Assembly (NCBI RefSeq): GCF_000403395.2
Contig: NZ_KE159668.1
Coordinates: 62,001-126,000 of the forward strand
Direction: 5' to 3'
Length of the DNA stretch: 64,000 nucleotides
Origin: Anaerotruncus sp. G3(2012)
GTDB lineage: Bacteria; Bacillota; Clostridia; Oscillospirales; Ruminococcaceae
The first letter of the stretch is position 1, and the number at the start of each line of letters is the position of its first letter. The position numbers and the translations under genes were made by a program. The notes beneath the pieces were generated by a model. That model was not told where the DNA came from and did no database searches. It saw nothing but the letters and a program-made list of their open reading frames with translations. Shown here piece after piece: positions 1-64,000 of this stretch.

Positions 1-2426
1 CCGAGGCAGAGAAGTACGACGGAAAATGCCCGGTCTGCGGCAAAAAGCTGACGATCGGGGTGGAGCATCGGGTGGAGCAGCTCGCTGACCGGGCGGAAGG
101 CGCGGTCAGAAACGGTGCAAAGCCGTTTGAAAGCCTTGTTCCGCTCCCTGAGACGATCGCTGCATCCACTGGGCTTTCGGTTTCGAGCAAGCGGGTGGAT
201 GCGCAGTATCTTTCGATGCTCGAAACGCTCGGGGACGAATTTTCCATCCTCCGTCAGATGCCGGTTGAGCGGATCGAACAGGCCGCAGGCCCCTGCATTG
301 CGGAGGGAATCCGGCGCCTTCGGGAGGGCAGGGTCGAGCGGATTCCGGGGTACGACGGGGAATATGGGATCATCCGGCTGCTTAGCCCCAGTGAGATCGA
401 GTCTCTGAATGGACAGACCTCGCTCTTTGTGGTCCGGCCGGTGGAAAAGGAGGTGTCCGGCAAGCCGCTGACCGATCATCCCGCCCCTGCTGCCTCCGAA
501 CAGCAGGCATCTGTGAAACCCGATATGCTGCCCGCTGGTTCGCTGAATCCGGAACAGCAGGAAGCGGTCGAGGCGGTGGAGCCGGCGGTCGCGGTGATCG
601 CCGGGCCGGGCACCGGCAAGACCAAAACACTGGTGGAACGGATCGCGTTCCTGATCGAGCAGCGCCGGGTCAAGCCGTCTCAGATCACCGCGGTCACCTT
701 CACCAATAAAGCGGCAGCCGAGATGCGGCAGCGTCTGGAGGTGCGCCTCGGAGGAAAACGGGCGGTTCAGGGGCTGACGGTCGGGACCTTCCATGCGATC
801 TGTCTGGAACGCCTCTCCCAGCAAGGCCCGGTTCGGCTGGTGGACGAATCCGAAGCAATCGAGCTTGCGCAAACCGTCTTGCGGGAGCTGGGGCTGTCGA
901 AAAAGAAAAATGCGCCCCGGATGCTTCTGAGCGAGCTTTCCAGACGCAAAAACGGCCTGCCGGAGGAGCATTCAGCGATTCCGGAAGAGGCGTTCACGTG
1001 TTATCAGGAGCGGTTACAGCGGTCGGGCTGTCTGGATTTCGACGACCTTCTGCTGAAAGAGCAGGAGCTTCAGGCATCCGCCGGGAAAACCAAGGGAAAG
1101 TCCAACCCATTTGCCTATCTGCTGGTGGATGAATTTCAGGACATCAACCGGATTCAATACGACCTGATCTGCGCATGGAGCCGGGGGAGCAAAAGCCTGT
1201 TCGTGATCGGGGACCCCGACCAGTCGATCTACGGGTTCCGGGGCGCGGACGCCGGGTGTTTCGACCGGCTGCTGTCCGACCGTCCCGGCTTGCGGAGAAT
1301 ACGCCTGGTGAAAAACTACCGCTCCACCCCCGAAATTCTGGACAGCGCCCTGCTGGTCATCTCTGCCAATCCCGGGGAGGCGCGCGTTTTGGAGGCCCAG
1401 CGTCCGACAGGTGCTGCGGTCCGGGTGGTAACCGCGCCCAGCGAGCTTTCCGAGGGCATCTTTCTGGCAAAGGAGATCAACCGCATGGTGGGCGGGGTCG
1501 ATATGCTGGATGCACAGGGCAGCGCCGCGGTGTCACGGGAACACCCCCGCAGCTTTTCAGAAATTGCGGTACTCTACCGCACCCACCGGCAGTCCGAGCT
1601 GCTCGAGGCCTGCCTGAAAAAAGAGGGCATCCCCTATGTAGTGGCGGGGCGGGAGCCGTTCCTTTCGGACAGGACGGTGCGCGGTGTCATCGACTTTTTC
1701 CGCTTTCTGGAGGGGGGCTGGGACCGTCCCGCGCTGGAAGGGTGCCTGCGGCGGCTGTGGGACTGCCCGCCCGACCTGGCGGAACAGGTTTCTCTTGCAG
1801 TGGGGCGGATGGCGGAGGCCGGGTCAGGCTGGATGACGGCAGGACATCTGGAACAGGTCGCGGCTGGGTTTGACGGTTTACCGCAGCTTGTGCCGTTCTT
1901 CGGGGCGGCGCAGGAATGGATGCCGCAGCTTCCCAAGGGCAAGCCATGGAACCTGCTGGACAGCTTCTGTGCACAGCTTCACCCGCCCAAAACCGGCGCA
2001 GCCGCTCTGGAAAAACTCCGCCGGATGGCGGTGTTCCATCGGACGATGGGGGATTTTCTGCGTGTGTTGACCCTTGGGCAGGAGAGCGACCTGATGCGCA
2101 GCCCGACGGGGCGGATTTACGACGCGGGAGCGGTCACGCTAATGACCCTCCACGGCGCCAAAGGCTTGGAATTCCCGGCGGTCTTTCTCTGCGGTGTCCG
2201 CAAGGGGAGCATCCCGCTTGAGTCCGAGCGGCGGTCGGTCGATCTTGAGGAGGAACGCAGGCTGTTCTATGTCGGGTTGACCCGCGCGAAGGAGGAACTG
2301 ATCCTGGTCTGCGGGAAGGAGCCGTCCCCATTTTTGGAGCAGCTTCCGACCGACCGGATGCAGCAGGAAACGGCGAAGACCTTCTCACATAAGACCCCTG
2401 AAGCCGATCAGCTTCGCCTGTTCTGA
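1..2426 (+). CDS. PHP (EndoQ-like)-UvrD fusion helicase, 5' truncated by window
   Basis: The frame is open from the left edge, so the true start lies outside; the GTG at 60 is probably internal. The first residues contain CPVCGKKLTIGV, a zinc-ribbon segment typical of the PHP/endonuclease Q family. A complete UvrD/PcrA-type SF1 helicase follows: Walker A AGPGTGKT (nt ~598-624), DEFQD (nt ~1120-1140), GDPDQSIYGFRG, YRST, TLHGAKGLEF and LTRAKEEL. In known relatives a PHP nuclease-like domain is fused to a 3'-5' helicase, so a DNA-repair role is inferred. The missing N-terminus prevents checking the PHP metal ligands. Confidence 0.85.
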   Translation, partial: EAEKYDGKCPVCGKKLTIGVEHRVEQLADRAEGAVRNGAKPFESLVPLPETIAASTGLSVSSKRVDAQYLSMLETLGDEFSILRQMPVERIEQAAGPCIAEGIRRLREGRVERIPGYDGEYGIIRLLSPSEIESLNGQTSLFVVRPVEKEVSGKPLTDHPAPAASEQQASVKPDMLPAGSLNPEQQEAVEAVEPAVAVIAGPGTGKTKTLVERIAFLIEQRRVKPSQITAVTFTNKAAAEMRQRLEVRLGGKRAVQGLTVGTFHAICLERLSQQGPVRLVDESEAIELAQTVLRELGLSKKKNAPRMLLSELSRRKNGLPEEHSAIPEEAFTCYQERLQRSGCLDFDDLLLKEQELQASAGKTKGKSNPFAYLLVDEFQDINRIQYDLICAWSRGSKSLFVIGDPDQSIYGFRGADAGCFDRLLSDRPGLRRIRLVKNYRSTPEILDSALLVISANPGEARVLEAQRPTGAAVRVVTAPSELSEGIFLAKEINRMVGGVDMLDAQGSAAVSREHPRSFSEIAVLYRTHRQSELLEACLKKEGIPYVVAGREPFLSDRTVRGVIDFFRFLEGGWDRPALEGCLRRLWDCPPDLAEQVSLAVGRMAEAGSGWMTAGHLEQVAAGFDGLPQLVPFFGAAQEWMPQLPKGKPWNLLDSFCAQLHPPKTGAAALEKLRRMAVFHRTMGDFLRVLTLGQESDLMRSPTGRIYDAGAVTLMTLHGAKGLEFPAVFLCGVRKGSIPLESERRSVDLEEERRLFYVGLTRAKEELILVCGKEPSPFLEQLPTDRMQQETAKTFSHKTPEADQLRLF

Positions 2427-2495
2427 AAAGCTGGTCCCTACGCTCCGGAAAAGAGGGGCTCTTCTTCTGCGAAAGTCCGTTCATAAAAAATTCAC

Positions 2496-2526
2496 TTGAC
2501 TTGAAGCTGGCTCCAGCCTGTAAAAT
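2496..2526 (+). promoter_or_regulatory. MerR-type promoter (TTGACT-N19-TAAAAT)
   Basis: TTGACT at 2496-2501 and TAAAAT at 2521-2526 are separated by 19 bp instead of 17. The spacer holds an imperfect dyad, CTTGAAG facing CTCCAG. A stretched spacer with a central dyad is the hallmark of promoters twisted open by MerR-family activators. It points toward the reductase genes at 2774 and 3416. No merR gene is in the window. Confidence 0.5.
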
Positions 2527-2773
2527 AATACAAAAGGAGGTGGCCGGCGGGTTTATCGCCTGAGAACCTGTTTTATGCGCCAAAAGGCCGCCTGTGCCAG
2601 GACTTCCTCCGCTGGACAACGCCTGCTGGATGCCGAACCCCTCTCATGGCGTTCAGAGAAAATTGGAAACGGAAGGCGAAAAAGACGTTCCTTGGTCCGG
2701 TAATCCGAGGCTGTGAAACAGGTTTTCAGGAAAACAGGACGTCCCTTGTGGGACAGGCAGAAGGAGGAATTTT
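2527..2773 (+). other. leader region without a gene
   Basis: About 245 bp separate the MerR-type promoter from the reductase start. A GGAGG at 2536-2540 has no usable ORF after it. Near-matching inverted arms GAGAACCTGTTTT (about 2568) and AAACAGGTTTTC (about 2716) lie roughly 150 bp apart and could close a long hairpin or be degenerate ends of a small element. Nothing else recognisable. Confidence 0.35.
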
Positions 2774-3397
2774 ATGAAGGTATTGCTGCTGAACGGGAGC
2801 ACCCGAAAGAACGGCTGCACCTACACCGCATTGTCTGAGATTGCATCGGTCCTCAACGAGGAAGGGATTGAAACCGAGACACTTCAGATGGATGCCCATC
2901 CAGTGCGGGACTGCGCCGGGTGTGGGCAGTGCGCCGGTAAGGGGAAATGCATATTCGAGGACGACATGGTGAACGACTGGCTCCAAAAAGCGCGGGAAGC
3001 GGATGGGTTTGTATTCGGCTCACCGGTATACTATGCCCATCCCACCGGTCAGATGCTGGCTGTGCTCGACCGGATGTTTTATGCGGGCGGAGACGCTTTT
3101 TCCCATAAGCCAGGCGCAGCGGTCCTGTCGGCAAGGCGCGGCGGTACGGCAGCTTCTTTCGATGTGCTCAATAAATACTTTACCATCTCCCAGATGCCGG
3201 TTGTCTCCTCCACCTACTGGAACATGGTCTATGGGAAGACCCCGGAAGAGGTGCGTCAGGATTTGGAGGGGCTTCAGACCATGCGGAATATCGGCAGAAA
3301 TATGGCATGGCTGCTGAAATCAATCCAGGCGGGCAGACAGCAAGGTCTGGAAATTCCGCGGACCGAACGGAATGTGCGAACGAATTTTATCCGATGA
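2774..3397 (+). CDS. flavodoxin-like NAD(P)H-dependent reductase
   Basis: 207 residues. The N-terminus MKVLLLNGSTRKNGCT is the FMN phosphate-binding loop of the NADPH-dependent FMN reductase/iron-sulfur flavoprotein family, and GSPVYYAHPTGQM is the second flavin contact. CAGCGQCAGKGKC (residues ~48-60) is the compact cysteine cluster seen in iron-sulfur flavoproteins. The start is set by AGAAGGAGG upstream. It lies 18 bp before the aldo/keto reductase and behind a MerR-type promoter, so a stress-inducible redox pair is inferred. The substrate is unknown. Confidence 0.8.
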   Translation: MKVLLLNGSTRKNGCTYTALSEIASVLNEEGIETETLQMDAHPVRDCAGCGQCAGKGKCIFEDDMVNDWLQKAREADGFVFGSPVYYAHPTGQMLAVLDRMFYAGGDAFSHKPGAAVLSARRGGTAASFDVLNKYFTISQMPVVSSTYWNMVYGKTPEEVRQDLEGLQTMRNIGRNMAWLLKSIQAGRQQGLEIPRTERNVRTNFIR

Positions 3398-3415
3398 CAG
3401 AAAGGAAGAGACAGG

Positions 3416-4546
3416 ATGATCTACAAGCAGTTTCAGGACCTCCAACTGTCTGCGCTCGGGATGGGCGCCATGCGGCTCCCGGTGATTGGCGGCGATGATG
3501 CGAAGATCGACCAGCTGGCGGTGGACCGGATGGTTGATGTCGCGATGGAACGGGGGATTAACTACTATGATACCGCCTGGGGGTACCACAGCGGCAGCTC
3601 GGAGATCGCGATTGGACGGTCATTGGGACGGTATCCGCGTGAGCGCTGGTATCTTGCAACCAAGTTCCCGGGCTATGACCTTTCTAATATGGATCAGGTG
3701 AAGACGGTCTTCGAAAGGCAGCTCGAAAAATGCGGGGTCGACTACTTCGATTTTTACCTTTTTCACAATGTCTGCGAGATGAACATTGAAGCCTATCTGG
3801 ACCCGAAATATGGGATATTCGACTATCTGACCGAACAGAAGCGCAGCGGCCGTATCCGGCACCTCGGCTTCTCCGCCCACGGCAGCCGCGAGGTAATCGA
3901 GCGGTTCCTCAAGGCGTACGGAAAAGGGATGGAGTTCTGTCAGTTGCAGATGAATTATCTCGACTGGTCGTTTCAGGATGTCAAGAACAAGGCCGCGCTT
4001 TTGGCAGAGTATCAGCTCCCCATTTGGGTGATGGAGCCGCTTCGCGGCGGGAAGCTGGCGTCGCTTGCGGAAGAGGATGCTGCAAAGCTCAAGGCCCTGC
4101 GTCCGGATGAAACCACCCCTGCGTGGGCGTTCCGGTTCCTTCAGTCGATCCCCGGTGTGACGGTGACCCTTTCCGGTATGTCCAACATGCAGCAGCTCGA
4201 GGAGAATCTGAGCACCTTTGAAGCCGAGCATCCGCTGAACCAGCAGGAGATGGAAACCCTGCTGGGGATTGCCGACAGTATGGTGCAAAAGACATCGGTT
4301 CCCTGCACCGCCTGCCGTTACTGCACCAGCCACTGCCCGCAGTCGCTCGACATTCCTATGCTGCTCGAGCTTTATAATGAACATTGCTTTACCGGCGGCG
4401 GATTTATCGCCCCAATGGCGTTGATGGCTGTACCGGAGGAAAAACACCCCGCTGCCTGCATCGGCTGCCGCAGCTGCGAGGCAGTCTGTCCGCAGCAGAT
4501 CAGGATTTCTGAAGCACTGGCGGATTTTGCGCAGAAGCTTCGATAG
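3416..4546 (+). CDS. aldo/keto reductase with C-terminal 4Fe-4S domain
   Basis: 376 residues. The AKR barrel shows GMGAMRLPV at the start, the catalytic Asp/Tyr region YYDTAWGYH (~residues 47-55), Lys in LATKFPG and His in FYLFHNV. The C-terminal ~100 residues carry two cysteine groups, CTACRYCTSHCP and CIGCRSCEAVCP, as in clostridial AKRs with bacterial ferredoxin domains. It follows the flavodoxin-like gene closely and probably shares its transcript. The physiological substrate cannot be read from the sequence. Confidence 0.88.
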   Translation: MIYKQFQDLQLSALGMGAMRLPVIGGDDAKIDQLAVDRMVDVAMERGINYYDTAWGYHSGSSEIAIGRSLGRYPRERWYLATKFPGYDLSNMDQVKTVFERQLEKCGVDYFDFYLFHNVCEMNIEAYLDPKYGIFDYLTEQKRSGRIRHLGFSAHGSREVIERFLKAYGKGMEFCQLQMNYLDWSFQDVKNKAALLAEYQLPIWVMEPLRGGKLASLAEEDAAKLKALRPDETTPAWAFRFLQSIPGVTVTLSGMSNMQQLEENLSTFEAEHPLNQQEMETLLGIADSMVQKTSVPCTACRYCTSHCPQSLDIPMLLELYNEHCFTGGGFIAPMALMAVPEEKHPAACIGCRSCEAVCPQQIRISEALADFAQKLR

Positions 4547-4586
4547 TTACCCGCCTGAAAAAGGGGAGCACCGCTTATAAACGAAA

Positions 4587-4622
4587 AACCGCCTGTGCAA
4601 TTTTGAGGTTGCACAGGCGGTT
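4587..4622. terminator. bidirectional terminator between AKR and cotJC
   Basis: Perfect arms AACCGCCTGTGCAA (4587-4600) and TTGCACAGGCGGTT (4609-4622). On the minus strand the stem is followed by TTTTTCGTTT, so it serves best as the cotJC terminator; it may also end the AKR transcript. Confidence 0.75.
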
Positions 4623-4645
4623 CTAATATATGCGAGTTTCTTACA

Positions 4646-5506
4646 TCAGCCGCATCCACAGCCGCCACGCTTATTTCGTTTGGCATAAGGGGCGGGCTGC
4701 TGCGCAAACGGGAATTTACAGCTGCCCATGGGGTGTGGCTGCGCGCATCCGCATCCGCACCCATTCGGGGAGGAGGGCTGCTCCGGCATTTTTGCACATG
4801 GAGCGGGTTCCGATGGAGCACCGCAGCCACAGGGTGGAACAACAACGACCTCTTCCGCTGTCTGCGGACAGGCGGCTGCTCCGATCGGCATTGCCTCAGG
4901 CGGGTTGCAGTGGGTGTCAAAACTCGGGTTAAACGCATAGAAGTTTTTGGAGTTCAGGCCGTCCTGTGTAATCCGCAGCGCATCTCCAAAACGCTGGAAG
5001 TGGACGATCTCGCGCTCCCGCAGGAATATGATGGGATCGCGCACATCCGGGTCGTCGATCAGCCGCAGGATATTGTCATAGGACAGCCGGGCTTTCTGTT
5101 CCGCAGCGAGATCCTCGTAAAGATCGGCAAGCGCGTCACCAGTGACCTGAAGCGTCGCCGTCGAGAACGGTACCCCGGATGCTGCCTGCGGATAAACCCC
5201 GGTGGTATGATCGACAAAATAGGTATCGAACCCACTCTTCTTAATATCGCAGATTGAGAGATTGCGGGTGAGCTGATAGAGGATTGCTGAAATCATCTCG
5301 ATATGGGCGAGTTCTTCCGTACCAATATCAGTTAAGATCCCTTTCACCTTGGAAGATGGCATACTGTAACGCTGCTGCAGATAGCGGGTTGCGGCTCCGA
5401 GCTCACCGTCTGGGCCACCGAGCTGGGAAATGATTACTTTTGCCAGTGCGGGGTTGGGATTTTTGATTTTTACAGGGTATTCGAGTTTTTTTTCATACAG
5501 CCACAT
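4646..5506 (-). CDS. cotJC: spore coat manganese-catalase-like protein CotJC with Cys/Gly-rich tail
   Basis: 286 residues. The N-terminal ~190 residues are a manganese catalase/CotJC fold, with the ligand segment TEELAHIEM and EREIVHFQRFGD. B. subtilis CotJC is about 190 residues, so the tail here is an extra ~95 residues. The tail holds about eleven Cys in runs such as CGCG, CGCGCAQ and GGCGCG, with many Pro. The gene starts 3 bp after cotJB; the GGAGG is inside the cotJB end. Expected in the mother cell on the spore surface. The tail might bind metal or crosslink by disulfides (inference). Confidence 0.9.
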   Translation of the reverse strand: MWLYEKKLEYPVKIKNPNPALAKVIISQLGGPDGELGAATRYLQQRYSMPSSKVKGILTDIGTEELAHIEMISAILYQLTRNLSICDIKKSGFDTYFVDHTTGVYPQAASGVPFSTATLQVTGDALADLYEDLAAEQKARLSYDNILRLIDDPDVRDPIIFLREREIVHFQRFGDALRITQDGLNSKNFYAFNPSFDTHCNPPEAMPIGAAACPQTAEEVVVVPPCGCGAPSEPAPCAKMPEQPSSPNGCGCGCAQPHPMGSCKFPFAQQPAPYAKRNKRGGCGCG

Positions 5507-5509
5507 GTA

Positions 5510-5761
5510 TTACGCCTCCATTTCCCAGGGCCACGGGCTGTCTACCCAGGTCCATCTGTCAGGGTCATTGTTCGAGCGGATATTCAGCGGGCCGAACTGC
5601 GCCTGATATGCGGCCGCGGCTTCGTCGCGCATCTGGCGATGCTTCTGGTAGTATGCGAGTCCCTTTTGACAGAAAGGATGGCTGTCGAGATAAAGGCCCA
5701 CCTCAGTCAACGCAAAATCGCACATACGGATCTGGTTTAGCAGACGATGACGTTCACACAC
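5510..5761 (-). CDS. cotJB: spore coat protein CotJB
   Basis: 83 residues from a GTG start at 5761, chosen because GGAGGGGG lies 9 bp upstream and the frame before it is only antisense-like sequence. The protein shows the CotJB pattern: LLNQIRMCDFALTEVGLYLD, then HPFCQKGLAYY, and a Trp/Pro-rich C-terminus WTWVDSPWPWE. It overlaps the end of cotJA by 8 bp and ends 3 bp before cotJC, so translation is coupled. Role: inner coat component deposited with CotJA and CotJC. Confidence 0.88.
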   Translation of the reverse strand: MCERHRLLNQIRMCDFALTEVGLYLDSHPFCQKGLAYYQKHRQMRDEAAAAYQAQFGPLNIRSNNDPDRWTWVDSPWPWEMEA

Positions 5762-5954
5762 AGGAACACGCCCCCTCCAAAAAAGGTTTATCCAGCCCGG
5801 GGAATATTGTGCCGCGGCGGATTGCCTCGGGCAGTTCATAGACGTCCTCCCATTCCTGCCATGGGGAGTAGAGCATGGCGAGGGCGGGCATGTTGTCGGG
5901 GCATTGCTGCTGGACAACAATCACATCGGCGCCTGGCTTCAGATTACATTCCAT
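5754..5954 (-). CDS. cotJA: spore coat-associated protein CotJA
   Basis: 66 residues from ATG at 5954, with AAAGGAG 10 bp upstream; a longer frame to 6008 lacks a ribosome site. The motif PALAMLYSPWQEWEDVYELPEAI is truncated here to its key part, LAMLYSPWQEW, which is diagnostic of CotJA. First gene of the cotJABC operon, expected to be mother-cell expressed. A CATAGAAT at 6016-6009 could be a sigma-E -10 box, though no good -35 accompanies it. Confidence 0.88.
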   Translation of the reverse strand: MECNLKPGADVIVVQQQCPDNMPALAMLYSPWQEWEDVYELPEAIRRGTIFPGLDKPFLEGACSCV

Positions 5955-6200
5955 ATACCTGCTTCTCCTTTTCCAAATTTTAGGTTGGGACCGAAGTCCC
6001 CTTATCACATTCTATGGAGGCGGTTGGGTTTGGTGCAATGGGCGCCCCGCCTCATAAAAAGCGGTAAAACGGAAAAGCTCAAAAAAATTTGGCAGATATG
6101 CGGGTAAAACCAGGGGAGTCCGGCGGACAAAAAACAGGAAATCCGGTGCGGGAGAAACCGTCAGGTCACGAAAAATTCAAAATTTATGGCGGAACAAAAC
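5955..6200. other. divergent intergenic region, cotJ / polysaccharide operon
   Basis: No gene is seen. On the minus strand CATAGAAT (6016-6009) resembles a sigma-E -10 element for cotJ, but the -35 region is unconvincing. The plus-strand promoter for the polysaccharide genes begins at 6201. Confidence 0.3.
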
Positions 6201-6229
6201 TTGTCATTATGGGGAGGATATAGTATAAT
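6201..6229 (+). promoter_or_regulatory. sigma-A promoter of the polysaccharide genes
   Basis: TTGTCA (6201-6206), 17-bp spacer, TATAAT (6224-6229). Transcription would begin near 6236 and leave a leader of about 210 nt before the glycosyltransferase; this leader holds no ORF I can support and may be regulatory. Confidence 0.7.
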
Positions 6230-6445
6230 CGAAGTATTTTAAAAGGGCCATTTCGATTCTTTGGCTTTCTGTGGTGCCTTTGCCGCAGAAGGCTGCCCAC
6301 AGCGTTCCTGCTTGGGATTTTAGGACCTGTATGCCTGGTATGCTGGAGGGCTATCATAGTAAAAATCTGTTTTGTGACCAGAGACGGCAGAAACTGCTGG
6401 TCAACGCCGTGAGACAGGTTTTTAAAAGAAATTCCCAGAGAAACG

Positions 6446-7318
6446 GTGGGCGGTGCTATGCAGGCCGGACCTGAACTTTCGATTGTGATGATTAACTATA
6501 ACGCAAAGGAGTTGACCGCACAGGCGGTTGACTCTATTTTTGCTGTATCACCGCAGCTATCGTTTGAGATTGTGCTGGTTGAAAATGGAGATCGTCCAGA
6601 GGAGCAGTTTCCAGGCCGGCCTGGCGTAACCGTTTTGCGGAACGTTGAGAACCACGGGTTTGGTCATGCCTGCAATACCGGTGCGGCAGCAGCCAAGGGG
6701 AACTGCCTGCTTTTCCTGAACAACGACACGATTATGCATCCGGGGACGCTCGAAGCCTGTACAGCCTATCTGAAAGAAAATCCCCGGACGGGTGGACTGG
6801 GGGCGCGCACCCTGCTGGCGGACGGGACGCTCGACCATGCCTGCAAGCGGGGATTCCCCACCCCGATGGCTTCCCTGTACTATTTTACTGGGATGGACAG
6901 GCGCCACCCGAAGAGCCGCAGGTATGGGGCCTATCGCCAGACCTTCCTGCCGGAGGATGCGGTTGCGCCGGTGGATTCGGTGGCGGGATCGTTTCTGATG
7001 ATGCCGCGGCGGGTGTTTGAGCAGGCAGGTGGGTTCGATGAGACATTTTTTATGTATGGGGAGGACATCGACCTCTGTTACCGGGTGAAACAGGCGGGCT
7101 ATGAGATCGTCTATTATGGTGCGGCAAGCCTGACCCATCTCAAAGGGCAGAGCGGCCTGCATACCAAGTCAAGGCGGGTGATCCGCCAGTTTTATGATGC
7201 GATGGCATTGTTCTATAATAAGCATTATCGTGGTCTGTATCCACGTCCGGTCTCGTGGGCGGTCTTGTCTGCAATCTGGGCAAAGCGGACGCTGTCCCTC
7301 ATCCGCGCGCGGAACTGA
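6446..7318 (+). CDS. family 2 glycosyltransferase (rhamnosyltransferase-like)
   Basis: Up to 290 residues. LSIVMINYNAKEL opens the GT-A nucleotide-binding fold, FLNNDT (~residue 92) is the metal/nucleotide-binding DXD equivalent, and GGFDETFFMYGEDIDLCYR (~190-208) is the acceptor/catalytic segment of WbbL-like enzymes. Start is uncertain: GTG at 6446 or ATG at 6458, neither with a strong ribosome site. As first gene before the EpsG-like protein and sugar transferase it probably extends a lipid-linked repeat unit on the cytoplasmic face. Confidence 0.85.
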   Translation: MGGAMQAGPELSIVMINYNAKELTAQAVDSIFAVSPQLSFEIVLVENGDRPEEQFPGRPGVTVLRNVENHGFGHACNTGAAAAKGNCLLFLNNDTIMHPGTLEACTAYLKENPRTGGLGARTLLADGTLDHACKRGFPTPMASLYYFTGMDRRHPKSRRYGAYRQTFLPEDAVAPVDSVAGSFLMMPRRVFEQAGGFDETFFMYGEDIDLCYRVKQAGYEIVYYGAASLTHLKGQSGLHTKSRRVIRQFYDAMALFYNKHYRGLYPRPVSWAVLSAIWAKRTLSLIRARN

Positions 7319-7354
7319 TCTCAAAAAGAATTGATCGAAGATGGAGGAATGGAA

Positions 7355-8524
7355 TTGTTACCTTATATCTTGCTGGCCGTACTTGCCGGAGGGTTTGGGC
7401 TGGTCTGCGAACGCAGGCAGTCCCGCAGACTGGATTTTGCATTCCTGCTGCTGCTGACCGCAGTCATGGTCGGGATGGCGCTTCTGCGCGCGCCGCAGGT
7501 GGGGATTGACTACGAATTTACCTACAAGAACTATTTCAACCAGACCGACGGCCAGGGGCTTGCATGGCTGACATCCCCCGCAAATGCCTACAAATCGGAA
7601 CCCGGCTATGGGGTGCTCAACCTGCTGGTCGGCATCTTCACCGACAGCCCGCTGGTTTTTGCGGGAATTGCGTCCTCGCTGATTATCCTACTGCGGATGG
7701 CCTGGACCTGGAAACATTCGTCAATCGTCTGGTTGAGCGTGTTTGTCTATATCACCTTCGACTTTTTCGGATATGCGCTCTGCACCCTGCGGCAGGAGCT
7801 TGCGATTTCGATTGCACTGTTTGGCATTCCGTTCCTGCAAAAGCGCAAAATCGTCCCCTATATGCTGATCGCGGTGGCTGCTGGGCTGTTCCACACCAGC
7901 CTTTGGATCATGGTACCCATCTATTTCCTTGCAACCCTGCCGGTGAACAAGATCACCCTGCCGCTCTATCTGGGGGGGACGGTCTGCGTCCTGCTGTTTG
8001 CGGAGCCGCTTGTGGAACTGTTCATCCGGTTTGTCCCCAAATATGCCGGATATATGCCCGGCAGCTACTTCATGCAGGGCCGCGACTTCAACACCGCGCT
8101 GATCCCGGTGATCGTCGGGGCGCTGGCGGTTGTTCTCAAGGGGAAACTGCTCGAGCGGAACCCTGGGAACATTGTCTTGATTAACTTTTCGGTCTATGCG
8201 GGGCTGCTGTTTGTGATTACGGTGAAACACTTTGTGTTCCAGCGGGTCGCGTTGATCTTTTTGCCGGCGGCGATGCTGCTGATTCCCGAGATGGTCAAAT
8301 GCATGATCCGGCCCGAGTGGGAAAAGGAAGCAGCGGATACATCGGGGCAGAAGTACGAAAAACGGGGCGGCAGCTATGTCCGCAAACGGGACAATCTCAA
8401 AACTGCGCAGGAGATGTACCGGCTCACGATGGGGATGCTGATGGCGGCGAGCGTGCTTTATTTCTTTTTCCTGCTCAACACCAACCGGCTCGACCTCGTG
8501 CCCTACCTGACGATTTTCAGCTAG
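7355..8524 (+). CDS. EpsG-like polysaccharide polymerase/export membrane protein
   Basis: About 389 residues from TTG at 7355, preferred because GGAGG (7343-7347) is 7 bp upstream; ATG 7349 is too close. The protein has ten or so hydrophobic segments and the EpsG pattern GIDYEFTYKNYF near residue 55 and EPGYGVLN (~90). EpsG/Wzy-type proteins act on undecaprenyl-linked repeats in the membrane. The basic loop near the C-terminus (KYEKRGGSYVRKRD) is likely cytoplasmic. It sits between the glycosyltransferase and the initiating sugar transferase. Confidence 0.8.
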   Translation: MLPYILLAVLAGGFGLVCERRQSRRLDFAFLLLLTAVMVGMALLRAPQVGIDYEFTYKNYFNQTDGQGLAWLTSPANAYKSEPGYGVLNLLVGIFTDSPLVFAGIASSLIILLRMAWTWKHSSIVWLSVFVYITFDFFGYALCTLRQELAISIALFGIPFLQKRKIVPYMLIAVAAGLFHTSLWIMVPIYFLATLPVNKITLPLYLGGTVCVLLFAEPLVELFIRFVPKYAGYMPGSYFMQGRDFNTALIPVIVGALAVVLKGKLLERNPGNIVLINFSVYAGLLFVITVKHFVFQRVALIFLPAAMLLIPEMVKCMIRPEWEKEAADTSGQKYEKRGGSYVRKRDNLKTAQEMYRLTMGMLMAASVLYFFFLLNTNRLDLVPYLTIFS

Positions 8525-8534
8525 GAGGCAGGAC

Positions 8535-9926
8535 ATGATTAAAGAGAACCAACGCCTGCTCAACTGGCTCTTGAAGCTCGCGGATGTGTCGATCGCCATA
8601 CTGGTGATGCCGGTCGCCTACTATATCCGGTTTGACCTGCTTTTTGGCAGGCCGGGGATCGGGCCGGGCTACTATATGCAGCTGCTGGTGGTGATCCTGC
8701 CGCTCTACCTGCTGCTCTACTACCAGTTCAACCTCTACGACCCGTTCCGCTACAAGTCGCTGCTGAGCGAGGTGCGGCGGGTCGTGCAGGCAAATGCGGT
8801 GGGGCTTGTCCTCATCTTTGTGCTCAACTTTTTTCTGCGCGAGGTAGATGTCTCCCGCCTGACCATCGTGATCTTTTCAGCGCTGAATACCACCCTGACT
8901 TCCCTGATCCGGGTGAGCCTGCGCAAGACGCTGCGTGTGCTCCGGGAAAAGGGGTATAACATCAAGCATCTGCTGCTGGTGGGATGGAACGAATCGACAG
9001 GGGATTTTTTCGACCGGATCACATCCAACAAACAGTTTGGATACCAGATCGAGGGCTACCTGAGCGACAAGGTGCGCCAGGTGGGGAACCGCAGCATTCT
9101 ATATAAGGGGACGATCTCGCATCTTGCCGGCCTGCTCGACCAGGAGGAGATCGACGAGGTCATCATTTCGCTTGACTACGATGAATTCCCGCTGCTGGCT
9201 GAGATCATAGAGGTCTGCGAAAACGAAGGGGTCAAATCCAACCTTCTGCCGTTTTATACAAAATATCTTCCGTCCAAACCCTACATAGACGATATTGACG
9301 GGCTTCCGCTGATTAACATCCGGCATATCCCGCTGGACAATTTCCTGTACAGCTTTCTCAAGCGCGCGTTTGATATTGTTGCCTCTGCGCTGGGGCTGGT
9401 GGTGCTTTCGCCGCTGCTGCTGGTGACAGCGGTCGGCGTCCGGCTGACCTCCCCCGGCCCGGTGATTTATAAGCAGCTGCGGGTGGGCAGGAATAAGAAG
9501 GAATTTATGATGTACAAGTTCCGGTCGATGCGGGTGGACGGCAACGCGGACATGACTACCTGGGGCGGACGCGCCGACAGCCGCCGGACCGCGTTCGGGA
9601 CCTTCATCCGCAAATGCAGCATTGACGAGCTGCCGCAGCTTTTCAATGTGCTCAAAGGGGATATGAGCCTGGTTGGGCCGCGGCCCGAGCGGGAATATTT
9701 TGTACAGAAGTTCCGCGAGGAAGTTCCTCTTTATATGCTCAAGCATCTGGTACGGCCGGGGATCACCGGCTGGGCACAGGTGAACGGATGGCGGGGGGAC
9801 ACCTCGATCGTTGAGCGGATCAAGTGCGACATCTACTATATTGAGAACTGGTCGTTCCTGCTCGACCTGAAAATCCTGATTATGACCGTATTCAAAGGCA
9901 TCATCAATCCGGAAGAGGAACTATAA
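8535..9926 (+). CDS. undecaprenyl-phosphate sugar phosphotransferase (WbaP/EpsL type)
   Basis: 463 residues: four N-terminal membrane helices, a CoA-binding-like central domain (HLLLVGWNE), then the catalytic domain starting near KRAFDIVASALGLVVLSPLL. Catalytic signatures are YKFRSMR, RKCSIDELPQLFNVLKGDMSLVGPRPE (key residues DELPQ and GPRPE) and RPGITGWAQVNG. These enzymes transfer a sugar-1-phosphate onto undecaprenyl phosphate to start repeat-unit synthesis. Start ATG 8535 follows AGGAGG by 8 bp and the EpsG stop by 10 bp. Confidence 0.93.
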   Translation: MIKENQRLLNWLLKLADVSIAILVMPVAYYIRFDLLFGRPGIGPGYYMQLLVVILPLYLLLYYQFNLYDPFRYKSLLSEVRRVVQANAVGLVLIFVLNFFLREVDVSRLTIVIFSALNTTLTSLIRVSLRKTLRVLREKGYNIKHLLLVGWNESTGDFFDRITSNKQFGYQIEGYLSDKVRQVGNRSILYKGTISHLAGLLDQEEIDEVIISLDYDEFPLLAEIIEVCENEGVKSNLLPFYTKYLPSKPYIDDIDGLPLINIRHIPLDNFLYSFLKRAFDIVASALGLVVLSPLLLVTAVGVRLTSPGPVIYKQLRVGRNKKEFMMYKFRSMRVDGNADMTTWGGRADSRRTAFGTFIRKCSIDELPQLFNVLKGDMSLVGPRPEREYFVQKFREEVPLYMLKHLVRPGITGWAQVNGWRGDTSIVERIKCDIYYIENWSFLLDLKILIMTVFKGIINPEEEL

Positions 9927-9946
9927 TGTATAGAGGGAAAGCCTGA

Positions 9947-9975
9947 TTGCGCGGTTTCCCAATATGTGTTATAAT
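9947..9975 (+). promoter_or_regulatory. extended -10 promoter of the coiled-coil gene
   Basis: TTGCGC (9947-9952), 17 bp, TGT-TATAAT (9970-9975) with an extended -10. GGGAAAGCC (9935-9943) and GGTTTCCC (9953-9960) form a dyad around the -35, possibly an operator or a hairpin ending the previous operon. Confidence 0.6.
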
Positions 9976-10037
9976 CAAAAGTACTTTATAATATGGGATA
10001 AGCGATGAACGGAAGTGTCGAGAAAGGATGGGTAAAG

Positions 10038-10577
10038 ATGGACGAAGTGAGGCTGCTCGAAGCAATCGGCAAGATGATGGACGAGAAGCTGGAAAAAATG
10101 TTTGATGAGAGGCTTGAGGAAAAGCTGGAAAAAGTTCTGGATAAGAAGCTTGATGAAAAGCTGGACGAAAAACTCGGAAAAACTCTGGATGAAAAGCTCG
10201 GAAAAACTCTGGATGAAAAGCTCGGAAAAACTCTGGATGAAAAGCTCGGAAAAACTCTGGATGAAAAGCTGGACCAAAAGTTTGACGAAAAGCTGGCGCC
10301 GGTTCATGAACGGCTGGGGCGGCTGGAAAACGATGTCTCCGGGCTGAAAAAGGACATGGCGGAGGTCAAAGCGGACATCAAGGACCTGAAATACAGGGTG
10401 ATTGTCCTGGAGGACAAGGTTGACGTAATGAGAAAAGACATCGACGGGATGAAAGCCGACATCGACGAGCTGAAATATCAGGGTGAAGTTACCCGGTCGG
10501 GCGTGAACACGCTGTTGAGCTGGGCGGAAAATGTGGAATCGGTGGTAAAGGTGCCGTTGATGGGCGCGGCCCGCTGA
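10038..10577 (+). CDS. repetitive coiled-coil protein
   Basis: 179 residues from ATG 10038, preceded by AAAGGATGG; the upstream ATG 10005 lacks a ribosome site. The first ~90 residues are a highly charged coil of 8-residue repeats LDEKLGKT, encoded by near-identical 24-bp units. The second half repeats DMAEVKADIKDLKYRV- and DIDGMKADIDELKYQ-like heptads. No membrane segment or signal peptide. Function unknown; such proteins in Firmicutes are generally uncharacterised. Own promoter just upstream; the protease follows 15 bp later. Confidence 0.75.
   Translation: MDEVRLLEAIGKMMDEKLEKMFDERLEEKLEKVLDKKLDEKLDEKLGKTLDEKLGKTLDEKLGKTLDEKLGKTLDEKLDQKFDEKLAPVHERLGRLENDVSGLKKDMAEVKADIKDLKYRVIVLEDKVDVMRKDIDGMKADIDELKYQGEVTRSGVNTLLSWAENVESVVKVPLMGAAR
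10161..10256 (+). repeat. four tandem 24-bp units inside the coiled-coil gene
   Basis: Units of CTGGATGAAAAGCTCGGAAA plus AACT begin at 10161, 10185, 10209 and 10233; units 2-4 are identical. The period is a multiple of three, so gain or loss of units keeps the frame and changes coil length by 8 residues. Confidence 0.9.
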
Positions 10578-10592
10578 TTTGTGGGAGGATTT

Positions 10593-11294
10593 ATGAAAAA
10601 AAACAATGTAATCGAGATGCCGCTGAAAAAATCGGTACTCTGGCGGGACATTGTGCTGATGTCCTTATACCCGCTTTTGAGTGCATGGGTGGTACAGAAA
10701 CTGGGTGGGATGACCACCGACACAACTCTGCAAAATTTTATTATGATGGCGGCCAACTGGGTCTGGTATTTTGTAACCTGGCTGATGGTGACCAAAATCG
10801 AACGGAGAAGCATGGCCCCATACAAAATTAAGGAATGGGCGCTGCTCTGGCAGCTGCTTCTGGGAATTGGGCTAGGGCTTCTCATTTTTTTCATTACCTT
10901 TCTTTTACCTGCCCTAACGCAGGGTAGAGTGATTATGGTGAACCCATATCCACCGAGATCGACACGCGGCCTGATGCTGTTCACCTTATTTAATCAGTTC
11001 CTGTTTGTCGGCCCCACAGAGGAATTTGTCTACCGCGGCTATCTGCTTGACCGGTGCCGTGAAGCGACAGGCTCCAAGTGGGGAGCGGTTCTGATTATGA
11101 CCTGTTTGTTTGTCCTTCCGCATATTGTGACCAGCGGGCTTGGGGTTTATCTGCTTTCTCCGCTGGTTCTCTCTCTGCTGACCGCGGTTGTGCGGGTAAA
11201 GCTGAAACTGGGTTCCATCTTTGCGCTTGGCGTCGCACATGCCCTTGCGAACAGCCTGCTTACCCTCTGTTCTATCTATCTGATGATGGCATAA
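10593..11294 (+). CDS. CPBP/Abi family intramembrane metalloprotease
   Basis: 233 residues from ATG 10593 with GGGAGG upstream. Six or more hydrophobic segments. The CPBP motifs are visible: TEEFVYRGYLL (EExxxR, ~residue 148), LPHIVTS and AHALANS carrying the metal-binding His. Family members are CAAX-prenyl-protease-like glutamic/metal proteases, some linked to bacteriocin self-immunity or membrane protein processing. It follows the coiled-coil gene directly. No substrate is evident nearby. Confidence 0.85.
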   Translation: MKKNNVIEMPLKKSVLWRDIVLMSLYPLLSAWVVQKLGGMTTDTTLQNFIMMAANWVWYFVTWLMVTKIERRSMAPYKIKEWALLWQLLLGIGLGLLIFFITFLLPALTQGRVIMVNPYPPRSTRGLMLFTLFNQFLFVGPTEEFVYRGYLLDRCREATGSKWGAVLIMTCLFVLPHIVTSGLGVYLLSPLVLSLLTAVVRVKLKLGSIFALGVAHALANSLLTLCSIYLMMA

Positions 11295-11396
11295 ATGCGG
11301 ACATTTCGAAGATTAACAGGGTGCCTATGCAAAGAATAGCAGCATATTTTGGTATGGATGCACAAAAAATAGAATAAAATTAGGCGAAAAATAGAT

Positions 11397-11425
11397 TTGA
11401 CAAATGCAAATCTTGCCGCTATAAT
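11397..11425 (+). promoter_or_regulatory. consensus sigma-A promoter of the secreted protein
   Basis: TTGACA (11397-11402), exactly 17 bp, TATAAT (11420-11425): both hexamers match consensus. The 5' leader is about 90 nt and ends in AGGAGGT 8 bp before the start codon. Confidence 0.9.
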
Positions 11426-11520
11426 AAGCATATGGATACGGTTCTGGAATGTTTTGGAGAGAGCAGGAAAGGAACGGTCCTACGATTGAAACTGATTTTA
11501 AAACTAGGAGGTAGTTTACC

Positions 11521-13014
11521 ATGAAAAGATTAGTATCTTTGACCATGGCTGCTGCTTGCGCAATGTCTCTGGCTGTTCCGGCTTTCGCTGCAAGCGATGC
11601 GCTGGATAGTGGCTATTCTGAGATCAAAACTGCAACCATTGTTAAGCAGGCTGCAACAGAGGGCGCAGACGGTAAAATTGTCCTTGCAACCACGAAGACT
11701 AATGCAACTGTTACCATCGATGGTGTTAAGCTGAGCGTTCCGGGCGGCAATGGTGTTACTGTTGTTTCGCAGGCTCGCAAGCTGGCACAGAAGATTGAAG
11801 CTGTCAACGGCTGGGATGCAGAAATTCGTTACGGCGGCACCGAGGCTTGGTGGAAAGGTGCTTCGACCATCAACCACATCTATGAGGCAGATGATCTTCG
11901 GGATGGTGAGATTGAGGTTAACGCACTGAAATCCCCGACTGCTGATGGTACTGTTCTGGGTGCGATTGAAGATCTGACCCTGGACGATATCTTCCTCGGC
12001 TACAACAGCGACAAGAAAGATGTCAGAGCGTTCTATGAGAGCGGCGTAGGCAACGATTCCTATGGTGTTCTCCCGAACAAGACCATCTACTTTGTCATCC
12101 GTGACCAGTTCTACAAACCCTCTGACATCGAGTTCGACCTGTCCAAGGTTGAGGGCTCCAAGTATGTCAAGAGCATCACTGATACCCAGGAGAGCTTCAG
12201 CTCGACTGTTCTGACTGCTGTTGACAACCAGGAGATCACTCTGCCGAAGGGCCGTTATCGTGTCCTGAAAGTCAAACTCAAAGAGAACATGACCGATGAT
12301 GAGTACAAGCTGCTCTTCGATCTGCGTGTGAAAGTCAAAGAGGAAGGCTTCATGGATTGGAAGAAGGGCGACACCAAGAAGTTCGAGGATATCGGCGAGA
12401 CTTGGGTCAGCAACGATGAGTGGGTTGGCGATTCCGACTGGGCAGCAGGCACCGGCGGCGTCATGATCAAACCGCAGAAGAACGAAGACAACGAGATCAT
12501 CTGGTATGATGAGAACCGCGACATCGCGAAAGTTGAGTTCTATGCTGATTCCGACACTGACAAGTTCTTTGTCAAGCTGTCCACCAAGTGGAACAACGAG
12601 TGGTACTCTGACATGTTCCGCAACACCGATGCGTTCATCTTCAACTTTGTTGGCGCTCCGAAGATCTCTGCAACCTCTCGTTCGACTCTGACCATCTACA
12701 ACCCGTTTGTAAATGACGACGACGAGCTCGAGGTCGATCTCGACGAGCTGAAGGTCTACAAAGTCCTTGACACCGCTGCTCTGGCTGCAACCACCGAAGA
12801 GGCGATTGCTGAGGCCATTGCTGACGGCCGCATCGAGGATGTCACCAACCTCTTCACCGCTGGTGAGAACGAGGATGGCGATCAGGTTCTGACCACCAGA
12901 ACTCGTGACCTGGGCACCTACATCGTTACCACTGCAACCCCTGCAGACCTGGTTGATGATGTTGTGGTCGACAGCACCAACAATGGTAAAGTCAACCCCG
13001 GCACTGGCCGCTAA
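11521..13014 (+). CDS. secreted, probably abundant surface protein of unknown function
   Basis: 497 residues. The first 24 residues are a clear Sec signal peptide with cleavage likely after AVPAFA-A. The mature protein is acidic, Asp/Glu-rich and rich in short beta-like stretches, with no SLH, LPxTG or transmembrane anchor; it ends NGKVNPGTGR. Codon choice differs from neighbours (many GCT, AAC, CTG, few rare codons), and the gene has a perfect promoter, a strong ribosome site and a strong terminator, all fitting high expression. I do not recognise the family; an S-layer-like or extracellular matrix role is possible. Confidence 0.8.
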   Translation: MKRLVSLTMAAACAMSLAVPAFAASDALDSGYSEIKTATIVKQAATEGADGKIVLATTKTNATVTIDGVKLSVPGGNGVTVVSQARKLAQKIEAVNGWDAEIRYGGTEAWWKGASTINHIYEADDLRDGEIEVNALKSPTADGTVLGAIEDLTLDDIFLGYNSDKKDVRAFYESGVGNDSYGVLPNKTIYFVIRDQFYKPSDIEFDLSKVEGSKYVKSITDTQESFSSTVLTAVDNQEITLPKGRYRVLKVKLKENMTDDEYKLLFDLRVKVKEEGFMDWKKGDTKKFEDIGETWVSNDEWVGDSDWAAGTGGVMIKPQKNEDNEIIWYDENRDIAKVEFYADSDTDKFFVKLSTKWNNEWYSDMFRNTDAFIFNFVGAPKISATSRSTLTIYNPFVNDDDELEVDLDELKVYKVLDTAALAATTEEAIAEAIADGRIEDVTNLFTAGENEDGDQVLTTRTRDLGTYIVTTATPADLVDDVVVDSTNNGKVNPGTGR

Positions 13015-13110
13015 TTGATCGTTAGCACTCTGCCGCAAGGCTGAATCAGACCTAATTAAGTTTTCCCGGGGGTCGGGAGACCCCCACAAAATTTTAATCA
13101 CGGCCCTAGA

Positions 13111-13155
13111 ACACAGCGGATGTCTCTCCAGTATCCGCTGTGTTTCTTTTTTTAT
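13111..13155 (+). terminator. strong intrinsic terminator
   Basis: Arms ACACAGCGGAT (13111-13121) and ATCCGCTGTGT (13133-13143) followed by TTCTTTTTTTATT. It ends the secreted-protein transcript. A second hairpin, GGGGGTC/GACCCCC near 13069-13085, lies upstream without a T-tract. Confidence 0.9.
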
Positions 13156-13170
13156 TGGGGATGGGACGAG

Positions 13171-13262
13171 GCAAGGGGGCTTTTTCACTTGCAAAAAGCC
13201 CCCTCTTGCCGCATCGCGGCAATTCACCCGAAAAAAGCGCTTCACAGGATAAAGCATTTCGC
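13171..13262 (+). repeat. intergenic repeat family, copy 1 (modules A and B)
   Basis: Hairpin AGGGGGCTTTTT/AAAAAGCCCCCT with loop CACTTGC (13174-13204), then CGGCAATTCACCCGAAAAA and GCGCTTCACAGGATAA. The same module order occurs at 38713-38800, and in inverted orientation at 34220-34320. Confidence 0.85.
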
Positions 13263-13287
13263 TCATTGCGATGAGCGACCAAAGGCC

Positions 13288-13815
13288 CTGCCTTTGGAAA
13301 CCGCAATTTTTTGAAAAAAATTGAGTAAAACTTTAGTTTTGGGAAAAAGTGGCGCCCAGCCCGGAAGGGAGGGGCCTACGGGGAGGGGTCACCGACCCCT
13401 CGCCCGTAAGGCAAACTGAGGGGGCGTCGCGCGAAGCGCGCTTCGGGCTGAAAGCCCGAGAAGACCCCCGAAGAAGGGCGCTTGCGTCCCGGAAGTTTGG
13501 GCTGGAACCCAAACTTCCGTTGCCTCACTGCCTTTGGAAACCGCGATTTTTTGGAAAAAATTGAGTAAAACTTTAATTTTGGAAAAAAGCGGCACCCAGC
13601 CCGGAAGGGAGGGGCCTACGGGGAGGGGCCACCGACCCCTCGCCCGTAAGGCAAACTGAGGGGGCGTCGCGCGAAGCGCGCTTCGGGCTGAAAGCCCGAG
13701 AAGACCCCCGAAGAAGGGCGCTTGCGCCCCGGAAGTTTGGGCTGGAACCCAAACTTCCGTTGCCTCACTGCCTTTGGAAACCGCGATTTTTTGAAAAAAA
13801 TTGAGTAAAACTTTT
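13288..13815 (+). repeat. two 240-bp tandem units plus a partial third, highly structured
   Basis: CTGCCTTTGGAAACCGC begins at 13288, 13528 and 13768, giving an exact 240-bp period; units differ at a few bases. Each unit has CCTACGGG pairing with CCCGTAAGG around a GGGGTC/GACCCC hairpin, then GCGCG/CGCGC, TCGGGCT/AGCCCGA inside an outer GGGGG/CCCCC stem, and GGAAGTTTGGG/CCCAAACTTCC. The AAATTGAGTAAAACTTT module is at 13318, 13558 and 13798. No credible ORF. Confidence 0.9.
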
Positions 13816-13828
13816 TGGATTGAGATAG

Positions 13829-13856
13829 TTGACAATGCGGCCGCTCCGGATATAAT
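13829..13856 (+). promoter_or_regulatory. sigma-A promoter of the CoaX-like/ECF pair
   Basis: TTGACA (13829-13834), 16 bp, TATAAT (13851-13856), directly after the third partial repeat copy. Confidence 0.8.
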
Positions 13857-13898
13857 AGATATGGACTTCATACCGAACCAGAAAAGGGGGGATTGGCT

Positions 13899-14684
13899 AT
13901 GATCCTGACGGTACATATCGACAACCGCGTAATTTCACTCGGCTGTTATGAAAAAGCAGAACTGCTTGTATCCAGCTCGATCGCAGTCAATCCGCTCGGT
14001 ACAGCCGACCAATATGCCGCGGAGATACAGCAGGTGCTCCGCTTCCGCGGAATCGACACAGACGCCATTGATGGCGCTGTGATCTCTTCTGTGGTACCGG
14101 CGCTGACCAGTCGGCTGAAACAGGCTGCGGACCATCTGATCAATGGCGGAAAAACGCTGACCGTCGGTGCGGGCATCAAAACCGGGCTTGACATCCGATG
14201 GGATAGCGCGGCGTCGGTGGGGTCGGATTTCATCTGCAATGCGGTGGCTGCCCTGCGGGAGTTTACGCCTCCGCTTGTTGTGGTCCACTTTGCAGGTGCC
14301 ACCACCTTTACTGCAATCGACACGCATGGCGCTCTGGTTGGAAAATCCATCCTGCCGGGCGTTGAGGAATCAATGGCGCATCTTTGCCAAAGTGCGGCAC
14401 AGCTTCCAGAGGTGTCGTTCGCGGCGAAAGCGCCTCTTTTCGGGCGCAGCACTGCGGATGCGATCCGTTCCGGCGTGCTCTATGGAACGACCAGCGCTGT
14501 AGAAGGGATGGTATCCCGGTATACGGAGATGTTGGGCGGGTCTGTCACGACAGTTGCAACCGGTGGAGAGGTTGCGCGGGCGGTGGTTTCGCTCTGCGGG
14601 GGCGGAATTCTCTTTCGGCCGAACCTGCTTCATGATGGGCTTTACCTCCTTTATGAGAAAAACCGGCAGGAGTCCAAAAAATAA
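13899..14684 (+). CDS. type III pantothenate kinase-like protein with altered active site
   Basis: 261 residues from ATG 13899 (AAAGGGGGGA 7 bp upstream). The overall pattern is CoaX: GIKTGLDIRWD, VGSDFICNAVAA, VVVHFAGATTFTAID, LPGVEESM and a C-terminal ATGG loop. The canonical first motif D-x-G-N-T reads HIDNRV here, so the catalytic Asp and Gly are missing; the usual GADR is GSDF and DFGTATT is HFAGATT. In known CoaX these residues bind ATP phosphate and pantothenate. It may have lost kinase activity and act as a sensor or partner of the adjacent ECF S component, or still bind a pantothenate-like ligand (inference). Confidence 0.8.
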   Translation: MILTVHIDNRVISLGCYEKAELLVSSSIAVNPLGTADQYAAEIQQVLRFRGIDTDAIDGAVISSVVPALTSRLKQAADHLINGGKTLTVGAGIKTGLDIRWDSAASVGSDFICNAVAALREFTPPLVVVHFAGATTFTAIDTHGALVGKSILPGVEESMAHLCQSAAQLPEVSFAAKAPLFGRSTADAIRSGVLYGTTSAVEGMVSRYTEMLGGSVTTVATGGEVARAVVSLCGGGILFRPNLLHDGLYLLYEKNRQESKK

Positions 14685-14734
14685 ATGCGTTGCATCCCGA
14701 CCGTTTTGCGGGAGTGACAGCAGGAGGAATTTTT

Positions 14735-15370
14735 TTGGAAAAGACAAAAAACATCCGTTATCTCGTCCAGGTGTCCCTGATGGCGGCGATTGTGTGCGTC
14801 GTCGCGTTCGTTCCATTTCTTGGCTTCATCCCATTGGGGGTGATTAAGGCCACCACCGTTCATATCCCGGTGATTATCGGTGCAATTCTGCTCGGCCCGA
14901 AGGCTGGGGCGGTGCTTGGAGCGGTATTTGGGCTGACCAGCGTCATCAAAAATACGATCGAACCGGCGGTGGTTTCGTTCGTATTTACCCCGCTGATTCC
15001 CGCGCCCGGTGAAACTGCGGGCAGTCTCAAGGCGCTGTTGATTGCGTTTATCCCGCGTATCCTCACCGGTGTAGTGGCCGCGCTGGTCTACCGGGCGATC
15101 GCGCGGTTTAATAAAACCAAGACGGTTGCATGTGTCGCGGCGGGTCTCGCTGGTTCGATGACCAATACTGCGTTGGTGATGGGCAGCATCTATTTCCTGT
15201 TTGGGCAGCAGTACGCCGCCGCTCGGGAAGTCGCTTTTGAAAAGTTGGCTGGTGTGCTGATGGCGGTTGTTTTTACAAATGGTCTGGCGGAAGCCGCGGT
15301 TGCTGGTGTGCTTTGTGCACTGATTGCGCGGCCGTTGGTATCTGTATTTGAAAAACAGAGGCAGAAATAA
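14735..15370 (+). CDS. ECF transporter S component, pantothenate-type (PanT-like)
   Basis: 211 residues from TTG 14735, 7 bp after AGGAGG; upstream in-frame codons have no ribosome site. Six hydrophobic segments. VSLMAAIVCVVAFVPFLGFIPLG and HIPVIIGAILLGPKAGAVLG (key parts MAAI, IPLG, HIP, LGPKAG) match substrate-binding subunits of energy-coupling-factor vitamin importers. The ATPase/T subunits are not nearby, as usual for group II ECF systems. Pairing with a CoaX-like gene suggests pantothenate as substrate. Confidence 0.85.
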   Translation: MEKTKNIRYLVQVSLMAAIVCVVAFVPFLGFIPLGVIKATTVHIPVIIGAILLGPKAGAVLGAVFGLTSVIKNTIEPAVVSFVFTPLIPAPGETAGSLKALLIAFIPRILTGVVAALVYRAIARFNKTKTVACVAAGLAGSMTNTALVMGSIYFLFGQQYAAAREVAFEKLAGVLMAVVFTNGLAEAAVAGVLCALIARPLVSVFEKQRQK

Positions 15371-15375
15371 TAGAG

Positions 15376-15406
15376 AGGCAGACGCATTTCGCGTCTGCCT
15401 TTGCTT
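15376..15406 (+). terminator. terminator after the ECF gene
   Basis: AGGCAGACGC (15376-15385), loop ATTTC, GCGTCTGCCT (15391-15400), then TTGCTT. Confidence 0.75.
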
Positions 15407-15559
15407 CGGCCTAAAAGCCGCTTTTTGCGCGGATTAGACCTATGCCCGTCGACCTCCGCGTTAAGAGCCGCCTTTGTCGGTTGTGATTTTTTAAAATATT
15501 TGGAATCAGTCAAAGGAGGCGGGGACGAGGGCGACAGTACATGTGAGGGAGGAAGAGCG

Positions 15560-16462
15560 ATGAGAGAGGGAAGGTTGTTTCAGCTTTTGTATCTGCTGAT
15601 CGAGCGGGGCGGAATGACTGCGGTTGCACTTGCGGAGAAACTCGAAGTTTCGGTGCGGACGGTCTACCGGGATGTGGACGCCCTTTCAGCAGCGGGAATC
15701 CCGATCTACGCCGAACGGGGAAAAGGCGGTGGTGTGCGCCTGACCGAAGGGTTTGTGCTCGACCGGTCTTTGCTTTCGGCCGATGAACAGGATATGATTC
15801 TTGCGGCTTTGCGCGGGATGCAGGCGGCGGATGCGGTAAAATGTGGACAGATGCTGGAACGGTTGGGCGGGCTGTTCCGCCGGGAAGCGGTCGACTGGGT
15901 AGATGTCGACTTTTCCGCGTGGGGCAGCGACGCAGTTGAGCGGGAGCGGTTCGAGATGCTGAAGCAGGCGATTCTGCGGCGCGAGACGGTCTCATTCGGG
16001 TACTACAGCGCGGACGGAAACCGAAGTGACCGCGAGATCGAACCGGTTCGGCTGCGGTTCAAGGGCGGGAACTGGTATCTACAGGGATTTTGCCTGCTTA
16101 GAAACGAATGGAGGCTGTTCCGGCTTTCGCGGATCGAGAATCTATGTCTGACTGGGCGTCTGTTCCCCCTGCGCGGGAATCCGCCGTCCGAGTTGGAACC
16201 CGCCTCCTGTCCACAGGCAGACCTGGTCCTGCGGTTCACCGAGCGGGTGGGATTTCGCATTTACCATACCTTTCGCAGGGAAGAGGTCACCCATGAGCCA
16301 GAAGGCGGCTTTACGATACGCACAAGCTACCCGGACGATCGTTGGATTTTGGGATTTCTGCTCTCATTCGGACCGGATGTGCGGGTGATCTCTCCGCCTT
16401 CACTTGGGCAGGCATTGGCGGAACAGGCGAAAAAAATCTGTGAACTTTATGAATACCGCTGA
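15560..16462 (+). CDS. WYL-domain transcriptional regulator (YafY/YobV family)
   Basis: 300 residues from ATG 15560 with GGGAGG 9 bp upstream. N-terminal HTH: LLYLLIERGGMTAVALAEKLEVSVRTVYRDVDALSAAGIPIYAERG (key VSVRTVYRDV). The WYL domain spans roughly residues 140-210, with WYLQGFCLLRNEWRLFRLSRI, followed by a WCX extension. It precedes a GyrI-like ligand-binding protein, a recurrent pairing. The 15-bp palindrome between them (16467-16481) is a likely operator. Confidence 0.9.
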   Translation: MREGRLFQLLYLLIERGGMTAVALAEKLEVSVRTVYRDVDALSAAGIPIYAERGKGGGVRLTEGFVLDRSLLSADEQDMILAALRGMQAADAVKCGQMLERLGGLFRREAVDWVDVDFSAWGSDAVERERFEMLKQAILRRETVSFGYYSADGNRSDREIEPVRLRFKGGNWYLQGFCLLRNEWRLFRLSRIENLCLTGRLFPLRGNPPSELEPASCPQADLVLRFTERVGFRIYHTFRREEVTHEPEGGFTIRTSYPDDRWILGFLLSFGPDVRVISPPSLGQALAEQAKKICELYEYR

Positions 16463-16466
16463 AACC

Positions 16467-16481
16467 TGACACAGGGTGTCA
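16467..16481. promoter_or_regulatory. palindromic operator TGACACAGGGTGTCA
   Basis: Perfect 6-bp arms TGACAC/GTGTCA around AGG, just upstream of a weak -10-like TAAAAT (16494-16499). Position between the WYL regulator and its neighbour suggests it is that regulator's binding site. Confidence 0.6.
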
Positions 16482-16530
16482 TGTATTGGATGATAAAATA
16501 GGGTCAAAAACAGGAAAGAAGGCACTCTGA

Positions 16531-17211
16531 ATGAATTATGAGGTTGTAAGGCTCCCGAAGATTACTGTAGCAGGCCCCTGTGCACGCACCACCAATCAAA
16601 AATCGGAGAAAATAGGAGAACTCTGGCAAGCGTTGTTTACCATCCAGCCGGATCGTGGGGAAACCTACGGGGTATACACCAACTATCAGGGTGGGATTGA
16701 CGGAGAATATGACGCAGTCGCGGCGCGGAAATACTATCCAGGGGACCCGCTTCCGGATGGATTCCAGGTGGTGGAAATCCCTGCGGGCAGTTACGCAAAA
16801 TTCTCATTCCGGGGCGACCCTGCGCGCGATGTCGGCGGCTTCTGGAAACAGATCTGGGCGGAGCCGATCCCCCGCAGGTTTGCGTGCGATTTCGAGCGGT
16901 ATGTTGGGGACGGTCCGGACGGGATGGAAATTGAGATTTATGTTGGAATCCCAGATTTCTGCCAGAGCTGCGGGATGCCGATGCAGAAAGAGGAGGATTA
17001 TGGTACCGAGACAGACGGAAGCCGCAGTGAGGACTATTGCGTCTACTGCTACAAGGACGGGAAATTTCTCGCAGACTGCACGATGGAGCAGATGGTCGAC
17101 TTCTGCCTGAAGATCGGGGAGGATGCAGGGCGATATCCGGATCGGGAGCAAGCGAAGCAGCAGATGCTGACATACTTCCCGACCCTCAAACGGTGGAAAA
17201 CAGAAAAATGA
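16531..17211 (+). CDS. GyrI-like effector-binding protein with zinc ribbon
   Basis: 226 residues. Residues 1-140 form a GyrI-like/AraC effector-binding domain (VVRLPKITVAGPCART, GVYTNYQGG, IPAGSYAKFSF). Residues ~147-200 are a putative zinc-ribbon domain with CQSCGMPM and CVYCY cysteine pairs. Proteins of this build are often the target of the neighbouring WYL regulator and bind small amphipathic or cationic ligands. ATG 16531 follows AAAGAAGG. Its stop overlaps the next start (ATGA), so the radical SAM gene is translationally coupled. Confidence 0.85.
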   Translation: MNYEVVRLPKITVAGPCARTTNQKSEKIGELWQALFTIQPDRGETYGVYTNYQGGIDGEYDAVAARKYYPGDPLPDGFQVVEIPAGSYAKFSFRGDPARDVGGFWKQIWAEPIPRRFACDFERYVGDGPDGMEIEIYVGIPDFCQSCGMPMQKEEDYGTETDGSRSEDYCVYCYKDGKFLADCTMEQMVDFCLKIGEDAGRYPDREQAKQQMLTYFPTLKRWKTEK

Positions 17212-18101
17212 TCGAATACATCCCCGCTAAAACGATCGTCACCCGCACTAAGGCATCGGGAAGCTGGTTTGGAATCGACTACAATATGAACATCTACCGA
17301 GGCTGTTGCCATGGGTGCATCTATTGTGACAGCCGGAGTGGCTGCTATCAAATCGAGGAGTTCGACCGGGTGCGCGCCAAGCAGGATGCACTGCGCATCA
17401 TCCGGGACGATCTGCGGCGCAAGGTGCGGCAGGGGGTGGTTGGGACCGGTGCAATGAGTGACCCGTACAATCCGTTTGAAGAGGAGCTGGAGCTGACCCG
17501 CCATGCACTCGAACTGCTGGAAGCGTACGGATTCGGGGCAGCGATCGCGACCAAGAGCAGCCTGATCGAACGGGACATAGATATCCTGAAGGGGATTGCG
17601 TCGCAGGCGCCGGTACTCTGCAAAGTCACGGTCACCACCTGTGACGATTCCCTCGCCGCGAAAGTGGAACCGGGTGCACCGCCCTCTTCCCGCCGGTTTG
17701 ATACGGTTGCCCGGCTCCGTCAGGCTGGACTGTTTGCGGGCATCCTGCTGATGCCGGTTCTGCCCTTTCTCGAAGATACCGAAGAAAATGTGCTGGGGAT
17801 TGTGCGGGAAGCAAAGCGGGCGGGCGCACGTTTTATCTATCCGGCGTTCGGGATGACTATGCGGGACGGACAGCGGGAGTGGTATTATCGGGAGTTGGAG
17901 ACCCGATTCCCCGGACAGGGGCTTGCCCAGACCTATGCCAGGCGGTACGGGAGGCGTTACGAGTGTGCCAGTCCGCGCGCTGCCAAGCTGTGGGAGCGGT
18001 TCTCAGCAGCCTGTGACCGGGAGGGAATCCTCTATCGGATGCAGGAGATTACCCGCGGGTATCGGACGGGATATGAGGACGCCCAGCTTCGGTTCCCTTG
18101 A
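17208..18101 (+). CDS. SPL-family radical SAM protein
   Basis: 297 residues from ATG 17208, which overlaps the previous stop by 4 bp. YRGCCHGCIYCDSRS (~residues 30-44) contains the CxxxCxxC-type cluster ligand of radical SAM enzymes, and the rest follows the SplB/Rv2578c subfamily (GTGAMSDPYNPFEEEL, ATKSSLIERDIDIL). SplB repairs spore photoproduct, but this subfamily lacks a proven role, so I do not call a photolyase. Coupled to the GyrI-like gene. Confidence 0.88.
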   Translation: MIEYIPAKTIVTRTKASGSWFGIDYNMNIYRGCCHGCIYCDSRSGCYQIEEFDRVRAKQDALRIIRDDLRRKVRQGVVGTGAMSDPYNPFEEELELTRHALELLEAYGFGAAIATKSSLIERDIDILKGIASQAPVLCKVTVTTCDDSLAAKVEPGAPPSSRRFDTVARLRQAGLFAGILLMPVLPFLEDTEENVLGIVREAKRAGARFIYPAFGMTMRDGQREWYYRELETRFPGQGLAQTYARRYGRRYECASPRAAKLWERFSAACDREGILYRMQEITRGYRTGYEDAQLRFP

Positions 18102-18112
18102 AAAAGGGCAAT

Positions 18113-18147
18113 AAAAAGGATTGGGGCATAAGCTCCAATCCTTTTTT
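18113..18147. terminator. bidirectional terminator between radical SAM and MATE genes
   Basis: GGATTGGGGC (18118-18127), loop ATAA, GCTCCAATCC (18132-18141), flanked by AAAAA before and TTTTTT after, so it works in both directions. Confidence 0.85.
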
Positions 18148-18226
18148 GTGTGGGATGAAAAGTCCGATTCGGGCAAAAAGGCCATTTACATTGCTTAGGT
18201 TCTGGTGCACAGGGCGAATCGGGTTC

Positions 18227-19651
18227 TCAGTCCGAGGATACGGGTGCACTTTCTTTTGGAGTGGGGGATTCCGGCTCATAACCACACTTGGCGATCCTGC
18301 GCCGAAGCCATCCGCCGCGCAGATAGTAGATGACAAAGAGAAGGGATGTGATCGACCAGGTCAGCGGATAGCTGAACATGACGGTAGTCATCTCATGCCG
18401 CAGCGGGAGGGCGGCAAACACCCAGACGATCCGCAGCAGGCAGACCCCGCAACCGGTCATAATCATCGGGACGAGCGAATCCCCAACGCCGCGGATCGCG
18501 CCTGACAGCACCTCGATACAGATATAGGTGGCATAGAACGGGACGAGGAACCGCAGCATCTGCATCCCCTCGGTCATCACCAGGAGATCGTCGGTAAAGA
18601 TTTTAAAGATCGGTTCACAGAAGAAATAGAGGAAGAAACTGCAAAAGACAGCGGTTCCCAGCGTCAGTCCGAGACAGATACGCACACTCTGCCGGATACG
18701 GTCGTATTTCTGCGCACCGAAGTTCTGCCCGACAAAGGTAGTCACCGAGATGCCGTAGGCGCTCAGGATCATCCAGAAGAAACCGTCAATCTTACCGAAT
18801 GCGGTCCATGCAGCGATTGTATTGGTGCCAAACGTGTTGATCGCCGACTGGATAATCATATTGGAGATTGTGTACATATTTGACTGCAAGCCAGCCGGAA
18901 TCCCCACCTTGAGCACGCTTCTGAGAACGTGCGGGGTGAACTTCAGCTCCTCGGGGAACAGCCGGTAGACCTGGTTGGAGTGCATCAGTGTAAAGATCAC
19001 CAGCCCGGCGGCGAGGATCTGCGAACTCAGGGTGGCCAGTGCAACCCCGAGCACCCCCAGCCGGAAGACCACCACAAGGATCAGGTCAAGGAAGATGTTG
19101 GTGAGACAGGCGGCCATCAGGAAATAGAGCGGACGCTGGGTGTCCCCAACCGCCCGCAGGATACCCGAACCGATATTGTAGAGGAAGGCCGCGACGATGC
19201 CGAAAAAGTAGACCCGCAGATAGGTCAGCGCATGATCCATGATGTCGGCAGGAGTGCCCATTGCGGTGAGCAGCGGGCGGGAGACCAGCAGGCCGAGAAC
19301 GGTCATGCACAGTCCTCCCACGACCGCCATCAGGATCGAGGTATGTACCGTCCGGCGTACATCGTCGTAGTTGTGCCCGCCGAAATGCTGTGCAATCGTG
19401 ACGGTGGTGCCTGATGAGACACCGACAAACAGGTTGACAAACAGGTTAATCAGGGTACCGGTGGTGCCGCCGACCGCCGCAAGCGCCTCTTTGCCGACAA
19501 ACTTGCCGACGATAATCGCATCTGCTGTATTGTAAAGCTGCTGGAAAAAGGTCCCGAGCAGGATGGGGAAAAAGAAAAACAGCAGCTGCTTCCAGATAAC
19601 GCCTTCAGTGATCCCGTTTTCAACAGGCGCTGTATGACGCAGGAGACGCAT
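18227..19651 (-). CDS. MATE family efflux transporter
   Basis: 474 residues, twelve hydrophobic segments in two related halves. Family signatures include LGTFFQQLYNTADAIIVGKFVG near the N-terminus and the repeated ILRAVGDTQRPLY / AIRGVGDSLVPMI loops. MATE proteins export drugs or metabolites using Na+ or H+ gradients. The start follows AAAGGAG by 10 bp. A good promoter lies upstream at 19734-19706. No regulator is adjacent, so the substrate is unknown. Confidence 0.93.
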   Translation of the reverse strand: MRLLRHTAPVENGITEGVIWKQLLFFFFPILLGTFFQQLYNTADAIIVGKFVGKEALAAVGGTTGTLINLFVNLFVGVSSGTTVTIAQHFGGHNYDDVRRTVHTSILMAVVGGLCMTVLGLLVSRPLLTAMGTPADIMDHALTYLRVYFFGIVAAFLYNIGSGILRAVGDTQRPLYFLMAACLTNIFLDLILVVVFRLGVLGVALATLSSQILAAGLVIFTLMHSNQVYRLFPEELKFTPHVLRSVLKVGIPAGLQSNMYTISNMIIQSAINTFGTNTIAAWTAFGKIDGFFWMILSAYGISVTTFVGQNFGAQKYDRIRQSVRICLGLTLGTAVFCSFFLYFFCEPIFKIFTDDLLVMTEGMQMLRFLVPFYATYICIEVLSGAIRGVGDSLVPMIMTGCGVCLLRIVWVFAALPLRHEMTTVMFSYPLTWSITSLLFVIYYLRGGWLRRRIAKCGYEPESPTPKESAPVSSD

Positions 19652-19705
19652 GATTGGGATGCTCCTTTTCTTTAAAATTTCAAAAAAATAACTGCCTGTC
19701 TGGAC

Positions 19706-19734
19706 AGTATAACACAGCCTGCAAGCGGTGTCAA
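19706..19734 (-). promoter_or_regulatory. sigma-A promoter of the MATE gene
   Basis: On the minus strand TTGACA (19734-19729), 17 bp, TATACT (19711-19706). Confidence 0.8.
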
Positions 19735-19852
19735 AAGGTTTTTTCAGCGCTCGCCGCGCGGCTTGCGGTGTGGTGGCAGGAGGGAGGATATGGGGGTGAA
19801 AGGGGCTGTGAAACAGGTGCTTGGAGAATAAAGGCAGGGCACCTCCAAACGG

Positions 19853-19882
19853 AAACCGTCCACGCCTGCACGTGGACGGTTT
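19853..19882 (-). terminator. hairpin ending the 5-oxoproline operon
   Basis: Perfect 12-bp arms AAACCGTCCACG and CGTGGACGGTTT with a 6-nt loop, 10 bp past the stop of the last operon gene. The following T-run is short (GGTTTCCGTTT), so efficiency is uncertain. Confidence 0.55.
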
Positions 19883-19891
19883 GACAAACAG

Positions 19892-20719
19892 TTATTTTGA
19901 CTGTTTTTTCGCCTGCAAGTAATCGTTCAGCTCGGCATTGGGAATGTCGGTGATAAACATGTGGCCGGGCGAGTGGGTAATCACGATCGGGGGCTTTGCT
20001 GCTTCGATCGCTGCCTGCGGCGTGACGCCACACGGCCAGAACACCGGAATCTCCCCCTCGCGGATTTCGACTGCTTCGCCGTAGTCGGGTTTCATGATAT
20101 CTGCGACCCCAACCACCGATGGGTCCCCCATATGCACCGGCGCACCGTGTACGTTGGGGAATTTGACCGTGATGTCATAGGCAAGGCGGGCGTTTTCCGG
20201 GGTCATAGGGCGCATGCTGCAAACCATGGGGCCTTCAAACGGTCCGGCTTTGACCGTCTGGATATTGGTCTTGTACATGGGGACGTTGCGTCCGGTCGCG
20301 ATATGCCGGATTTCGATGCCTGCTTTCATCAGCGCTTCCTCGAAGGAGAAGCTGCACCCGATCAGGAACCCGACATACCCCTCTTTCCAGAACGCGGAGG
20401 CGTCGTTGACCTTTTCGCTGAACTCCCCGTTCCGGTAAATGAAATATTCGGGAATGTCGGTTACGATGTTTCCTCCCTCGCCCATAGCATGGGTTTCCGG
20501 AGTCCCCTCGATAATCTCAAGAACAGGACAGGGGAACGGGTTCTTTTCGGCGTATTCTTTGAAATCTGCTGCATATTCGGGCGGCAGGATCACGAGGTTG
20601 GCCTGTGCGTATCCGCGGCACATGCCCGCAGTGGGGAAGGTGATCTCACCCGAACGGATGCGCTGGCGCACCTCGGCGGGGGACATGTCAACATAGGGGG
20701 TGATGTCAAAACGCGGCAT
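19892..20719 (-). CDS. DUF1445 / YcsI-like hydro-lyase, putative D-glutamate cyclase
   Basis: 275 residues from ATG 20719 (AAAGGAG 7 bp upstream). It matches the DUF1445 family: GMCRGYAQANLVILP, FLIGCSFSFEEAL, NVPMYKTNI, CSMRPM and FWPCGVTPQAA, ending with SPGHMFITD. Members sit beside pxp genes in many bacteria (ycsI in B. subtilis), and the mammalian relative converts D-glutamate to 5-oxo-D-proline. Here it is the last gene of the pxp operon, so D-glutamate/5-oxoproline interconversion is the likely role (inference). Confidence 0.88.
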   Translation of the reverse strand: MPRFDITPYVDMSPAEVRQRIRSGEITFPTAGMCRGYAQANLVILPPEYAADFKEYAEKNPFPCPVLEIIEGTPETHAMGEGGNIVTDIPEYFIYRNGEFSEKVNDASAFWKEGYVGFLIGCSFSFEEALMKAGIEIRHIATGRNVPMYKTNIQTVKAGPFEGPMVCSMRPMTPENARLAYDITVKFPNVHGAPVHMGDPSVVGVADIMKPDYGEAVEIREGEIPVFWPCGVTPQAAIEAAKPPIVITHSPGHMFITDIPNAELNDYLQAKKQSK

Positions 20720-20764
20720 GGTTATGCTCCTTTCGGTCACTGGTTTTGGGAGAGTGATCCCCGT

Positions 20765-21781
20765 TTACCGGGGGAGGCAGGCATATTTTTGAGGGCGCGG
20801 CGGCTGTTTTGCGGGTCCGGCAGACGGGTCATAGGTGTGGGAGAGCGCTTCACGCAGTGCACGCAGGTAGGCTTTGCGGTCGAGATAGAGGTCCTGCGCT
20901 TCGGTAATCCCAACCTGTACAAACCGGATTTTGTCACCCGCCTTGATCTGTGCGGCCTTGCTGAAATCCGCTGAAATGACCGTCGCAATCTTGGTGTAGC
21001 CGCCCACTGTCTGCCGGTCGGCAACCATAATAATCGGTTTGCCCTCGGATGGGACCTGGATCGCGCCGAACGAGATACCGTCCGAAATGATGTTGCCGTC
21101 CTTGACATGCTCGATCACCGGGCCGTCCAGACGGCAGCCCATCCGGTCGGACTGGACCGTTACCGCGTAGGTTTCCCCAAGGAACGTCTTGATGCCGGCT
21201 TCGGTGAATGCATCATCCTGCGGGCCAAGCACGACGCGCAGGGTAACGTCGGTTTTCGTAAACGTCTCGGCATCTGCGACCGCGCGTTTTTCCATGTTCG
21301 GGAGCTGGGCAGTGGGTGCGCGGAAGGCGATGATATCCTCTTTATCCAGCTTGCGCCCCTCCAAGCCGCCGATCTTCGCCTTGAGGTAGGTCGAGCGGCT
21401 GCCCATGACCTGTGGAATCTCCAGCCCGCCGGCAAATGCGATATAGGCGCGGCAGCCTGAACGGGGAGCCGCAAACGAGAGCACCTGCCCCTTCTGGACT
21501 GCAACCGCGCGGTTCATCGGGAAGGATTTCCCGTCGAGCTGGGGGGTGAGGTCGCCGCCGGTGACTGCGATGCAGTTGGCCTCCTGAAACTCAATGCGCG
21601 GACCGAGCATGGTGACTTCGAGCACCGCCTCGTTATCCTCGTTGCCGACGAGGATATTTGCGATCGCAGCGGCCTGCGGATCCATCGCTCCCGAGACCGG
21701 CACGCCAAACTGCTGGTAACCGATACGCCCGTTATCCTGTACAGTGGTCAGCATCCCGCCGTTTATAATACGAATGCTCAT
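20765..21781 (-). CDS. pxpC: 5-oxoprolinase subunit C
   Basis: 338 residues from ATG 21781, overlapping the pxpB stop (ATGA) and preceded by AAGGAGG. It belongs to the biotin-dependent carboxyltransferase-like/KipA family: TTVQDNGRIGYQQFGVPVSGAMD (key parts TVQD, GVPVSGAMD), CIAVTGGDLTP, GCRAYIAFAGG and VQSDRMGCRLDGP. With PxpA and PxpB it forms the ATP-dependent prokaryotic 5-oxoprolinase that yields glutamate. Confidence 0.93.
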   Translation of the reverse strand: MSIRIINGGMLTTVQDNGRIGYQQFGVPVSGAMDPQAAAIANILVGNEDNEAVLEVTMLGPRIEFQEANCIAVTGGDLTPQLDGKSFPMNRAVAVQKGQVLSFAAPRSGCRAYIAFAGGLEIPQVMGSRSTYLKAKIGGLEGRKLDKEDIIAFRAPTAQLPNMEKRAVADAETFTKTDVTLRVVLGPQDDAFTEAGIKTFLGETYAVTVQSDRMGCRLDGPVIEHVKDGNIISDGISFGAIQVPSEGKPIIMVADRQTVGGYTKIATVISADFSKAAQIKAGDKIRFVQVGITEAQDLYLDRKAYLRALREALSHTYDPSAGPAKQPPRPQKYACLPR

Positions 21782-22515
21782 TTCTGCTCCTCCTTTTTGG
21801 GATAGCGGCGGCACTCGTAGGCGCCCGCCTCAACCTGCTTCTGAATCTGCTCGAACTCCTTGCGGTCGATCGGGCGGAATTTGATGTACTGTCCCGCTTC
21901 GGGCAGGATAGGGACTGCGCGGTTGGGGTCGTACATCTTCACAGGGGTCAGGCCGATGAGCTGCCAGCCGCCGGGGGAGTCGATCGGATAAACACCGGTC
22001 TGCTCGCCCGCGATACCGACCGAACCTCCCGGGATTTTCACCCGCGGGCTTTGCAGGCGCGGGGTGGCGATCTCCTTGCTCATGCCGCCCAGATAGGTGA
22101 AGCCGGGGGTAAACCCGAGCATGTAGATGAGATATTCGGTTGAGGAGTGGATTTTGATGACCTCTTCGGGGGTCTTGTTGTTGTGCTTGGCGACAAATTC
22201 GAGGTCCGGGCCTTCCTCGCCGCCATAGAGCACCGGGATTTCGAGCACGTCGCTCGGGGGGATTTCGATCTTGTCCAGATCGCCCATCAGCCCCTGCATC
22301 TGCTCGACCAGCTTTTCATAGCGGATGACCGCAGGGTCGTAATGGACCATCAGCGCGCGGTAGCTCGGCACCGTTTCGACGATGCCCTTGATCCCGCTGC
22401 CCTGGAGCGCGATGTTGAACGCGCGGATTTTGGCGTTGATGGCGGTGCTGATCTCATTGCCGAACTCCACCGAAACCGAGGTGTCGCCGGTCAACAGAAA
22501 TTTTACAGAATCCAT
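21778..22515 (-). CDS. pxpB: 5-oxoprolinase subunit B
   Basis: About 245 residues from ATG 22515, with GGAGG 11 bp upstream; an ATG at 22533 lacks a ribosome site. KipI/allophanate hydrolase subunit 1 fold: LTGDTSVSVEFG, EIPVLYGGEEGPDLEFVA (key YGGEEGPDL), LGFTPGFTYLGG and GSVGIAGEQTGVYPIDSPGGW (key GEQTGVYP and SPGGW). It overlaps pxpC by 4 bp. Part of the PxpABC enzyme; B. subtilis KipI also inhibits a sporulation kinase, so a regulatory side-role cannot be excluded. Confidence 0.93.
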   Translation of the reverse strand: MDSVKFLLTGDTSVSVEFGNEISTAINAKIRAFNIALQGSGIKGIVETVPSYRALMVHYDPAVIRYEKLVEQMQGLMGDLDKIEIPPSDVLEIPVLYGGEEGPDLEFVAKHNNKTPEEVIKIHSSTEYLIYMLGFTPGFTYLGGMSKEIATPRLQSPRVKIPGGSVGIAGEQTGVYPIDSPGGWQLIGLTPVKMYDPNRAVPILPEAGQYIKFRPIDRKEFEQIQKQVEAGAYECRRYPKKEEQK

Positions 22516-22604
22516 AGGTTGGCAGTCCTCCATTCTGAATGGGTTCTCCCATATGCGGACTGTGGCGCGCGGATGCGCGCCACAGCAGCAGGGATCACCG
22601 GGTC

Positions 22605-23846
22605 TTATTTAAACAGGTTGAGCAGGTTCGGGACCGACTTCAGCCCGACAAAACCGGTCAGGCAGACAACGACCACGCCCGCGACGATCAGGAAGGTCGG
22701 GTGCTTGTAGCTTTCGCCGACAATCTTCTTGTTGCGGCTGGCAAGCAGCATGACGCCGAGGGTGATCGGCAGGATCAGGCCGTTGAGCGAGCCTGCGACG
22801 ATCAGCAGCTTGGCAGCGCCGCCGAGGATCGCCATAATCAGGGTCGAGAAAGCGATAAAGCCGATAACAAACCACTTCTCGTTCTGCGCAATGAACGGAT
22901 GCAGGGTCTTGAGGAACGAAACCGAAGTGTAAGCTGCGCCGATGACCGAGGTGATCGCGGCGGAGAGCAGCGCGATGCCGAACAGGCGGTAGCCGATCTC
23001 ACCGGCCGCCAGACGGAACGCCTCGGCCGCAGGGTTGGACGCACCCGCGACCTGTGCCGCGGCAGCAGCACCACCCGCGGTGCAGACGCCCAGAACCGCG
23101 AGGAAGAGCAGGATGCGGACGGTGCCCGAAACACCGATACCGGTCAGCACGCTCTTGCGGATATGCTGGATGTTTTCCGGGCCGCTGATGCCCGCGTCGA
23201 TCAGGCGGTGGGAGCCGGAGAATGCGATATAACCGCCGCACGAGCCGCCCAGCAGGGTAATCATCGGGAAGAGCAGGGTGGACGGGTTATCCGGCATAAA
23301 GACTTTGGCGGCAACCTCGCCGACCGGGGGCTTGGAAGCAACCGCGACGATCGCGATCGAAACCAGGATGATTCCGGCGAGCACCTTGGTGACCTTATCC
23401 ATCACGCCGGTGGCGTTTTTGGAAAGGAAGATGCAGATTGCGATAACGCCCGCAATGATACAGCCAACCTTCTCGGGGATACCGAGCAGGGCATTGAAGC
23501 CGAGCGCCGCGCCGCCGACATTTCCGATGTTGAATGCGAGGCCGCCGAGCGCAACCATGAAGGCCACGACAAAGCCGAGGCCGGGAAGCACCTTATTGGC
23601 GATGTCCTGCCCGCGCATCCCCGAAACACCGATGATCGACCAGATGTTGGCCTGGGCGATGATGTCGAGGATGATGGTACAGAGGATAACCGTCGCGAAC
23701 GACGATAGGTACTGCGAGGTAAAGGTGGAAGTCTGTGTAAGGAAGCCCGGCCCGATCGCCGAAGTCGCCATCAGGAACGCTGCGCCGAACAGCGCACCGC
23801 CGCTCTTTTTCACCGGAGCCGCATTGGTAGTGTTCTCTTTGCTCAT
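22605..23846 (-). CDS. NRAMP-fold transporter of the pxp operon (YcsG-like)
   Basis: 413 residues, about eleven membrane segments. The overall pattern is NRAMP, but the metal-binding DPGN of TM1 reads IGPGFLTQ and the TM6 MPHN region reads GGSCGGYIAFSGSH. Those changes argue against a divalent metal. The gene lies between pxpA and pxpB, the order of ycsF-ycsG in B. subtilis, so import of 5-oxoproline or a related acid is more likely (inference). The start follows AGGAGGGT. Confidence 0.85.
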   Translation of the reverse strand: MSKENTTNAAPVKKSGGALFGAAFLMATSAIGPGFLTQTSTFTSQYLSSFATVILCTIILDIIAQANIWSIIGVSGMRGQDIANKVLPGLGFVVAFMVALGGLAFNIGNVGGAALGFNALLGIPEKVGCIIAGVIAICIFLSKNATGVMDKVTKVLAGIILVSIAIVAVASKPPVGEVAAKVFMPDNPSTLLFPMITLLGGSCGGYIAFSGSHRLIDAGISGPENIQHIRKSVLTGIGVSGTVRILLFLAVLGVCTAGGAAAAAQVAGASNPAAEAFRLAAGEIGYRLFGIALLSAAITSVIGAAYTSVSFLKTLHPFIAQNEKWFVIGFIAFSTLIMAILGGAAKLLIVAGSLNGLILPITLGVMLLASRNKKIVGESYKHPTFLIVAGVVVVCLTGFVGLKSVPNLLNLFK

Positions 23847-23886
23847 GTATGTACCCTCCTAGTTACAATCGTTGGGACCGTCCGGA

Positions 23887-24654
23887 TCAGACGATCGCGT
23901 CAAGGTTGCAGATCTCTACGCCGTTTTTCTGAAGCTCTGTGCGGATATTGCTGACAAATTCGAGCGCGGACGGATTGTCCCCATGCACGCAGATCGAATC
24001 CGCCTTGATTTCGATCTCCTTGCCGGTGATGCTCTCGACCTTACCCTGGGTAACCATGCCGATTACCCGCTTGATTGCGAGGTCTTTGTCGTGGATGACA
24101 GCGCCTTCCTGACGTCTGGGGACGAGGTTGCCGTCCTCGAGGTAGGCGCGGTCCGCGAATACTTCGCTGGCAACCTTCAGGCCAACCTCGCGGCCCGCTT
24201 CGAGCATCTTGCTGTTGGCCAGCCCGAGCAGGATGATGCTGCTGTCCACCTCTGCAACCGCTTCGCAGATCGCGAGCGCGAGCTTCATGTCAACCGCAGC
24301 CATGTTGTAGAGTGCGCCGTGGGGCTTGACATGCTGGAGGCGGACGTCGGCCGATTTGGTGAAGGCGAGCAGTGCGCCGAGCTGGTATTTCACATCTGCT
24401 TTTGCTTCGGCGGGGGAAGCTGCCAGGTTGCGGCGTCCGAAACCAACCAGGTCCGGGAACCCGGGATGCGCGCCGATAGCAGTGCCCGCAGCTTTTGCCA
24501 GTTCGACCGTCTTGCCCATGACCAGCGGGTCGCCAGCGTGGAAGCCGCATGCCACGTTTGCCGACGACACGTACTTGAGGATTTCGGAGTCCATACCAAT
24601 GGTATAGGCGCCAAAGCTCTCACCAAGGTCGCTGTTGAGGTCTACTTTGTACAT
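23887..24654 (-). CDS. pxpA: 5-oxoprolinase subunit A (LamB/YcsF family)
   Basis: 255 residues. The signature [12 protein letters not shown] opens the protein, with [40 protein letters not shown] and [10 protein letters not shown] following, all typical of PxpA. First gene of the operon, downstream of the sigma-54 promoter. AAGGAGGG lies 9 bp before the ATG. PxpA with PxpBC cleaves 5-oxoproline using ATP. Confidence 0.95.
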
Positions 24655-24706
24655 AAAAAACCCTCCTTAAAAAATTAAGAATTTGTGTTTGTTGGTTAAA
24701 TTAAAC

Positions 24707-24722
24707 AGCAAATTGAGTGCCA
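24707..24722 (-). promoter_or_regulatory. sigma-54 promoter of the pxp operon
   Basis: On the minus strand TGGCAC (24722-24717), 5 bp, TTGCT (24711-24707): the -24/-12 consensus with correct spacing. It lies about 40 bp before the pxpA ribosome site, and an NtrC-type activator is encoded just upstream. Confidence 0.9.
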
Positions 24723-24841
24723 GTTTTCGGGAGCAAAAGCAGAAATATCCGGAAACCCCCGCCAGAAGCGGCGTATAAAATTTTTCTATACCATTTTCCG
24801 GCGCAGGAAATACAAGGATTTGCTGCAAAAAAAGCAAAAAG

Positions 24842-24899
24842 ATGTGCAGAATCGCACATGTTGGCTGTGCGGTCATGCACACCTGCGCATCTCTGCACC
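24842..24899. promoter_or_regulatory. three upstream activator sites, TGTGC-N6-GCACA
   Basis: Site 1: ATGTGC-N6-GCACAT (24842-24859), perfect. Site 2: TGTGC-N6-GCACA (24866-24881), perfect. Site 3: TGCGC-N6-GCACC (24884-24899), degenerate. Centres are 23 and 18 bp apart and lie about 130-175 bp upstream of the sigma-54 promoter, the usual range for enhancers of NtrC-type activators. Confidence 0.8.
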
Positions 24900-25047
24900 A
24901 ACTGGGAATCCCTATCCAGAGGGATAGATGCAAAAAGGCGGGCAGTCCAACGGATTTGCATAGTTTTGAAAAAATCCTGCAAATGGGACGGCCTGTCCGA
25001 AATCCCTGTCCAAGCGCTTTGAAATAGTCCTGACCTGCCGGATACCG

Positions 25048-26394
25048 TCAGGCTTCCAGGCGGCGCTTGAGGGTGAACCGGGTACAGCCGAGAAGCTGGG
25101 CAGCTTTTGACTGGTTGCCCCCGCAGAGCGCGAGCGCCTTGTCGATATAGGTGCGTTCAAACCGGTCGATCTCCGCTTGCAGGTCGACCGGGCCTTCCGA
25201 GAGGTCTTTGAGCGGAAATGCGCCCGGGGGGCTGATCTGCGGCCCGCCTTCCCGCAGGATCGAACCGGTGAGGGTGCTCCCTTCACAGAAGAGGACACAC
25301 CGCTCCATCACGTTGCGCAGTTCCCGGACATTGCCTTTCCAGTCGTGGCGGTTCATCTGCTCCATCAAGGCGGGGTCGATCGAGGTGATATTTCTGTTGA
25401 ATTTTCGATTAAAATACTCTAAGTAATATTCGCTCAGCACCCGGATGTCCTCCCGGCGCTCCCGCAGCGGCGGAATCTGCACCTGCATCACATCCAGCCG
25501 GTAGAACAGGTCCTGACGGAACCGGCCGTTCACAATCTCCTTTTCAAGGTCGCGGTTGGTAGCGGCGATCACCCGCACATTGACTTCGATGTCGGTCAGG
25601 CCCCCCACCCGCTTGAAGCTGCGGTCCTCCAGAAAGGTCAGCAGCTTGGCCTGCATGGTCAGCGGCATCTCGCCGATCTCATCCAGAAAGATGGTACCGC
25701 CGTTCGCCAGCTCGAACAGGCCCTTTTTGGTTTTGAGCGCGCCGGTGAATGCGCCCTTCTCATACCCGAACAGCTCGGCTTCGAGCAGCGTTTCGGGGAT
25801 AGCGCTGCAGTTGATCTTGACCAGCGGATCATCCCTGCGGCCGCTCGAGTAGTGCACCATGTTGACGACCACCTCTTTGCCGGTGCCGGTCTCCCCGCGG
25901 ATCAGCAGATCCACATTATCGTTTTTGGCGAGCAGCAGGACATGCTTGCGGATCAGCTGGATGGCGGGGCTGGCGCCGACCAGCTCCCGCGGCTTGCCGC
26001 CCTTGAGCAGTTCAAGGCTGCGGCGGTTTTTGAGCTGGACCAGGCTGCGGCGGATCTGAAGGTCGATCGCGTCGATGTCAAACGGCTTCTGCACATAGTC
26101 GAACGCGCCTTTCTTGATCGCAGCCACCGCCTGTGAAACGGTGCCGTAGGCGGTCATCATCACAATCTGGATGTCCTCGTCGATCCGCTTGATTGGCTCG
26201 ATATAGTCGATCCCGAGATCATCCCCCAGCCGGTTGTCAAGCAGGACGAAGTCGGGCCGGAACCGTTCGGCAGCGGCAAGTCCGTCCCGGATGTTGTCCG
26301 ATGTTTCCACCAGATAGCCGAGGTCGGAAAGCCCGTTTTCGAGCGAAACCCGGATCAGAAATTCGTCGTCGATCACAAGTACCTTATATTTCAT
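25048..26394 (-). CDS. NtrC-family sigma-54 response regulator
   Basis: 448 residues in three parts: receiver domain (acidic DD at 9-10, phospho-acceptor Asp 53 in VLLDNRL, Lys in VQKPFD), AAA+ domain with Walker A GETGTGKE, the sigma-54 contact loop GAFTGA and LDEIGE, and a Fis-type HTH at the end (NQSKAAQLLGCTRFTLKRRL). The GAFTGA loop shows it can activate sigma-54 RNA polymerase. It overlaps the kinase gene by 4 bp. The adjacent sigma-54 promoter and palindromes make the pxp operon its evident target. Confidence 0.95.
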   Translation of the reverse strand: MKYKVLVIDDEFLIRVSLENGLSDLGYLVETSDNIRDGLAAAERFRPDFVLLDNRLGDDLGIDYIEPIKRIDEDIQIVMMTAYGTVSQAVAAIKKGAFDYVQKPFDIDAIDLQIRRSLVQLKNRRSLELLKGGKPRELVGASPAIQLIRKHVLLLAKNDNVDLLIRGETGTGKEVVVNMVHYSSGRRDDPLVKINCSAIPETLLEAELFGYEKGAFTGALKTKKGLFELANGGTIFLDEIGEMPLTMQAKLLTFLEDRSFKRVGGLTDIEVNVRVIAATNRDLEKEIVNGRFRQDLFYRLDVMQVQIPPLRERREDIRVLSEYYLEYFNRKFNRNITSIDPALMEQMNRHDWKGNVRELRNVMERCVLFCEGSTLTGSILREGGPQISPPGAFPLKDLSEGPVDLQAEIDRFERTYIDKALALCGGNQSKAAQLLGCTRFTLKRRLEA

Positions 26395-28034
26395 GATGTC
26401 CCTCCCGTGTGGAAGATGATGGTGATGCGGGTGCCCTGCCCGGCAGCGGTATCGATCGAGAAAGAGCCGTTGTTCTGGGCGAGCAGGCGGGAGACGATCG
26501 AAAGCCCCAGCCCGCCGCCGGTACGCCCCTCCTCCAGCGAAGCATGTACGCCCCGCAGGGTGGCTTCGTCCATCCCATCCCCGGTGTCCGAGACAGTGAG
26601 GACGGTCGAATCCCCTTCCCTGTGGGCTTCCAGCGCGATTTCCCCACCGCTGTGGAGCGATTTGATGCTGTTGTTGATGAGATTGACAAGCACCTGCCGG
26701 ATTTCCGATTCGTCGGCATAGAGCGGCGGGTCCCCCTGCACCCCGGCGGTGATCCGGATGCGGTTGTTCTGGGCGATCTTGGCATAAAGGAGCAGCAGCT
26801 CGTCGAACAGGGCGGGCAGGTTGATGAGTACCTTCTGGCTCTCCCGTTTGCGGGAGAGGTGGAGCAGGTCCTCGATCAGCCGGTTGACCCGGTCGACCTC
26901 CCCGAGGATGCTGGTACTGAGCATCCGGTCGCGGTCGCTCTCGAGCCGCCGGCTGATGACCTGTATTCCGGCCCGGATGCCGGCCAGCGGGTTGCGGATC
27001 TCATGCGCAAGCATCGCGGCGAGCTGGCCGGTATAGGCCAGCTTTTCCCCTTCAGTCAGCTTTTCCTCCATCCGTTTTTTGTAGGTGATCTCGTCGAGGG
27101 TGCAGAGGGTGCCGCCCTCCCCTTCGTCGGCGGTACGCAGCCGCCAGACCCCGATCTCATAGTCAACCGCCCGGCCGTCGGCATTTTGCAGGCGGATCGG
27201 GTCGTGCAGAACCTTGGGGCTGACGATGATCCCATCTACAATCTGCCGCAGGGTTTGCCCGCCGCAGAGGTATCCGGTCTGATCGAGCATCTCGACCGCC
27301 TTTGAGTTGATGCAGATGATCTCCTTTTCAGGGCTGCACGCAACGATCCCAAGCGGCAGGCTTTCCACGATCGTCTCGTTGAGCAGCTTCATCCGGAGGA
27401 TTTCGTCGGTGTGGCTTGCAATGTCTGCCAGCATCCGCTGGAATGCATTGGCAAGCTGCCCGATCTCGTCGCTGCGTTCGGCATATTCATCCACCTGCGG
27501 GGAACGCCGGACCGGCTGCTCGCCCACCGCCACCACTCTACAGGCTTCACTGAGCTGCCGGAGCGGTTCGGAGATATTATAGGAAACGAAAAGGCTCACC
27601 TGCACAATGACAATCAGCAGGGCGATGGTTGCGAGGATCATATATTTCTGTTCTTCGATCAGGCTGTTCCAGAAGGCGGTGCGGTCTAGGGCATAGCAGG
27701 CGCGCCAGCCGAACGCGGGGAGGCCGGTTTCAAGCAGGATGTCATCCGGGTCGGGCGGCTGTGTGCCGAGCAGCAGAACGCCATCCGCATCGAAGAGATA
27801 GAGGGAATCGTTCTGGATCAGGCGGTATTTCTGTAGCAGGAGCGTCCCGCTGCCGGAAAGCCCGGCGTCCAGCTCGAGGGCGCGCAGACTGGATGCGGCG
27901 GCAGCGCGTTCCCGCTCCATCTTCTGGACATAGCCGTTCCAGGTCATGATCGTGCCGAAACAGAGGATGGTCAGGATGCCGATGGTCAAAAACGGGATCA
28001 TAATTTTATGCTCGATGTTCAGCCGGAATTTCAT
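26391..28034 (-). CDS. membrane sensor histidine kinase
   Basis: 547 residues from ATG 28034 (AAAGGGGG upstream). Two membrane helices (~11-31 and ~131-152) flank a ~100-residue external domain; then HAMP, a PAS-like segment (~215-320), HisKA with the phospho-accepting His in AAMLAHEIRNPLAG (~His 344), and an ATPase domain (NLINNSIKS, GDGMD, GGGLGLSIV). It overlaps the symporter gene by 29 bp and the regulator gene by 4 bp, so all three are co-translated. It should phosphorylate the NtrC-type regulator. Confidence 0.93.
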   Translation of the reverse strand: MKFRLNIEHKIMIPFLTIGILTILCFGTIMTWNGYVQKMERERAAAASSLRALELDAGLSGSGTLLLQKYRLIQNDSLYLFDADGVLLLGTQPPDPDDILLETGLPAFGWRACYALDRTAFWNSLIEEQKYMILATIALLIVIVQVSLFVSYNISEPLRQLSEACRVVAVGEQPVRRSPQVDEYAERSDEIGQLANAFQRMLADIASHTDEILRMKLLNETIVESLPLGIVACSPEKEIICINSKAVEMLDQTGYLCGGQTLRQIVDGIIVSPKVLHDPIRLQNADGRAVDYEIGVWRLRTADEGEGGTLCTLDEITYKKRMEEKLTEGEKLAYTGQLAAMLAHEIRNPLAGIRAGIQVISRRLESDRDRMLSTSILGEVDRVNRLIEDLLHLSRKRESQKVLINLPALFDELLLLYAKIAQNNRIRITAGVQGDPPLYADESEIRQVLVNLINNSIKSLHSGGEIALEAHREGDSTVLTVSDTGDGMDEATLRGVHASLEEGRTGGGLGLSIVSRLLAQNNGSFSIDTAAGQGTRITIIFHTGGTS

Positions 28035-29490
28035 CCCCTGCCCCCTTTCCGCGCGCATACAGGCTCCCCGCCGCGAGCGCCGCTGTCGAAATCGCCACGC
28101 AGGGCATCGAGGGATGGAACCGGAGCAGGCCCGCATAATAGAGCGGGTAAAAAAGCAGAATCGAAGCAAGCCCGGAAAGCAGGCTGGCCCAGACCCCGGT
28201 ACGGTTGACCTTTTTGAAGAGCAAGGTGCCATACATTGCGGGAAAAAGGGTGGCGGCGACCACTCCCCAGATGTCGCCTCCGTACGAGATCACGCTGTCG
28301 GGCGGGTCGATCGCGAGCAGCATCGAGAGGGTGCCCCCGGCGAAGATCCCGAGCCGGCTCAACCGCAGGATGGATTCGCGGGAGAGGTTCCGCCGGCTGA
28401 CTGCGGGTGCAATATCGTAGGCGAACGAAGAGGCGATCAGAAGGAGCTGGGAGTTGGCGGTTGAGACGCATGCCCCGATGATCGAGAAGAGGAAAAAACC
28501 GCTCCAGGCGCTGTAAAGCTGGTTGTTAATCAGCCAGGTGATGATTTCGTCGGTTTTGGAGACGGTGGACAGGGTGGGGATCAGCACCCGCATCCCCAGC
28601 CCGATCTGGATCAACGAGAAATAGACAAGCGCCAGAAACCCCAGGGAACAGAGGACGGTGCGCCGGGCCGTTTTTTTGTTCTGTGCCGAGAGCATCCGGA
28701 TGGTGTACTGGGGATTTGCGGCGAGCCCCAGCCCCCAGCCGCAGAACATGCTCAGGTTCATCAGCGGGGTGAACAGCCCTTCCCCGAATGGGCGGAGCAG
28801 GCCGCCCGGTTCGGTCGGATAGGGGGTCCCAGGGTGGGCGAACCCCGAAATGCCGGCAGCGGAACGGTGGATTTCGAGCACGCCTCCCGCCCGCGAGGTG
28901 ATGGTGACAAACAGCACAGCGATGCTGATGGCGAGCAGGATCAGGTTAAAGACATCGCTGCGGGTGACCGACCGGTAACCGCCAAAGGTGGTGTAAAGGA
29001 TGAAGAGATAGACCAGCAGGATCGAGATGCCGTAGGGGATGTCGAAGAGGGTGGAAGCGACCACCCCGAACCCCTTGATCTGGATGACCAGATAAAAGAT
29101 GTACACCGCGATAAAGACTGCGGCATAGGCCACCTGGAGCCCCTTGGAGCCAAACCGCTTATAAAAAAGCTCGGGGATGGTCAAAATTTCGTTGTCGTAG
29201 AGACGGTCGCTGATCCCGACGAGGAAAAATGCGCCGATAAACCAGGGGAATACCGAATAGAGCATGACGTTGTAGCCGCTCTCGTAGACGCTTCCGGTCA
29301 GGCTCAGGATGCTGGCAGCGGAAACCCAGGTCCCGGAGAAGGTCGCCATGCACCGCCAGAGGCTGAGGTGGCGTCCGCCGAGAAAAAACTGTCCGACCGT
29401 GTTCCCGTCCCGCAGGCTGCTTTTGCCGATCAGGAGCAGGACGGTCGAATAGGCGCAGAAATAGAGCAGGTAAAGCAGGGTCTTATTCAT
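28006..29490 (-). CDS. sodium:solute symporter (SSS/SLC5 family)
   Basis: 494 residues with about thirteen hydrophobic segments. N-terminal GQFFLGGRHLSLWRCMATFSGTWVSAAS (key GGRHLS and GTWVSAAS) is the SSS signature region carrying Na+ ligands; the later ISIIGACVSTANSQLLLIAS matches the TM8 site (key STANSQL). Its end overlaps the histidine kinase start by 29 bp. In CbrA-type sensors an SLC5 transporter is fused to a kinase; here the two are separate but coupled genes. The substrate could be 5-oxoproline or a precursor (inference). Confidence 0.9.
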   Translation of the reverse strand: MNKTLLYLLYFCAYSTVLLLIGKSSLRDGNTVGQFFLGGRHLSLWRCMATFSGTWVSAASILSLTGSVYESGYNVMLYSVFPWFIGAFFLVGISDRLYDNEILTIPELFYKRFGSKGLQVAYAAVFIAVYIFYLVIQIKGFGVVASTLFDIPYGISILLVYLFILYTTFGGYRSVTRSDVFNLILLAISIAVLFVTITSRAGGVLEIHRSAAGISGFAHPGTPYPTEPGGLLRPFGEGLFTPLMNLSMFCGWGLGLAANPQYTIRMLSAQNKKTARRTVLCSLGFLALVYFSLIQIGLGMRVLIPTLSTVSKTDEIITWLINNQLYSAWSGFFLFSIIGACVSTANSQLLLIASSFAYDIAPAVSRRNLSRESILRLSRLGIFAGGTLSMLLAIDPPDSVISYGGDIWGVVAATLFPAMYGTLLFKKVNRTGVWASLLSGLASILLFYPLYYAGLLRFHPSMPCVAISTAALAAGSLYARGKGAGDEIPAEHRA

Positions 29491-29505
29491 GATGTCCGGC
29501 CCCTG

Positions 29506-29994
29506 TCAAAAGCGGAGCAGCAGGTCATACCAGACCGCGCCGCCATGCACCGACTGGGAGACCCCAAGGTTCTCGAAGCCGAACTGCTCGTAATAGGGGA
29601 TCAGATGCTGCTTGCAGGTCAGGATGACTCCCTTGCGTCCGTCCGCGCGTGCCAGCTCACAGAATGCCCGCATCAGCTGGGCGGCAATCCCGCGGCGCTG
29701 GTATTCGGGCAGCACGCACAGCCCGAATACCGACTGGTAAGCACCATCGGGATTGTGCAGGCTGGCATCGGCGAACAGGTCGTCGGTGATCGTCTGCTGG
29801 CTGGTGACGCATCCGTTGATCAGGCCGGCGGGCGCCCCTTCCAGCTCGGCAATCAGGAAGCTGTGCGGAAAGGCCGCGATCCGGCGGGCCATCGTCTCCC
29901 TTTTGGCTGCTTCGGCGGGCGGGAAACAGGCCGCCTCGATTTTCGTAACCGTATCAAGGTCAGCGGGGCATATCCTGCGGATCGAAAGGTCCAT
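29506..29994 (-). CDS. GNAT family N-acetyltransferase
   Basis: 162 residues. Acetyl-CoA-binding motif A is visible as VLPEYQRRGIAAQLMRAF, with the C-terminal PYYEQFGFE segment. It starts the minus-strand regulatory operon, 15 bp before the symporter, with GGAGGG before its ATG. The acceptor is unknown; given the neighbours it might act on an amino acid or amine. Confidence 0.88.
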   Translation of the reverse strand: MDLSIRRICPADLDTVTKIEAACFPPAEAAKRETMARRIAAFPHSFLIAELEGAPAGLINGCVTSQQTITDDLFADASLHNPDGAYQSVFGLCVLPEYQRRGIAAQLMRAFCELARADGRKGVILTCKQHLIPYYEQFGFENLGVSQSVHGGAVWYDLLLRF

Positions 29995-30052
29995 AAAAGT
30001 CCCTCCAGTTGGTTTGGATTGCGGGAGGGCGGAAAGCCCATCCGGCAGGATT

Positions 30053-30082
30053 ATTTTAACACAGAGCCCCTGTTGTTGGCAA
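30053..30082 (-). promoter_or_regulatory. promoter of the acetyltransferase-symporter-kinase-regulator operon
   Basis: On the minus strand TTGCCA (30082-30077), 18 bp, TAAAAT (30058-30053). It is divergent from, and nearly overlaps, the plus-strand promoter at 30093. Confidence 0.55.
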
Positions 30083-30092
30083 GGAGAGGGGG

Positions 30093-30121
30093 TTTACATC
30101 CTGCGGCGAATCTGATATGAT
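30093..30121 (+). promoter_or_regulatory. sigma-A promoter of the candidate ncRNA
   Basis: TTTACA (30093-30098), 17 bp, TATGAT (30116-30121). It reads away from the acetyltransferase operon into a region without a convincing ORF. Confidence 0.65.
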
Positions 30122-30127
30122 AAAAAA

Positions 30128-30482
30128 CATCCGGTATTTGTTTCCTCCGTGTTTTGTATGAACATGCTTGAAAGCATTTCGTCGTTTTTGGCTGTGCCGT
30201 TTATAAAAAGAGATGGGAGCGCTTTGGATGGGCTGTGCGCAAAAGGGGTTCGGCTAGGCATGGAACAGATTGATCCCTGAGGGGGAAACGTGCCCCACCG
30301 GACAGCAAAAGGGGTTTGTGCCGGTTGGGCTGCGCAAGGATGTCCAGGTGGTGATTGGGGTAAAAAACCTCCGCGTCATAGGGGACGAAACAAATCCTGA
30401 GAATGGAGCGGTCTAATGCGAGGGAGAAATAAAACATCTGAATCGAAAAAAGCGGACGTCGATTGACGTCCGCTTTTTGTTT
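30128..30482 (+). ncRNA. candidate structured non-coding RNA, ~350 nt
   Basis: The unit runs from a good promoter (30093-30121) to an intrinsic terminator (30446-30482). ATTTGTTTC near 30135 pairs with GAAACAAAT near 30387, which would close a long central domain, and ATGCTT/AAGCAT and GGGG/CCCC hairpins lie inside. The only plus-strand frame of note (ATG 30213 to TAA 30416) is broken by TAG at 30255. I compared it by eye with RNase P, tmRNA, SRP and 6S RNA features and found none. A decayed small gene is the main alternative. Confidence 0.45.
30446..30482. terminator. bidirectional terminator before yitT-like gene
   Basis: AAAAAAGCGGACGTC (30446-30460), loop GATT, GACGTCCGCTTTTTG with T-tract. 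The A-run on the left makes it usable on both strands. Confidence 0.85.
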
Positions 30483-30540
30483 CCCCCTTTACCGCATTAG
30501 CACAATCTATATTTGAAAGTAAAAAAGGAAGTGTGTGAAA

Positions 30541-31452
30541 ATGATGCCGGAAAAACATCTGCAATGGCTCCGGACGGTGCCGTTGATCTTGCTTGGGAAT
30601 GCGGTCTATGCGCTGGCGGTGACCGCATTTATCCTCCCCACCGGACTGGTCACCGGTGGAAGCACCGGTCTGGCGCTGGTCTTTTACCACGGCGCCGGGG
30701 TGCCGGTAACTCTGTTTGTCTCGGCCTTCAACCTGCTGATGTTCCTGGTGGGGCTGGCAGTGCTGGGCAGGCAGTTTGCGCTGACGACCCTGCTCAGTAC
30801 GGTTTCTTATCCGCTCATCCTCGGGGTGCTCGAGCGGCTTCCTCAGCTCGAGGCGCTTACCTCCGACCGGATGCTCGCCGCTGTCTATGGCGGCCTGATG
30901 ATCGGGCTGGGCATCGGTATCGTCATCAAGGCGGGGGCTTCCACCGGAGGTATGGACATCCCGCCGCTCGTACTCAGGAAAAAACTGGGCATCCCGGTTT
31001 CCCTTTCGATGTATGGGTTTGATTTCCTGATCCTGTTGTTCCAGATGCGGTTCGCCGATCAGGAACAGGTGTTATACGGCCTGCTGATGGTGCTGATCTA
31101 CACCACCGTACTGGACAAGGTGCTGCTGTTTGGGCAGGCGCGCACACAGGTCAAGGTGGTCAGCGAGCAGTATGAGCAGATCAACCGGGAGATCATCCAG
31201 ACCCTCGACCGCGGGTCCACCCTCATCCATGCGGAGACCGGCTATCTGCGCACCTGCCGGCCGGTGGTTCTGACGGTGGTTTCCAACCGGGAACTGCCCC
31301 GGCTCAACGAGCTGATCCTCTCGATCGACCCGAATGCGTTTATGGTCATCAACCGGGTCAGCGAGGTAAAAGGACGGGGGTTCACCCTCTCCAAGGAGAA
31401 CCGCGCCCCGCTTTTGGAGCCGGAGGAACCGCCCGGCGGGTCGCAAGCGTAG
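30541..31452 (+). CDS. YitT family membrane protein (DUF161 + DUF2179)
   Basis: About 303 residues; start is ATG 30541 or GTG 30535, both after AAAAAAGGAA. The first ~200 residues hold five to six membrane helices with ILPTGLVTGGSTGLAL and GAGLSTGG-like IKAGASTGGMDIP; the last ~90 are a soluble DUF2179 domain (GSTLIHAETGYL, VVSNRELPRLNELI, DPNAFMVINRVSEVKGRGF in part). The family is common in Firmicutes; the function is not established. Confidence 0.9.
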   Translation: MMPEKHLQWLRTVPLILLGNAVYALAVTAFILPTGLVTGGSTGLALVFYHGAGVPVTLFVSAFNLLMFLVGLAVLGRQFALTTLLSTVSYPLILGVLERLPQLEALTSDRMLAAVYGGLMIGLGIGIVIKAGASTGGMDIPPLVLRKKLGIPVSLSMYGFDFLILLFQMRFADQEQVLYGLLMVLIYTTVLDKVLLFGQARTQVKVVSEQYEQINREIIQTLDRGSTLIHAETGYLRTCRPVVLTVVSNRELPRLNELILSIDPNAFMVINRVSEVKGRGFTLSKENRAPLLEPEEPPGGSQA

Positions 31453-31701
31453 AGCCGGAGATGCCTGCGGCCTTCCTTGCAGGGTGTTTCTTATTCAGGA
31501 AAAAGCTCCCTGCAAAAGATGCGAAACAGGCTCCCGAAAAGGAAATGTTTTACAAATTGAGTGCATAAACAGTGCAATATTCGTATAAAAATACATCTTC
31601 GGCGCTATGGAAACAGAAGGCAGGGGTGTTTTTTATCGGATTACTGGGATTTTGGATAAAAAAACACATCGAAATCCACGAAAAAAGAGGATTTTGCCGG
31701 A
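31453..31701 (+). other. intergenic region upstream of the pyr promoter
   Basis: No gene. Two adjacent AT-rich imperfect palindromes resembling ArgR boxes occur at 31561-31597 (see separate entry). Otherwise nothing recognisable. Confidence 0.3.
31561..31597. promoter_or_regulatory. possible tandem ArgR boxes
   Basis: TTCGTATAAAAATACATC (31580-31597) is close to the Firmicute ARG-box pattern, with GTAT/ATAC arms; GTGCATAAACAGTGCAAT (31561-31578) is a weaker second site, centres about 20 bp apart. Relevant because carAB, whose product feeds arginine synthesis, is in the downstream operon, although the sites lie ~105 bp above its promoter. Confidence 0.3.
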
Positions 31702-31730
31702 TAGACAAACCGGAAAAAATATTGTATAAT
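31702..31730 (+). promoter_or_regulatory. promoter of the pyrimidine operon
   Basis: TAGACA (31702-31707), 17 bp, TATAAT (31725-31730). Leaves a leader of ~165 nt before pyrC. Confidence 0.7.
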
Positions 31731-31844
31731 TATCCAAACCGAAAAAGAGGAAGGGGAAGTCAGGTATGCCCGGCAGACGGATGAATCAGTTTTGTATTCA
31801 AGCGGGTCTGGTTTTCTATTCTGTTTTTCACCCTTGATGAAACG

Positions 31845-31877
31845 CCTGCCCATTTCTTTGATGGGTGGGTATTTTTG
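31845..31877 (+). promoter_or_regulatory. attenuator-like terminator in the pyr leader
   Basis: CCTGCCCAT (31845-31853), loop TTCTTTG, ATGGGTGGG (31861-31869) with two wobbles, then TATTTTTG, placed only ~26 bp before pyrC. Upstream leader hairpin CAGAC...GTCTG with inner GAAT/ATTC precedes it. The classical PyrR-binding anti-antiterminator sequence is not apparent, so the signal is unknown. Confidence 0.55.
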
Positions 31878-31902
31878 TGTCTGACTGAAAAAGGAGGAAA
31901 CG

Positions 31903-33189
31903 ATGAACAGGCTGTGGATCAAACAGGCGCGGTTGATTGATCCGTCCAGCGGGACCGACCAGATGGGGGACCTTCTGGTTGAGAACGGCGTAATCGCCGC
32001 GGCCGGGACGGTTCCTGCCCATTCCGGGGACTGCGAAACGCTCGATGCGACGGGCCTTTGCCTTGCCCCCGGGCTGGTGGATATGCACGTACATCTGCGT
32101 GACCCCGGCTTCACCCATAAGGAAGATATTTTGACCGGCTGCGCGGCTGCGGCCGCGGGCGGCTTCACCGCGGTGGCCTGCATGCCCAACACCAAACCCG
32201 CCTGCGACAGCCCCGAGGTGGTCGCGGAGATTCTCGGGCGGGCAAAAGCGGCAAAAGCGCGGGTCTGTCCGGTGGCGGCGATTACCTGCGGGCTGCGCGG
32301 GGAACAGCGCACCAATCTCGCCGCGTTGCGGGAAGCGGGCGCGGTGGCGGTCAGCGATGACGGGCGCCCGGTGCCGAACAACCGCCTGATGCTGGAAACG
32401 CTGCGGGAGGCGCAGGAACAGGGCCTGTGCGTCATCAGCCACGCGGAAGACCTTGAGATCGTGGACGGCGGGATCATGCACAAGGGGCGGGTCAGCGCAC
32501 AGCTTGGGGTCAAAGGGATCGACCGCGCCTCCGAGGACTGCAACACCGCCGCAGTCGTGGCGCTCGCGGAATCCTCCGGGACAAGGGTGCATATTGCCCA
32601 TGTATCGACCAGCGGGTCGGTGGCGCTCATCCGGGACGCCAAGCGCCGGGGTGCGCAGGTGACCTGCGAAACCGGTCCCCACTATTTCACGCTGACCGAT
32701 CAGAAGCTGCTCTCCCGGGACGCCAACTTCCGGATGAACCCTCCGCTGCGGGAGGAATCCGACCGGCTGGCTATCCTCGAGGGGATCGCGGACGGGACGA
32801 TCGACTGTATCGCGACCGACCATGCCCCCCACGCGAAAGAAGAAAAGGCGGTGTTTGAGACCGCTCCAAACGGGGTCATCGGCCTGGAAACTTCGCTTGC
32901 CCTCTGCCTGACCCATCTGGTTCGCCCGGGCATTATCCCGCTGGTGCGGCTGATCGAGATGATGAGCCTTTCCCCCGCCCGGCTGCTCGGGATCAAGGCG
33001 GGGACTCTGCAAGCCGGTGCGCCCGCCGATCTGGTGCTGTTCGACCCGGAGGAGCGATGGACGGTCGACCGGACCAGGCTGCATGGAAAATCCGAAAATA
33101 CCTGCTTTGACCGGATGGAGGTCACCGGCAGGGTCAAATACACCCTGCTGGGCGGGCGGTTCACCTACCGGCAGCAGGACGACGATTGA
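31903..33189 (+). CDS. pyrC: dihydroorotase
   Basis: 428 residues. The metal-binding motif DMHVHLRDPGFTHKEDI appears near residue 60, and further ligands lie in THVSTSGS-like HIAHVSTSGSVAL, ETGPHYFTLTD and CIATDHAPHAKEEK (Asp at ~305). This is the class I enzyme that closes carbamoyl-aspartate to dihydroorotate. AAGGAGG lies before the ATG. First gene of a pyrC-pyrF-carA-carB operon; pyrB, pyrD/K and pyrE are not in it. Confidence 0.96.
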   Translation: MNRLWIKQARLIDPSSGTDQMGDLLVENGVIAAAGTVPAHSGDCETLDATGLCLAPGLVDMHVHLRDPGFTHKEDILTGCAAAAAGGFTAVACMPNTKPACDSPEVVAEILGRAKAAKARVCPVAAITCGLRGEQRTNLAALREAGAVAVSDDGRPVPNNRLMLETLREAQEQGLCVISHAEDLEIVDGGIMHKGRVSAQLGVKGIDRASEDCNTAAVVALAESSGTRVHIAHVSTSGSVALIRDAKRRGAQVTCETGPHYFTLTDQKLLSRDANFRMNPPLREESDRLAILEGIADGTIDCIATDHAPHAKEEKAVFETAPNGVIGLETSLALCLTHLVRPGIIPLVRLIEMMSLSPARLLGIKAGTLQAGAPADLVLFDPEERWTVDRTRLHGKSENTCFDRMEVTGRVKYTLLGGRFTYRQQDDD

Positions 33190-33204
33190 GATGGAGGAAG
33201 AGAT

Positions 33205-34146
33205 TTGGAAAAGCTGATACGCAGGATCATCGAGCGGAACAACCCGACCGTCGTGGGACTGGACCCCACACTGGACTATATCCCCGCACAGGTAAAGGCA
33301 GAAGCATTTGCGGAATATGGAAAAACGCTGCGCGGCGCCGCACACGCCTATCTCACCTATAATAAAGCGATCATCGACGCGATCTGCGATGTGGTCCCGG
33401 CAGTCAAGCCCCAGTGTGCCTATTATGAGCTGCTCGGATGGGAAGGGGTGAAGTGCCTCGCCGAGACGATCTCGTATGCACAGGAAAAAGGGATGTATGT
33501 CATCACCGACGGCAAGCGAAACGACATCGGTTCGACCATGCAGGCGTACGCCGCCGCCCACCTCGGGGAAATCGAGATTGAGGGGGAGAGGTGTGTCCCG
33601 TTCGGCGGGGATGCGCTGACGGTCAATGGGTATCTCGGCACCGATGGGATTAAACCGCTGCTGGAGGTGATAGGGGACAACCCAGACAAGGGGATTTTTG
33701 TGCTGGTCAAGACCTCCAATCCTTCCTCGGGTGAGCTTCAGGACCGGAAACTCGGAGAAAACGAGACGGTTTATGCCGCGATGGGCGATATGTGCGAGCG
33801 GTGGGGTGCAGGCAAGATCGGCCGGTACGACTATTCTAAGGTTGGAGCCGTAGTCGGCGCAACCTATCCGGCGCAGCTTTCCGAGCTGCGCGCCCGTCTG
33901 CCGCATACCTTCTTTCTGGTGCCGGGATACGGCGCACAGGGAGGCGGCGCCAAGGATGTAGCGGGCGCGTTTGACCAGAACGGCCTGGGCGGGATTGTGA
34001 ATTCCTCCCGCGCGGTGCTGACTGCTTGGAAAAAAACTGGCGGGGACGGCAGGGACTTTGCGCAGGCCGCGCGTGCGGAGGCAATCCGGATGCGGGATGA
34101 CATCACTTCGGCAATCCCGCCGATCCATTCCCCCGCGGGTATCTAA
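33205..34146 (+). CDS. pyrF: orotidine-5'-phosphate decarboxylase (subfamily 2)
   Basis: 313 residues from TTG 33205, 7 bp after GGAGG. The catalytic Lys-Asp loop is in ITDGKRNDIGSTMQAYA (~residues 95-110), and VGLDPTLDYIP near the start and VPGYGAQGGG toward the end bind the phosphate. Length and motifs fit the longer subfamily 2 enzymes. It removes CO2 from OMP to give UMP. 15 bp after pyrC. Confidence 0.95.
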   Translation: MEKLIRRIIERNNPTVVGLDPTLDYIPAQVKAEAFAEYGKTLRGAAHAYLTYNKAIIDAICDVVPAVKPQCAYYELLGWEGVKCLAETISYAQEKGMYVITDGKRNDIGSTMQAYAAAHLGEIEIEGERCVPFGGDALTVNGYLGTDGIKPLLEVIGDNPDKGIFVLVKTSNPSSGELQDRKLGENETVYAAMGDMCERWGAGKIGRYDYSKVGAVVGATYPAQLSELRARLPHTFFLVPGYGAQGGGAKDVAGAFDQNGLGGIVNSSRAVLTAWKKTGGDGRDFAQAARAEAIRMRDDITSAIPPIHSPAGI

Positions 34147-34325
34147 AGCTTTACTCAATTTTTCTCGAAAAATTGCGGGGCCGAGGGGCAGAGCCCCCGC
34201 CGCCGCGCGCACACGGCGGAACGTTTTGTCCTGGGAAGCGCTTTTTTGGGGTGAATCTGCCCTGACGGGGTCCGTCGGGGCAGATGAGGGGGCTTTTTGC
34301 AAGAGAAAAAGCCCCCTGCAAAGAT
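34144..34325 (-). repeat. intergenic repeat family, inverted copy inside the pyr operon
   Basis: Read on the minus strand it carries AGGGGGC hairpin module A (34317-34287), ATTCACCCCAAAAAAGCGCTT-like module B, GGCGGGGGCTCTGCCCCTCG (module C, as at 38890-38920) and ends with AAAAATTGAGTAAAGCTTT (module E). It lies between pyrF and carA and has no ORF. Confidence 0.85.
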
Positions 34326-34358
34326 GTGACAGGGTTTGTTTGGAAATGGAGGATACCT

Positions 34359-35477
34359 ATGCAGATTTTACAGAACGAACAGAAAGCGACGCTCCTGCTC
34401 GCAGACGGGACAGTCTTTGAAGGGCTGTCGTTTGGCGCGCAGGGCACCACGATCGGTGAAGTGGTGTTCACAACCGGCATGACCGGCTATCAGGAGGCGC
34501 TGACCGATCCAAGCTACTGCGGGCAGATCGTCACCCAGACCTTCCCTTTGGTCGGTAACTACGGGGTCAATGAGGAGGACCAGGAGTCCGACCGGTCATA
34601 CGTCAAAGGATATGTCGTCCGGGAGTGGTGCGAATGCCCCAGCAACTTCCGCTGTGAGGGGACAATCGACGCATTCCTCAAAAAACACGATATCATCGGT
34701 CTCTATGACATCGACACCCGCGCTCTGACCCGCAAGATCCGGGAACACGGGGTGATGAACGGGATGATTACCACCGAGGAAATCACCGACCGGGAGGCAG
34801 CGCTCGAGCGGATCGGCGCTTTTGCCATCCGGGATGCGGTCAGGACGGTCACAGCCGTCCAGCCGAAAAAATATACCTGTGAGAACCCGCAGTATGAGGT
34901 TGCGCTGATCGACTACGGCTACAAGCGCAATATCCGGCGGTCGCTGCTGCTGCGTGGGTGCAATGTCACCGTCCTGCCCGCGACAGTCGCCGCGGACCAG
35001 CTACGGGAGGGCGGCTTTGATGGGATTATGCTTTCCAACGGCCCGGGCGACCCTTCCGAAAATACCGAAGCGATCGAAAACCTCCGGGAGATCGCCCGGC
35101 TGGGTATCCCGATCTTCGGCATCTGCCTGGGGCACCAGCTGATGGCACTCGCGCAGGGCGCAAAAACTGCCAAGCTCAAGTATGGGCACCGGGGCGGCAA
35201 CCAGCCGGTGATCGACCTTGCAACCGGGCTGACCTATGTCACCAGCCAGAACCACGGTTATGAGGTGCTGGGGGAGACGCTGCCCGCATCGGTCGGAAAG
35301 GTGAGCCACATCAATGCGAACGATAAGAGCTGCGAAGGGGTACAGTATGGGGATGGTTCGATCTTCACTGTGCAGTTCCACCCAGAGGCGCATTCCGGCC
35401 CGGAGGACACAGGCGTGCTGTTTGACCGGTTTGTGGACCTGATGAAAGCTGCAAAATCCGCGAAGGAGGTGGGCTGA
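34359..35477 (+). CDS. carA: carbamoyl-phosphate synthase small subunit
   Basis: 372 residues from ATG 34359 with GGAGG 6 bp upstream; upstream in-frame codons lie in the repeat. N-terminal CarA domain (FGAQGTTIGEVVFTTGMTGYQE in part), then a class I glutamine amidotransferase with catalytic Cys in FGICLGHQ (~residue 256) and the His/Glu pair in FHPEAHSGP. It supplies ammonia from glutamine to CarB. Followed by carB after one base. Confidence 0.96.
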   Translation: MQILQNEQKATLLLADGTVFEGLSFGAQGTTIGEVVFTTGMTGYQEALTDPSYCGQIVTQTFPLVGNYGVNEEDQESDRSYVKGYVVREWCECPSNFRCEGTIDAFLKKHDIIGLYDIDTRALTRKIREHGVMNGMITTEEITDREAALERIGAFAIRDAVRTVTAVQPKKYTCENPQYEVALIDYGYKRNIRRSLLLRGCNVTVLPATVAADQLREGGFDGIMLSNGPGDPSENTEAIENLREIARLGIPIFGICLGHQLMALAQGAKTAKLKYGHRGGNQPVIDLATGLTYVTSQNHGYEVLGETLPASVGKVSHINANDKSCEGVQYGDGSIFTVQFHPEAHSGPEDTGVLFDRFVDLMKAAKSAKEVG

Positions 35478-35478
35478 A

Positions 35479-38400
35479 ATGCCGCTGCGCTCTGATGTAA
35501 AACGGGTACTTGTCATCGGCTCAGGCCCGATTGTGATTGGACAGGCCGCTGAATTTGACTACGCGGGCACACAAGCCTGCCGCGCATTGCGCGAAGAAGG
35601 GCTGGAGGTCATCTTAATCAACTCCAACCCTGCCACCATCATGACCGACAAGGCGATGGCGGATAAAATCTACATCGAGCCGCTGACCCTTGATGTGGTC
35701 AAACGGATCATCAAACACGAGAAGCCGGACAGCGTCCTCTCGACGCTCGGCGGGCAGACCGGCCTGACTCTTTCGATGCAGCTTGCCAAGGAGGGGTTCC
35801 TCGCGGAAAACGGGGTCAAGCTGCTCGGCGCAGACCCTGAAACGATCGACAAGGCGGAGGACCGCCAGATGTTCAAGGACACAATGGAGTCGATCGGCCA
35901 GCCCTGTATCCCCTCCAAGGTGGTGGAGACGGTCGAGGACGCAGTCTCCTTTGCGGAGGAAATCCACTATCCGGTGATCGTCCGCCCGGCGTTTACCCTC
36001 GGCGGGAGCGGCGGCGGCATCGCATCCGACGAACAGGAGCTGCGGGAGATTGCCCGCAACGGCCTGCGGCTCTCGCCGATCACCCAGGTACTGATTGAAA
36101 AATGCATCTCCGGCTGGAAGGAGATCGAATTCGAGGTCATCCGCGACCGCAAAGGCAACATCATCACCGTCTGCTCGATGGAAAACCTCGACCCGGTCGG
36201 CGTCCACACCGGCGACAGCATCGTTGTTGCGCCTGCGGTCACCCTCGCGGACAAGGAGTACCAGATGCTGCGCACCGCCGCAATCAATATTGTACAGGCA
36301 CTTGGGGTTGAGGGCGGCTGCAACTGCCAGTTTGCCCTGCGCCCGGACAGCTTCGAGTATGCGGTGATCGAGGTCAACCCGCGTGTCTCGCGGTCGTCCG
36401 CGCTGGCCTCCAAGGCCACCGGATACCCGATCGCCAAGGTCGCTGCTAAGATTGCGATCGGCTACACCCTTGACGAGATCGTCAATGCGGTCACCGGCAA
36501 GACCTATGCCTGCTTTGAGCCGACGATTGACTATATTGTTGTCAAGTTCCCCAAATGGCCGTTTGACAAGTTTGTCTACGGAAAACGCACCCTCGGAACC
36601 CAGATGAAAGCGACCGGCGAGATCATGTCGATCGGCAGTTCGTTCGAGCAGGCGATGATGAAAGCTGTCCGCAGCATCGAGCTGGGGTTGGATACCCTCG
36701 ATTATGGAAAGCTGGCGGACAAATCGGACGAAGAGATCCTTGCGCTGCTCCACAACTGCGACGACGAACGGATTTTTGTGGTCTACGAGGCGCTGAAACG
36801 CGGGGTTACCCCCGATCAGATTTTTGAAATTACCAAGATTGACCGGTGGTTCACCTGCAAGCTGCGCAACCTGGTGGACCTGGAACGGTATCTCGCGGAT
36901 GGCGCGCTGACCCAAAGGAAATATGAGACCGCGAAAAAGTACGGGTTCCTCGACCGGACGATCAATCGGATTTCCGGGCAGGAGATCCCGGACGCGTGGA
37001 AGCGGCACGCCTCCTATAAGATGGTGGACACCTGCGCCGCTGAATTTTCGGCCGAGACCCCCTATTTCTACTCGACCTACGACCGGGAAAACGAAGCGGC
37101 GGAGTTTCTGGAGAACCATCCGTCCGGCAAAAAGAAGGTGCTGGTCATTGGCTCCGGCCCGATCCGGATCGGGCAGGGGATCGAGTTCGATTACTGCTCG
37201 GTGCACTGTGTCTGGGCGCTCAAGGAGGAGGGGTATGAAGCGATTATCGCCAACAACAACCCTGAGACCGTCTCCACCGATTTCGACACCTCCGACCGGC
37301 TCTATTTTGACCCGCTAACCCCCGAGGACATCGACAACCTGCTTGAGACCGAAAAACCGTGGGGGGTTGTGGTGCAGTTTGGCGGGCAGACCGCAATCAA
37401 GCTGACCAAGCATCTGATGGAGCGCGGGGAGAACATCCTGGGGACCTGTGCGGACAGCATCGACGCTGCCGAGGACCGCGAGCGGTTCGACGAGGTACTT
37501 GAACAGTGCGGCATCCCACGTCCGAAGGGGCATACGGTCATGACCTCGGATGAGGCGGTAGCGGCTGCAAACGATCTGGGGTATCCGGTGCTGCTCCGGC
37601 CATCCTATGTGCTGGGCGGGCAGAATATGATTATCGCCTACTCTGACGCGGATGTACGCGAATATATGGCGATCATCACCTCACACCTGATTGAGAACCC
37701 GGTTTTGATCGACAAATATATGATGGGCAAGGAGATCGAGGTGGACGCGATCTGCGACGGGGAGGACTACCTGATCCCCGGCATCATGGAGCATATCGAG
37801 CGGGCGGGCGTCCACTCGGGTGACTCGATCTCGGTCTATCCAGCGCAGACCCTTTCCCAGAAGATCAAAGCTACCCTGATTGCCTACACTGGGCGGCTGG
37901 CCAGGGCGCTCAAGGTGGTCGGGCTGGTAAATATCCAGTATGTGGTTTATAATGGGGACGTCTATGTCATTGAGGTCAATCCCCGTTCCTCCCGTACGGT
38001 GCCCTATATCAGCAAGGTCACCGGCGTGCCGATGGTAGACATTGCAACACGGGTCATGCTGGGACACAGGCTGCGCGATATGGGCTACGGCTCCGGGCTG
38101 TACCCCGAGGCGGAATATGTGGCGGTCAAGGTGCCGGTGTTCAGCTTTGAGAAGCTGCACGATGTTGACACCATGCTCGGGCCTGAGATGAAGTCGACTG
38201 GCGAAGTGCTCGGTATTGCGCATAATTTCGAAGAAGCGCTGCTCAAGGGGTTGACTGCGGCGGGCTACAAGCTCAACCATAAGGATGAGGGCAACCTGCT
38301 GCTTACCGTCAAGGACAGCGACCAGATCGAGGTGCTTGAGATTGCGGAGAAGTTCGAGAAGCTCGGGTACCACCTCTATGCAACACCGGGTTGTGCGTCG

Positions 38401-38682
38401 GTGCTCAACCGTCACATGATCGCGGCCAACACGGTGCGCAAGATGGACGGCGACCATCCCAATATCATGGACCTGATCGAGAGCGGCAAGCTCGACTATA
38501 TCATCTCCACCTCGTCAAAAGGGCGGATTCCGGCGCGCCATTCGGTGCAGATCCGGCGCAAGGCGGTCGAGCTTTCGATCCCCTGCCTGACCTCCCTTGA
38601 CACCGCGAACGCGCTCGCGAACTGCCTCAAGATGCAGAAGACGATCGACGATGTGGAACTGGTAGATGTGACAAAGATTTAA
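35479..38682 (+). CDS. carB: carbamoyl-phosphate synthase large subunit
   Basis: 1067 residues, full length for the family. Two homologous ATP-grasp halves: VIGSGPIVIGQAAEFDYAG at the start and VIGSGPIRIGQGIEFDYCS near residue 555; each is followed by an RPAFTLGGSGGG- or RPSYVLGGQNM-type loop. The C-terminal ~130 residues are the MGS-like allosteric domain (GYHLYATPGCASVL). Makes carbamoyl phosphate for pyrimidine and arginine synthesis. AAGGAGG before the start lies within the carA end. Confidence 0.97.
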   Translation: MPLRSDVKRVLVIGSGPIVIGQAAEFDYAGTQACRALREEGLEVILINSNPATIMTDKAMADKIYIEPLTLDVVKRIIKHEKPDSVLSTLGGQTGLTLSMQLAKEGFLAENGVKLLGADPETIDKAEDRQMFKDTMESIGQPCIPSKVVETVEDAVSFAEEIHYPVIVRPAFTLGGSGGGIASDEQELREIARNGLRLSPITQVLIEKCISGWKEIEFEVIRDRKGNIITVCSMENLDPVGVHTGDSIVVAPAVTLADKEYQMLRTAAINIVQALGVEGGCNCQFALRPDSFEYAVIEVNPRVSRSSALASKATGYPIAKVAAKIAIGYTLDEIVNAVTGKTYACFEPTIDYIVVKFPKWPFDKFVYGKRTLGTQMKATGEIMSIGSSFEQAMMKAVRSIELGLDTLDYGKLADKSDEEILALLHNCDDERIFVVYEALKRGVTPDQIFEITKIDRWFTCKLRNLVDLERYLADGALTQRKYETAKKYGFLDRTINRISGQEIPDAWKRHASYKMVDTCAAEFSAETPYFYSTYDRENEAAEFLENHPSGKKKVLVIGSGPIRIGQGIEFDYCSVHCVWALKEEGYEAIIANNNPETVSTDFDTSDRLYFDPLTPEDIDNLLETEKPWGVVVQFGGQTAIKLTKHLMERGENILGTCADSIDAAEDRERFDEVLEQCGIPRPKGHTVMTSDEAVAAANDLGYPVLLRPSYVLGGQNMIIAYSDADVREYMAIITSHLIENPVLIDKYMMGKEIEVDAICDGEDYLIPGIMEHIERAGVHSGDSISVYPAQTLSQKIKATLIAYTGRLARALKVVGLVNIQYVVYNGDVYVIEVNPRSSRTVPYISKVTGVPMVDIATRVMLGHRLRDMGYGSGLYPEAEYVAVKVPVFSFEKLHDVDTMLGPEMKSTGEVLGIAHNFEEALLKGLTAAGYKLNHKDEGNLLLTVKDSDQIEVLEIAEKFEKLGYHLYATPGCASVLNRHMIAANTVRKMDGDHPNIMDLIESGKLDYIISTSSKGRIPARHSVQIRRKAVELSIPCLTSLDTANALANCLKMQKTIDDVELVDVTKI

Positions 38683-38699
38683 CGGCTTGGGCAGAAAAT

Positions 38700-39076
38700 C
38701 CGGGGGTGCGTCAGGGGGCTTTTTCACTTGCAAAAAGCCCCCTCTTGCCGCTTTTTGAGCGGCAATTCACCCGAAAAATGCGCTTCACAGGATAAGGCGT
38801 TCCGCGCTCATCTCGCGCTAAGAGCCCGCCTTCGGCGGGTTGCGCTCGAAACGCTTCGCTGCGGCTCGCAGTGCGGAGCGCGGCGGGGGCTCTGCCCCTC
38901 GACCCCGCCACCTTTGAAAAGGTGGACGAGACTTTTAAACAATGATCGGGTAAAAAAGCGCTCCCAATCTGCCGGGGAGGGGCCTGCGGGGAGGGGTCGC
39001 TGACCCCTAACCCGCAAGACAGCCCGCAGGGGTGTGCACAGGCCAACCGGCGCAAAAAAATTGAGTAAAACTTTTT
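38700..39076 (+). repeat. intergenic repeat family, copy 3
   Basis: Module A hairpin (38713-38743), module B, module C (GCGCGGCGGGGGCTCTGCCC, near 38877), then GGAGGGGCCTGCGGGGAGGG (module D, ~38976) and AAATTGAGTAAAACTTTTT (module E, 39058). In module D CCTGCGGG (38983-38990) pairs with CCCGCAAG (39011-39018); the A-U pair of the 13.3-kb copies is G-C here. No ORF; it may also end the carB transcript. Confidence 0.85.
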
Positions 39077-39146
39077 GACAGCAGACAGGGTTTTGGAGCG
39101 GAGATAGGCGAAATGTTTGGTTTAAGATACAGAAAGGAGTGACGGG

Positions 39147-39554
39147 ATGGACTATCTGGAAAATGCCCGCAGGATTTTCAAAGAGGACTATTTTGCGACA
39201 GAGGCAGCGGGCATCGTGATCGACGAGGTGGAGCCGGGATACGCAAAATGTACCATGCCGCTGGGGAAGATTCACAAAAATGCCGCTGGGAACGTCATGG
39301 GCGGGGCGGTGTTCACCCTCGCGGATTTTGCATTTGGGGTTGCGGCCAATACCGAGGAACGCGTTTCCACCGTCTCGCTCACCAGTGAGATCCGGTTTAT
39401 TGGGTTCTCAAAGGGGAGTGTCCTGACCGCCGAGGCCAGACGTATCCGGGAGGGAAAGAGCGTCGCGTTCTATGATGTGGAGGTTTGTGACGATCTCGGT
39501 ACAGTGGTTGCAAAGGTCGCAATGACCGGTGCACGGAAGGTTTTTCAGGCATAG
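39147..39554 (+). CDS. PaaI-type hotdog thioesterase
   Basis: 135 residues. HKNAAGNVMGGAVFTLADFAFGVAAN (key NVMGGAVFTLADFA) is the hotdog active-site helix, where Asp acts in acyl-CoA hydrolysis; the later SLTSEIRFIGF and RIREGKSVAFYDVEV strands complete the fold. AAAGGAG precedes the ATG. The acyl-CoA substrate is unknown. A small helical protein gene follows within 10 bp. Confidence 0.88.
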   Translation: MDYLENARRIFKEDYFATEAAGIVIDEVEPGYAKCTMPLGKIHKNAAGNVMGGAVFTLADFAFGVAANTEERVSTVSLTSEIRFIGFSKGSVLTAEARRIREGKSVAFYDVEVCDDLGTVVAKVAMTGARKVFQA

Positions 39555-39564
39555 GAGGGGCGGA

Positions 39565-39771
39565 GTGGAGTTTACAGAAGACGATTTGAGGGAGGCCAAG
39601 CGGCAGATTGACTCGATACTGCACAAGCTGCGGGAGACAGTCAAAACGCTGGAATCAAAAGAACATGCGGAGAGATATCGGTCACAGGTCACGCTGACCA
39701 GAAGAAGGATCAAAGCATTTGAGATTGCGAACCGTCTAATAGAAGAAAAACGGCAGGCTGTGCCCGACTGA
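39565..39771 (+). CDS. small helical protein of unknown function
   Basis: 68 residues from GTG 39565, preceded by AGGAGGGG. The sequence VEFTEDDLREAKRQIDSILH opens a protein that is almost entirely amphipathic helix, rich in Lys, Arg and Glu, with no membrane segment. It probably forms a helical hairpin or coiled coil. Cotranscribed with the thioesterase and ended by a strong terminator. I do not recognise the family. Confidence 0.7.
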   Translation: MEFTEDDLREAKRQIDSILHKLRETVKTLESKEHAERYRSQVTLTRRRIKAFEIANRLIEEKRQAVPD

Positions 39772-39801
39772 GAGGAGGGTTTGTGTCTGTTGCTGTTCGG
39801 G

Positions 39802-39841
39802 GTGCCGTTTTGGGACAATTCCAAAACGGCACTCTTTTTTT
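39802..39841 (+). terminator. terminator of the thioesterase operon
   Basis: GTGCCGTTTTGG (39802-39813), loop GACAATT, CCAAAACGGCAC (39821-39832), then TCTTTTTTT. Confidence 0.9.
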
Positions 39842-39851
39842 GTAAAAACAC

Positions 39852-39880
39852 TTGACATATGTTCTAACTGTGTATATAAT
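39852..39880 (+). promoter_or_regulatory. consensus promoter of the GntR-ABC operon
   Basis: TTGACA (39852-39857), 17 bp, TATAAT (39875-39880), both exact consensus; embedded in the operator palindrome. Confidence 0.9.
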
Positions 39881-39898
39881 ATAGATACAGTTAGAACA
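39860..39898. promoter_or_regulatory. GntR operator, 12-bp perfect inverted repeat
   Basis: TGTTCTAACTGT (39860-39871), 15-bp centre holding the -10 box, ACAGTTAGAACA (39887-39898). Binding here would cover spacer, -10 and start point, so autorepression by the adjacent YtrA-type regulator is expected. Confidence 0.85.
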
Positions 39899-39913
39899 CA
39901 CGGGGGTGGCAGG

Positions 39914-40288
39914 TTGAATATCATCATTTCCAACACATCGCCGCAGCCACTTTACGAGCAGGTTGAGGAACAGATCAAGCGTGCGATCCTTTCGGGCGAA
40001 CTGGCGCCGGGGGAGGCGCTGCCTTCGATCCGGTATCTGGCGCGGGAACTGCGGGTGAGCATCATCACCGCCAAGCGCGCCTATGATGATCTGGAACGGG
40101 ATGGATTCGTCCAGACCACACAGGGGAAAGGGACATTTGTCTCGCTGGCGAATCTCGACCGTTTGCGCGAGGTGGCAATGAGCCAGATTGAGGAAAAACT
40201 CGCAGAGGCGGTCGGCGCTGCGAAAGCCATTGGGTTGGGTCTGGAGGAGTTCCAGCAGATCATAGAGGAATTGTACAGGGAGGCGTAA
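39914..40288 (+). CDS. GntR-family regulator (YtrA subfamily)
   Basis: 124 residues from TTG 39914, the only start consistent with the promoter. Winged HTH: PLYEQVEEQIKRAILSGELAPGEALPS (key GELAPGEALPS), RELRVSIITAKRAYDDLERDGF, with wing GKGTFV. The short C-terminal dimerisation tail of ~50 residues marks the YtrA subfamily, which usually controls adjacent ABC exporters. First gene of the operon, three bases before the ATPase gene. Confidence 0.92.
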   Translation: MNIIISNTSPQPLYEQVEEQIKRAILSGELAPGEALPSIRYLARELRVSIITAKRAYDDLERDGFVQTTQGKGTFVSLANLDRLREVAMSQIEEKLAEAVGAAKAIGLGLEEFQQIIEELYREA

Positions 40289-40291
40289 CAG

Positions 40292-41161
40292 ATGTATGTC
40301 ATAGAGATCAGCGGGCTGAAAAAGCGGTTTGAAAAGGGAGGCTTCTGTCTGGACCTGCCGGAGATGCGGGTTCCGGAGGGGTATATCACCGGGTTCATCG
40401 GGGAGAACGGTGCGGGCAAAACCACTACCCTGAAACTGATGATGGATATGCTTTACCCGGACGAAGGGACGATCCGGATTCTGGGGCTGGATGCGCATCT
40501 GCAAGGGCCGCAGGTCCGCGCGCAGATCGGATATGTGGGAAGCACGCCGGGGTATCTCGCCCATGCCACGCTGGAAACCCTCAAGCGGATGCACGCGCCG
40601 TTCTATCCAAACTGGGACGAGGCCCTCTACCGGAGGTTCTGTGACCGGTTTTCGCTCGACGGGAAAAAGAAATACAAGGATCTCTCGACCGGAAAACAGA
40701 AGCAGTTTTCGATTTGCATAGCGCTTTCCCACCACCCGAAGCTGCTGCTGATGGATGAACCGACCGCGAACCTTGATCCATTGGCGCGGCAGGAGATTTT
40801 GGATATCCTCACGGAGGAGCTGCAAAGGGAGGGGGTCAGCGTCTTTTTTTCGACCCACATCACATCCGATCTTGACAAGATTGCCGACTATGTGCAGTTC
40901 CTGCACCATGGGCGTCTGCTGATTGCGGGGGAAAAGGACCGTATCTGCGAGGGAAACCGGGTGGTCAAAGGCCCGCTGCATCTGCTGACGCCCGAAACCG
41001 AACCGCTGTTTGTGAATCTGCGGCGGTCGGAATTTGGGTTCACCGGCCTGACCGGGTGTCCGGATGAGGTGTTCAGCCTGCTGGGGGACGAGGCGGTCTA
41101 CGAAAAACCAACAGTCGAGGATATCTTCCTCGGCTATACACAGGCGGAAAGGGGGCACTGA
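40292..41161 (+). CDS. ABC transporter ATP-binding protein
   Basis: 289 residues. Walker A GENGAGKTT (~residue 38), Q-loop YVGSTPG, a signature that reads LSTGKQKQ instead of LSGGQ, Walker B LLLMDEP and switch FFSTHITSD. Such variant signatures are typical of YtrB/bacitracin-type ABC-2 exporters. It pairs with the two following membrane proteins; GntR upstream suggests induction by a cell-wall-active or lipid-II-binding compound (inference). Confidence 0.93.
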   Translation: MYVIEISGLKKRFEKGGFCLDLPEMRVPEGYITGFIGENGAGKTTTLKLMMDMLYPDEGTIRILGLDAHLQGPQVRAQIGYVGSTPGYLAHATLETLKRMHAPFYPNWDEALYRRFCDRFSLDGKKKYKDLSTGKQKQFSICIALSHHPKLLLMDEPTANLDPLARQEILDILTEELQREGVSVFFSTHITSDLDKIADYVQFLHHGRLLIAGEKDRICEGNRVVKGPLHLLTPETEPLFVNLRRSEFGFTGLTGCPDEVFSLLGDEAVYEKPTVEDIFLGYTQAERGH

Positions 41162-41163
41162 AG

Positions 41164-41793
41164 ATGGAGAATGTCAAGAATCTGGTGCGGATGGAGGGGT
41201 ATAAGCTCCTCTGCATCCGAAAGGCTTTGTTTGGTTATCTTGCACTGATGGTTTTCAGTGCGTTCGCGATACAAAGCGCAGGATTTTTCTTTTTCATCCT
41301 GCTCTATCTGCTCACCTATACCCCCACTGCCTACGACGAACAGAGCAAAGGGGAGTATCATATTGGGATGCTCCCGGTCGAGCGGGTACAGGTGGTGCAG
41401 GCGAAATATCTGGTTTCGCTGGCGGAATTGGTTGTACTGCCGCTGCTGATCGGGCTTTCCGGAGGGCTGGTAAACTGCCTGATTGAGATCCCGGAAAACT
41501 ACCAGATCTCTTTTGGTGTTGTCCTGTCACTCTTTTTCGGCGGCGCGATGTTTGTGGGGGTTGTGATGCCCTGTCTGTTATGGCTCGGCTCAATCAGGGC
41601 TCGTTACCTCGTAATGACCATCTATCTTCTCTCGTTTGCAGGGATGGGTGCGATCTCCTACCTCGATAACCAGTGGATGAACCATATCGCGCAGGCCGGC
41701 GGCATCTGGCTGATCCCCTCCGGGCTGGCGGTCCTGCTGTTCTCCTACGCGGTTGCAGTGCCGCTCTACCGCCGCAGGCAGTTCACGAGCTGA
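41164..41793 (+). CDS. ABC-2 type permease subunit 1
   Basis: 209 residues, about six hydrophobic segments, beginning with the cytoplasmic segment NLVRMEGYKLLCIRKALFG typical of ABC-2 permeases. A Glu/Lys motif in YDEQSKGEYHIGMLPVERVQVVQAKYL lies after the second helix (key DEQSKGEY and LPVERVQVVQAKY). Starts 2 bp after the ATPase gene. Likely heterodimerises with the next product. Confidence 0.85.
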   Translation: MENVKNLVRMEGYKLLCIRKALFGYLALMVFSAFAIQSAGFFFFILLYLLTYTPTAYDEQSKGEYHIGMLPVERVQVVQAKYLVSLAELVVLPLLIGLSGGLVNCLIEIPENYQISFGVVLSLFFGGAMFVGVVMPCLLWLGSIRARYLVMTIYLLSFAGMGAISYLDNQWMNHIAQAGGIWLIPSGLAVLLFSYAVAVPLYRRRQFTS

Positions 41794-41815
41794 CAAGAGA
41801 GGGGGAAAGGTGCAT

Positions 41816-42424
41816 ATGGGAGGAATTTGGAGCCTTATCCTGATGGAACGCCACAGATATGTGTGGTGGAACGCCATTTTGAAGATGGCCCTGCTGCTGT
41901 CGGCAATGTGGAACCGGAAGGTCGTCGGATGGATTTTCATTGCATTGTTCCTGACCGGGATGGTCAGCCAGATCGGCTGCAGCGGGGAGGGCGGGGACAA
42001 CCGGTGGCTCCATACCCTGCCAGTCAGCCGGGCGCAGATCGTCGCCGCCCAATACCTTTTGACAGCGGGCAGGCTGATGGAAGTCACACTGTTGCTGGGC
42101 CTGGGCAGTTTTCTGGCGCAGAAATACAGCTTTTTCCCAGGGGTGACGCTGGAGTTCGGGAACGTGCCCTACCTGTTTTTCGTCGGCGCAGTCTATGCCA
42201 GTGTGCTCCTGCCATTCCTTCTCTACCATGGCCCGGTGCATGGCCGGATACCGTATGCCCTCTGCCAGGTTGGGTTATATGCCACGGTACTTTCCCAGCT
42301 GATCTTTGCAGAGGAGCCCGTCCGGCTCGGGAGAGGGTGGATGTTCCCCGCGGGGATGGTACTCCTGTCGGTTTCCGGCGTCATCGCATGGTGGTTTTAC
42401 ATTGAAAAGCAGTTTTATGAGTAA
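41816..42424 (+). CDS. ABC-2 type permease subunit 2
   Basis: 202 residues from ATG 41816 with GGGGGAAAGG upstream. Five to six hydrophobic segments and the same plan as the preceding permease: LPVSRAQIVAAQYLL mirrors LPVERVQVVQAKYL, so the two are diverged paralogues. The helix order and the ATPase in the operon support a heteromeric exporter. The region to 42550 holds no further gene. Confidence 0.82.
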   Translation: MGGIWSLILMERHRYVWWNAILKMALLLSAMWNRKVVGWIFIALFLTGMVSQIGCSGEGGDNRWLHTLPVSRAQIVAAQYLLTAGRLMEVTLLLGLGSFLAQKYSFFPGVTLEFGNVPYLFFVGAVYASVLLPFLLYHGPVHGRIPYALCQVGLYATVLSQLIFAEEPVRLGRGWMFPAGMVLLSVSGVIAWWFYIEKQFYE

Positions 42425-42550
42425 AAGTCTGTTTCGTGTCCAAAGTTTTTGTCTGATTTTTTCAGAGGATCGCGGGTTTCAGGGGCAGAGATGCTGGATT
42501 CCCGCCGCAGCGGGTAAAATAGGTTGCCAAAAGAAGGGGATCACTTCACC

Positions 42551-43141
42551 ATGGAATTTTTGAAGCATTTTCGGCGTCAGAAGATTGGCGTTCGTCCCCA
42601 TCAGATCATCTTTGAGAAGGAAAACACCGGAAACGTCTATATCTCCTGGGAGGACAAGAGGAAGCCCCGCATCCAGTTGGATGACGGTATCACCCAGGAG
42701 GAGTACCAAGCCTTGGCTTCCCGCTGGGATGAGATGCTGTCCTTGGCGGAGGGGATCATCCTACGGAACTATTTGGACCCAAAAAGCGATGATCTCATGT
42801 CTGAGGTAGACTCTTTCCCTGATATCCGATACCTCACAGGGAATTACTATGTAGGGGATGCGTCCTACGGCTATGTGTATCGGGATAAAAAGCATCAGCC
42901 CTACCAGGTCAAGGAGGGGAATCTGCGGCATAAGTACCACAACGGAAAAGAGTGGGTAGAGGAATGGCTCCCCATGGACAGTCCGGAAATTATCAGGTAT
43001 TATCAGATTTTCCTCCACCTTCGCCTCACAGGTGACGAGGGAGGCAGAGAAAAGGATTATATGGGTCTGGATTTGGTGGCGGAATGCGTGAAGCTGGATG
43101 ATCCCCTGGAATTTGAGATCCTTTCCCATAATGTAATTTAG
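42551..43141 (+). CDS. hypothetical protein
   Basis: 196 residues from ATG 42551 (AAGGGG 11 bp upstream; TTG at 42524 is less likely). Soluble, mixed alpha/beta composition, many aromatic residues (YLTGNYYVGDASYGYVYRD). No signal peptide, membrane segment or motif I recognise. Codon use, with many CCC/TCC/ACC and CAG/AAG, looks a little different from its neighbours, which could hint at transfer, but the evidence is weak. A bidirectional terminator follows. Confidence 0.65.
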   Translation: MEFLKHFRRQKIGVRPHQIIFEKENTGNVYISWEDKRKPRIQLDDGITQEEYQALASRWDEMLSLAEGIILRNYLDPKSDDLMSEVDSFPDIRYLTGNYYVGDASYGYVYRDKKHQPYQVKEGNLRHKYHNGKEWVEEWLPMDSPEIIRYYQIFLHLRLTGDEGGREKDYMGLDLVAECVKLDDPLEFEILSHNVI

Positions 43142-43163
43142 AACCTGTATTCATAATCAGTCG

Positions 43164-43195
43164 AAAAAAAGGCGTGCCGTCCGGCACGCCTTTTT
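43164..43195. terminator. bidirectional terminator
   Basis: AAAAAAAGGCGTGCC, loop GTCC, GGCACGCCTTTTT: a symmetrical stem between convergent genes ending at 43141 and 43208. Confidence 0.9.
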
Positions 43196-43207
43196 CTGGC
43201 TCAGATG

Positions 43208-43846
43208 CTACATGCGGGAGATGCCAAAGCTGTTGGCAAGCCCGTCCAGCTTTTCGTTCCCGGCGCAGTGGGGGCAGTCCTTTGCGGAGTAGGTCTCGTA
43301 GTTGGGGATGTCCGAGGTAGAGAACAGATGCGCCACCTTCAGGCCGTTGATCTCATCAACAGTGCTGAACACAGCGGCGATCCCCTGCGCGACCCCGCCA
43401 TAATATTTGATGCACTGGAGCGCATGTTTGGCGGTCCGTCCGGTTGTGATCGAAGCGATCAGCAGCAGGATGTCCTTACCGCGTACCATCGGTTCGAGGT
43501 TGTCGCGGAAGATCAGCTGCCCATTATTGTTGATCTCGGGGGTGATGACATAGATGTTTTTCTGACGGTTATAGTTGAGCATATCGTTTTTGGAAAGTTT
43601 TTGCGCAAGAAACCCGCCGATCACCTCGCTGCCATCCATGCAGACAATGGTATCAATCGAATGGACATAGGCGTAGTTATTCGCCAGCGTAATCCCAGCT
43701 TCACGCGCCATCATATGTTCGTGCTTCATCTTCGAGATGCCAACATAATAGTTGATGTGGGAATGGCTGGTTGCAAAATGGCCGGGAATCGCATTGATCT
43801 CCAGCGCGGAGTTGAGCCTGGATTTGATTCTAATCGCGTTCTCCAT
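43208..43846 (-). CDS. phosphoribosyltransferase-like protein (PyrE-related)
   Basis: 212 residues. The overall pattern is type I PRTase, close to orotate PRTases: HSHINYYVGISKMKHEH, IDTIVCMDGSEVIG and the PRPP loop ILLLIASITTGRTAKHAL (~residue 130). In classical enzymes the loop starts with two acidic residues (VDDVITTG or VEDVITTG); here they are Ala-Ser. The C-terminus carries CPHCAGNEKLDGL, a CxxC not usual in PyrE. It could be an OPRT of a divergent clade or a non-catalytic binder. AGGATGGAGG precedes the ATG. Confidence 0.75.
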   Translation of the reverse strand: MENAIRIKSRLNSALEINAIPGHFATSHSHINYYVGISKMKHEHMMAREAGITLANNYAYVHSIDTIVCMDGSEVIGGFLAQKLSKNDMLNYNRQKNIYVITPEINNNGQLIFRDNLEPMVRGKDILLLIASITTGRTAKHALQCIKYYGGVAQGIAAVFSTVDEINGLKVAHLFSTSDIPNYETYSAKDCPHCAGNEKLDGLANSFGISRM

Positions 43847-43903
43847 GTGAAAACCTCCATCCTGTCGTTATCATTCATCACTTCCTCGGTTTCTGTGCTT
43901 ACC

Positions 43904-43932
43904 ATTATAGCACTTCCGTCAAAAAAATACAA
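43904..43932 (-). promoter_or_regulatory. promoter of the PRTase-like gene
   Basis: On the minus strand TTGTAT (43932-43927), 17 bp, TATAAT (43909-43904). Confidence 0.65.
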
Positions 43933-43960
43933 CATTATTTAAAAAAATTATGCTTTTCGC

Positions 43961-45166
43961 TTATTTTACGGAGATTTTATGAGTGTAGTCCCCACCGCAG
44001 GGCTGCACAGCCGGGAGTCCCAGCGCGTAAAGGTCGGAAGCGCGTGCGCAGAGCCGGATCATCTGGGCGGCCGCTTCCCCTTTTTCTTCCAGGCGTACAG
44101 CCGAATGGGAGACCGGAAGCTGTGCGGTACGGCTGGATTTCGACAGGATTTCCACCCCGCGCCGGCTGGACGAGAGTATCCGGACATAAGGTGGCGGGAG
44201 CTGCATCAGGTTGCCCGGAACGCCGAGGTAGGCGTTCCAGACCAGCCTCCGGATACGTGAAAGGGGGTAGCGCTTGGTTTTGACCAGCGAAAGCAGCCCG
44301 TCCAGCGAGACCGCTTGCCGCGCCGCCGTGTAAAGACGGTTTTCCAGACCCTCCGAAAGATCGGGCAGCGAAGCCAGCGTTTCCGGAGCCATCTGCCGGA
44401 GCGCTGACAGAACCGCTGTGTCAAGGCTGTGAGGGCGGAATGGGAACAGCCCGTCCGACTCCGCCGACCGGTAGACCTCCATCGCCTCTGGCGGAACAAA
44501 CCGGGCAATCGCGTCGAGCGGCTCGAGGTCGAGCAGGCTGCGCAGCAGGGATGCGGATGCAAAGCTGCCGTCAGCCTGTCCTGCATCGTGCAGTGCGCCC
44601 TTCCGCTGGACTGTGAACGGCTGCATCCGCAGGCCCCGGAGGAAGATCTGCCGGAGGTATTCGACCGCAAGGGTGTTGTTCGGTGAGGAGAGCACCTCGG
44701 CGACCGCTTCCCCATAGAGGGTTTCCACCGCCCGCTGACGCGCCCGCGCGTAGGTGACCCCTTCGGCGAGCAGATGTTTGGTCAACTCATCACAGCAGGG
44801 GGAGAGAACCGCCTCCGCTGCTCTGGCCAACAGCCCGAGATCCCCTGTTTCGCTCCCAAAAGAGAGCACCCCTACACAGCCCAATCCGTCGAGCACCCCG
44901 ATCGCGCCGAATGCAAACCGTTCAGCGGTTGCCATCGCATAGGGGAGCGGCAGTTCAACCACCAGGTCTGCGCCGCAGGCGACCGCGGCATTTGCGCGCA
45001 CCGCTTTTGGAGCGCAGGCAGGCCCGCCCCGCTGGATAAAATCCCCGCTCATCACCGCGACGATATGGGTAGCGCCCGCCGCCCGGGTCGCTTCGATCAG
45101 GTAAGCGTGCCCGTTGTGGAACGGGTTGTATTCAGCAACGATGCCTGCAACCACCATCTGTGCCAT
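43961..45166 (-). CDS. tmcAL: tRNA(Met) cytidine acetate ligase
   Basis: 401 residues. GIVAEYNPFHNGHAYLIEATR at the start (key NPFHNGH) is the nucleotidyltransferase HxGH-like motif, MSGDFIQRGGPA follows, and ELPLPYAMATAE and SPNNTLAVEYL are family hallmarks. TmcAL makes N4-acetylcytidine at the elongator tRNA-Met wobble position from acetate and ATP. The start has AGGAGGGGG upstream. It is divergent from ackA, and both use acetate, though that is probably coincidental. Confidence 0.93.
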   Translation of the reverse strand: MAQMVVAGIVAEYNPFHNGHAYLIEATRAAGATHIVAVMSGDFIQRGGPACAPKAVRANAAVACGADLVVELPLPYAMATAERFAFGAIGVLDGLGCVGVLSFGSETGDLGLLARAAEAVLSPCCDELTKHLLAEGVTYARARQRAVETLYGEAVAEVLSSPNNTLAVEYLRQIFLRGLRMQPFTVQRKGALHDAGQADGSFASASLLRSLLDLEPLDAIARFVPPEAMEVYRSAESDGLFPFRPHSLDTAVLSALRQMAPETLASLPDLSEGLENRLYTAARQAVSLDGLLSLVKTKRYPLSRIRRLVWNAYLGVPGNLMQLPPPYVRILSSSRRGVEILSKSSRTAQLPVSHSAVRLEEKGEAAAQMIRLCARASDLYALGLPAVQPCGGDYTHKISVK

Positions 45167-45213
45167 AAAATCTCCCCCTCCTGCTTCCGATGCAAAAATT
45201 TTCTATCTTCCAC

Positions 45214-45242
45214 TTGTTTTTTCTTTCTTAGTGTAATAATAT
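45214..45242 (+). promoter_or_regulatory. possible promoter of ackA
   Basis: TTGTTT (45214-45219), 17 bp, TAATAT (45237-45242), in an AT-rich stretch about 55 bp before the start codon; alternative -10 choices overlap. Confidence 0.4.
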
Positions 45243-45301
45243 AAAATAAGAGAGATACCTGTCAAGCGGCAGGGAATTCGAAAACAAACGGAGGGTCACA
45301 A

Positions 45302-46495
45302 ATGAAAGTATTGGTCATCAATGCCGGAAGTTCGTCGCTCAAGTATCAGCTGATCGACATGGAAAGCGAGCAGGTACTCGCAAAGGGAAACTGTGAGCGG
45401 ATCGGAATTGGAGGGGTAATCACCCATAAGACTGCTTCCGATGTCAAGATTTCCTATGAAAAGGATTTCCCCACCCATACCGAAGCGTTCAAAGAGCTGG
45501 TCAAGCTGCTTTCCGAAGGGGAAAACCGGGTGGTCGAAAATGTCGGCGAGATCACGGCGATCGGCCAGCGGGTTGTCCATGGCGGCGAAAAGTTCAACCA
45601 GTCGGTCGTAATTGATGACGAGGTTCTCAAAAGCATTGAGGAGTTTTCCGACCTTGCCCCGCTTCACAACCCGGCGGCAGTCCTTGCGATCAAGGCTGCA
45701 AAGGAGGTATTCGGGGAGGTGCCGCAGGTCGCGGTGTTCGATACCTCGTTCCATGCCACCATGCCGCCCAAAGCGTACATCTTTGGCATCCCCTACGAGT
45801 ATTATGAAAAATACCATGTCCGCCGCTATGGATTCCACGGGACAAGCCATCGGTATGTGAGCGGCCGGCTGTTTGACATCTCCGGTCAGGTCAAAAAGGA
45901 GAACAGCCGGGTGATCGTCTGCCATCTGGGCAACGGCAGCTCGCTTTCGGCTGTCAAAAACGGGAAGAGCGTTGACACCAGCATGGGTTTCACCCCGCTG
46001 GATGGGTTCATCATGGGTACCCGCTCGGGCGGGGTCGATGATTCGATCATCACCTATCTGATGGAAAAAGAGCAGATGAGCGCCCAGCAGATCAACGATA
46101 TGCTCAACAAGAAATCCGGCCTGCTCGGCATTTCGGGTGTTTCGAGCGATAAACGGGACCTCACTGCGGCGGCTGACGCGGGCAACGAGCGTGCACAGCT
46201 GGCGGATGAGATTCTCTGCTATCAGGTCAGCAAGTTTATCGGCAGCTATGCCGCTGCGCTCGGCGGGGTGGATGCGGTTGCATTTACCGGCGGCATCGGG
46301 GAGAATGACACCAGTTTGCGCGAGAAGGTCTGTGAGGGGCTGGGCTTCCTCGGGATCGAGATCGACAAACAGCTGAATGATAAGGCGCGCGGCGGTGCGG
46401 AGATGAAGGTTTCCTCCGGCAAAACCGAGGTCTGGGTGATTCCGACCAACGAGGAACTGCTGATCGCCCGCGATACCCGCGATCTGGTTCAATAA
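45302..46495 (+). CDS. ackA: acetate kinase
   Basis: 397 residues, full length. VLVINAGSSSLKYQLID is the N-terminal phosphate loop, VVHGGEKF and FDTSFHATMP bind acetate, and HLGNGSSLSAVKNGKS and FTGGIGENDTSLRE are the ASKHA signatures. It converts acetyl phosphate and ADP to acetate and ATP, the main fermentative energy step. GGAGGG lies before the ATG. No pta gene is adjacent, so it stands alone. Confidence 0.97.
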   Translation: MKVLVINAGSSSLKYQLIDMESEQVLAKGNCERIGIGGVITHKTASDVKISYEKDFPTHTEAFKELVKLLSEGENRVVENVGEITAIGQRVVHGGEKFNQSVVIDDEVLKSIEEFSDLAPLHNPAAVLAIKAAKEVFGEVPQVAVFDTSFHATMPPKAYIFGIPYEYYEKYHVRRYGFHGTSHRYVSGRLFDISGQVKKENSRVIVCHLGNGSSLSAVKNGKSVDTSMGFTPLDGFIMGTRSGGVDDSIITYLMEKEQMSAQQINDMLNKKSGLLGISGVSSDKRDLTAAADAGNERAQLADEILCYQVSKFIGSYAAALGGVDAVAFTGGIGENDTSLREKVCEGLGFLGIEIDKQLNDKARGGAEMKVSSGKTEVWVIPTNEELLIARDTRDLVQ

Positions 46496-46511
46496 AACGC
46501 TCCGTTTCGGG

Positions 46512-46544
46512 AACCGGCATGGCTTGCAGCTATGCCGGTTTTTT
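46512..46544 (+). terminator. terminator of ackA
   Basis: AACCGGCAT (46512-46520) and ATGCCGGTT (46532-46540) followed by TTTT; it overlaps the last codons of the convergent MFS gene. Confidence 0.8.
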
Positions 46545-47771
46545 GTCTGCCTTTCGGGCAGATGCCGCTTCCAACAGGCCGATGCCCCCTACAACCACGC
46601 CTGTAGGGATGAGGACCAGGGAAACGGCATATCGGAACCGGTCGAACAGAAATCCATATAACAGCTGCCCGGCCGGCTGCGCACATAAAGTGATTGCTGC
46701 TGTATAGGCCATCACCTTTCCGAGCAGATGGTTTGGCGTCTTTTGCTGGATGCGCGAGACCGCAAAGATCGAGAAAATACTGATTGCTGCCTGCATCCCA
46801 CAAAATGCGGCGGTATTGATCGCATATTTTGCCATGACAGGGATTGGCAGGACAAAGGCAATCCCAGCAATGAGGATGGAGCCTCCGAGTGCCTCCAGAA
46901 CCAGGGACAGCTTGCAGTATTTTTGTTTCCCGGTGAGAAGCCCTGCAGCGATGCTTCCGCCGATGGCGGCAACCGCCAGCAGGCTTTCTGTTACGCCATA
47001 ACAGGCCGCATCCAGCCCAAGGACGGTACGTACAAGGTAAGGCAGGCCGACGATTGTGATCCCCATGACAAAAAATCTGGAAAGGGCGGTCAGAAGCAGC
47101 ATGTTCAGGATGTCCGGCTGTTCTTTGCGGAGGAACCGGATGCTCTCCGAAAAATCCTGCTTTATGGTGGAAAGGACGCCCGCATGGGACTCCGAATGCG
47201 GGGGATCCAGCCGGATCATGCATTCCAAAAAGGCGGTTGACAAAAAACAGGCTGTGCTTGCATACAGGACCGGCTTGAGTCCGACTGCCGCATACAGGAT
47301 GCCGCCAAGCGCGGGAGCGACCAGATAGGCGATCGAGGCCACCTGGTTGACAGCGGCATTTCCTCGAACGATATCATCCCCGGTCAGCATTTGTGGGATG
47401 CACGCCTGTACCGTAGGGGTTTCAAACGCACCCAGGACAGAGAGGATCACGAGCAGGGCACCGATCACAGCAACCGCGTTGCTCTGGGATAGGAGAAGGG
47501 TGGCGCAAAGGACGGCGGTACCGGTTGCGGCGTCCAAAACCACCATGATCGTTTTCCGGTTGGCCCGGTCCGCGAGGATGCCGCCAAAAGGGGACAGCAG
47601 GATGGCCGGGACCGTAGCGGCGGACAGAATCCCCGCGAATATGGCGGCTGAACCGGTAATTTCCAGAATGTACATGGACAGTGCCAGCTTTAGGATAAAA
47701 TTCCCAAACAAAGAACTGGCCTGGCCCAGAATCAAAAGTATAAAATTTTTTGCGAATAGGGTTCGTTTCAT
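46530..47771 (-). CDS. MFS transporter
   Basis: 413 residues from ATG 47771, overlapping the TetR stop by 4 bp, with GGAGGGG upstream. Twelve membrane segments; GGILADRANRKTIMVVLDAATG (key LADRANRK) is the loop 2-3 motif of the major facilitator family, and the profile fits the enterobactin-exporter/macrolide-efflux MefA-like group. It is regulated with the TetR gene, so inducible export of a toxic compound is likely. The substrate is unknown. Confidence 0.9.
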   Translation of the reverse strand: MKRTLFAKNFILLILGQASSLFGNFILKLALSMYILEITGSAAIFAGILSAATVPAILLSPFGGILADRANRKTIMVVLDAATGTAVLCATLLLSQSNAVAVIGALLVILSVLGAFETPTVQACIPQMLTGDDIVRGNAAVNQVASIAYLVAPALGGILYAAVGLKPVLYASTACFLSTAFLECMIRLDPPHSESHAGVLSTIKQDFSESIRFLRKEQPDILNMLLLTALSRFFVMGITIVGLPYLVRTVLGLDAACYGVTESLLAVAAIGGSIAAGLLTGKQKYCKLSLVLEALGGSILIAGIAFVLPIPVMAKYAINTAAFCGMQAAISIFSIFAVSRIQQKTPNHLLGKVMAYTAAITLCAQPAGQLLYGFLFDRFRYAVSLVLIPTGVVVGGIGLLEAASARKADKKPA

Positions 47772-48430
47772 GTCTGCTCCCCTCCATCCGATGTGATTTT
47801 TTTGAGGATGTTTTCTGTTCGGGCGGCAGATGCTTCGTCCAGAAGCGGCAGCCCAAGCGCGGCAAGCACCTCCATGAGAAAACGGTATTTGTGGAGGGTT
47901 TGCTCGTTGGTAGCGGGGAACACCGAAGGCATCAGCCAGAAGTTGATGAGCGGCAGAAGTTCGGAAAGCTCCCGGGTGTATTCGGTTCGGATCGAACCAT
48001 CCATCCGCCCCTCCTCGAGCAGTTCGAACCATAGCGGGGTCAGGATGCGCCGGTTTGCCTCGACCGCTGCCGCCAGAATGCGCGGGTCTTTCAGGATGGA
48101 TACTGCCTGTGTGTTGATCTCTTCGCGCTCGGTGTCCGACCGGTCAACAGCAAGGAGTTTTTGGATTTTTTGCAGGCCGTTCAGGTTGGGACAATTCCGC
48201 ACCGCTTCAAAAGGATTGTTTTCTAGAAACATGCGGTCGCCTAATGTATGCATTGCCGCTTCCTTGGTGGGGAAGAAGCGGTAGAACATCCCCTTTGCCC
48301 CACCCACGGCTTCCATAATGTCCGAGACAGACGTTTCCTCGTAGCCCTTGGAAAGGAACAGCTTTTTTGCAGCGGACAGGATCTCCTCTTTCCACTGTTC
48401 GGGAGTTTTTTTGACAGGCCGCGCCATCAT
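47768..48430 (-). CDS. TetR/AcrR family regulator
   Basis: 220 residues from ATG 48430 (AAGGAGG 7 bp upstream). N-terminal HTH: ILSAAKKLFLSKGYEETSVSDIMEAVGGAKGMFYRFFPTKEAAM (key GYEETSVSDIMEAVGGAKG and YRFFPTK). The C-terminal ~140 residues are an unassigned ligand domain. It is the first gene of the TetR-MFS operon and the 41-bp palindrome just upstream is its likely operator, so it represses its own operon. Confidence 0.92.
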   Translation of the reverse strand: MMARPVKKTPEQWKEEILSAAKKLFLSKGYEETSVSDIMEAVGGAKGMFYRFFPTKEAAMHTLGDRMFLENNPFEAVRNCPNLNGLQKIQKLLAVDRSDTEREEINTQAVSILKDPRILAAAVEANRRILTPLWFELLEEGRMDGSIRTEYTRELSELLPLINFWLMPSVFPATNEQTLHKYRFLMEVLAALGLPLLDEASAARTENILKKITSDGGEQT

Positions 48431-48439
48431 ATGACCTCC

Positions 48440-48480
48440 TTCTATCCTATTATTGACCATAAGTCAATAATAGGATAGAA
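48440..48480. promoter_or_regulatory. TetR operator, 18-bp perfect inverted repeat
   Basis: TTCTATCCTATTATTGAC (48440-48457), spacer CATAA, and its exact reverse complement (48463-48480). It overlaps the -10 box and start region of the operon promoter and ends near the ribosome site. Confidence 0.9.
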
Positions 48481-48500
48481 CAATTTCAGGGGGATGTCAA
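48472..48500 (-). promoter_or_regulatory. promoter of the TetR-MFS operon
   Basis: On the minus strand TTGACA (48500-48495), 17 bp, TATCCT (48477-48472), the -10 lying inside the operator. Confidence 0.65.
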
Positions 48501-48636
48501 TACAGGTTTTTCAATATATCTCTTTTTGCAGGATATTTGCTAAAATAAAACCTGACATTGCGACATATTACGACATAATTTCCCACATAATCCATGTTAA
48601 AATAAGGATACTCTGCACGATAAAGGGGGATACAAC

Positions 48637-49149
48637 ATGAAAAGCAGAAAAAAAACAGTTATTTTGGTCTTTTTGGCCGGAGCAGTTGTGGTATTAGGAA
48701 TCGCTTGTTTTCTGCTCCTGCAGATGCTGCCCAGCCGCAACAGTCTGGAACTGGAAAATAATGCAACCGTGGGCATTATGCCGGGAATCGACCGGGAGCA
48801 ACGGCTGAAAGAGCTGCAAAATGAACTGGATAAAGGCTTGATTGCGTTTTCGATCAACACCAGTCCGCTGTTTGACCCGAAAACGCAGGAAGGCAATCTG
48901 ATGTTGGAAAACCCGAAAAACAACGCAAAACTGCTTGTAGCACAGGTTGTTCTGAATGAAGGGCAAAAAACGCTGTACACCTCAAAGGCGATACAACCGG
49001 GTTCTTATCTGGAACGGATCAGGCTGGAGCAGCCTCTTGCCGAGGGGGTCTATGAGGCTACGGTCTACATACAGGCATACGATGAGCAGACACAGGATTT
49101 AATCGGTCAGACGGGTGCGGCGGTAACGCTGACCGTACAAAATCAGTGA
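48637..49149 (+). CDS. membrane-anchored extracellular protein
   Basis: 170 residues. Basic start MKSRKKT, one membrane helix (~residues 7-30), then an outward domain with a helical segment (DREQRLKELQNELDKG) and a beta-rich domain ending GAAVTLTVQNQ, resembling an Ig-like fold. AAGGGGG is 9 bp before the ATG. It is coupled (22 bp) to a secreted partner, suggesting the pair forms a cell-surface structure. I do not recognise the family. Confidence 0.7.
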   Translation: MKSRKKTVILVFLAGAVVVLGIACFLLLQMLPSRNSLELENNATVGIMPGIDREQRLKELQNELDKGLIAFSINTSPLFDPKTQEGNLMLENPKNNAKLLVAQVVLNEGQKTLYTSKAIQPGSYLERIRLEQPLAEGVYEATVYIQAYDEQTQDLIGQTGAAVTLTVQNQ

Positions 49150-49171
49150 CCGAGGAAAAGGAGGCCTATTC

Positions 49172-49747
49172 ATGAAAAAAGCAGTATCTTTTATTTTGAC
49201 ACTTGCGATGGTATTTGCGTGCAGCCAGACGGTTTTTGCAGATTCACGCGCCTACCGCGACAGCGGCAGCGGCGACATTGTAATTGAAACTTCGGGAGGC
49301 AAGGAGATCGAACTGGTGGGACATGTGGAACCGACCATCATCTCGGTTGTCATGCCTTCTTACATTCCATTTGACATCAGCAAGAGCCAGCCGGCAGATA
49401 ACAAGGTCGTTTCCCCTGAGATTAAGGTGACGAACAATTCCAACGTGCCTGTCGTGATCTACGTGGACAACGCTCGTGTTGATCTGAGCAATCTACAGGG
49501 GACCAGCTGGAGCAACAGCGGCGTTGTTGCAGAAAATCAGGTTGCGGTCGGCCTGACCGAAGCAGCGGTGCAGCCGGAGAATCTGGGCGGAGCAAAATGG
49601 CTTGCGCAGGGGCAGCAGAATACCGAGCTGATCCGACTGGTTTCCCAGCAGGATGGGAAGATGTTCATTGTCGGCGCTATCGGTTCCCAGGTCCCGGAAA
49701 ACCAGGTGTTTTCGGTAGTTCCCACCCTGGTAGTAAAGCAGGCGTAA
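49172..49747 (+). CDS. secreted protein, partner of the preceding anchored protein
   Basis: 191 residues with a clear signal peptide (MKKAVSFILTLAMVFACSQT, cleavage near VFA-DS). The mature part is beta-rich, with VEPTIISVVMPSYIPFDI and a repeated N-V-P type of pattern (NNSNVPVVIYVDNARVDL in part). It resembles surface proteins of the WxL/TasA-like style in layout, but no WxL motif is present. AAGGAGG precedes the start. The transcript seems to continue ~250 nt to a terminator at 50000. Confidence 0.72.
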   Translation: MKKAVSFILTLAMVFACSQTVFADSRAYRDSGSGDIVIETSGGKEIELVGHVEPTIISVVMPSYIPFDISKSQPADNKVVSPEIKVTNNSNVPVVIYVDNARVDLSNLQGTSWSNSGVVAENQVAVGLTEAAVQPENLGGAKWLAQGQQNTELIRLVSQQDGKMFIVGAIGSQVPENQVFSVVPTLVVKQA

Positions 49748-49999
49748 GAAAATGGATTTTGTCGCCTGCTTTTATGAGGCCGTATAGCCGCAAGCATCGA
49801 AACGAGCACTCGTTTTTGACGAAGTGTAGGAAGCGGCCCACAAGCGCGTTTTGCGTGCCTGGCGGCTATATAAAATTTGAAGCAGAGCTGCTTATGGAGC
49901 CGTCTGCGGCGATCCTGCCGCAGGCTTGAAAGGGATTGCTTGGCTTCTTTTCAACTGCTTCGATGATAAGCATTTTGCAGAGATCGTGCAGCAGCCAGC
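49748..49999 (+). other. long 3' UTR or decayed sequence
   Basis: About 250 bp between the secreted-protein stop and its terminator, with no supported ORF. It includes 49904-49970, which is similar to 56481-56543 (see repeat entries). Confidence 0.35.
49904..49970 (+). repeat. dispersed short repeat, copy near 49.9 kb
   Basis: Contains CTGCCGCAGGCTTGAA and CAACTGCTTCGATGATA. On the minus strand it starts TATCATCGAAGCA and folds TTGAAA/TTTCAA and GCGGC/GCCGC hairpins. The 56.5-kb copy keeps the hairpin positions with different stem bases. Confidence 0.5.
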
Positions 50000-50049
50000 T
50001 TAAAACCGGCAGCCTATGGATGGAGGCTGCCGGTTTTAAAGGTTTTTCC
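50000..50049 (+). terminator. terminator of the secreted-protein pair
   Basis: TTAAAACCGGCAGCCT (50000-50015), loop ATGGATGG, AGGCTGCCGGTTTTAA (50024-50039), then AGGTTTTTCC. Perfect 16-bp stem. Confidence 0.8.
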
Positions 50050-50067
50050 GGGAGCGTATCGCCCTCT

Positions 50068-50095
50068 TTGCTTTCTCCAGGAAATATGGTATACT
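50068..50095 (+). promoter_or_regulatory. promoter of the 38-residue membrane peptide
   Basis: TTGCTT (50068-50073), 16 bp, TATACT (50090-50095). Confidence 0.6.
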
Positions 50096-50147
50096 GTCTT
50101 TAACGCTTTTGGCAGGAGGCTTTGCAGGCCCGAAGGAGGTGGTTTCG

Positions 50148-50264
50148 ATGTCGATGTTCCAGCGTCCGGCCCCGCCTACGTGGAAAATCCTTCTTTATTG
50201 TTTTGGGTCACTTGCGGTTCTGCTGCTGCTTGGCAGGATCGCTGCTATTTTTCAGATCGGTTAG
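50148..50264 (+). CDS. small membrane peptide, 38 residues
   Basis: ATG 50148 follows AAGGAGG by 9 bp; the peptide MSMFQRPAPPTWKILLYCFG begins a Pro-rich head followed by one hydrophobic helix (~residues 14-34) and ends IFQIG. Own promoter (50068-50095) and a strong terminator (50271-50311) make it a complete transcription unit, so it is likely real. Function unknown; the build resembles small membrane regulators or stress peptides, but that is only a resemblance. Confidence 0.65.
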   Translation: MSMFQRPAPPTWKILLYCFGSLAVLLLLGRIAAIFQIG

Positions 50265-50270
50265 TGCATA

Positions 50271-50311
50271 AAAACAGCCCGGCATGTTTCTGGTATGCCG
50301 GGCTGTTTTTA
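50271..50311. terminator. terminator of the small peptide gene
   Basis: AAAACAGCCCGGCAT (50271-50285), loop GTTTCTGGT, ATGCCGGGCTGTTTTT (50295-50310); it works in both directions and may also end the minus-strand gene at 50355. Confidence 0.9.
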
Positions 50312-50354
50312 TGAATTAGGAGAAAAAAATGAAAAGCAAGGTGGATGACAGCTC

Positions 50355-50693
50355 TTATGCGGTCTTGCTCATGCCCGATTTCTTCGACTCGGGCTGAGAC
50401 TGGAACTGGACTCTGGTTGCACGAGCGCGCTTGCGCATTTTGGCCTGCTTGCCATAGGAGATCATCCCGCTGACAAAGCTCCCGCCCAGCCCGAGGAAGA
50501 GGCAGGCGGCAAATTTATATGCGAACTTGTTGGTGAACGCGTAGACAACGACCTCCTGGAGGTAACGGAAGACACCCACCTCGGGGGAAAAGCTGACCAG
50601 ACCACCTGCAAAGATGGAAAGCAGAACGAAAGATACAACAGCAGTGATGCATCCTACGGTGAAAGCGCTCATGGATTTTTGTTTCTTTTTCAT
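50355..50693 (-). CDS. small basic membrane protein
   Basis: 112 residues from ATG 50693 (AAAGGGG upstream). Two hydrophobic segments (~residues 12-35 and ~60-82) with a Lys/Arg-rich C-terminal tail (KQAKMRKRARATRVQFQSQ) predicted in the cytoplasm. No motif I recognise. Its promoter region carries the palindrome GTTACAAATTGTAAC, so it is probably regulated. Confidence 0.7.
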   Translation of the reverse strand: MKKKQKSMSAFTVGCITAVVSFVLLSIFAGGLVSFSPEVGVFRYLQEVVVYAFTNKFAYKFAACLFLGLGGSFVSGMISYGKQAKMRKRARATRVQFQSQPESKKSGMSKTA

Positions 50694-50713
50694 TGCTATT
50701 GCCCCTTTCAAAA

Positions 50714-50728
50714 GTTACAAATTGTAAC
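50714..50728. promoter_or_regulatory. palindrome GTTACAAATTGTAAC
   Basis: Perfect 7-bp arms around one base, between the promoter (50807-50780) and the start of the 50693 gene, in operator position. Confidence 0.5.
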
Positions 50729-50779
50729 TATTCTGATAAACAATACAAAATTTCATCAATTTTCGATCTCCATATTTAT

Positions 50780-50807
50780 AATATACCATATTATTTTCAA
50801 AAATCAA
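50780..50807 (-). promoter_or_regulatory. promoter of the small basic membrane protein
   Basis: On the minus strand TTGATT (50807-50802), 16 bp, TATATT (50785-50780). Confidence 0.5.
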
Positions 50808-50993
50808 GAGGTAAACGGAGATTTTATTAAAGAAATTTTCATATTTGTAATCAGATTGTAATTTATTTGTTACCAGTTTGTAACCGAGCGCTGCACCCGC
50901 TGTAACCGTTCTGTCACCGATGCCCGGCCCGGATATACCTTCTATATGCAGTTTGGGTATCTGCGAGGCCGGTTATACATGGTTTTTCTTTTT

Positions 50994-51914
50994 TCAGCCT
51001 GGAAGCTGCACGCCCCAGACCTCCGCCCGGGTAGATGCAAAAACGGATTCGACGGAAACCCCGGCGATCGTATCCCCGAGCCGTTCCGCCAGCCCTTCTC
51101 CGTTCATCAGTTGGGCAAGCTGCAGCTTTGCGGCCTGCGACGCTCCCACAGCGGCGGACGGTTGTGAAGCCAGCAGGCTGTGCGCAATCTGTTTTTTCTT
51201 CCACAGCTCCATAAAATAGATGTGCCGGCTGAGGCGCAGCTCCCAGAAATCCGGTTCTTCGTCGTCCGGGCCGCTTCCAGAGCAGGTGATCCGCGGATGG
51301 CTGAACGCCTGCACGTTTGCGATGCTGCCGTCCTCTCCGATGGCGATGCACCGGGAAGAACGGGCGGTGATGCCCGGCATGATGGCTTCATTGCGCAGAA
51401 TATCGAAAGTGAACCACGCGTCGATCCGGGACAGAATCTCTTTGGCATATTCCGGCTCCCGCTCCATCCGCTCCTGCACCGCCGGATGGATGACTACCGC
51501 TGTTTTCCCTGCGGGGATCGAACCGAGTTTGCGGATTGCGCTGGACTCCTCGTAGGCAGGGTTGGGGCCGCTGGGCCTCCAGTTTTCCAATGCCTCGGTA
51601 TCCAGATCCTCCTGATAGAGAAGGTAGTGGGGGTAATCGTTCCGGCTCCGCCAGTAGCTGCTTCCGGCGTCGAACACATGGTAAACCAGTCCGGGATATT
51701 TCGCCCGGAGCATACTTTCCAGAGACACCGGTTGTGTCTGGGCGGCCTCTTCTGCCGCCGAAAGGCCGGTTACGCCGGCCGCCTGCTGTGCCACTGCGTC
51801 AAGGAAATTGCCCGTCTGACCCACTGCCGGCCGGCTCTGCGCGGATTCCCTATGCATCCGCGCAGCTGCATCAAGATGGGAGGCTGTGTCGATCATCCTG
51901 TCTATTCTGTTCAT
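50994..51914 (-). CDS. uncharacterised protein C of the LytTR operon (DUF6033-like)
   Basis: 306 residues, ATG 51914 after AAAAGGAG. No signal peptide or membrane helix. An Ala/Gln-rich N-terminal ~70 residues precede a conserved-looking globular part: YPGLVYHVFDAGSSYWRSRNDYPHY (key HVFDAGSSYWR), HPAVQERMEREPEYAKEIL, FDILRNEAIMPGITARSS and ELRLSRHIYFMELWKKKQ. From memory this fits clostridial proteins labelled DUF6033; I could not verify it. Last gene of the operon, 91 bp after gene B. Function unknown. Confidence 0.7.
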   Translation of the reverse strand: MNRIDRMIDTASHLDAAARMHRESAQSRPAVGQTGNFLDAVAQQAAGVTGLSAAEEAAQTQPVSLESMLRAKYPGLVYHVFDAGSSYWRSRNDYPHYLLYQEDLDTEALENWRPSGPNPAYEESSAIRKLGSIPAGKTAVVIHPAVQERMEREPEYAKEILSRIDAWFTFDILRNEAIMPGITARSSRCIAIGEDGSIANVQAFSHPRITCSGSGPDDEEPDFWELRLSRHIYFMELWKKKQIAHSLLASQPSAAVGASQAAKLQLAQLMNGEGLAERLGDTIAGVSVESVFASTRAEVWGVQLPG

Positions 51915-52005
51915 AGGCCGCTCCTTTTCAAAGGGTTCGGAATCTTTGCGCAGGGGGGTTCGTACAACGGACCTCCCTGTAAAAGATACGAAGATGGATT
52001 CCTGT

Positions 52006-52761
52006 TTATTTCCACATCAAATATTCAAAAAACTGTCCCAGACCGCCTGCGCCAAGGGAACCGGAAGAACCGAGTGAACCCAGGGAGCCGAACGATCCGA
52101 ACGAACCAAACATCCCCATTGCCCCGAGCAGGCCGAGCATATCGGAGGACGGCTGACCATTTGTCTGGTGGTTTCCCTGTTGCCCGTTTTTCTGCTCCAG
52201 AAGGGTGCGCAGCGAGACCTGCTGCTGGCCTGCCGGACGGGTCTGACCGCGTGTTTTCCAGAAACTGTCCTGCGAACTGACTTGAAAAATCCGCTCTGCG
52301 CTTCCATCCAGGCCGTTTGGATACCAGCTGCTGGCGCGGCGCTCCTCCCGTATGGCGCCATAGCGGAGGGTACTGAAGCTGCCGCCGCAGGATGCCGCCC
52401 ATTGGTCGGGCTGTGCCCAGCTGGTTTTGATGTCATTGAGGACCCATGCCTCATAGGACGGGTCGTTTTTCAGCGCCTGGAAGCCCGCATCGGTAATCGT
52501 AATCGACCGGGATTCCTGCGAACGGGTGGGGTGGATCGGGATTTGTGAAATCTGCTTATAGAGATATTGTTTATATTCTTCCAGCGTCATGTCCTTGCCG
52601 GGGCTGGAAACATCCTCCGGCTTGGATGTACCAGGCACCTCCAGGCCGTTGTTTTTCATAATCATCTCGCGGAACCCGCCGGGCCGCGGGGCTGGCAGCT
52701 GTGTCCCTTGGCTGTTCAGGGCATTGGTGTAAATCTGCGCCAGATAGTTGGTATCAATCAT
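52006..52761 (-). CDS. uncharacterised protein B of the LytTR operon
   Basis: 251 residues from ATG 52761, overlapping the kinase stop (ATGA) with AAAGGAG upstream. No signal peptide. Residues ~70-160 look folded, with SITITDAGFQALKNDPSYEAWVLNDIKTSW (key ITDAGFQALKNDPSYEAWVL) and a Trp/Tyr-rich stretch. The C-terminal ~40 residues are a low-complexity Gly/Ser/Phe repeat (GSFGSFGSLGSLGSSGSLG), possibly a sticky or secreted tail. Translationally coupled to the kinase, so it is probably part of the same signalling system. Family not known to me. Confidence 0.7.
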   Translation of the reverse strand: MIDTNYLAQIYTNALNSQGTQLPAPRPGGFREMIMKNNGLEVPGTSKPEDVSSPGKDMTLEEYKQYLYKQISQIPIHPTRSQESRSITITDAGFQALKNDPSYEAWVLNDIKTSWAQPDQWAASCGGSFSTLRYGAIREERRASSWYPNGLDGSAERIFQVSSQDSFWKTRGQTRPAGQQQVSLRTLLEQKNGQQGNHQTNGQPSSDMLGLLGAMGMFGSFGSFGSLGSLGSSGSLGAGGLGQFFEYLMWK

Positions 52762-54143
52762 TTTGGAACACTCCTTTCCTGCAATAAAACGGTCGCGCAA
52801 AACTCGTTGTTTCTGGTTTTGATCTCGATTTCCCCCATATATTTTTCCACCTCCCGCCGGACGTTGGAAAGCCCGATTCCGTGGAACATGCCCCCTTTGG
52901 TGGAATGTGGAAGCCGTGAATCCCGGTCGATTTCCAGTTCCCCTTCAAAGGGGTTTTTGACCTCGATCAGGAAAAACTTTTTCTGCTGCTTTCCCAGCAG
53001 CCGGATGTAGCGGGCGTCCTCCGGGAGCTTTTCGCAGCCCTCCAGTGCGTTTTGCAGCAGATTGTTGAGGATAATGCCGATGTCGTAGGGGTCGTACCGC
53101 TCCGACTGCGGATACCGGAAATCCACCTGGAAGGAAATCCCCAGCTTCACCGCCTGCCGCTGACGGTCGCTCAGAATGACGTCGGTGATGGGGTTGCCGG
53201 TTTTCACCGTCAGGTCAAACACCTTCATGCTCTCGTCCATCCGCCCGATATATTGCTCAATCTCCCCGTAGCTGCCGCTCTGCGCAAGCCCGCGGATGTT
53301 GGCCAGATGGCCCCGCATCTCATGTTTCATCCGCCGGATGCCGGTATAAAACCCTTCCACCTCCTCCATCCGTTCCTGCATGGCACGAATCTGCTGCTTT
53401 TCAAGAAAATAGGTGTTTTTTTCCTCCTGAAGCCGCGCCATCTCCTGATAGGAAAAGATGGAAACCAGCGTCCCCGCATAGAACATCCCCGCAACCAGAG
53501 GGACCAACCCGATGAACAGGGGATGCTGTTCGTAAAGCTGGAAGATAACCCCATCCTTGACGCCGATCAGCATGGTGAACAGGATGCTGCCCACCAGAAT
53601 CCCGGTCACCGGGATCAGGAGAAGGCAGAAGGTTTCCCACACCCCTAGGTGCAGCTCCTTTCTGTGCAGGACACCCGCCGCAAGGAAGAGGACAGCGAGA
53701 AACAGGGCAAACTGCACCAGCATAAGCAGCAGAAAATGGATTGTCAGGCGCAGAAAGATCTGTTCAGCGTCGTTCATTTCGGACAGGCGCTGGCTCCAGA
53801 GGAAGTTCAGGCTTTCCATGGCCAGCGCGCAGAGGTTGCGGGCGCTGAAAAAAACGGCCGACAGGAGCAGGATGGTTTGCCGGCTGAGGCGCAGAGGGGC
53901 TGACAGAAGCGACATCGCCAGTGTGATGAATGCCATGCTCGACCAGTTTGGCAGGTCGGCCACCAGCCCGGTCAGATAGGGGGCGAGGTAGATACAGAAA
54001 ACCGCAGCGGTTCTCTGCCGGAGAGTATGCCTCGACCTTGCCGCCAGAAACGGATGGAAGAAAGCCGCGAAACTTCCGGCATAGAGCAGGAGAAGAACCA
54101 CCAGTATGCCATGTTGAACCCATCGGAAGGTTGTCTCATTCAT
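52758..54143 (-). CDS. GHKL sensor histidine kinase (AgrC/ComD type)
   Basis: 461 residues from ATG 54143, overlapping the regulator stop by 8 bp. Six to seven N-terminal membrane helices (to ~residue 245), a coiled linker, then the GHKL module: phospho-acceptor His in RRMKHEMRGHLANIRGL, N-box NNLLQNALEG and G-box GIGLSNVRR. This build is typical of peptide-sensing kinases of quorum systems. No AgrB/AgrD-type gene is nearby. Confidence 0.9.
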   Translation of the reverse strand: MNETTFRWVQHGILVVLLLLYAGSFAAFFHPFLAARSRHTLRQRTAAVFCIYLAPYLTGLVADLPNWSSMAFITLAMSLLSAPLRLSRQTILLLSAVFFSARNLCALAMESLNFLWSQRLSEMNDAEQIFLRLTIHFLLLMLVQFALFLAVLFLAAGVLHRKELHLGVWETFCLLLIPVTGILVGSILFTMLIGVKDGVIFQLYEQHPLFIGLVPLVAGMFYAGTLVSIFSYQEMARLQEEKNTYFLEKQQIRAMQERMEEVEGFYTGIRRMKHEMRGHLANIRGLAQSGSYGEIEQYIGRMDESMKVFDLTVKTGNPITDVILSDRQRQAVKLGISFQVDFRYPQSERYDPYDIGIILNNLLQNALEGCEKLPEDARYIRLLGKQQKKFFLIEVKNPFEGELEIDRDSRLPHSTKGGMFHGIGLSNVRREVEKYMGEIEIKTRNNEFCATVLLQERSVPK

Positions 54144-54870
54144 CGTCCAGCCTCTGTTTGACAAAGTGCAGATACGCCTTGATAAACGCCCCATATTTGT
54201 ATCTTGAGATCAGCAGCCTTTCCCCGTTCACCAGCGTCAGCTCGGTTTTGTTGTAGGCGTCCACATAGGTGAAATTGACCAGATAGCCCTTGTGGATGCG
54301 GAAAAAACGTCCCTGCAGCTGTTCCTCCAGCGTCCCGATCTTCGCATAGTACGCGCACTTTTCGTCCTTCATGTGGAGCACGACCTTGTGGTTGCTGCTC
54401 TCGATGTAGTAGATGTCGTCCAGCGGGATCGCCCGGCTGGTATTCGCGTACTGGATCACGAGGGGATTGGCCTTCCGCATACGTTCGTCCCGGGACAGGA
54501 TGTGTTCAGCCGCCCGTCCAAAGACCTCCGCGAACCGCTGCTCATCAACCGGCTTGAGCAGGTATTGGAATGCATTCACGTCGAATGCGTCAAAGACGTA
54601 TTGCTCATGCCCGGTGACAAAGACAATGAGCGGCTGGGGTTCTATCGGGAGGCCCCGGATCTGCTTTGCCAGCGAGATGCCGTCCATATCGCAGCCGGAC
54701 GCCTCCATCCCGATGTCCAGGAAGAGCAGGTCAAAAACATCCGCTTCCGCCAGGCAGTCAGAAGCGGAACTGTATTCCAGGACCCTGCACCGCCGTCCCT
54801 GCTTCCGGATCAGGGCGGCGAGGTATTCCCGGACCGGTTTTTCATCGTCACAGACCGCCACCCGAATCAT
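54136..54870 (-). CDS. LytTR response regulator (AgrA type)
   Basis: 244 residues from ATG 54870, chosen because AGGA lies 8 bp upstream; two earlier ATGs lack one. Receiver domain with acidic CDDEK, phospho-Asp in LLFLDIGM and Lys in YLLKPVDE. The C-terminal LytTR domain (~130-240) shows IYYIESSNHKVVLHM, FFRIHKGYLVNF and LLISRYKYGAF. LytTR proteins bind paired 9-bp repeats near promoters. Forms a pair with the GHKL kinase. Confidence 0.93.
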   Translation of the reverse strand: MIRVAVCDDEKPVREYLAALIRKQGRRCRVLEYSSASDCLAEADVFDLLFLDIGMEASGCDMDGISLAKQIRGLPIEPQPLIVFVTGHEQYVFDAFDVNAFQYLLKPVDEQRFAEVFGRAAEHILSRDERMRKANPLVIQYANTSRAIPLDDIYYIESSNHKVVLHMKDEKCAYYAKIGTLEEQLQGRFFRIHKGYLVNFTYVDAYNKTELTLVNGERLLISRYKYGAFIKAYLHFVKQRLDDE

Positions 54871-54883
54871 TCGAGACATCCTG

Positions 54884-55396
54884 TCAGACGGTCCGGTCCA
54901 GCCCGCCGCCGGCGGAGATGCCCGCAAAAATCCGGTCCAGCAGGTCGGTTGGGATCGGCTGCCCGGCGGACCAGCCGGGGATGCTTGCCTTGATCGCGCT
55001 GGTCACCTTCCCCGAAATCTCCAGATGCAGCTGGTTGAACGTCCAGCAGGCAGACAGCCGGTCCTCGACCGGCAGGGTTTTATAGTATTCGTTCAATGTT
55101 CGGTAGTAGGCGTCCCATTCCGCTTCGTTATCCCCCGACATCCCATTGTATTTATAATAGCTGTTTTTGACATCTTCAAAGACGTGCTGCTTCATCTCGT
55201 CCGACACATCGATGATCTTCCTCCAGCCAGACCTGCCGGTAACGCACATCCCCTCCACGCCATAAGAATTTTTGAACTTCCCGGAACGCAGGTCTTCCAG
55301 TGTGTTGACGCCCTGCGGCGCGCTCCGGCGCCCCGTTGTAAAGCCGCTGAAAGGCCCCATCCGGTTGAACCAGCCCATGTTCCCGATGATCCGCAT
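54884..55396 (-). CDS. uncharacterised protein A of the LytTR operon
   Basis: 170 residues from ATG 55396 (AAAGGGGGAG 6 bp upstream; longer starts unlikely). N-terminus MRIIGNMGWFNRMGPFSGF, then a region with GVEGMCVTGRSGWRKIIDVS and a helical ISGKVTSAIKASIPGW-like part near the end. No signal peptide or membrane helix. First gene of the operon, 13 bp before the response regulator. The MRI-x-x-N-M start recalls flagellin-type N-termini, but nothing else supports that. Function unknown. Confidence 0.68.
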   Translation of the reverse strand: MRIIGNMGWFNRMGPFSGFTTGRRSAPQGVNTLEDLRSGKFKNSYGVEGMCVTGRSGWRKIIDVSDEMKQHVFEDVKNSYYKYNGMSGDNEAEWDAYYRTLNEYYKTLPVEDRLSACWTFNQLHLEISGKVTSAIKASIPGWSAGQPIPTDLLDRIFAGISAGGGLDRTV

Positions 55397-55589
55397 ACAG
55401 CTCCCCCTTTCAAGCTCTGTTTCTGCCCCTATCCTTAATCCTCGTTCGCCCTGCACATTTCCCAAGGACGGCTGCGCAACTGGCTGGTTTTCTGTCGCAA
55501 ATGGATAGAAGCCTGAATGGGAGGCAGCCTGCTTTTAAGAGGTTAAAAATCGCAGCGAAAGGGAAAACAGGACGGTTTCCCGCTCCCTT

Positions 55590-56423
55590 TTATTTTGTAT
55601 AGGGGACAAACCGGTCGATCGCCTGTGCGACACCGCAGTCGTCGTTGGATGCGGTCACATGGTCCGCGAGTTCCCGGATTTCCGGCAGGGCATTTTTCGG
55701 GGCGACCGCCAGTCCGGCAAACCGGAGCATCTCGAGGTCGTTTCCGTTGTCCCCAACCGCCATGACCTCCTCGGGGCGGATACCAAGCCGTCCGCACAGA
55801 TGGGAGAGCCCGTCCCCCTTGTTGGCGGACGCGGCATTGACCTCCGCGTTCCCCGCGACCGAAGAGGTGACCGCCAGCCCGCCGATCGAGCCGAGCAGCG
55901 CCCAGACCTCTTCGATTTGGTGCGGCGGGATAAACGGCAGATTGATCTTTTCCACGCAGGCATCCGGCTGGGCGGCGAGCGCGGACAGGCTCTCCACCTG
56001 TTCCCGGCTTGAACGGATCATCGCCCTGCGCCCCTCGGAAACCGGAATCCGCGAGAGGATCGCGTCCCCCTGGCGGTCAACGTAGGAGCAGCCGCAGCAA
56101 TAAAGCTCGGTGTAGAGTCCAAACGGCGCGATCTCCCGCAGCACCCGCAGAGCGAGATCCTGCGGTACCGGATTGGAATAGAGGGTTTCCCCGGTCATAA
56201 GGTCGCAGACCGCGGCGCCGTTTGAGGTCACCGCGTAGCGCAGCCCGGGGATCTCACGCAGCTGCTGGGGAATCCGTCCGCGAATCCGCCCGGTGGCAAT
56301 CACCACCTGCACCCCCTGCGACGCGGCCCGCGCAATCGCAATCCGGTTCGGCTCGGGCAGGGTGAGGTGGTCGCTGCAAAGGGTGGTACCGTCCAGGTCC
56401 AGTGCGATCAGTCTGACTTGCAT
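55590..56423 (-). CDS. Cof-type HAD phosphatase
   Basis: 277 residues from ATG 56423 with CAGGAG 8 bp upstream; the longer frame lies in the intergenic region. HAD motifs: catalytic DLDGT (residues ~9-13), VVIATGR (motif II), NKGDGL-type Lys (SANKGDG) and VGDNGNDLEML (motif IV). The type IIB cap is present. Cof family members dephosphorylate sugar phosphates or cofactor precursors such as FMN or pyridoxal phosphate. Confidence 0.92.
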   Translation of the reverse strand: MQVRLIALDLDGTTLCSDHLTLPEPNRIAIARAASQGVQVVIATGRIRGRIPQQLREIPGLRYAVTSNGAAVCDLMTGETLYSNPVPQDLALRVLREIAPFGLYTELYCCGCSYVDRQGDAILSRIPVSEGRRAMIRSSREQVESLSALAAQPDACVEKINLPFIPPHQIEEVWALLGSIGGLAVTSSVAGNAEVNAASANKGDGLSHLCGRLGIRPEEVMAVGDNGNDLEMLRFAGLAVAPKNALPEIRELADHVTASNDDCGVAQAIDRFVPYTK

Positions 56424-56480
56424 TTCAAAAACTCCTGTCGATTGATGTTGAAACCGCATATCGTAAAACCGCTGAAAAAT

Positions 56481-56543
56481 GCGGGTCTGCCGCAGGCTCG
56501 AACAGAATCGTTCCGCCTCTGTTTCAGATGCTTCGATTATACA
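56481..56543 (-). repeat. dispersed short repeat, copy in the HAD leader
   Basis: Read on the minus strand: TATAATCGAAGCATCTGAAA, hairpins AACAGA/TCTGTT and TGCGG/CCGCA, then toward the HAD start. Similar to 49904-49970. It lies in the 5' leader of the HAD gene, between its promoter and start. Confidence 0.5.
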
Positions 56544-56564
56544 ACAATCGCGCGGATCACGCAA
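56536..56564 (-). promoter_or_regulatory. promoter of the HAD gene
   Basis: On the minus strand TTGCGT (56564-56559), 17 bp, TATAAT (56541-56536), leaving a ~110-nt leader. Confidence 0.6.
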
Positions 56565-56794
56565 CGCCCTTTCCCGGAACCGGCGCTGTCTTTTTGGGTC
56601 GGGGATTTCCTTGGCAAAAATCCCCCGCTGTGCGTGCCCGCCTGGGGATATGGTCGCGGCCCTATCCCCCGCAAACAAAGCTGTCCGCCCCTGTCCACGC
56701 CGAAAAATGGTGTGCAGCGATTCTTTTGCATAAATTTACCCATCTATTATCAAAAAAATTGCGGCAGAATGCCCATCCCAACGGCAAACAAAAA

Positions 56795-56823
56795 TTGACT
56801 GTTCCGCCGAATCCTGTTACAAT
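56795..56823 (+). promoter_or_regulatory. promoter of the sfp-ppk2 operon
   Basis: TTGACT (56795-56800), 17 bp, TACAAT (56818-56823), about 50 bp before the sfp-type start. Confidence 0.75.
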
Positions 56824-56878
56824 AGGACTATATGGCAACCCGGCTTCTGTTGTAGGGATTGCCCAAAGGAGGGGACGG

Positions 56879-57487
56879 ATGCAGAACACGGTCTGGCTGG
56901 CGTGCACCGACCGCAGGGACCTGTCCGCTGCGGCGCGGGAGCTGCTCGCCCATGCGCTGGCGCTTGCTACACCGCCGGCATTGGTTTATGGCGCGCATGG
57001 AAAGCCCGAACTGGAACAGGGCGGGCTGCGAATCAGCCTTTCGCACACCAGGGGCGCGGTCGCCTGTGCGGTGTCGGCGTTCCCGGTCGGGGTGGATGTG
57101 GAGCCGCTCGGCCGGAAGGTCCGGGACTGGAAGCGGCTTGCAGAGCGGTATTATACGCCGGAGGAGCGGTCCTGCATCGACAGCCCGGAACAGTTCCTCG
57201 AGGTCTGGACCCGCAAGGAGGCGTACCTCAAACGGGATGGGCGTGGGCTTTCTCTGCCGCTTGGGCAGATCAACACCCTGTCCATCCCGGGGATTTCTAC
57301 CCGGGTCGTGAACGGGTTTGTCGTCTCCTTGTGCGGGGAACCGGCGGAGTTTTCGCTGGTGGCCTGCCGTTTGGAGCAGTTCAAAAAACAAGATGGGGAA
57401 AACGAAACCACCCAAAGGGGGCTATGCTATGTTGGAAGAACTGGACCTGCACTTGAAGATGGAAAAAGAGGAGTGGAACGCTTGTAA
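56879..57487 (+). CDS. 4'-phosphopantetheinyl transferase (Sfp family)
   Basis: 202 residues from ATG 56879 after AAAGGAGGGG. The CoA/Mg2+-binding motifs are VGVDVEPLGRK (~residues 60-70) and FLEVWTRKEAYLKRDGRGL (~105-123, key WTRKEAYLK). It transfers phosphopantetheine from CoA to carrier proteins. The last ~20 residues lie in the overlap with the next gene (58 bp), an unusually long overlap, so the C-terminus may be less constrained. No carrier-protein or NRPS gene is nearby. Confidence 0.9.
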   Translation: MQNTVWLACTDRRDLSAAARELLAHALALATPPALVYGAHGKPELEQGGLRISLSHTRGAVACAVSAFPVGVDVEPLGRKVRDWKRLAERYYTPEERSCIDSPEQFLEVWTRKEAYLKRDGRGLSLPLGQINTLSIPGISTRVVNGFVVSLCGEPAEFSLVACRLEQFKKQDGENETTQRGLCYVGRTGPALEDGKRGVERL

Positions 57488-58919
57488 GGAGATGCTCTGG
57501 CGGCGGCTGAGTGTGTTACAGCAGCGGGCACGTGAACTGAAAATCCCGACCATCATCCTGTTTGAGGGCTGGGGGGCGTCCGGAAAGGGCTTGATGATCT
57601 CCCGTCTGATCCAGAATCTGGATCCGCGCGGCTTTTCGGTGCACAACATTGTCGGGCCGACCGCGGAGGACCTGCGTTATCCGTGGATGTACCGGTTCTG
57701 GAAGCGGCTGCCGCTCTATGGGGAGATCGCGATTTTTGACCGGAGCTGGTATTATGGGGTTACGGCCGAGCGGGAGAGCGGGGGGCTGTCCGGGAAAGAG
57801 ATCGAGCGCCGGTTTGATGAGATTGTAGATTTTGAGCGGCAGATGGTTGATGACGGCGCAGTCCTGCTCAAATTTTTCCTGCATGTTTCCCGGAAGGAGC
57901 AGCGCAGGCGGCTCAAGGGGTTGGAGTCCAAAAAGGCGACCCGCTGGCGGGTGACCCAGGAGGACTGGCGCCGGAACAGGCACTATGAGGAAGAGGCGGA
58001 GCTGTTCGAGGAGATGCTCGAGAGAACCAGCAAATTGGACCTGCCATGGACGCTGGTGGAGGCGGAGGACAAACGGTATGCGGTGCACAAGGTGCTGGCC
58101 GCGGTGATCTCCGCCCTGGAGGGCGCGATTGCCCGCCGGGAGAGCGACAACATGCCCGAATTCGCGGGGGTACGCATCTCGAAGGAGCTGGCGTCCCGTC
58201 CGCTGCCGCCCCTCTCGGAGGTGAGCCTCGCCCGCCGCACCCTCTCGATCGAAGAATATAAACAAGAGCTGAAACGCTGCCAGAAACAGCTGTTCGAGCT
58301 GCAAAACCGGCTTTATCAGAAGCGCATCCCGCTCATCCTCGCATTCGAAGGCTGGGATGCCGCGGGCAAGGGCGGCACGATCAAGCGGGTGACGCAGGCG
58401 CTCGACCCGCGCGGTTATGAGGTGATCCCGATCTGTGCACCCTCGCCGGTCGAGAAAAACCATCAGCACCTCTGGCGGTTCTGGAACGCCCTCCCGCGGG
58501 ATGGACATACAGCCATCTTTGACCGCACCTGGTATGGCCGGGTCCTGGTCGAGCATATCGAGGGGTTCTGTACCATGGAGCAATGGGGCCGCGCTTATGA
58601 CGAGATCAACCGGTTTGAGCGGCGTCTGGCCGACTGGGGGGCAATCGTCCTGAAGTTCTGGCTCCAGATCGACCAGGAGGAGCAGCTCCGGCGGTTTATC
58701 GAGCGCCAGCGGATTCCCGAGAAACAGTATAAGATCACCGACGAGGACTGGCGCAACCGGGACAAGTGGGACCAATACGAGGAAGCGGTCAACGAGATGC
58801 TCGCCCGCACCAACACCGGCTATGCGCCCTGGACGGTCGTTGAATCGAACGATAAGCGGTATGGGAGGATCAAGACGATGAAAACGATCATCCATGCGGC
58901 GGAGGAGCGGCTGAAATGA
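57429..58919 (+). CDS. two-domain polyphosphate kinase 2 (polyP:AMP phosphotransferase type)
   Basis: 496 residues from ATG 57429 with AAAGGGGG upstream. Two PPK2 modules in tandem: the first has LFEGWGASGKGLMISRLIQ, the second AFEGWDAAGKGGTIKRVTQ (Walker A) with IFDRTWYGRVLVEH and the lid Arg region. Both have DRSWYYG/DRTWYGR-type motifs. Fused double-domain PPK2s mostly phosphorylate AMP to ADP with polyphosphate. Follows the Sfp gene with overlap and is followed by the YgjP gene with 4-bp overlap. Confidence 0.92.
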   Translation: MLEELDLHLKMEKEEWNACKEMLWRRLSVLQQRARELKIPTIILFEGWGASGKGLMISRLIQNLDPRGFSVHNIVGPTAEDLRYPWMYRFWKRLPLYGEIAIFDRSWYYGVTAERESGGLSGKEIERRFDEIVDFERQMVDDGAVLLKFFLHVSRKEQRRRLKGLESKKATRWRVTQEDWRRNRHYEEEAELFEEMLERTSKLDLPWTLVEAEDKRYAVHKVLAAVISALEGAIARRESDNMPEFAGVRISKELASRPLPPLSEVSLARRTLSIEEYKQELKRCQKQLFELQNRLYQKRIPLILAFEGWDAAGKGGTIKRVTQALDPRGYEVIPICAPSPVEKNHQHLWRFWNALPRDGHTAIFDRTWYGRVLVEHIEGFCTMEQWGRAYDEINRFERRLADWGAIVLKFWLQIDQEEQLRRFIERQRIPEKQYKITDEDWRNRDKWDQYEEAVNEMLARTNTGYAPWTVVESNDKRYGRIKTMKTIIHAAEERLK

Positions 58920-59470
58920 CCGCGCAGAAGCCCGGCACCCAACGGACTGTGGGGAGCATCACCTATGAGCTGACCCGCAAACGGGTGAAAAACCTGAACC
59001 TGCGGGTAGGGGAAGGGGGCGCGGTGCGCGTTTCAGCGCCCGCCCGCACCCCGCTGCGGGAGATCGACCGGTTTGTGGCGTCGCACGAGGCATGGATTGA
59101 GCAGGCACAGGAACGGGTACGCATTCGGGAGGAAGCCGCAGGACAGGTGCAGGACAGCTATACCGACGAGGAATGCCAGCGGGTGTTCGGAGAGGTGAGT
59201 GACCGCATCTATCCGCTGTTTGCGGCATACCTGCCCGCCCAGCCCGCTCTCCGGGTGCGGTGGATGAAAAGCCGGTGGGGGGTCTGCCATGTGGCGAAAA
59301 ACTACATCACCCTGAACAAACAACTGATGGGGAAACCCCGCGCAGCGCTCGAATATGTGGTGCTGCATGAATATGTACACTTTCTGCATCCGAACCATCA
59401 GGCGGGATTTCATGCGGAGATGGCGCGCCTGATGCCCGATTATCTGGCCCGCCGCGCGCTTTTGAAGTGA
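58916..59470 (+). CDS. YgjP-like M48-type metallopeptidase
   Basis: 184 residues, start overlapping the ppk2 stop by 4 bp. Zinc-binding HEYVHFLHPNH (~residue 155; HExxH with a third His) and MKSRWGVCHVAKNYITLNKQL (key KSRWG) define the SprT/YgjP (DUF45) family. N-terminal YELTRKRVKNLNLRV is the usual beta domain. The substrate is unknown. Third gene of the sfp-ppk2 operon. Confidence 0.9.
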   Translation: MTAQKPGTQRTVGSITYELTRKRVKNLNLRVGEGGAVRVSAPARTPLREIDRFVASHEAWIEQAQERVRIREEAAGQVQDSYTDEECQRVFGEVSDRIYPLFAAYLPAQPALRVRWMKSRWGVCHVAKNYITLNKQLMGKPRAALEYVVLHEYVHFLHPNHQAGFHAEMARLMPDYLARRALLK

Positions 59471-59659
59471 TAGATTGGAAAGATTCTCCGGAGGTTGGTC
59501 CGCCCGGAGGATACCGCCTCATGTCGCGCACGCTGCGGCGGCAGCCAAAGGCCCGGGGCCATGGGGCACCTCTCCTGGTGTGGAGCGGCAGAAGGCGGGT
59601 TTCATCAGAATTGACAAAATTATCACAAAAATTTGGATGGAGAATTTCCGGATGCAGAA
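59471..59659 (+). other. intergenic region upstream of the hydrogenase module
   Basis: No gene. It contains TTGACA at 59610 without an obvious -10 partner, and no other structure I can support; the likely promoter lies at 59660. Confidence 0.3.
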
Positions 59660-59688
59660 TTGAAAAAAGATGAACTTTATAGTATGCT
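59660..59688 (+). promoter_or_regulatory. promoter of the sensory hydrogenase operon
   Basis: TTGAAA (59660-59665), 17 bp, TATGCT (59683-59688), about 105 bp before the ferredoxin-like gene. Confidence 0.55.
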
Positions 59689-59794
59689 ATAGTCAAAATA
59701 GTTAAAAGCAGAACCATACGACTGGAGCGGTTTGGGTTTTTTCCCGGGCGGCTCCTGAAAGCCGGAATCCGGCGGGAAGGGGATTTGTGTTTGT

Positions 59795-60040
59795 ATGAAT
59801 ATTTCTGTGTGTATTGGAAGCTCATGCCACCTCAAAGGTTCCTACGATATTATCAATGTCTTTAAACGGATGATCGCACAGAACCAGCTTGCGGAACAGG
59901 TCAACCTCAGTGCATCGTTCTGCCTGGGGAAATGCCAGCAGGGGGTCGCGGTCCGGATCGACGATGAGATCGTGACCGGTGTGAACCCGGAAAATGCCGA
60001 AGAAATTTTCAGGGAAAAAGTGATGAAGGAGCTGCAGTGA
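59795..60040 (+). CDS. thioredoxin-like [2Fe-2S] ferredoxin
   Basis: 81 residues. The four ligands are in two pairs, CIGSSC (residues 6-11) and CLGKC (43-47), as in the NuoE/HydC-type thioredoxin-like ferredoxins; loop and length fit the small stand-alone form. It probably passes electrons to the adjacent hydrogenase-like sensor. AGGGG lies before the ATG; the next start is 3 bp after its stop. Confidence 0.88.
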   Translation: MNISVCIGSSCHLKGSYDIINVFKRMIAQNQLAEQVNLSASFCLGKCQQGVAVRIDDEIVTGVNPENAEEIFREKVMKELQ

Positions 60041-60043
60041 GGA

Positions 60044-61747
60044 ATGACCGACGTACTCAGCCTGAAAAAAGCGAACTGTAAAAACTGCCATAAATGCATC
60101 CGGGTCTGCCCGGTGAAGTCGATCCGCTTTGCCGATAACCAGGCCAAAATCATCAATCAGGACTGCATCCTCTGCGGACGGTGCGTGGTCACCTGCCCGC
60201 AGAATGCCAAGAAGGTCCGCAACGACCTCACCGAGGTGATCGGCGCGATCGGCAGCGGCAAAAAGGTGGTCGCGAGCGTGGCCCCCTCGTTCATCAGCGA
60301 GTTCCCGGTTGATGGGATCGGGCAGTTCGAGACGCTGCTGAAAAAGCTGGGGTTCTTCGCTGTGCGCGAGACAGCCGAAGGCGCATATATCGTCAAGCGG
60401 GAGTATGAGCGGATGATCCGTGAGCATCAGCAGGAGGTCATCATCTCTTCCTGCTGCCCAACTGTCGTCTCCCTGATCCAGAAATACTATCCGGCTGCGC
60501 TGCCGTACGTCGCACCGGTCATCTCCCCGATGCTCGCCAGCGCGCGCCAGATCAAGGCGGAATTCCCGGATGCGTATGTTGTGTTTATCGGCCCGTGTAT
60601 CTCCAAGAAGGAGGAGATGCACAAGCTGCCCGGCTACATAGACTGTGTACTGACCTTTGACGAGCTGGAACAGTGGCTCATCCGGCGCGAGATCAAGGTG
60701 GAAGCGCTTGAGGCAGATGGACAGCCCGAGGGGGATGGACGTCTGTCCCGGTTTTTCCCCAAGACGGGCGGAATCATCGAGTGTATGGACCTCGACTTTG
60801 AGAGCGGTTATGAATACCTGCCGGTTGACGGGGTGGAAAACTGCATCAATGCGATCAAGGAGATCGAGAACGGCAGCCTGAACGGCTATTTCGTCGAGAT
60901 GAGCGCCTGTGAGGGGAGCTGCATCAACGGCCCGTTCACGCGCCAGTATAAGGATTCGATCCTGCGGAGCCGCCGCCGGGTCAACCAGTATGCCCAGCCC
61001 GACCGCTCCAGGCGGACCGATTTCAGCATCAAGCCGGATTTCGGTCTGATGCGTCCGCTGCCGGTCGAGCTGGTGCGGGAGCACCGCCCGTCTGAGGCGC
61101 AGCTCACCGAAATCCTTGCCAAGATGGGCAAGACCCGCCCGGAACACGAGCTGAACTGCGGAAGCTGCGGCTATCCGACCTGCCGGGACAAGGCGGTTGC
61201 GGTGTTCAACGGCAAGGCGGACGTTGGGATGTGCCTGCCGTTCATGCGGGAGAAGGCCGAATCCTTCTCAAACAACGTGTTCAGCATCACCCCAAACGCA
61301 ATCATTGTGCTTGACGAGGACCTCTGCATCCAGAAGATGAACATGCCGGCAAGCCATCTGTTTGGGATCAGCAGCCAGAAACTGATTGGCTCGATGATTA
61401 TTGAGCTGGTGGACCCGACCTATTTCCAGGATGTACTGGACACGGGGAACGATGTCATCGACAAGCATATCTATCTGCCAGAGTTCGACAAGCATGTTGA
61501 GCTTTCGATCGTGCGGGACGAGGAGCACCATCTCCTGTTCGGGATGCTTAAGGACATCACCTCGGAGCACAACCGCCACGAAAAGTATAAGACCCGCCGC
61601 GACCAGACGATCGAGATCACCGACAAGGTGATCGAAAAGCAGATGCGGATCGTCCAGGAGATCGCTTCGCTGCTCGGCGAGACGACCGCCGAAACCAAGG
61701 TGGCGCTGACCCAGATCAAGAATACGGTTCTGTCGGAGGAAACATGA
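60044..61747 (+). CDS. sensory [FeFe]-hydrogenase with PAS domain (HydS type)
   Basis: 567 residues. N-terminal double 4Fe-4S ferredoxin (CKNCHKCIRVCPV, CILCGRCVVTCPQ), then the H-cluster domain with the three signatures in variant form: SSCCPTVV (~141), IGPCISKKEE (~186) and MSACEGSCINGP (~288). All cluster Cys are kept, though the usual TSCCPxW and MACPGGCxxGGG are altered. A further CGSCGYPTC...GMC iron-sulfur site, a PAS domain (~410-510) and a coiled tail follow. Known group C hydrogenases are H2 sensors, not bulk catalysts. Confidence 0.92.
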   Translation: MTDVLSLKKANCKNCHKCIRVCPVKSIRFADNQAKIINQDCILCGRCVVTCPQNAKKVRNDLTEVIGAIGSGKKVVASVAPSFISEFPVDGIGQFETLLKKLGFFAVRETAEGAYIVKREYERMIREHQQEVIISSCCPTVVSLIQKYYPAALPYVAPVISPMLASARQIKAEFPDAYVVFIGPCISKKEEMHKLPGYIDCVLTFDELEQWLIRREIKVEALEADGQPEGDGRLSRFFPKTGGIIECMDLDFESGYEYLPVDGVENCINAIKEIENGSLNGYFVEMSACEGSCINGPFTRQYKDSILRSRRRVNQYAQPDRSRRTDFSIKPDFGLMRPLPVELVREHRPSEAQLTEILAKMGKTRPEHELNCGSCGYPTCRDKAVAVFNGKADVGMCLPFMREKAESFSNNVFSITPNAIIVLDEDLCIQKMNMPASHLFGISSQKLIGSMIIELVDPTYFQDVLDTGNDVIDKHIYLPEFDKHVELSIVRDEEHHLLFGMLKDITSEHNRHEKYKTRRDQTIEITDKVIEKQMRIVQEIASLLGETTAETKVALTQIKNTVLSEET

Positions 61748-62922
61748 TGGACAGACTGTTTATGGAGAATGGCTTCATCAGCCTGATTAAATATGGGGAG
61801 GAACTTTGCGGCGACCGGGTGATGGTCAAGACGCAGAACCCAAAGGGTGACTTTACCATGGTGCTGGCGGATGGTTTGGGCAGCGGTGTAAAGGCCAACA
61901 TCCTTTCCACCCTGACTTCCCAGATTATCGCAACCATGATCGATTCGGACATGTCGATCGAGGAGTGTGTCACCACCATCGCGCAGACCCTGCCGGTTTG
62001 TTCGGTGCGGCAGGTCGCCTATGCGACCTTCTCGATCCTTAAGGTGCACGACGGCAACCAGATCGACCTGATCCAGTACGACAACCCGGACATTATCGTG
62101 CTTCGCAACGGCAAAAACTATGAGTATGAGCGGGAAGAGCGGGTAATTTCGGGAAAGAAGATTCTGGAGTCCCATTTTGAGGTCCAGCTCGGGGACATCT
62201 TCATCGCAATGAGCGACGGGGTGATCCATGCCGGGATCGGGCAGTCGCTCAATTTCGGATGGGAACGCCCGAATGTGATCGAATACGCCGAAACCCACTG
62301 CAAAAAAGAGATGTCGGCAAAATCCATCGCGAGTATGCTCAGTGACGCCTGCCGGGAATTGTATATGGATAAGCCGGGTGACGATACCACGATCGCGGTG
62401 CTGCGTATCCGGGAACGCCAGCTTGTCAACCTGATGATTGGCCCGCCGGTCAACAAGGAGGACGATGAGCGGGTCATGGAGGAGTTTTTCTCGCAGGGCG
62501 GCAAACGGATCGTCTGCGGCGGCACCACCTCTTCGCTGGTCGCACGGTATCTCAATACAACGGTCGAAACCCGTCTGGACTATCTGGATGCAAACATCCC
62601 GCCGATCGGGTTCATCAAAGGGGTGGATCTCTGCACCGAGGGGGTGCTGACGATGGGCAGGGTGGTCGAAATCGCCAAGCAGTACGCCTCGGCGTCAGAT
62701 AAATACACCGAGTGGCTGGACAAAAAAGACGGTGCATCGCTGATTGCCCAGATGCTGTTCGAGGAGGCAACCGACGTCAACCTGTTTGTGGGCCGCGCGA
62801 TGAACCCCGCGCATCAGAACCCGGAGATGTCGATTGATTTTTCGATCAAGCTGCGTTTGATTGAGGATCTCGCAAAATACCTTGAGATCATGGGCAAGCA
62901 TGTCCACACCAATTATTATTGA
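61744..62922 (+). CDS. SpoIIE/PP2C-type protein phosphatase
   Basis: 392 residues, overlapping the hydrogenase stop by 4 bp. PP2C motifs: FTMVLADGLGSGVKAN (Asp/Gly metal site), FIAMSDGVIHAG and GDDTTIAVLRI, ~residues 37-225. The C-terminal ~160 residues are an extra domain rich in beta strands (GGTTSSLVARYLN). In this hydrogenase group the phosphatase is the presumed output of the H2 signal; the target phosphoprotein (possibly an anti-anti-sigma factor) is not in the window. Confidence 0.92.
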   Translation: MMDRLFMENGFISLIKYGEELCGDRVMVKTQNPKGDFTMVLADGLGSGVKANILSTLTSQIIATMIDSDMSIEECVTTIAQTLPVCSVRQVAYATFSILKVHDGNQIDLIQYDNPDIIVLRNGKNYEYEREERVISGKKILESHFEVQLGDIFIAMSDGVIHAGIGQSLNFGWERPNVIEYAETHCKKEMSAKSIASMLSDACRELYMDKPGDDTTIAVLRIRERQLVNLMIGPPVNKEDDERVMEEFFSQGGKRIVCGGTTSSLVARYLNTTVETRLDYLDANIPPIGFIKGVDLCTEGVLTMGRVVEIAKQYASASDKYTEWLDKKDGASLIAQMLFEEATDVNLFVGRAMNPAHQNPEMSIDFSIKLRLIEDLAKYLEIMGKHVHTNYY

Positions 62923-62931
62923 CCTTCGCAC

Positions 62932-62971
62932 AACAGCCCCCGCCTCTGCAAAGAGGCGGGGGCTGTTTTTC
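62932..62971 (+). terminator. terminator of the hydrogenase operon
   Basis: AACAGCCCCCGCCTC (62932-62946), loop TGCAAA, GAGGCGGGGGCTGTT (62953-62967), then TTTC. Confidence 0.9.
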
Positions 62972-63089
62972 AAACATGCGGCAGGCTGCGGGGGCGCTGA
63001 TTCCCGGTCCCGCAGCGGATGCTTCAAAAGTACAGCTTGCAGGGCAGACTCCAAACCGGAGCGGAACAGAGCCACGCCTTTTCGTCAGT

Positions 63090-64000
63090 TTACGCAGGCA
63101 TCAGACCTATGACAAAGATGACCAGGATCAGGACCGGTGCAACAAATTTGATCATCAGAGTGAAGAACCCTCTGATCCGGAACTGCACCCCATTCTGTTC
63201 GATCTCCTGCGTCACCTTATCAATGCCCCAGACATGCCCGACAAAGACACAGGTGAACAGCGCGGCCAGCGGCATCAAAATTTTATCGGTCAGGAATCCG
63301 AGCGCATCGAACAGGTTCATGCCGGCGATGGTCAGGTTCGGCATAGGACCCATCGAAAGCAGTGCGAAGATACCGATAATCCCCATCAGGCTGCCCAGGA
63401 TGATGGCCGCATTCCGGCGCTTCCAGTGGAAATGGTCGATGAAATAGGCCACAACCACCTCAAACAGGGCGATTGCGGAGGTCGCCGCTGCAAAAAAGAC
63501 CAGTACAAAGAACAGCAATCCAAACAGCCGCCCCATGAACATCGAGTCAAATACCGCGGGTAGGGTTTCAAAGATGAGGCTGGGTCCGGCGGTCGGCTCA
63601 AAACCGAACGAGAACACCGCCGGCAGGATTGCAATACCTGCAAGTACAGCGATCAGGGTGTCCAGCCCTACGATCAGATAGGTATTTCTGGGCATATTCG
63701 ATTCCTTTTTCAAGTAGCTGCCGTAGGTGATCGTAATGCCAAGCCCCAGGCTCAGGCTGAAGAACACCTGCCCCATCGCAAGCACAATCACATTGCTCAG
63801 CTCGGAAAAGGAGCTGAAAATCTCGAAGCGGGGCACAAACAGGAACTTCAGCCCTTCCACCGCATTGGGCAGCAGTGCCGAACGCACAGCGACGATAATC
63901 AGCAGCGCGAACAGGCCAGGCATCATCCATTTGCTGACCCGCTCAATGCCGGCAGCGACCCCGCCGATGACTACCAGCCCGCAGAATGCCAGAAATACAA
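63090..64000 (-). CDS. NSS-family sodium-dependent transporter, 5' end outside the window
   Basis: 303 residues are visible; the frame stays open past 64000, so the N-terminus with the first Na+ site lies beyond the edge. Visible helices include FVLVFFAAATSAIALFEVVVAYF (key FAAATSAIALFE, the TM8 Na2 region of the NSS/SNF family) and SLSLGLGITITYGSYL (TM6-7). The short C-terminus (IFVIGLMPA) is typical of bacterial LeuT-like proteins. Transports an amino acid or related solute with Na+. Partner genes unknown. Confidence 0.88.
   Translation of the reverse strand, partial: VFLAFCGLVVIGGVAAGIERVSKWMMPGLFALLIIVAVRSALLPNAVEGLKFLFVPRFEIFSSFSELSNVIVLAMGQVFFSLSLGLGITITYGSYLKKESNMPRNTYLIVGLDTLIAVLAGIAILPAVFSFGFEPTAGPSLIFETLPAVFDSMFMGRLFGLLFFVLVFFAAATSAIALFEVVVAYFIDHFHWKRRNAAIILGSLMGIIGIFALLSMGPMPNLTIAGMNLFDALGFLTDKILMPLAALFTCVFVGHVWGIDKVTQEIEQNGVQFRIRGFFTLMIKFVAPVLILVIFVIGLMPA

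Follow-up and report, generated by a model that had tools for sequence, protein, structure and literature searches.

A putative local sigma-54 two-component circuit for 5-oxoproline use in Anaerotruncus sp. G3(2012)

How is the use of 5-oxoproline switched on in Anaerotruncus sp. G3(2012)? The question is raised by a locus within a stretch of 64,000 nucleotides of its genome (the window), in which an operon for 5-oxoprolinase (pxp) lies beside the gene of an NtrC-type regulator. On the minus strand the order is sodium:solute symporter (SSS), histidine kinase, NtrC-type regulator, a gap of 393 bp and the pxp operon. The genes concerned are:

28006-29490, minus strand: sodium:solute symporter family protein, 494 aa (Pfam SSF)
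26391-28034, minus strand: sensor histidine kinase (Pfam HAMP, HisKA, HATPase)
25048-26394, minus strand: NtrC-type response regulator, 448 aa (Pfam receiver, AAA+ and Fis-type HTH; GAFTGA)
23887-24654, minus strand: pxpA, 5-oxoprolinase subunit A, first gene of the operon (NF003814, over cut-off)
22605-23846, minus strand: NRAMP-family transporter, in the operon position of YcsG (Pfam Nramp, over cut-off)
21778-22533, minus strand: pxpB (TIGR00370, over cut-off)
20765-21814, minus strand: pxpC (TIGR00724, over cut-off)
19892-20740, minus strand: D-glutamate cyclase / putative hydro-lyase family gene (family profiles)

All three subunits of a prokaryotic 5-oxoprolinase (PxpABC) are thus encoded in one cluster and exceed their family cut-offs; against the PxpC equivalog NF045499 the pxpC product scores 268 bits, under the cut-off of 500 bits. 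The transporter does not reach the cut-off of the MntH model and is likened to YcsG by operon position, not by sequence comparison with YcsG or PxpT. We take the D-glutamate cyclase gene as the last gene of the operon, judging its extent from gene order. Regulator and pxp operon occur together at nine loci, the window included, and a D-glutamate cyclase family gene is found at 8 of these, with no match in the stretch of the distant genome G681. The B. subtilis gene ycsI is presumably a D-Glu-cyclase-family gene as well.

The regulator has the make-up of an NtrC-type enhancer-binding protein: a receiver with the phospho-accepting Asp, an AAA+ domain with GAFTGA and a Fis-type HTH. Asp53 and AFTGA are invariant in 9 aligned regulator sequences, and GAFTGA reads NAFTGA and SAFTGA in two distant loci (G681 and G1265). 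Nevertheless, by the NCBIfam orthologue cut-offs the protein is not NtrC or AtoC proper, both of which it misses (AtoC 412 of 714 bits, NtrC 401.9 of 558.6). In the kinase two transmembrane helices, assigned by eye, flank a short extracellular domain; its likely start (MKFRLN at 28034) gives the gene a 29-bp overlap with the 3' end of that for the symporter. The sCache_2 cut-off was reached by one of four kinase sensor regions scanned, that of the G1265 locus (L121), and the window kinase gave no sCache_2 match in this region. The predicted model of its sensor domain has a mean pLDDT of 77; a fold search against the PDB yielded no match at E <= 0.001, the best one (E 5.8e-3) being a putative Clostridium symbiosum kinase domain. 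Because a symporter relative stands beside the kinase in all nine circuit genomes (9/9), a shared role of symporter and kinase is suggested. As a separate observation, the circuit's kinase gene is interrupted in G1265 by a transposase-like ORF of 401 aa, recognized by eye (L121:5295-6500).

In the gap between regulator and pxpA the following elements were located:

24722-24707, minus strand: -24/-12 (sigma-54) promoter TGGCACTCAATTTGCT, exact match
24774-24790, no strand: AT-rich block between palindromes and promoter, nearly wholly kept in the same-genus genome G299 by pairwise alignment
24843-24858, no strand: promoter-proximal palindrome TGTGC-N6-GCACA, candidate activator site 1, exact; centre 128.5 bp from the TGG of the -24 element
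24866-24881, no strand: second palindrome, candidate activator site 2, exact; centre 151.5 bp from the TGG
24884-24899, no strand: third palindrome, weak, two mismatches

Within the 64 kb the pattern TGGCACNNNNNTTGCW is matched exactly only once (minus strand, 24722-24707); this match agrees with the sigma-54 consensus (GG-N10-GC; TGGCA[C/T]-N5-TTGC[A/T]) and bears out the exact -24/-12 fit of a preliminary description of this DNA. The same description placed the box about 40 bp before pxpA; the measured distance to the ATG at 24654 is 52 nt. Transcription from a sigma-54 promoter is expected to begin some 12 nt past the box, and a start there would leave pxpA a leader of about 40 nt. The gene for sigma-54, rpoN, was found in the same genome (E 1.5e-59). 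Of the 8 further circuit genomes 7 have it too, with none matched in G330. The latter is a MAG (locus L011), yet its regulator has GAFTGA and its promoter the -24/-12 box. We also observed that in Pygmaiobacter ∼3.2 kb separate rpoN from the end of the pxp operon, the two converging (L122:5323-6699 and 9916-10743), and that rpoN of G316 lies ∼12 kb from a pxpA.

The palindromes, described beforehand as two perfect copies and one with two changes at spacings of 18–23 bp, were recovered with matching coordinates and start-to-start spacings of 23 and 18. The count of three enhancer sites holds in part: two are strong, whereas the third is weak and missing in G299, and 'three' is therefore safe only as two strong sites plus a weak one. 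Their centres lie 128–170 bp upstream of the -24/-12 box; the sites are paired and, as claimed, at enhancer distance, inside the range of 100–250 bp reported for most sites of clostridial sigma-54 activators (PMC6615313). Number alone shows no enrichment: with up to two mismatches allowed, the window has 25 such palindromes where 28 are expected. The whole genome (3.6 Mb) holds seven perfect palindromes, and only at pxpA do two of them stand close together: the unusual feature is two perfect copies 23 bp apart. The AT-rich block at 24774-24790 is possibly a DNA bend.

A comparison with G299 separates the sites from the regulator gene. In this genome the symporter–kinase–regulator block and the pxp operon are on different contigs, and the palindromes and the -24/-12 box are located with pxpA; in the 16 kb around the G299 regulator the best palindromes, five in number, have two mismatches each, and nothing there matches -24/-12. 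A rearrangement has likely separated the regulator from its target, although a binning or assembly fault is possible, since G299 is a draft of ∼160 contigs. Between the window and G299 palindrome arms and promoter are identical in 31 of 31 columns, as against 96 of 144 other columns, i.e. the rest from site 2 to the promoter with the palindrome spacers included (Fisher p = 1.5e-5). Resolved by element, the arms of sites 1 and 2 agree in 20/20 positions, the spacers in 6/12 and the promoter in 11/11 defined positions. As to the surroundings, a MATE gene lies upstream of pxpA and points away from it in G299 (L007, L107), and downstream of the operon on the same strand in the window. A dispersed repeat with a terminator-like hairpin (by eye) is present in the window at 13174-13336, 34143-34317 and 38713-38805, with copies also near the G299 loci. 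Positions 13288-13574 and 13528-13814 of the window are 97% identical and form a tandem repeat with a step of 240 bp.

The preliminary description had proposed looking for palindromes and box in related genomes and had named absence of the palindromes there as the outcome that would speak against it. The palindromes proved to be conserved: perfect copies occur at 7/7 close loci, they are degenerate at 2/2 distant ones, and the -24/-12 box is present at 9/9, that of G681 ending in TTGCG and lying farther from pxpA. The close loci, each with at least one perfect palindrome and a regulator at least 62% identical, are the window, G299, L010, L011, G434, G574 and G515; they are partly non-independent, as G299 belongs to the genus of the window and G434 and G574 are near-twins. 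Together they hold nine perfect copies, where 0.0006 are expected per shuffled 420-bp region. The spacing of the main pair is 22–24 bp (23 in the window, G299, L010 and G515, 22 in L011, 24 in G434 and G574), with the nearest perfect site 111–143 bp from the TGG of the -24 element. A weak distal site with two mismatches follows at 17–18 bp in the window, L010, G434 and G574 (offset 17 in the latter three), and there is no such third site in G299. In G434, G574 and G515 regulator and pxpA are separated by an additional ORF, with the sites next to pxpA.

In G681 and G1265, whose regulators are 48–49% identical, the degenerate palindromes also have a different spacing. Scored with a site matrix built from six close loci (all seven except the near-twin G574), these held-out loci reached best values of 17.2 (G1265) and 14.3 (G681); the 99% and 99.9% points of the background (2,998 pieces) are 10.7 and 15.1. 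Four upstream regions of the regulator-less pxp loci G009 and G316 scored at most 2.9, and the 16-kb stretches of these two loci contain no -24/-12 match. The lack of a box in G009 says little because this genome has no rpoN match; G316 has rpoN, and the absence of the regulator there is judged within the 16-kb stretch. In the Pygmaiobacter family 294 genomes were searched for the pair at fixed spacing with up to two mismatches, and 3 had it, two of the matches being pxp promoters of the present set. The third genome, G560, has two mismatches; a rough count predicts ∼1 hit by chance. The reversed pattern, run as control, also matched 1/294, so that a single match to the pair proves little. G434 and G574 were missed because their spacing is 24. 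These results fit a regulator dedicated to one operon, the commonest regulon size reported for clostridial sigma-54 activators (170 of 263; PMC6615313).

We were also interested in how widely the circuit occurs. Among the best 80 species-genome loci, the only regulator relatives with >60% identity are L010 from Pygmaiobacter massiliensis (genome G329, 73% identical) and L011 from an uncultured Firmicute (genome G330, 66%), and both carry the whole symporter–kinase–regulator–pxp block. The remaining 78 of these 80 (L012-L089, regulators 37–44% identical) were dropped as none had a pxp match, some of these loci being short or cut by contig ends. Whole-genome searches, in which a limited number of candidates per genome was scored, found the regulator in 2/11 genomes of the genus (E <= 1e-80), the same two that have pxpA (E <= 1e-60). 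In the order it was found in 1/295 genomes, the window's own (1e-100); in the class in 2/391 (own and G681, 1e-125); and in the phylum in 2/398 (own and G1265, 1e-125). The Pygmaiobacter family yielded 4/297 genomes (G329, G434, G574 and G515; 1e-130), and the same four were returned from 197 searched; the family of G681 yielded 1/6, G681 itself. By these counts, therefore, the circuit is scattered and uncommon.

Could the palindromes serve the end of a transcript rather than its start? At three loci (L010, L011 and G681) a palindrome lies within a hairpin followed by a T run behind the regulator gene (by eye), and for this reason we considered a terminator of the regulator or another upstream gene; the proximal palindrome is also the sole terminator-like match of the window, with 1 found and 0.8 expected. 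A terminator does not account for pairing at 22–24 bp, nor for arms that stay identical while spacers vary between the window and G299. As the sites keep to pxpA when the upstream gene changes (the intervening ORF of G434, G574 and G515) or when the regulator is on another contig (G299), we rejected termination as their main role and hold this explanation to be very unlikely. A different binding protein is equally hard to reconcile with the arrangement. TGTGC-N6-GCACA resembles CRP-type half sites, and a CRP/GlxR-like protein could accordingly be thought to bind the palindromes and control pxpA. A putative GlxR site, TGTGCTATAGGACACA, is reported in front of C. glutamicum pxpT (PMC13274462). 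However, the palindromes accompany an NtrC-type gene and a -24/-12 box and are absent at two regulator-less pxp loci, they lie at enhancer distance (111–170 bp upstream of -24), and 15 groups of clostridial sigma-54 activators have sites of the TGT-N10-12-ACA type (PMC6615313); control by another such regulator is in our view highly improbable.

The promoter itself might be a chance match, with pxpA driven by a sigma-A promoter of a weak kind that can escape simple scans. No sigma-70-like site was found between regulator and pxpA (24640-25100), which is weak evidence because shuffled sequences lead one to expect 0.5 anyway. More telling against chance are the presence of the -24/-12 box at 9/9 loci and the conservation of 11/11 positions in G299, which make a sigma-A promoter as the driver of pxpA exceedingly unlikely.

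Judged from sequence, 5-oxoproline use is thus very probably controlled by a local, dedicated sigma-54 two-component circuit. The histidine kinase, made next to the SSS symporter, would sense a compound that is outside the cell or being transported. The most likely candidate is 5-oxoproline or a relative of the glutamate type, a choice suggested by the pxp genes of the target operon. The kinase would then phosphorylate the NtrC-type regulator, which in its active form would bind the paired TGTGC-N6-GCACA sites 110–170 bp upstream of -24, loop over and drive sigma-54 RNA polymerase at the -24/-12 box. The predicted transcript would comprise pxpA, the transporter gene, pxpB, pxpC and the D-Glu-cyclase gene, and as a result 5-oxoproline would be taken up and opened to glutamate. 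The notion that the adjacent regulator completes a local circuit gains support from rpoN, from the domains of the regulator and from the co-occurrence of regulator and sites; counting against the circuit are the missing rpoN match in G330, the degenerate sites in G681 and G1265 and the split kinase in G1265. A more specific version remains tentative, and we would sooner doubt than accept it: an extracytoplasmic kinase and a separate, co-translated SSS symporter acting as co-sensor may detect external pyroglutamate (or a D-/L-glutamate relative) and switch on 5-oxoproline uptake and opening, in a circuit scattered over the class of the window's genome and extending to at least one genome that shares no more than the phylum with it.

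To our knowledge the nearest analogue of the symporter–kinase pairing is CbrA. In CbrA-CbrB of Pseudomonas an SSS/SLC5-type transporter is likewise linked with a kinase and with a sigma-54 regulator of the NtrC type, but there it is fused to the kinase, together with STAC and PAS domains (PMC8871633), whereas in the window symporter and kinase are two overlapping ORFs (28006-29490 and 26391-28034). The layout is also like that of the sigma-54 groups described for Clostridiales (Nie et al. 2019, PMC6615313): an NtrC/Fis-HTH activator next to the operon it controls, more than one TGT-N10-12-ACA site, mostly 100–250 bp upstream of a TTGGCAT-N5-TTGCT-type promoter, and targets in amino-acid catabolism. 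Table 1 of that paper (39 groups, 8 with targets of unknown function) lists no 5-oxoprolinase operon, and only 44 (about 10%) of its activators are two-component response regulators, the type to which the regulator of the window belongs.

Other control of pxp genes has been described. C. glutamicum has a local regulator, PxpR, of a pxpTABC operon with an NRAMP-type transporter, PxpT, a relative of YcsG that is required for growth on 5-oxoproline; PxpR differs in being a GntR-type repressor that binds 5-oxoproline directly (PMC13274462), and the neighbour of the pxp operon in the window is NtrC-type, not a GntR-type repressor. The B. subtilis pxpA operon is similar in content (pxpABC, ycsG of the NRAMP family, ycsI), with YcsG reported as a Mn2+ importer, and differs in its control by TnrA, KipR, CcpA, AhrC and MntR (PMC10448178). 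In the literature searched, taken at the level of main texts and abstracts, we found no description of sigma-54 or two-component control of pxp genes: the main text of PMC13274462 is free of 'sigma54', 'sigma-54' and 'two-component', and that of PMC12316311 has none of five related words. The published pxp regulators that we found, as far as these sources describe them, are of other types, in line with the earlier remark that pxp operons are not described as sigma-54 controlled. Each type of part is familiar; we did not find their combination described in these texts, though it may figure in a table of some other work.

Glutamate and glutamine give rise to 5-oxoproline spontaneously, and the compound is to be expected where amino acids are plentiful (PMC13274462); the bacteria for which we found its control described are few. 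A circuit of this kind is unsurprising in type. It likely assigns a binding motif and a target to a response regulator of previously unknown role, and as a candidate 5-oxoproline sensor it would extend the sigma-54 network that governs amino-acid catabolism by one more target.
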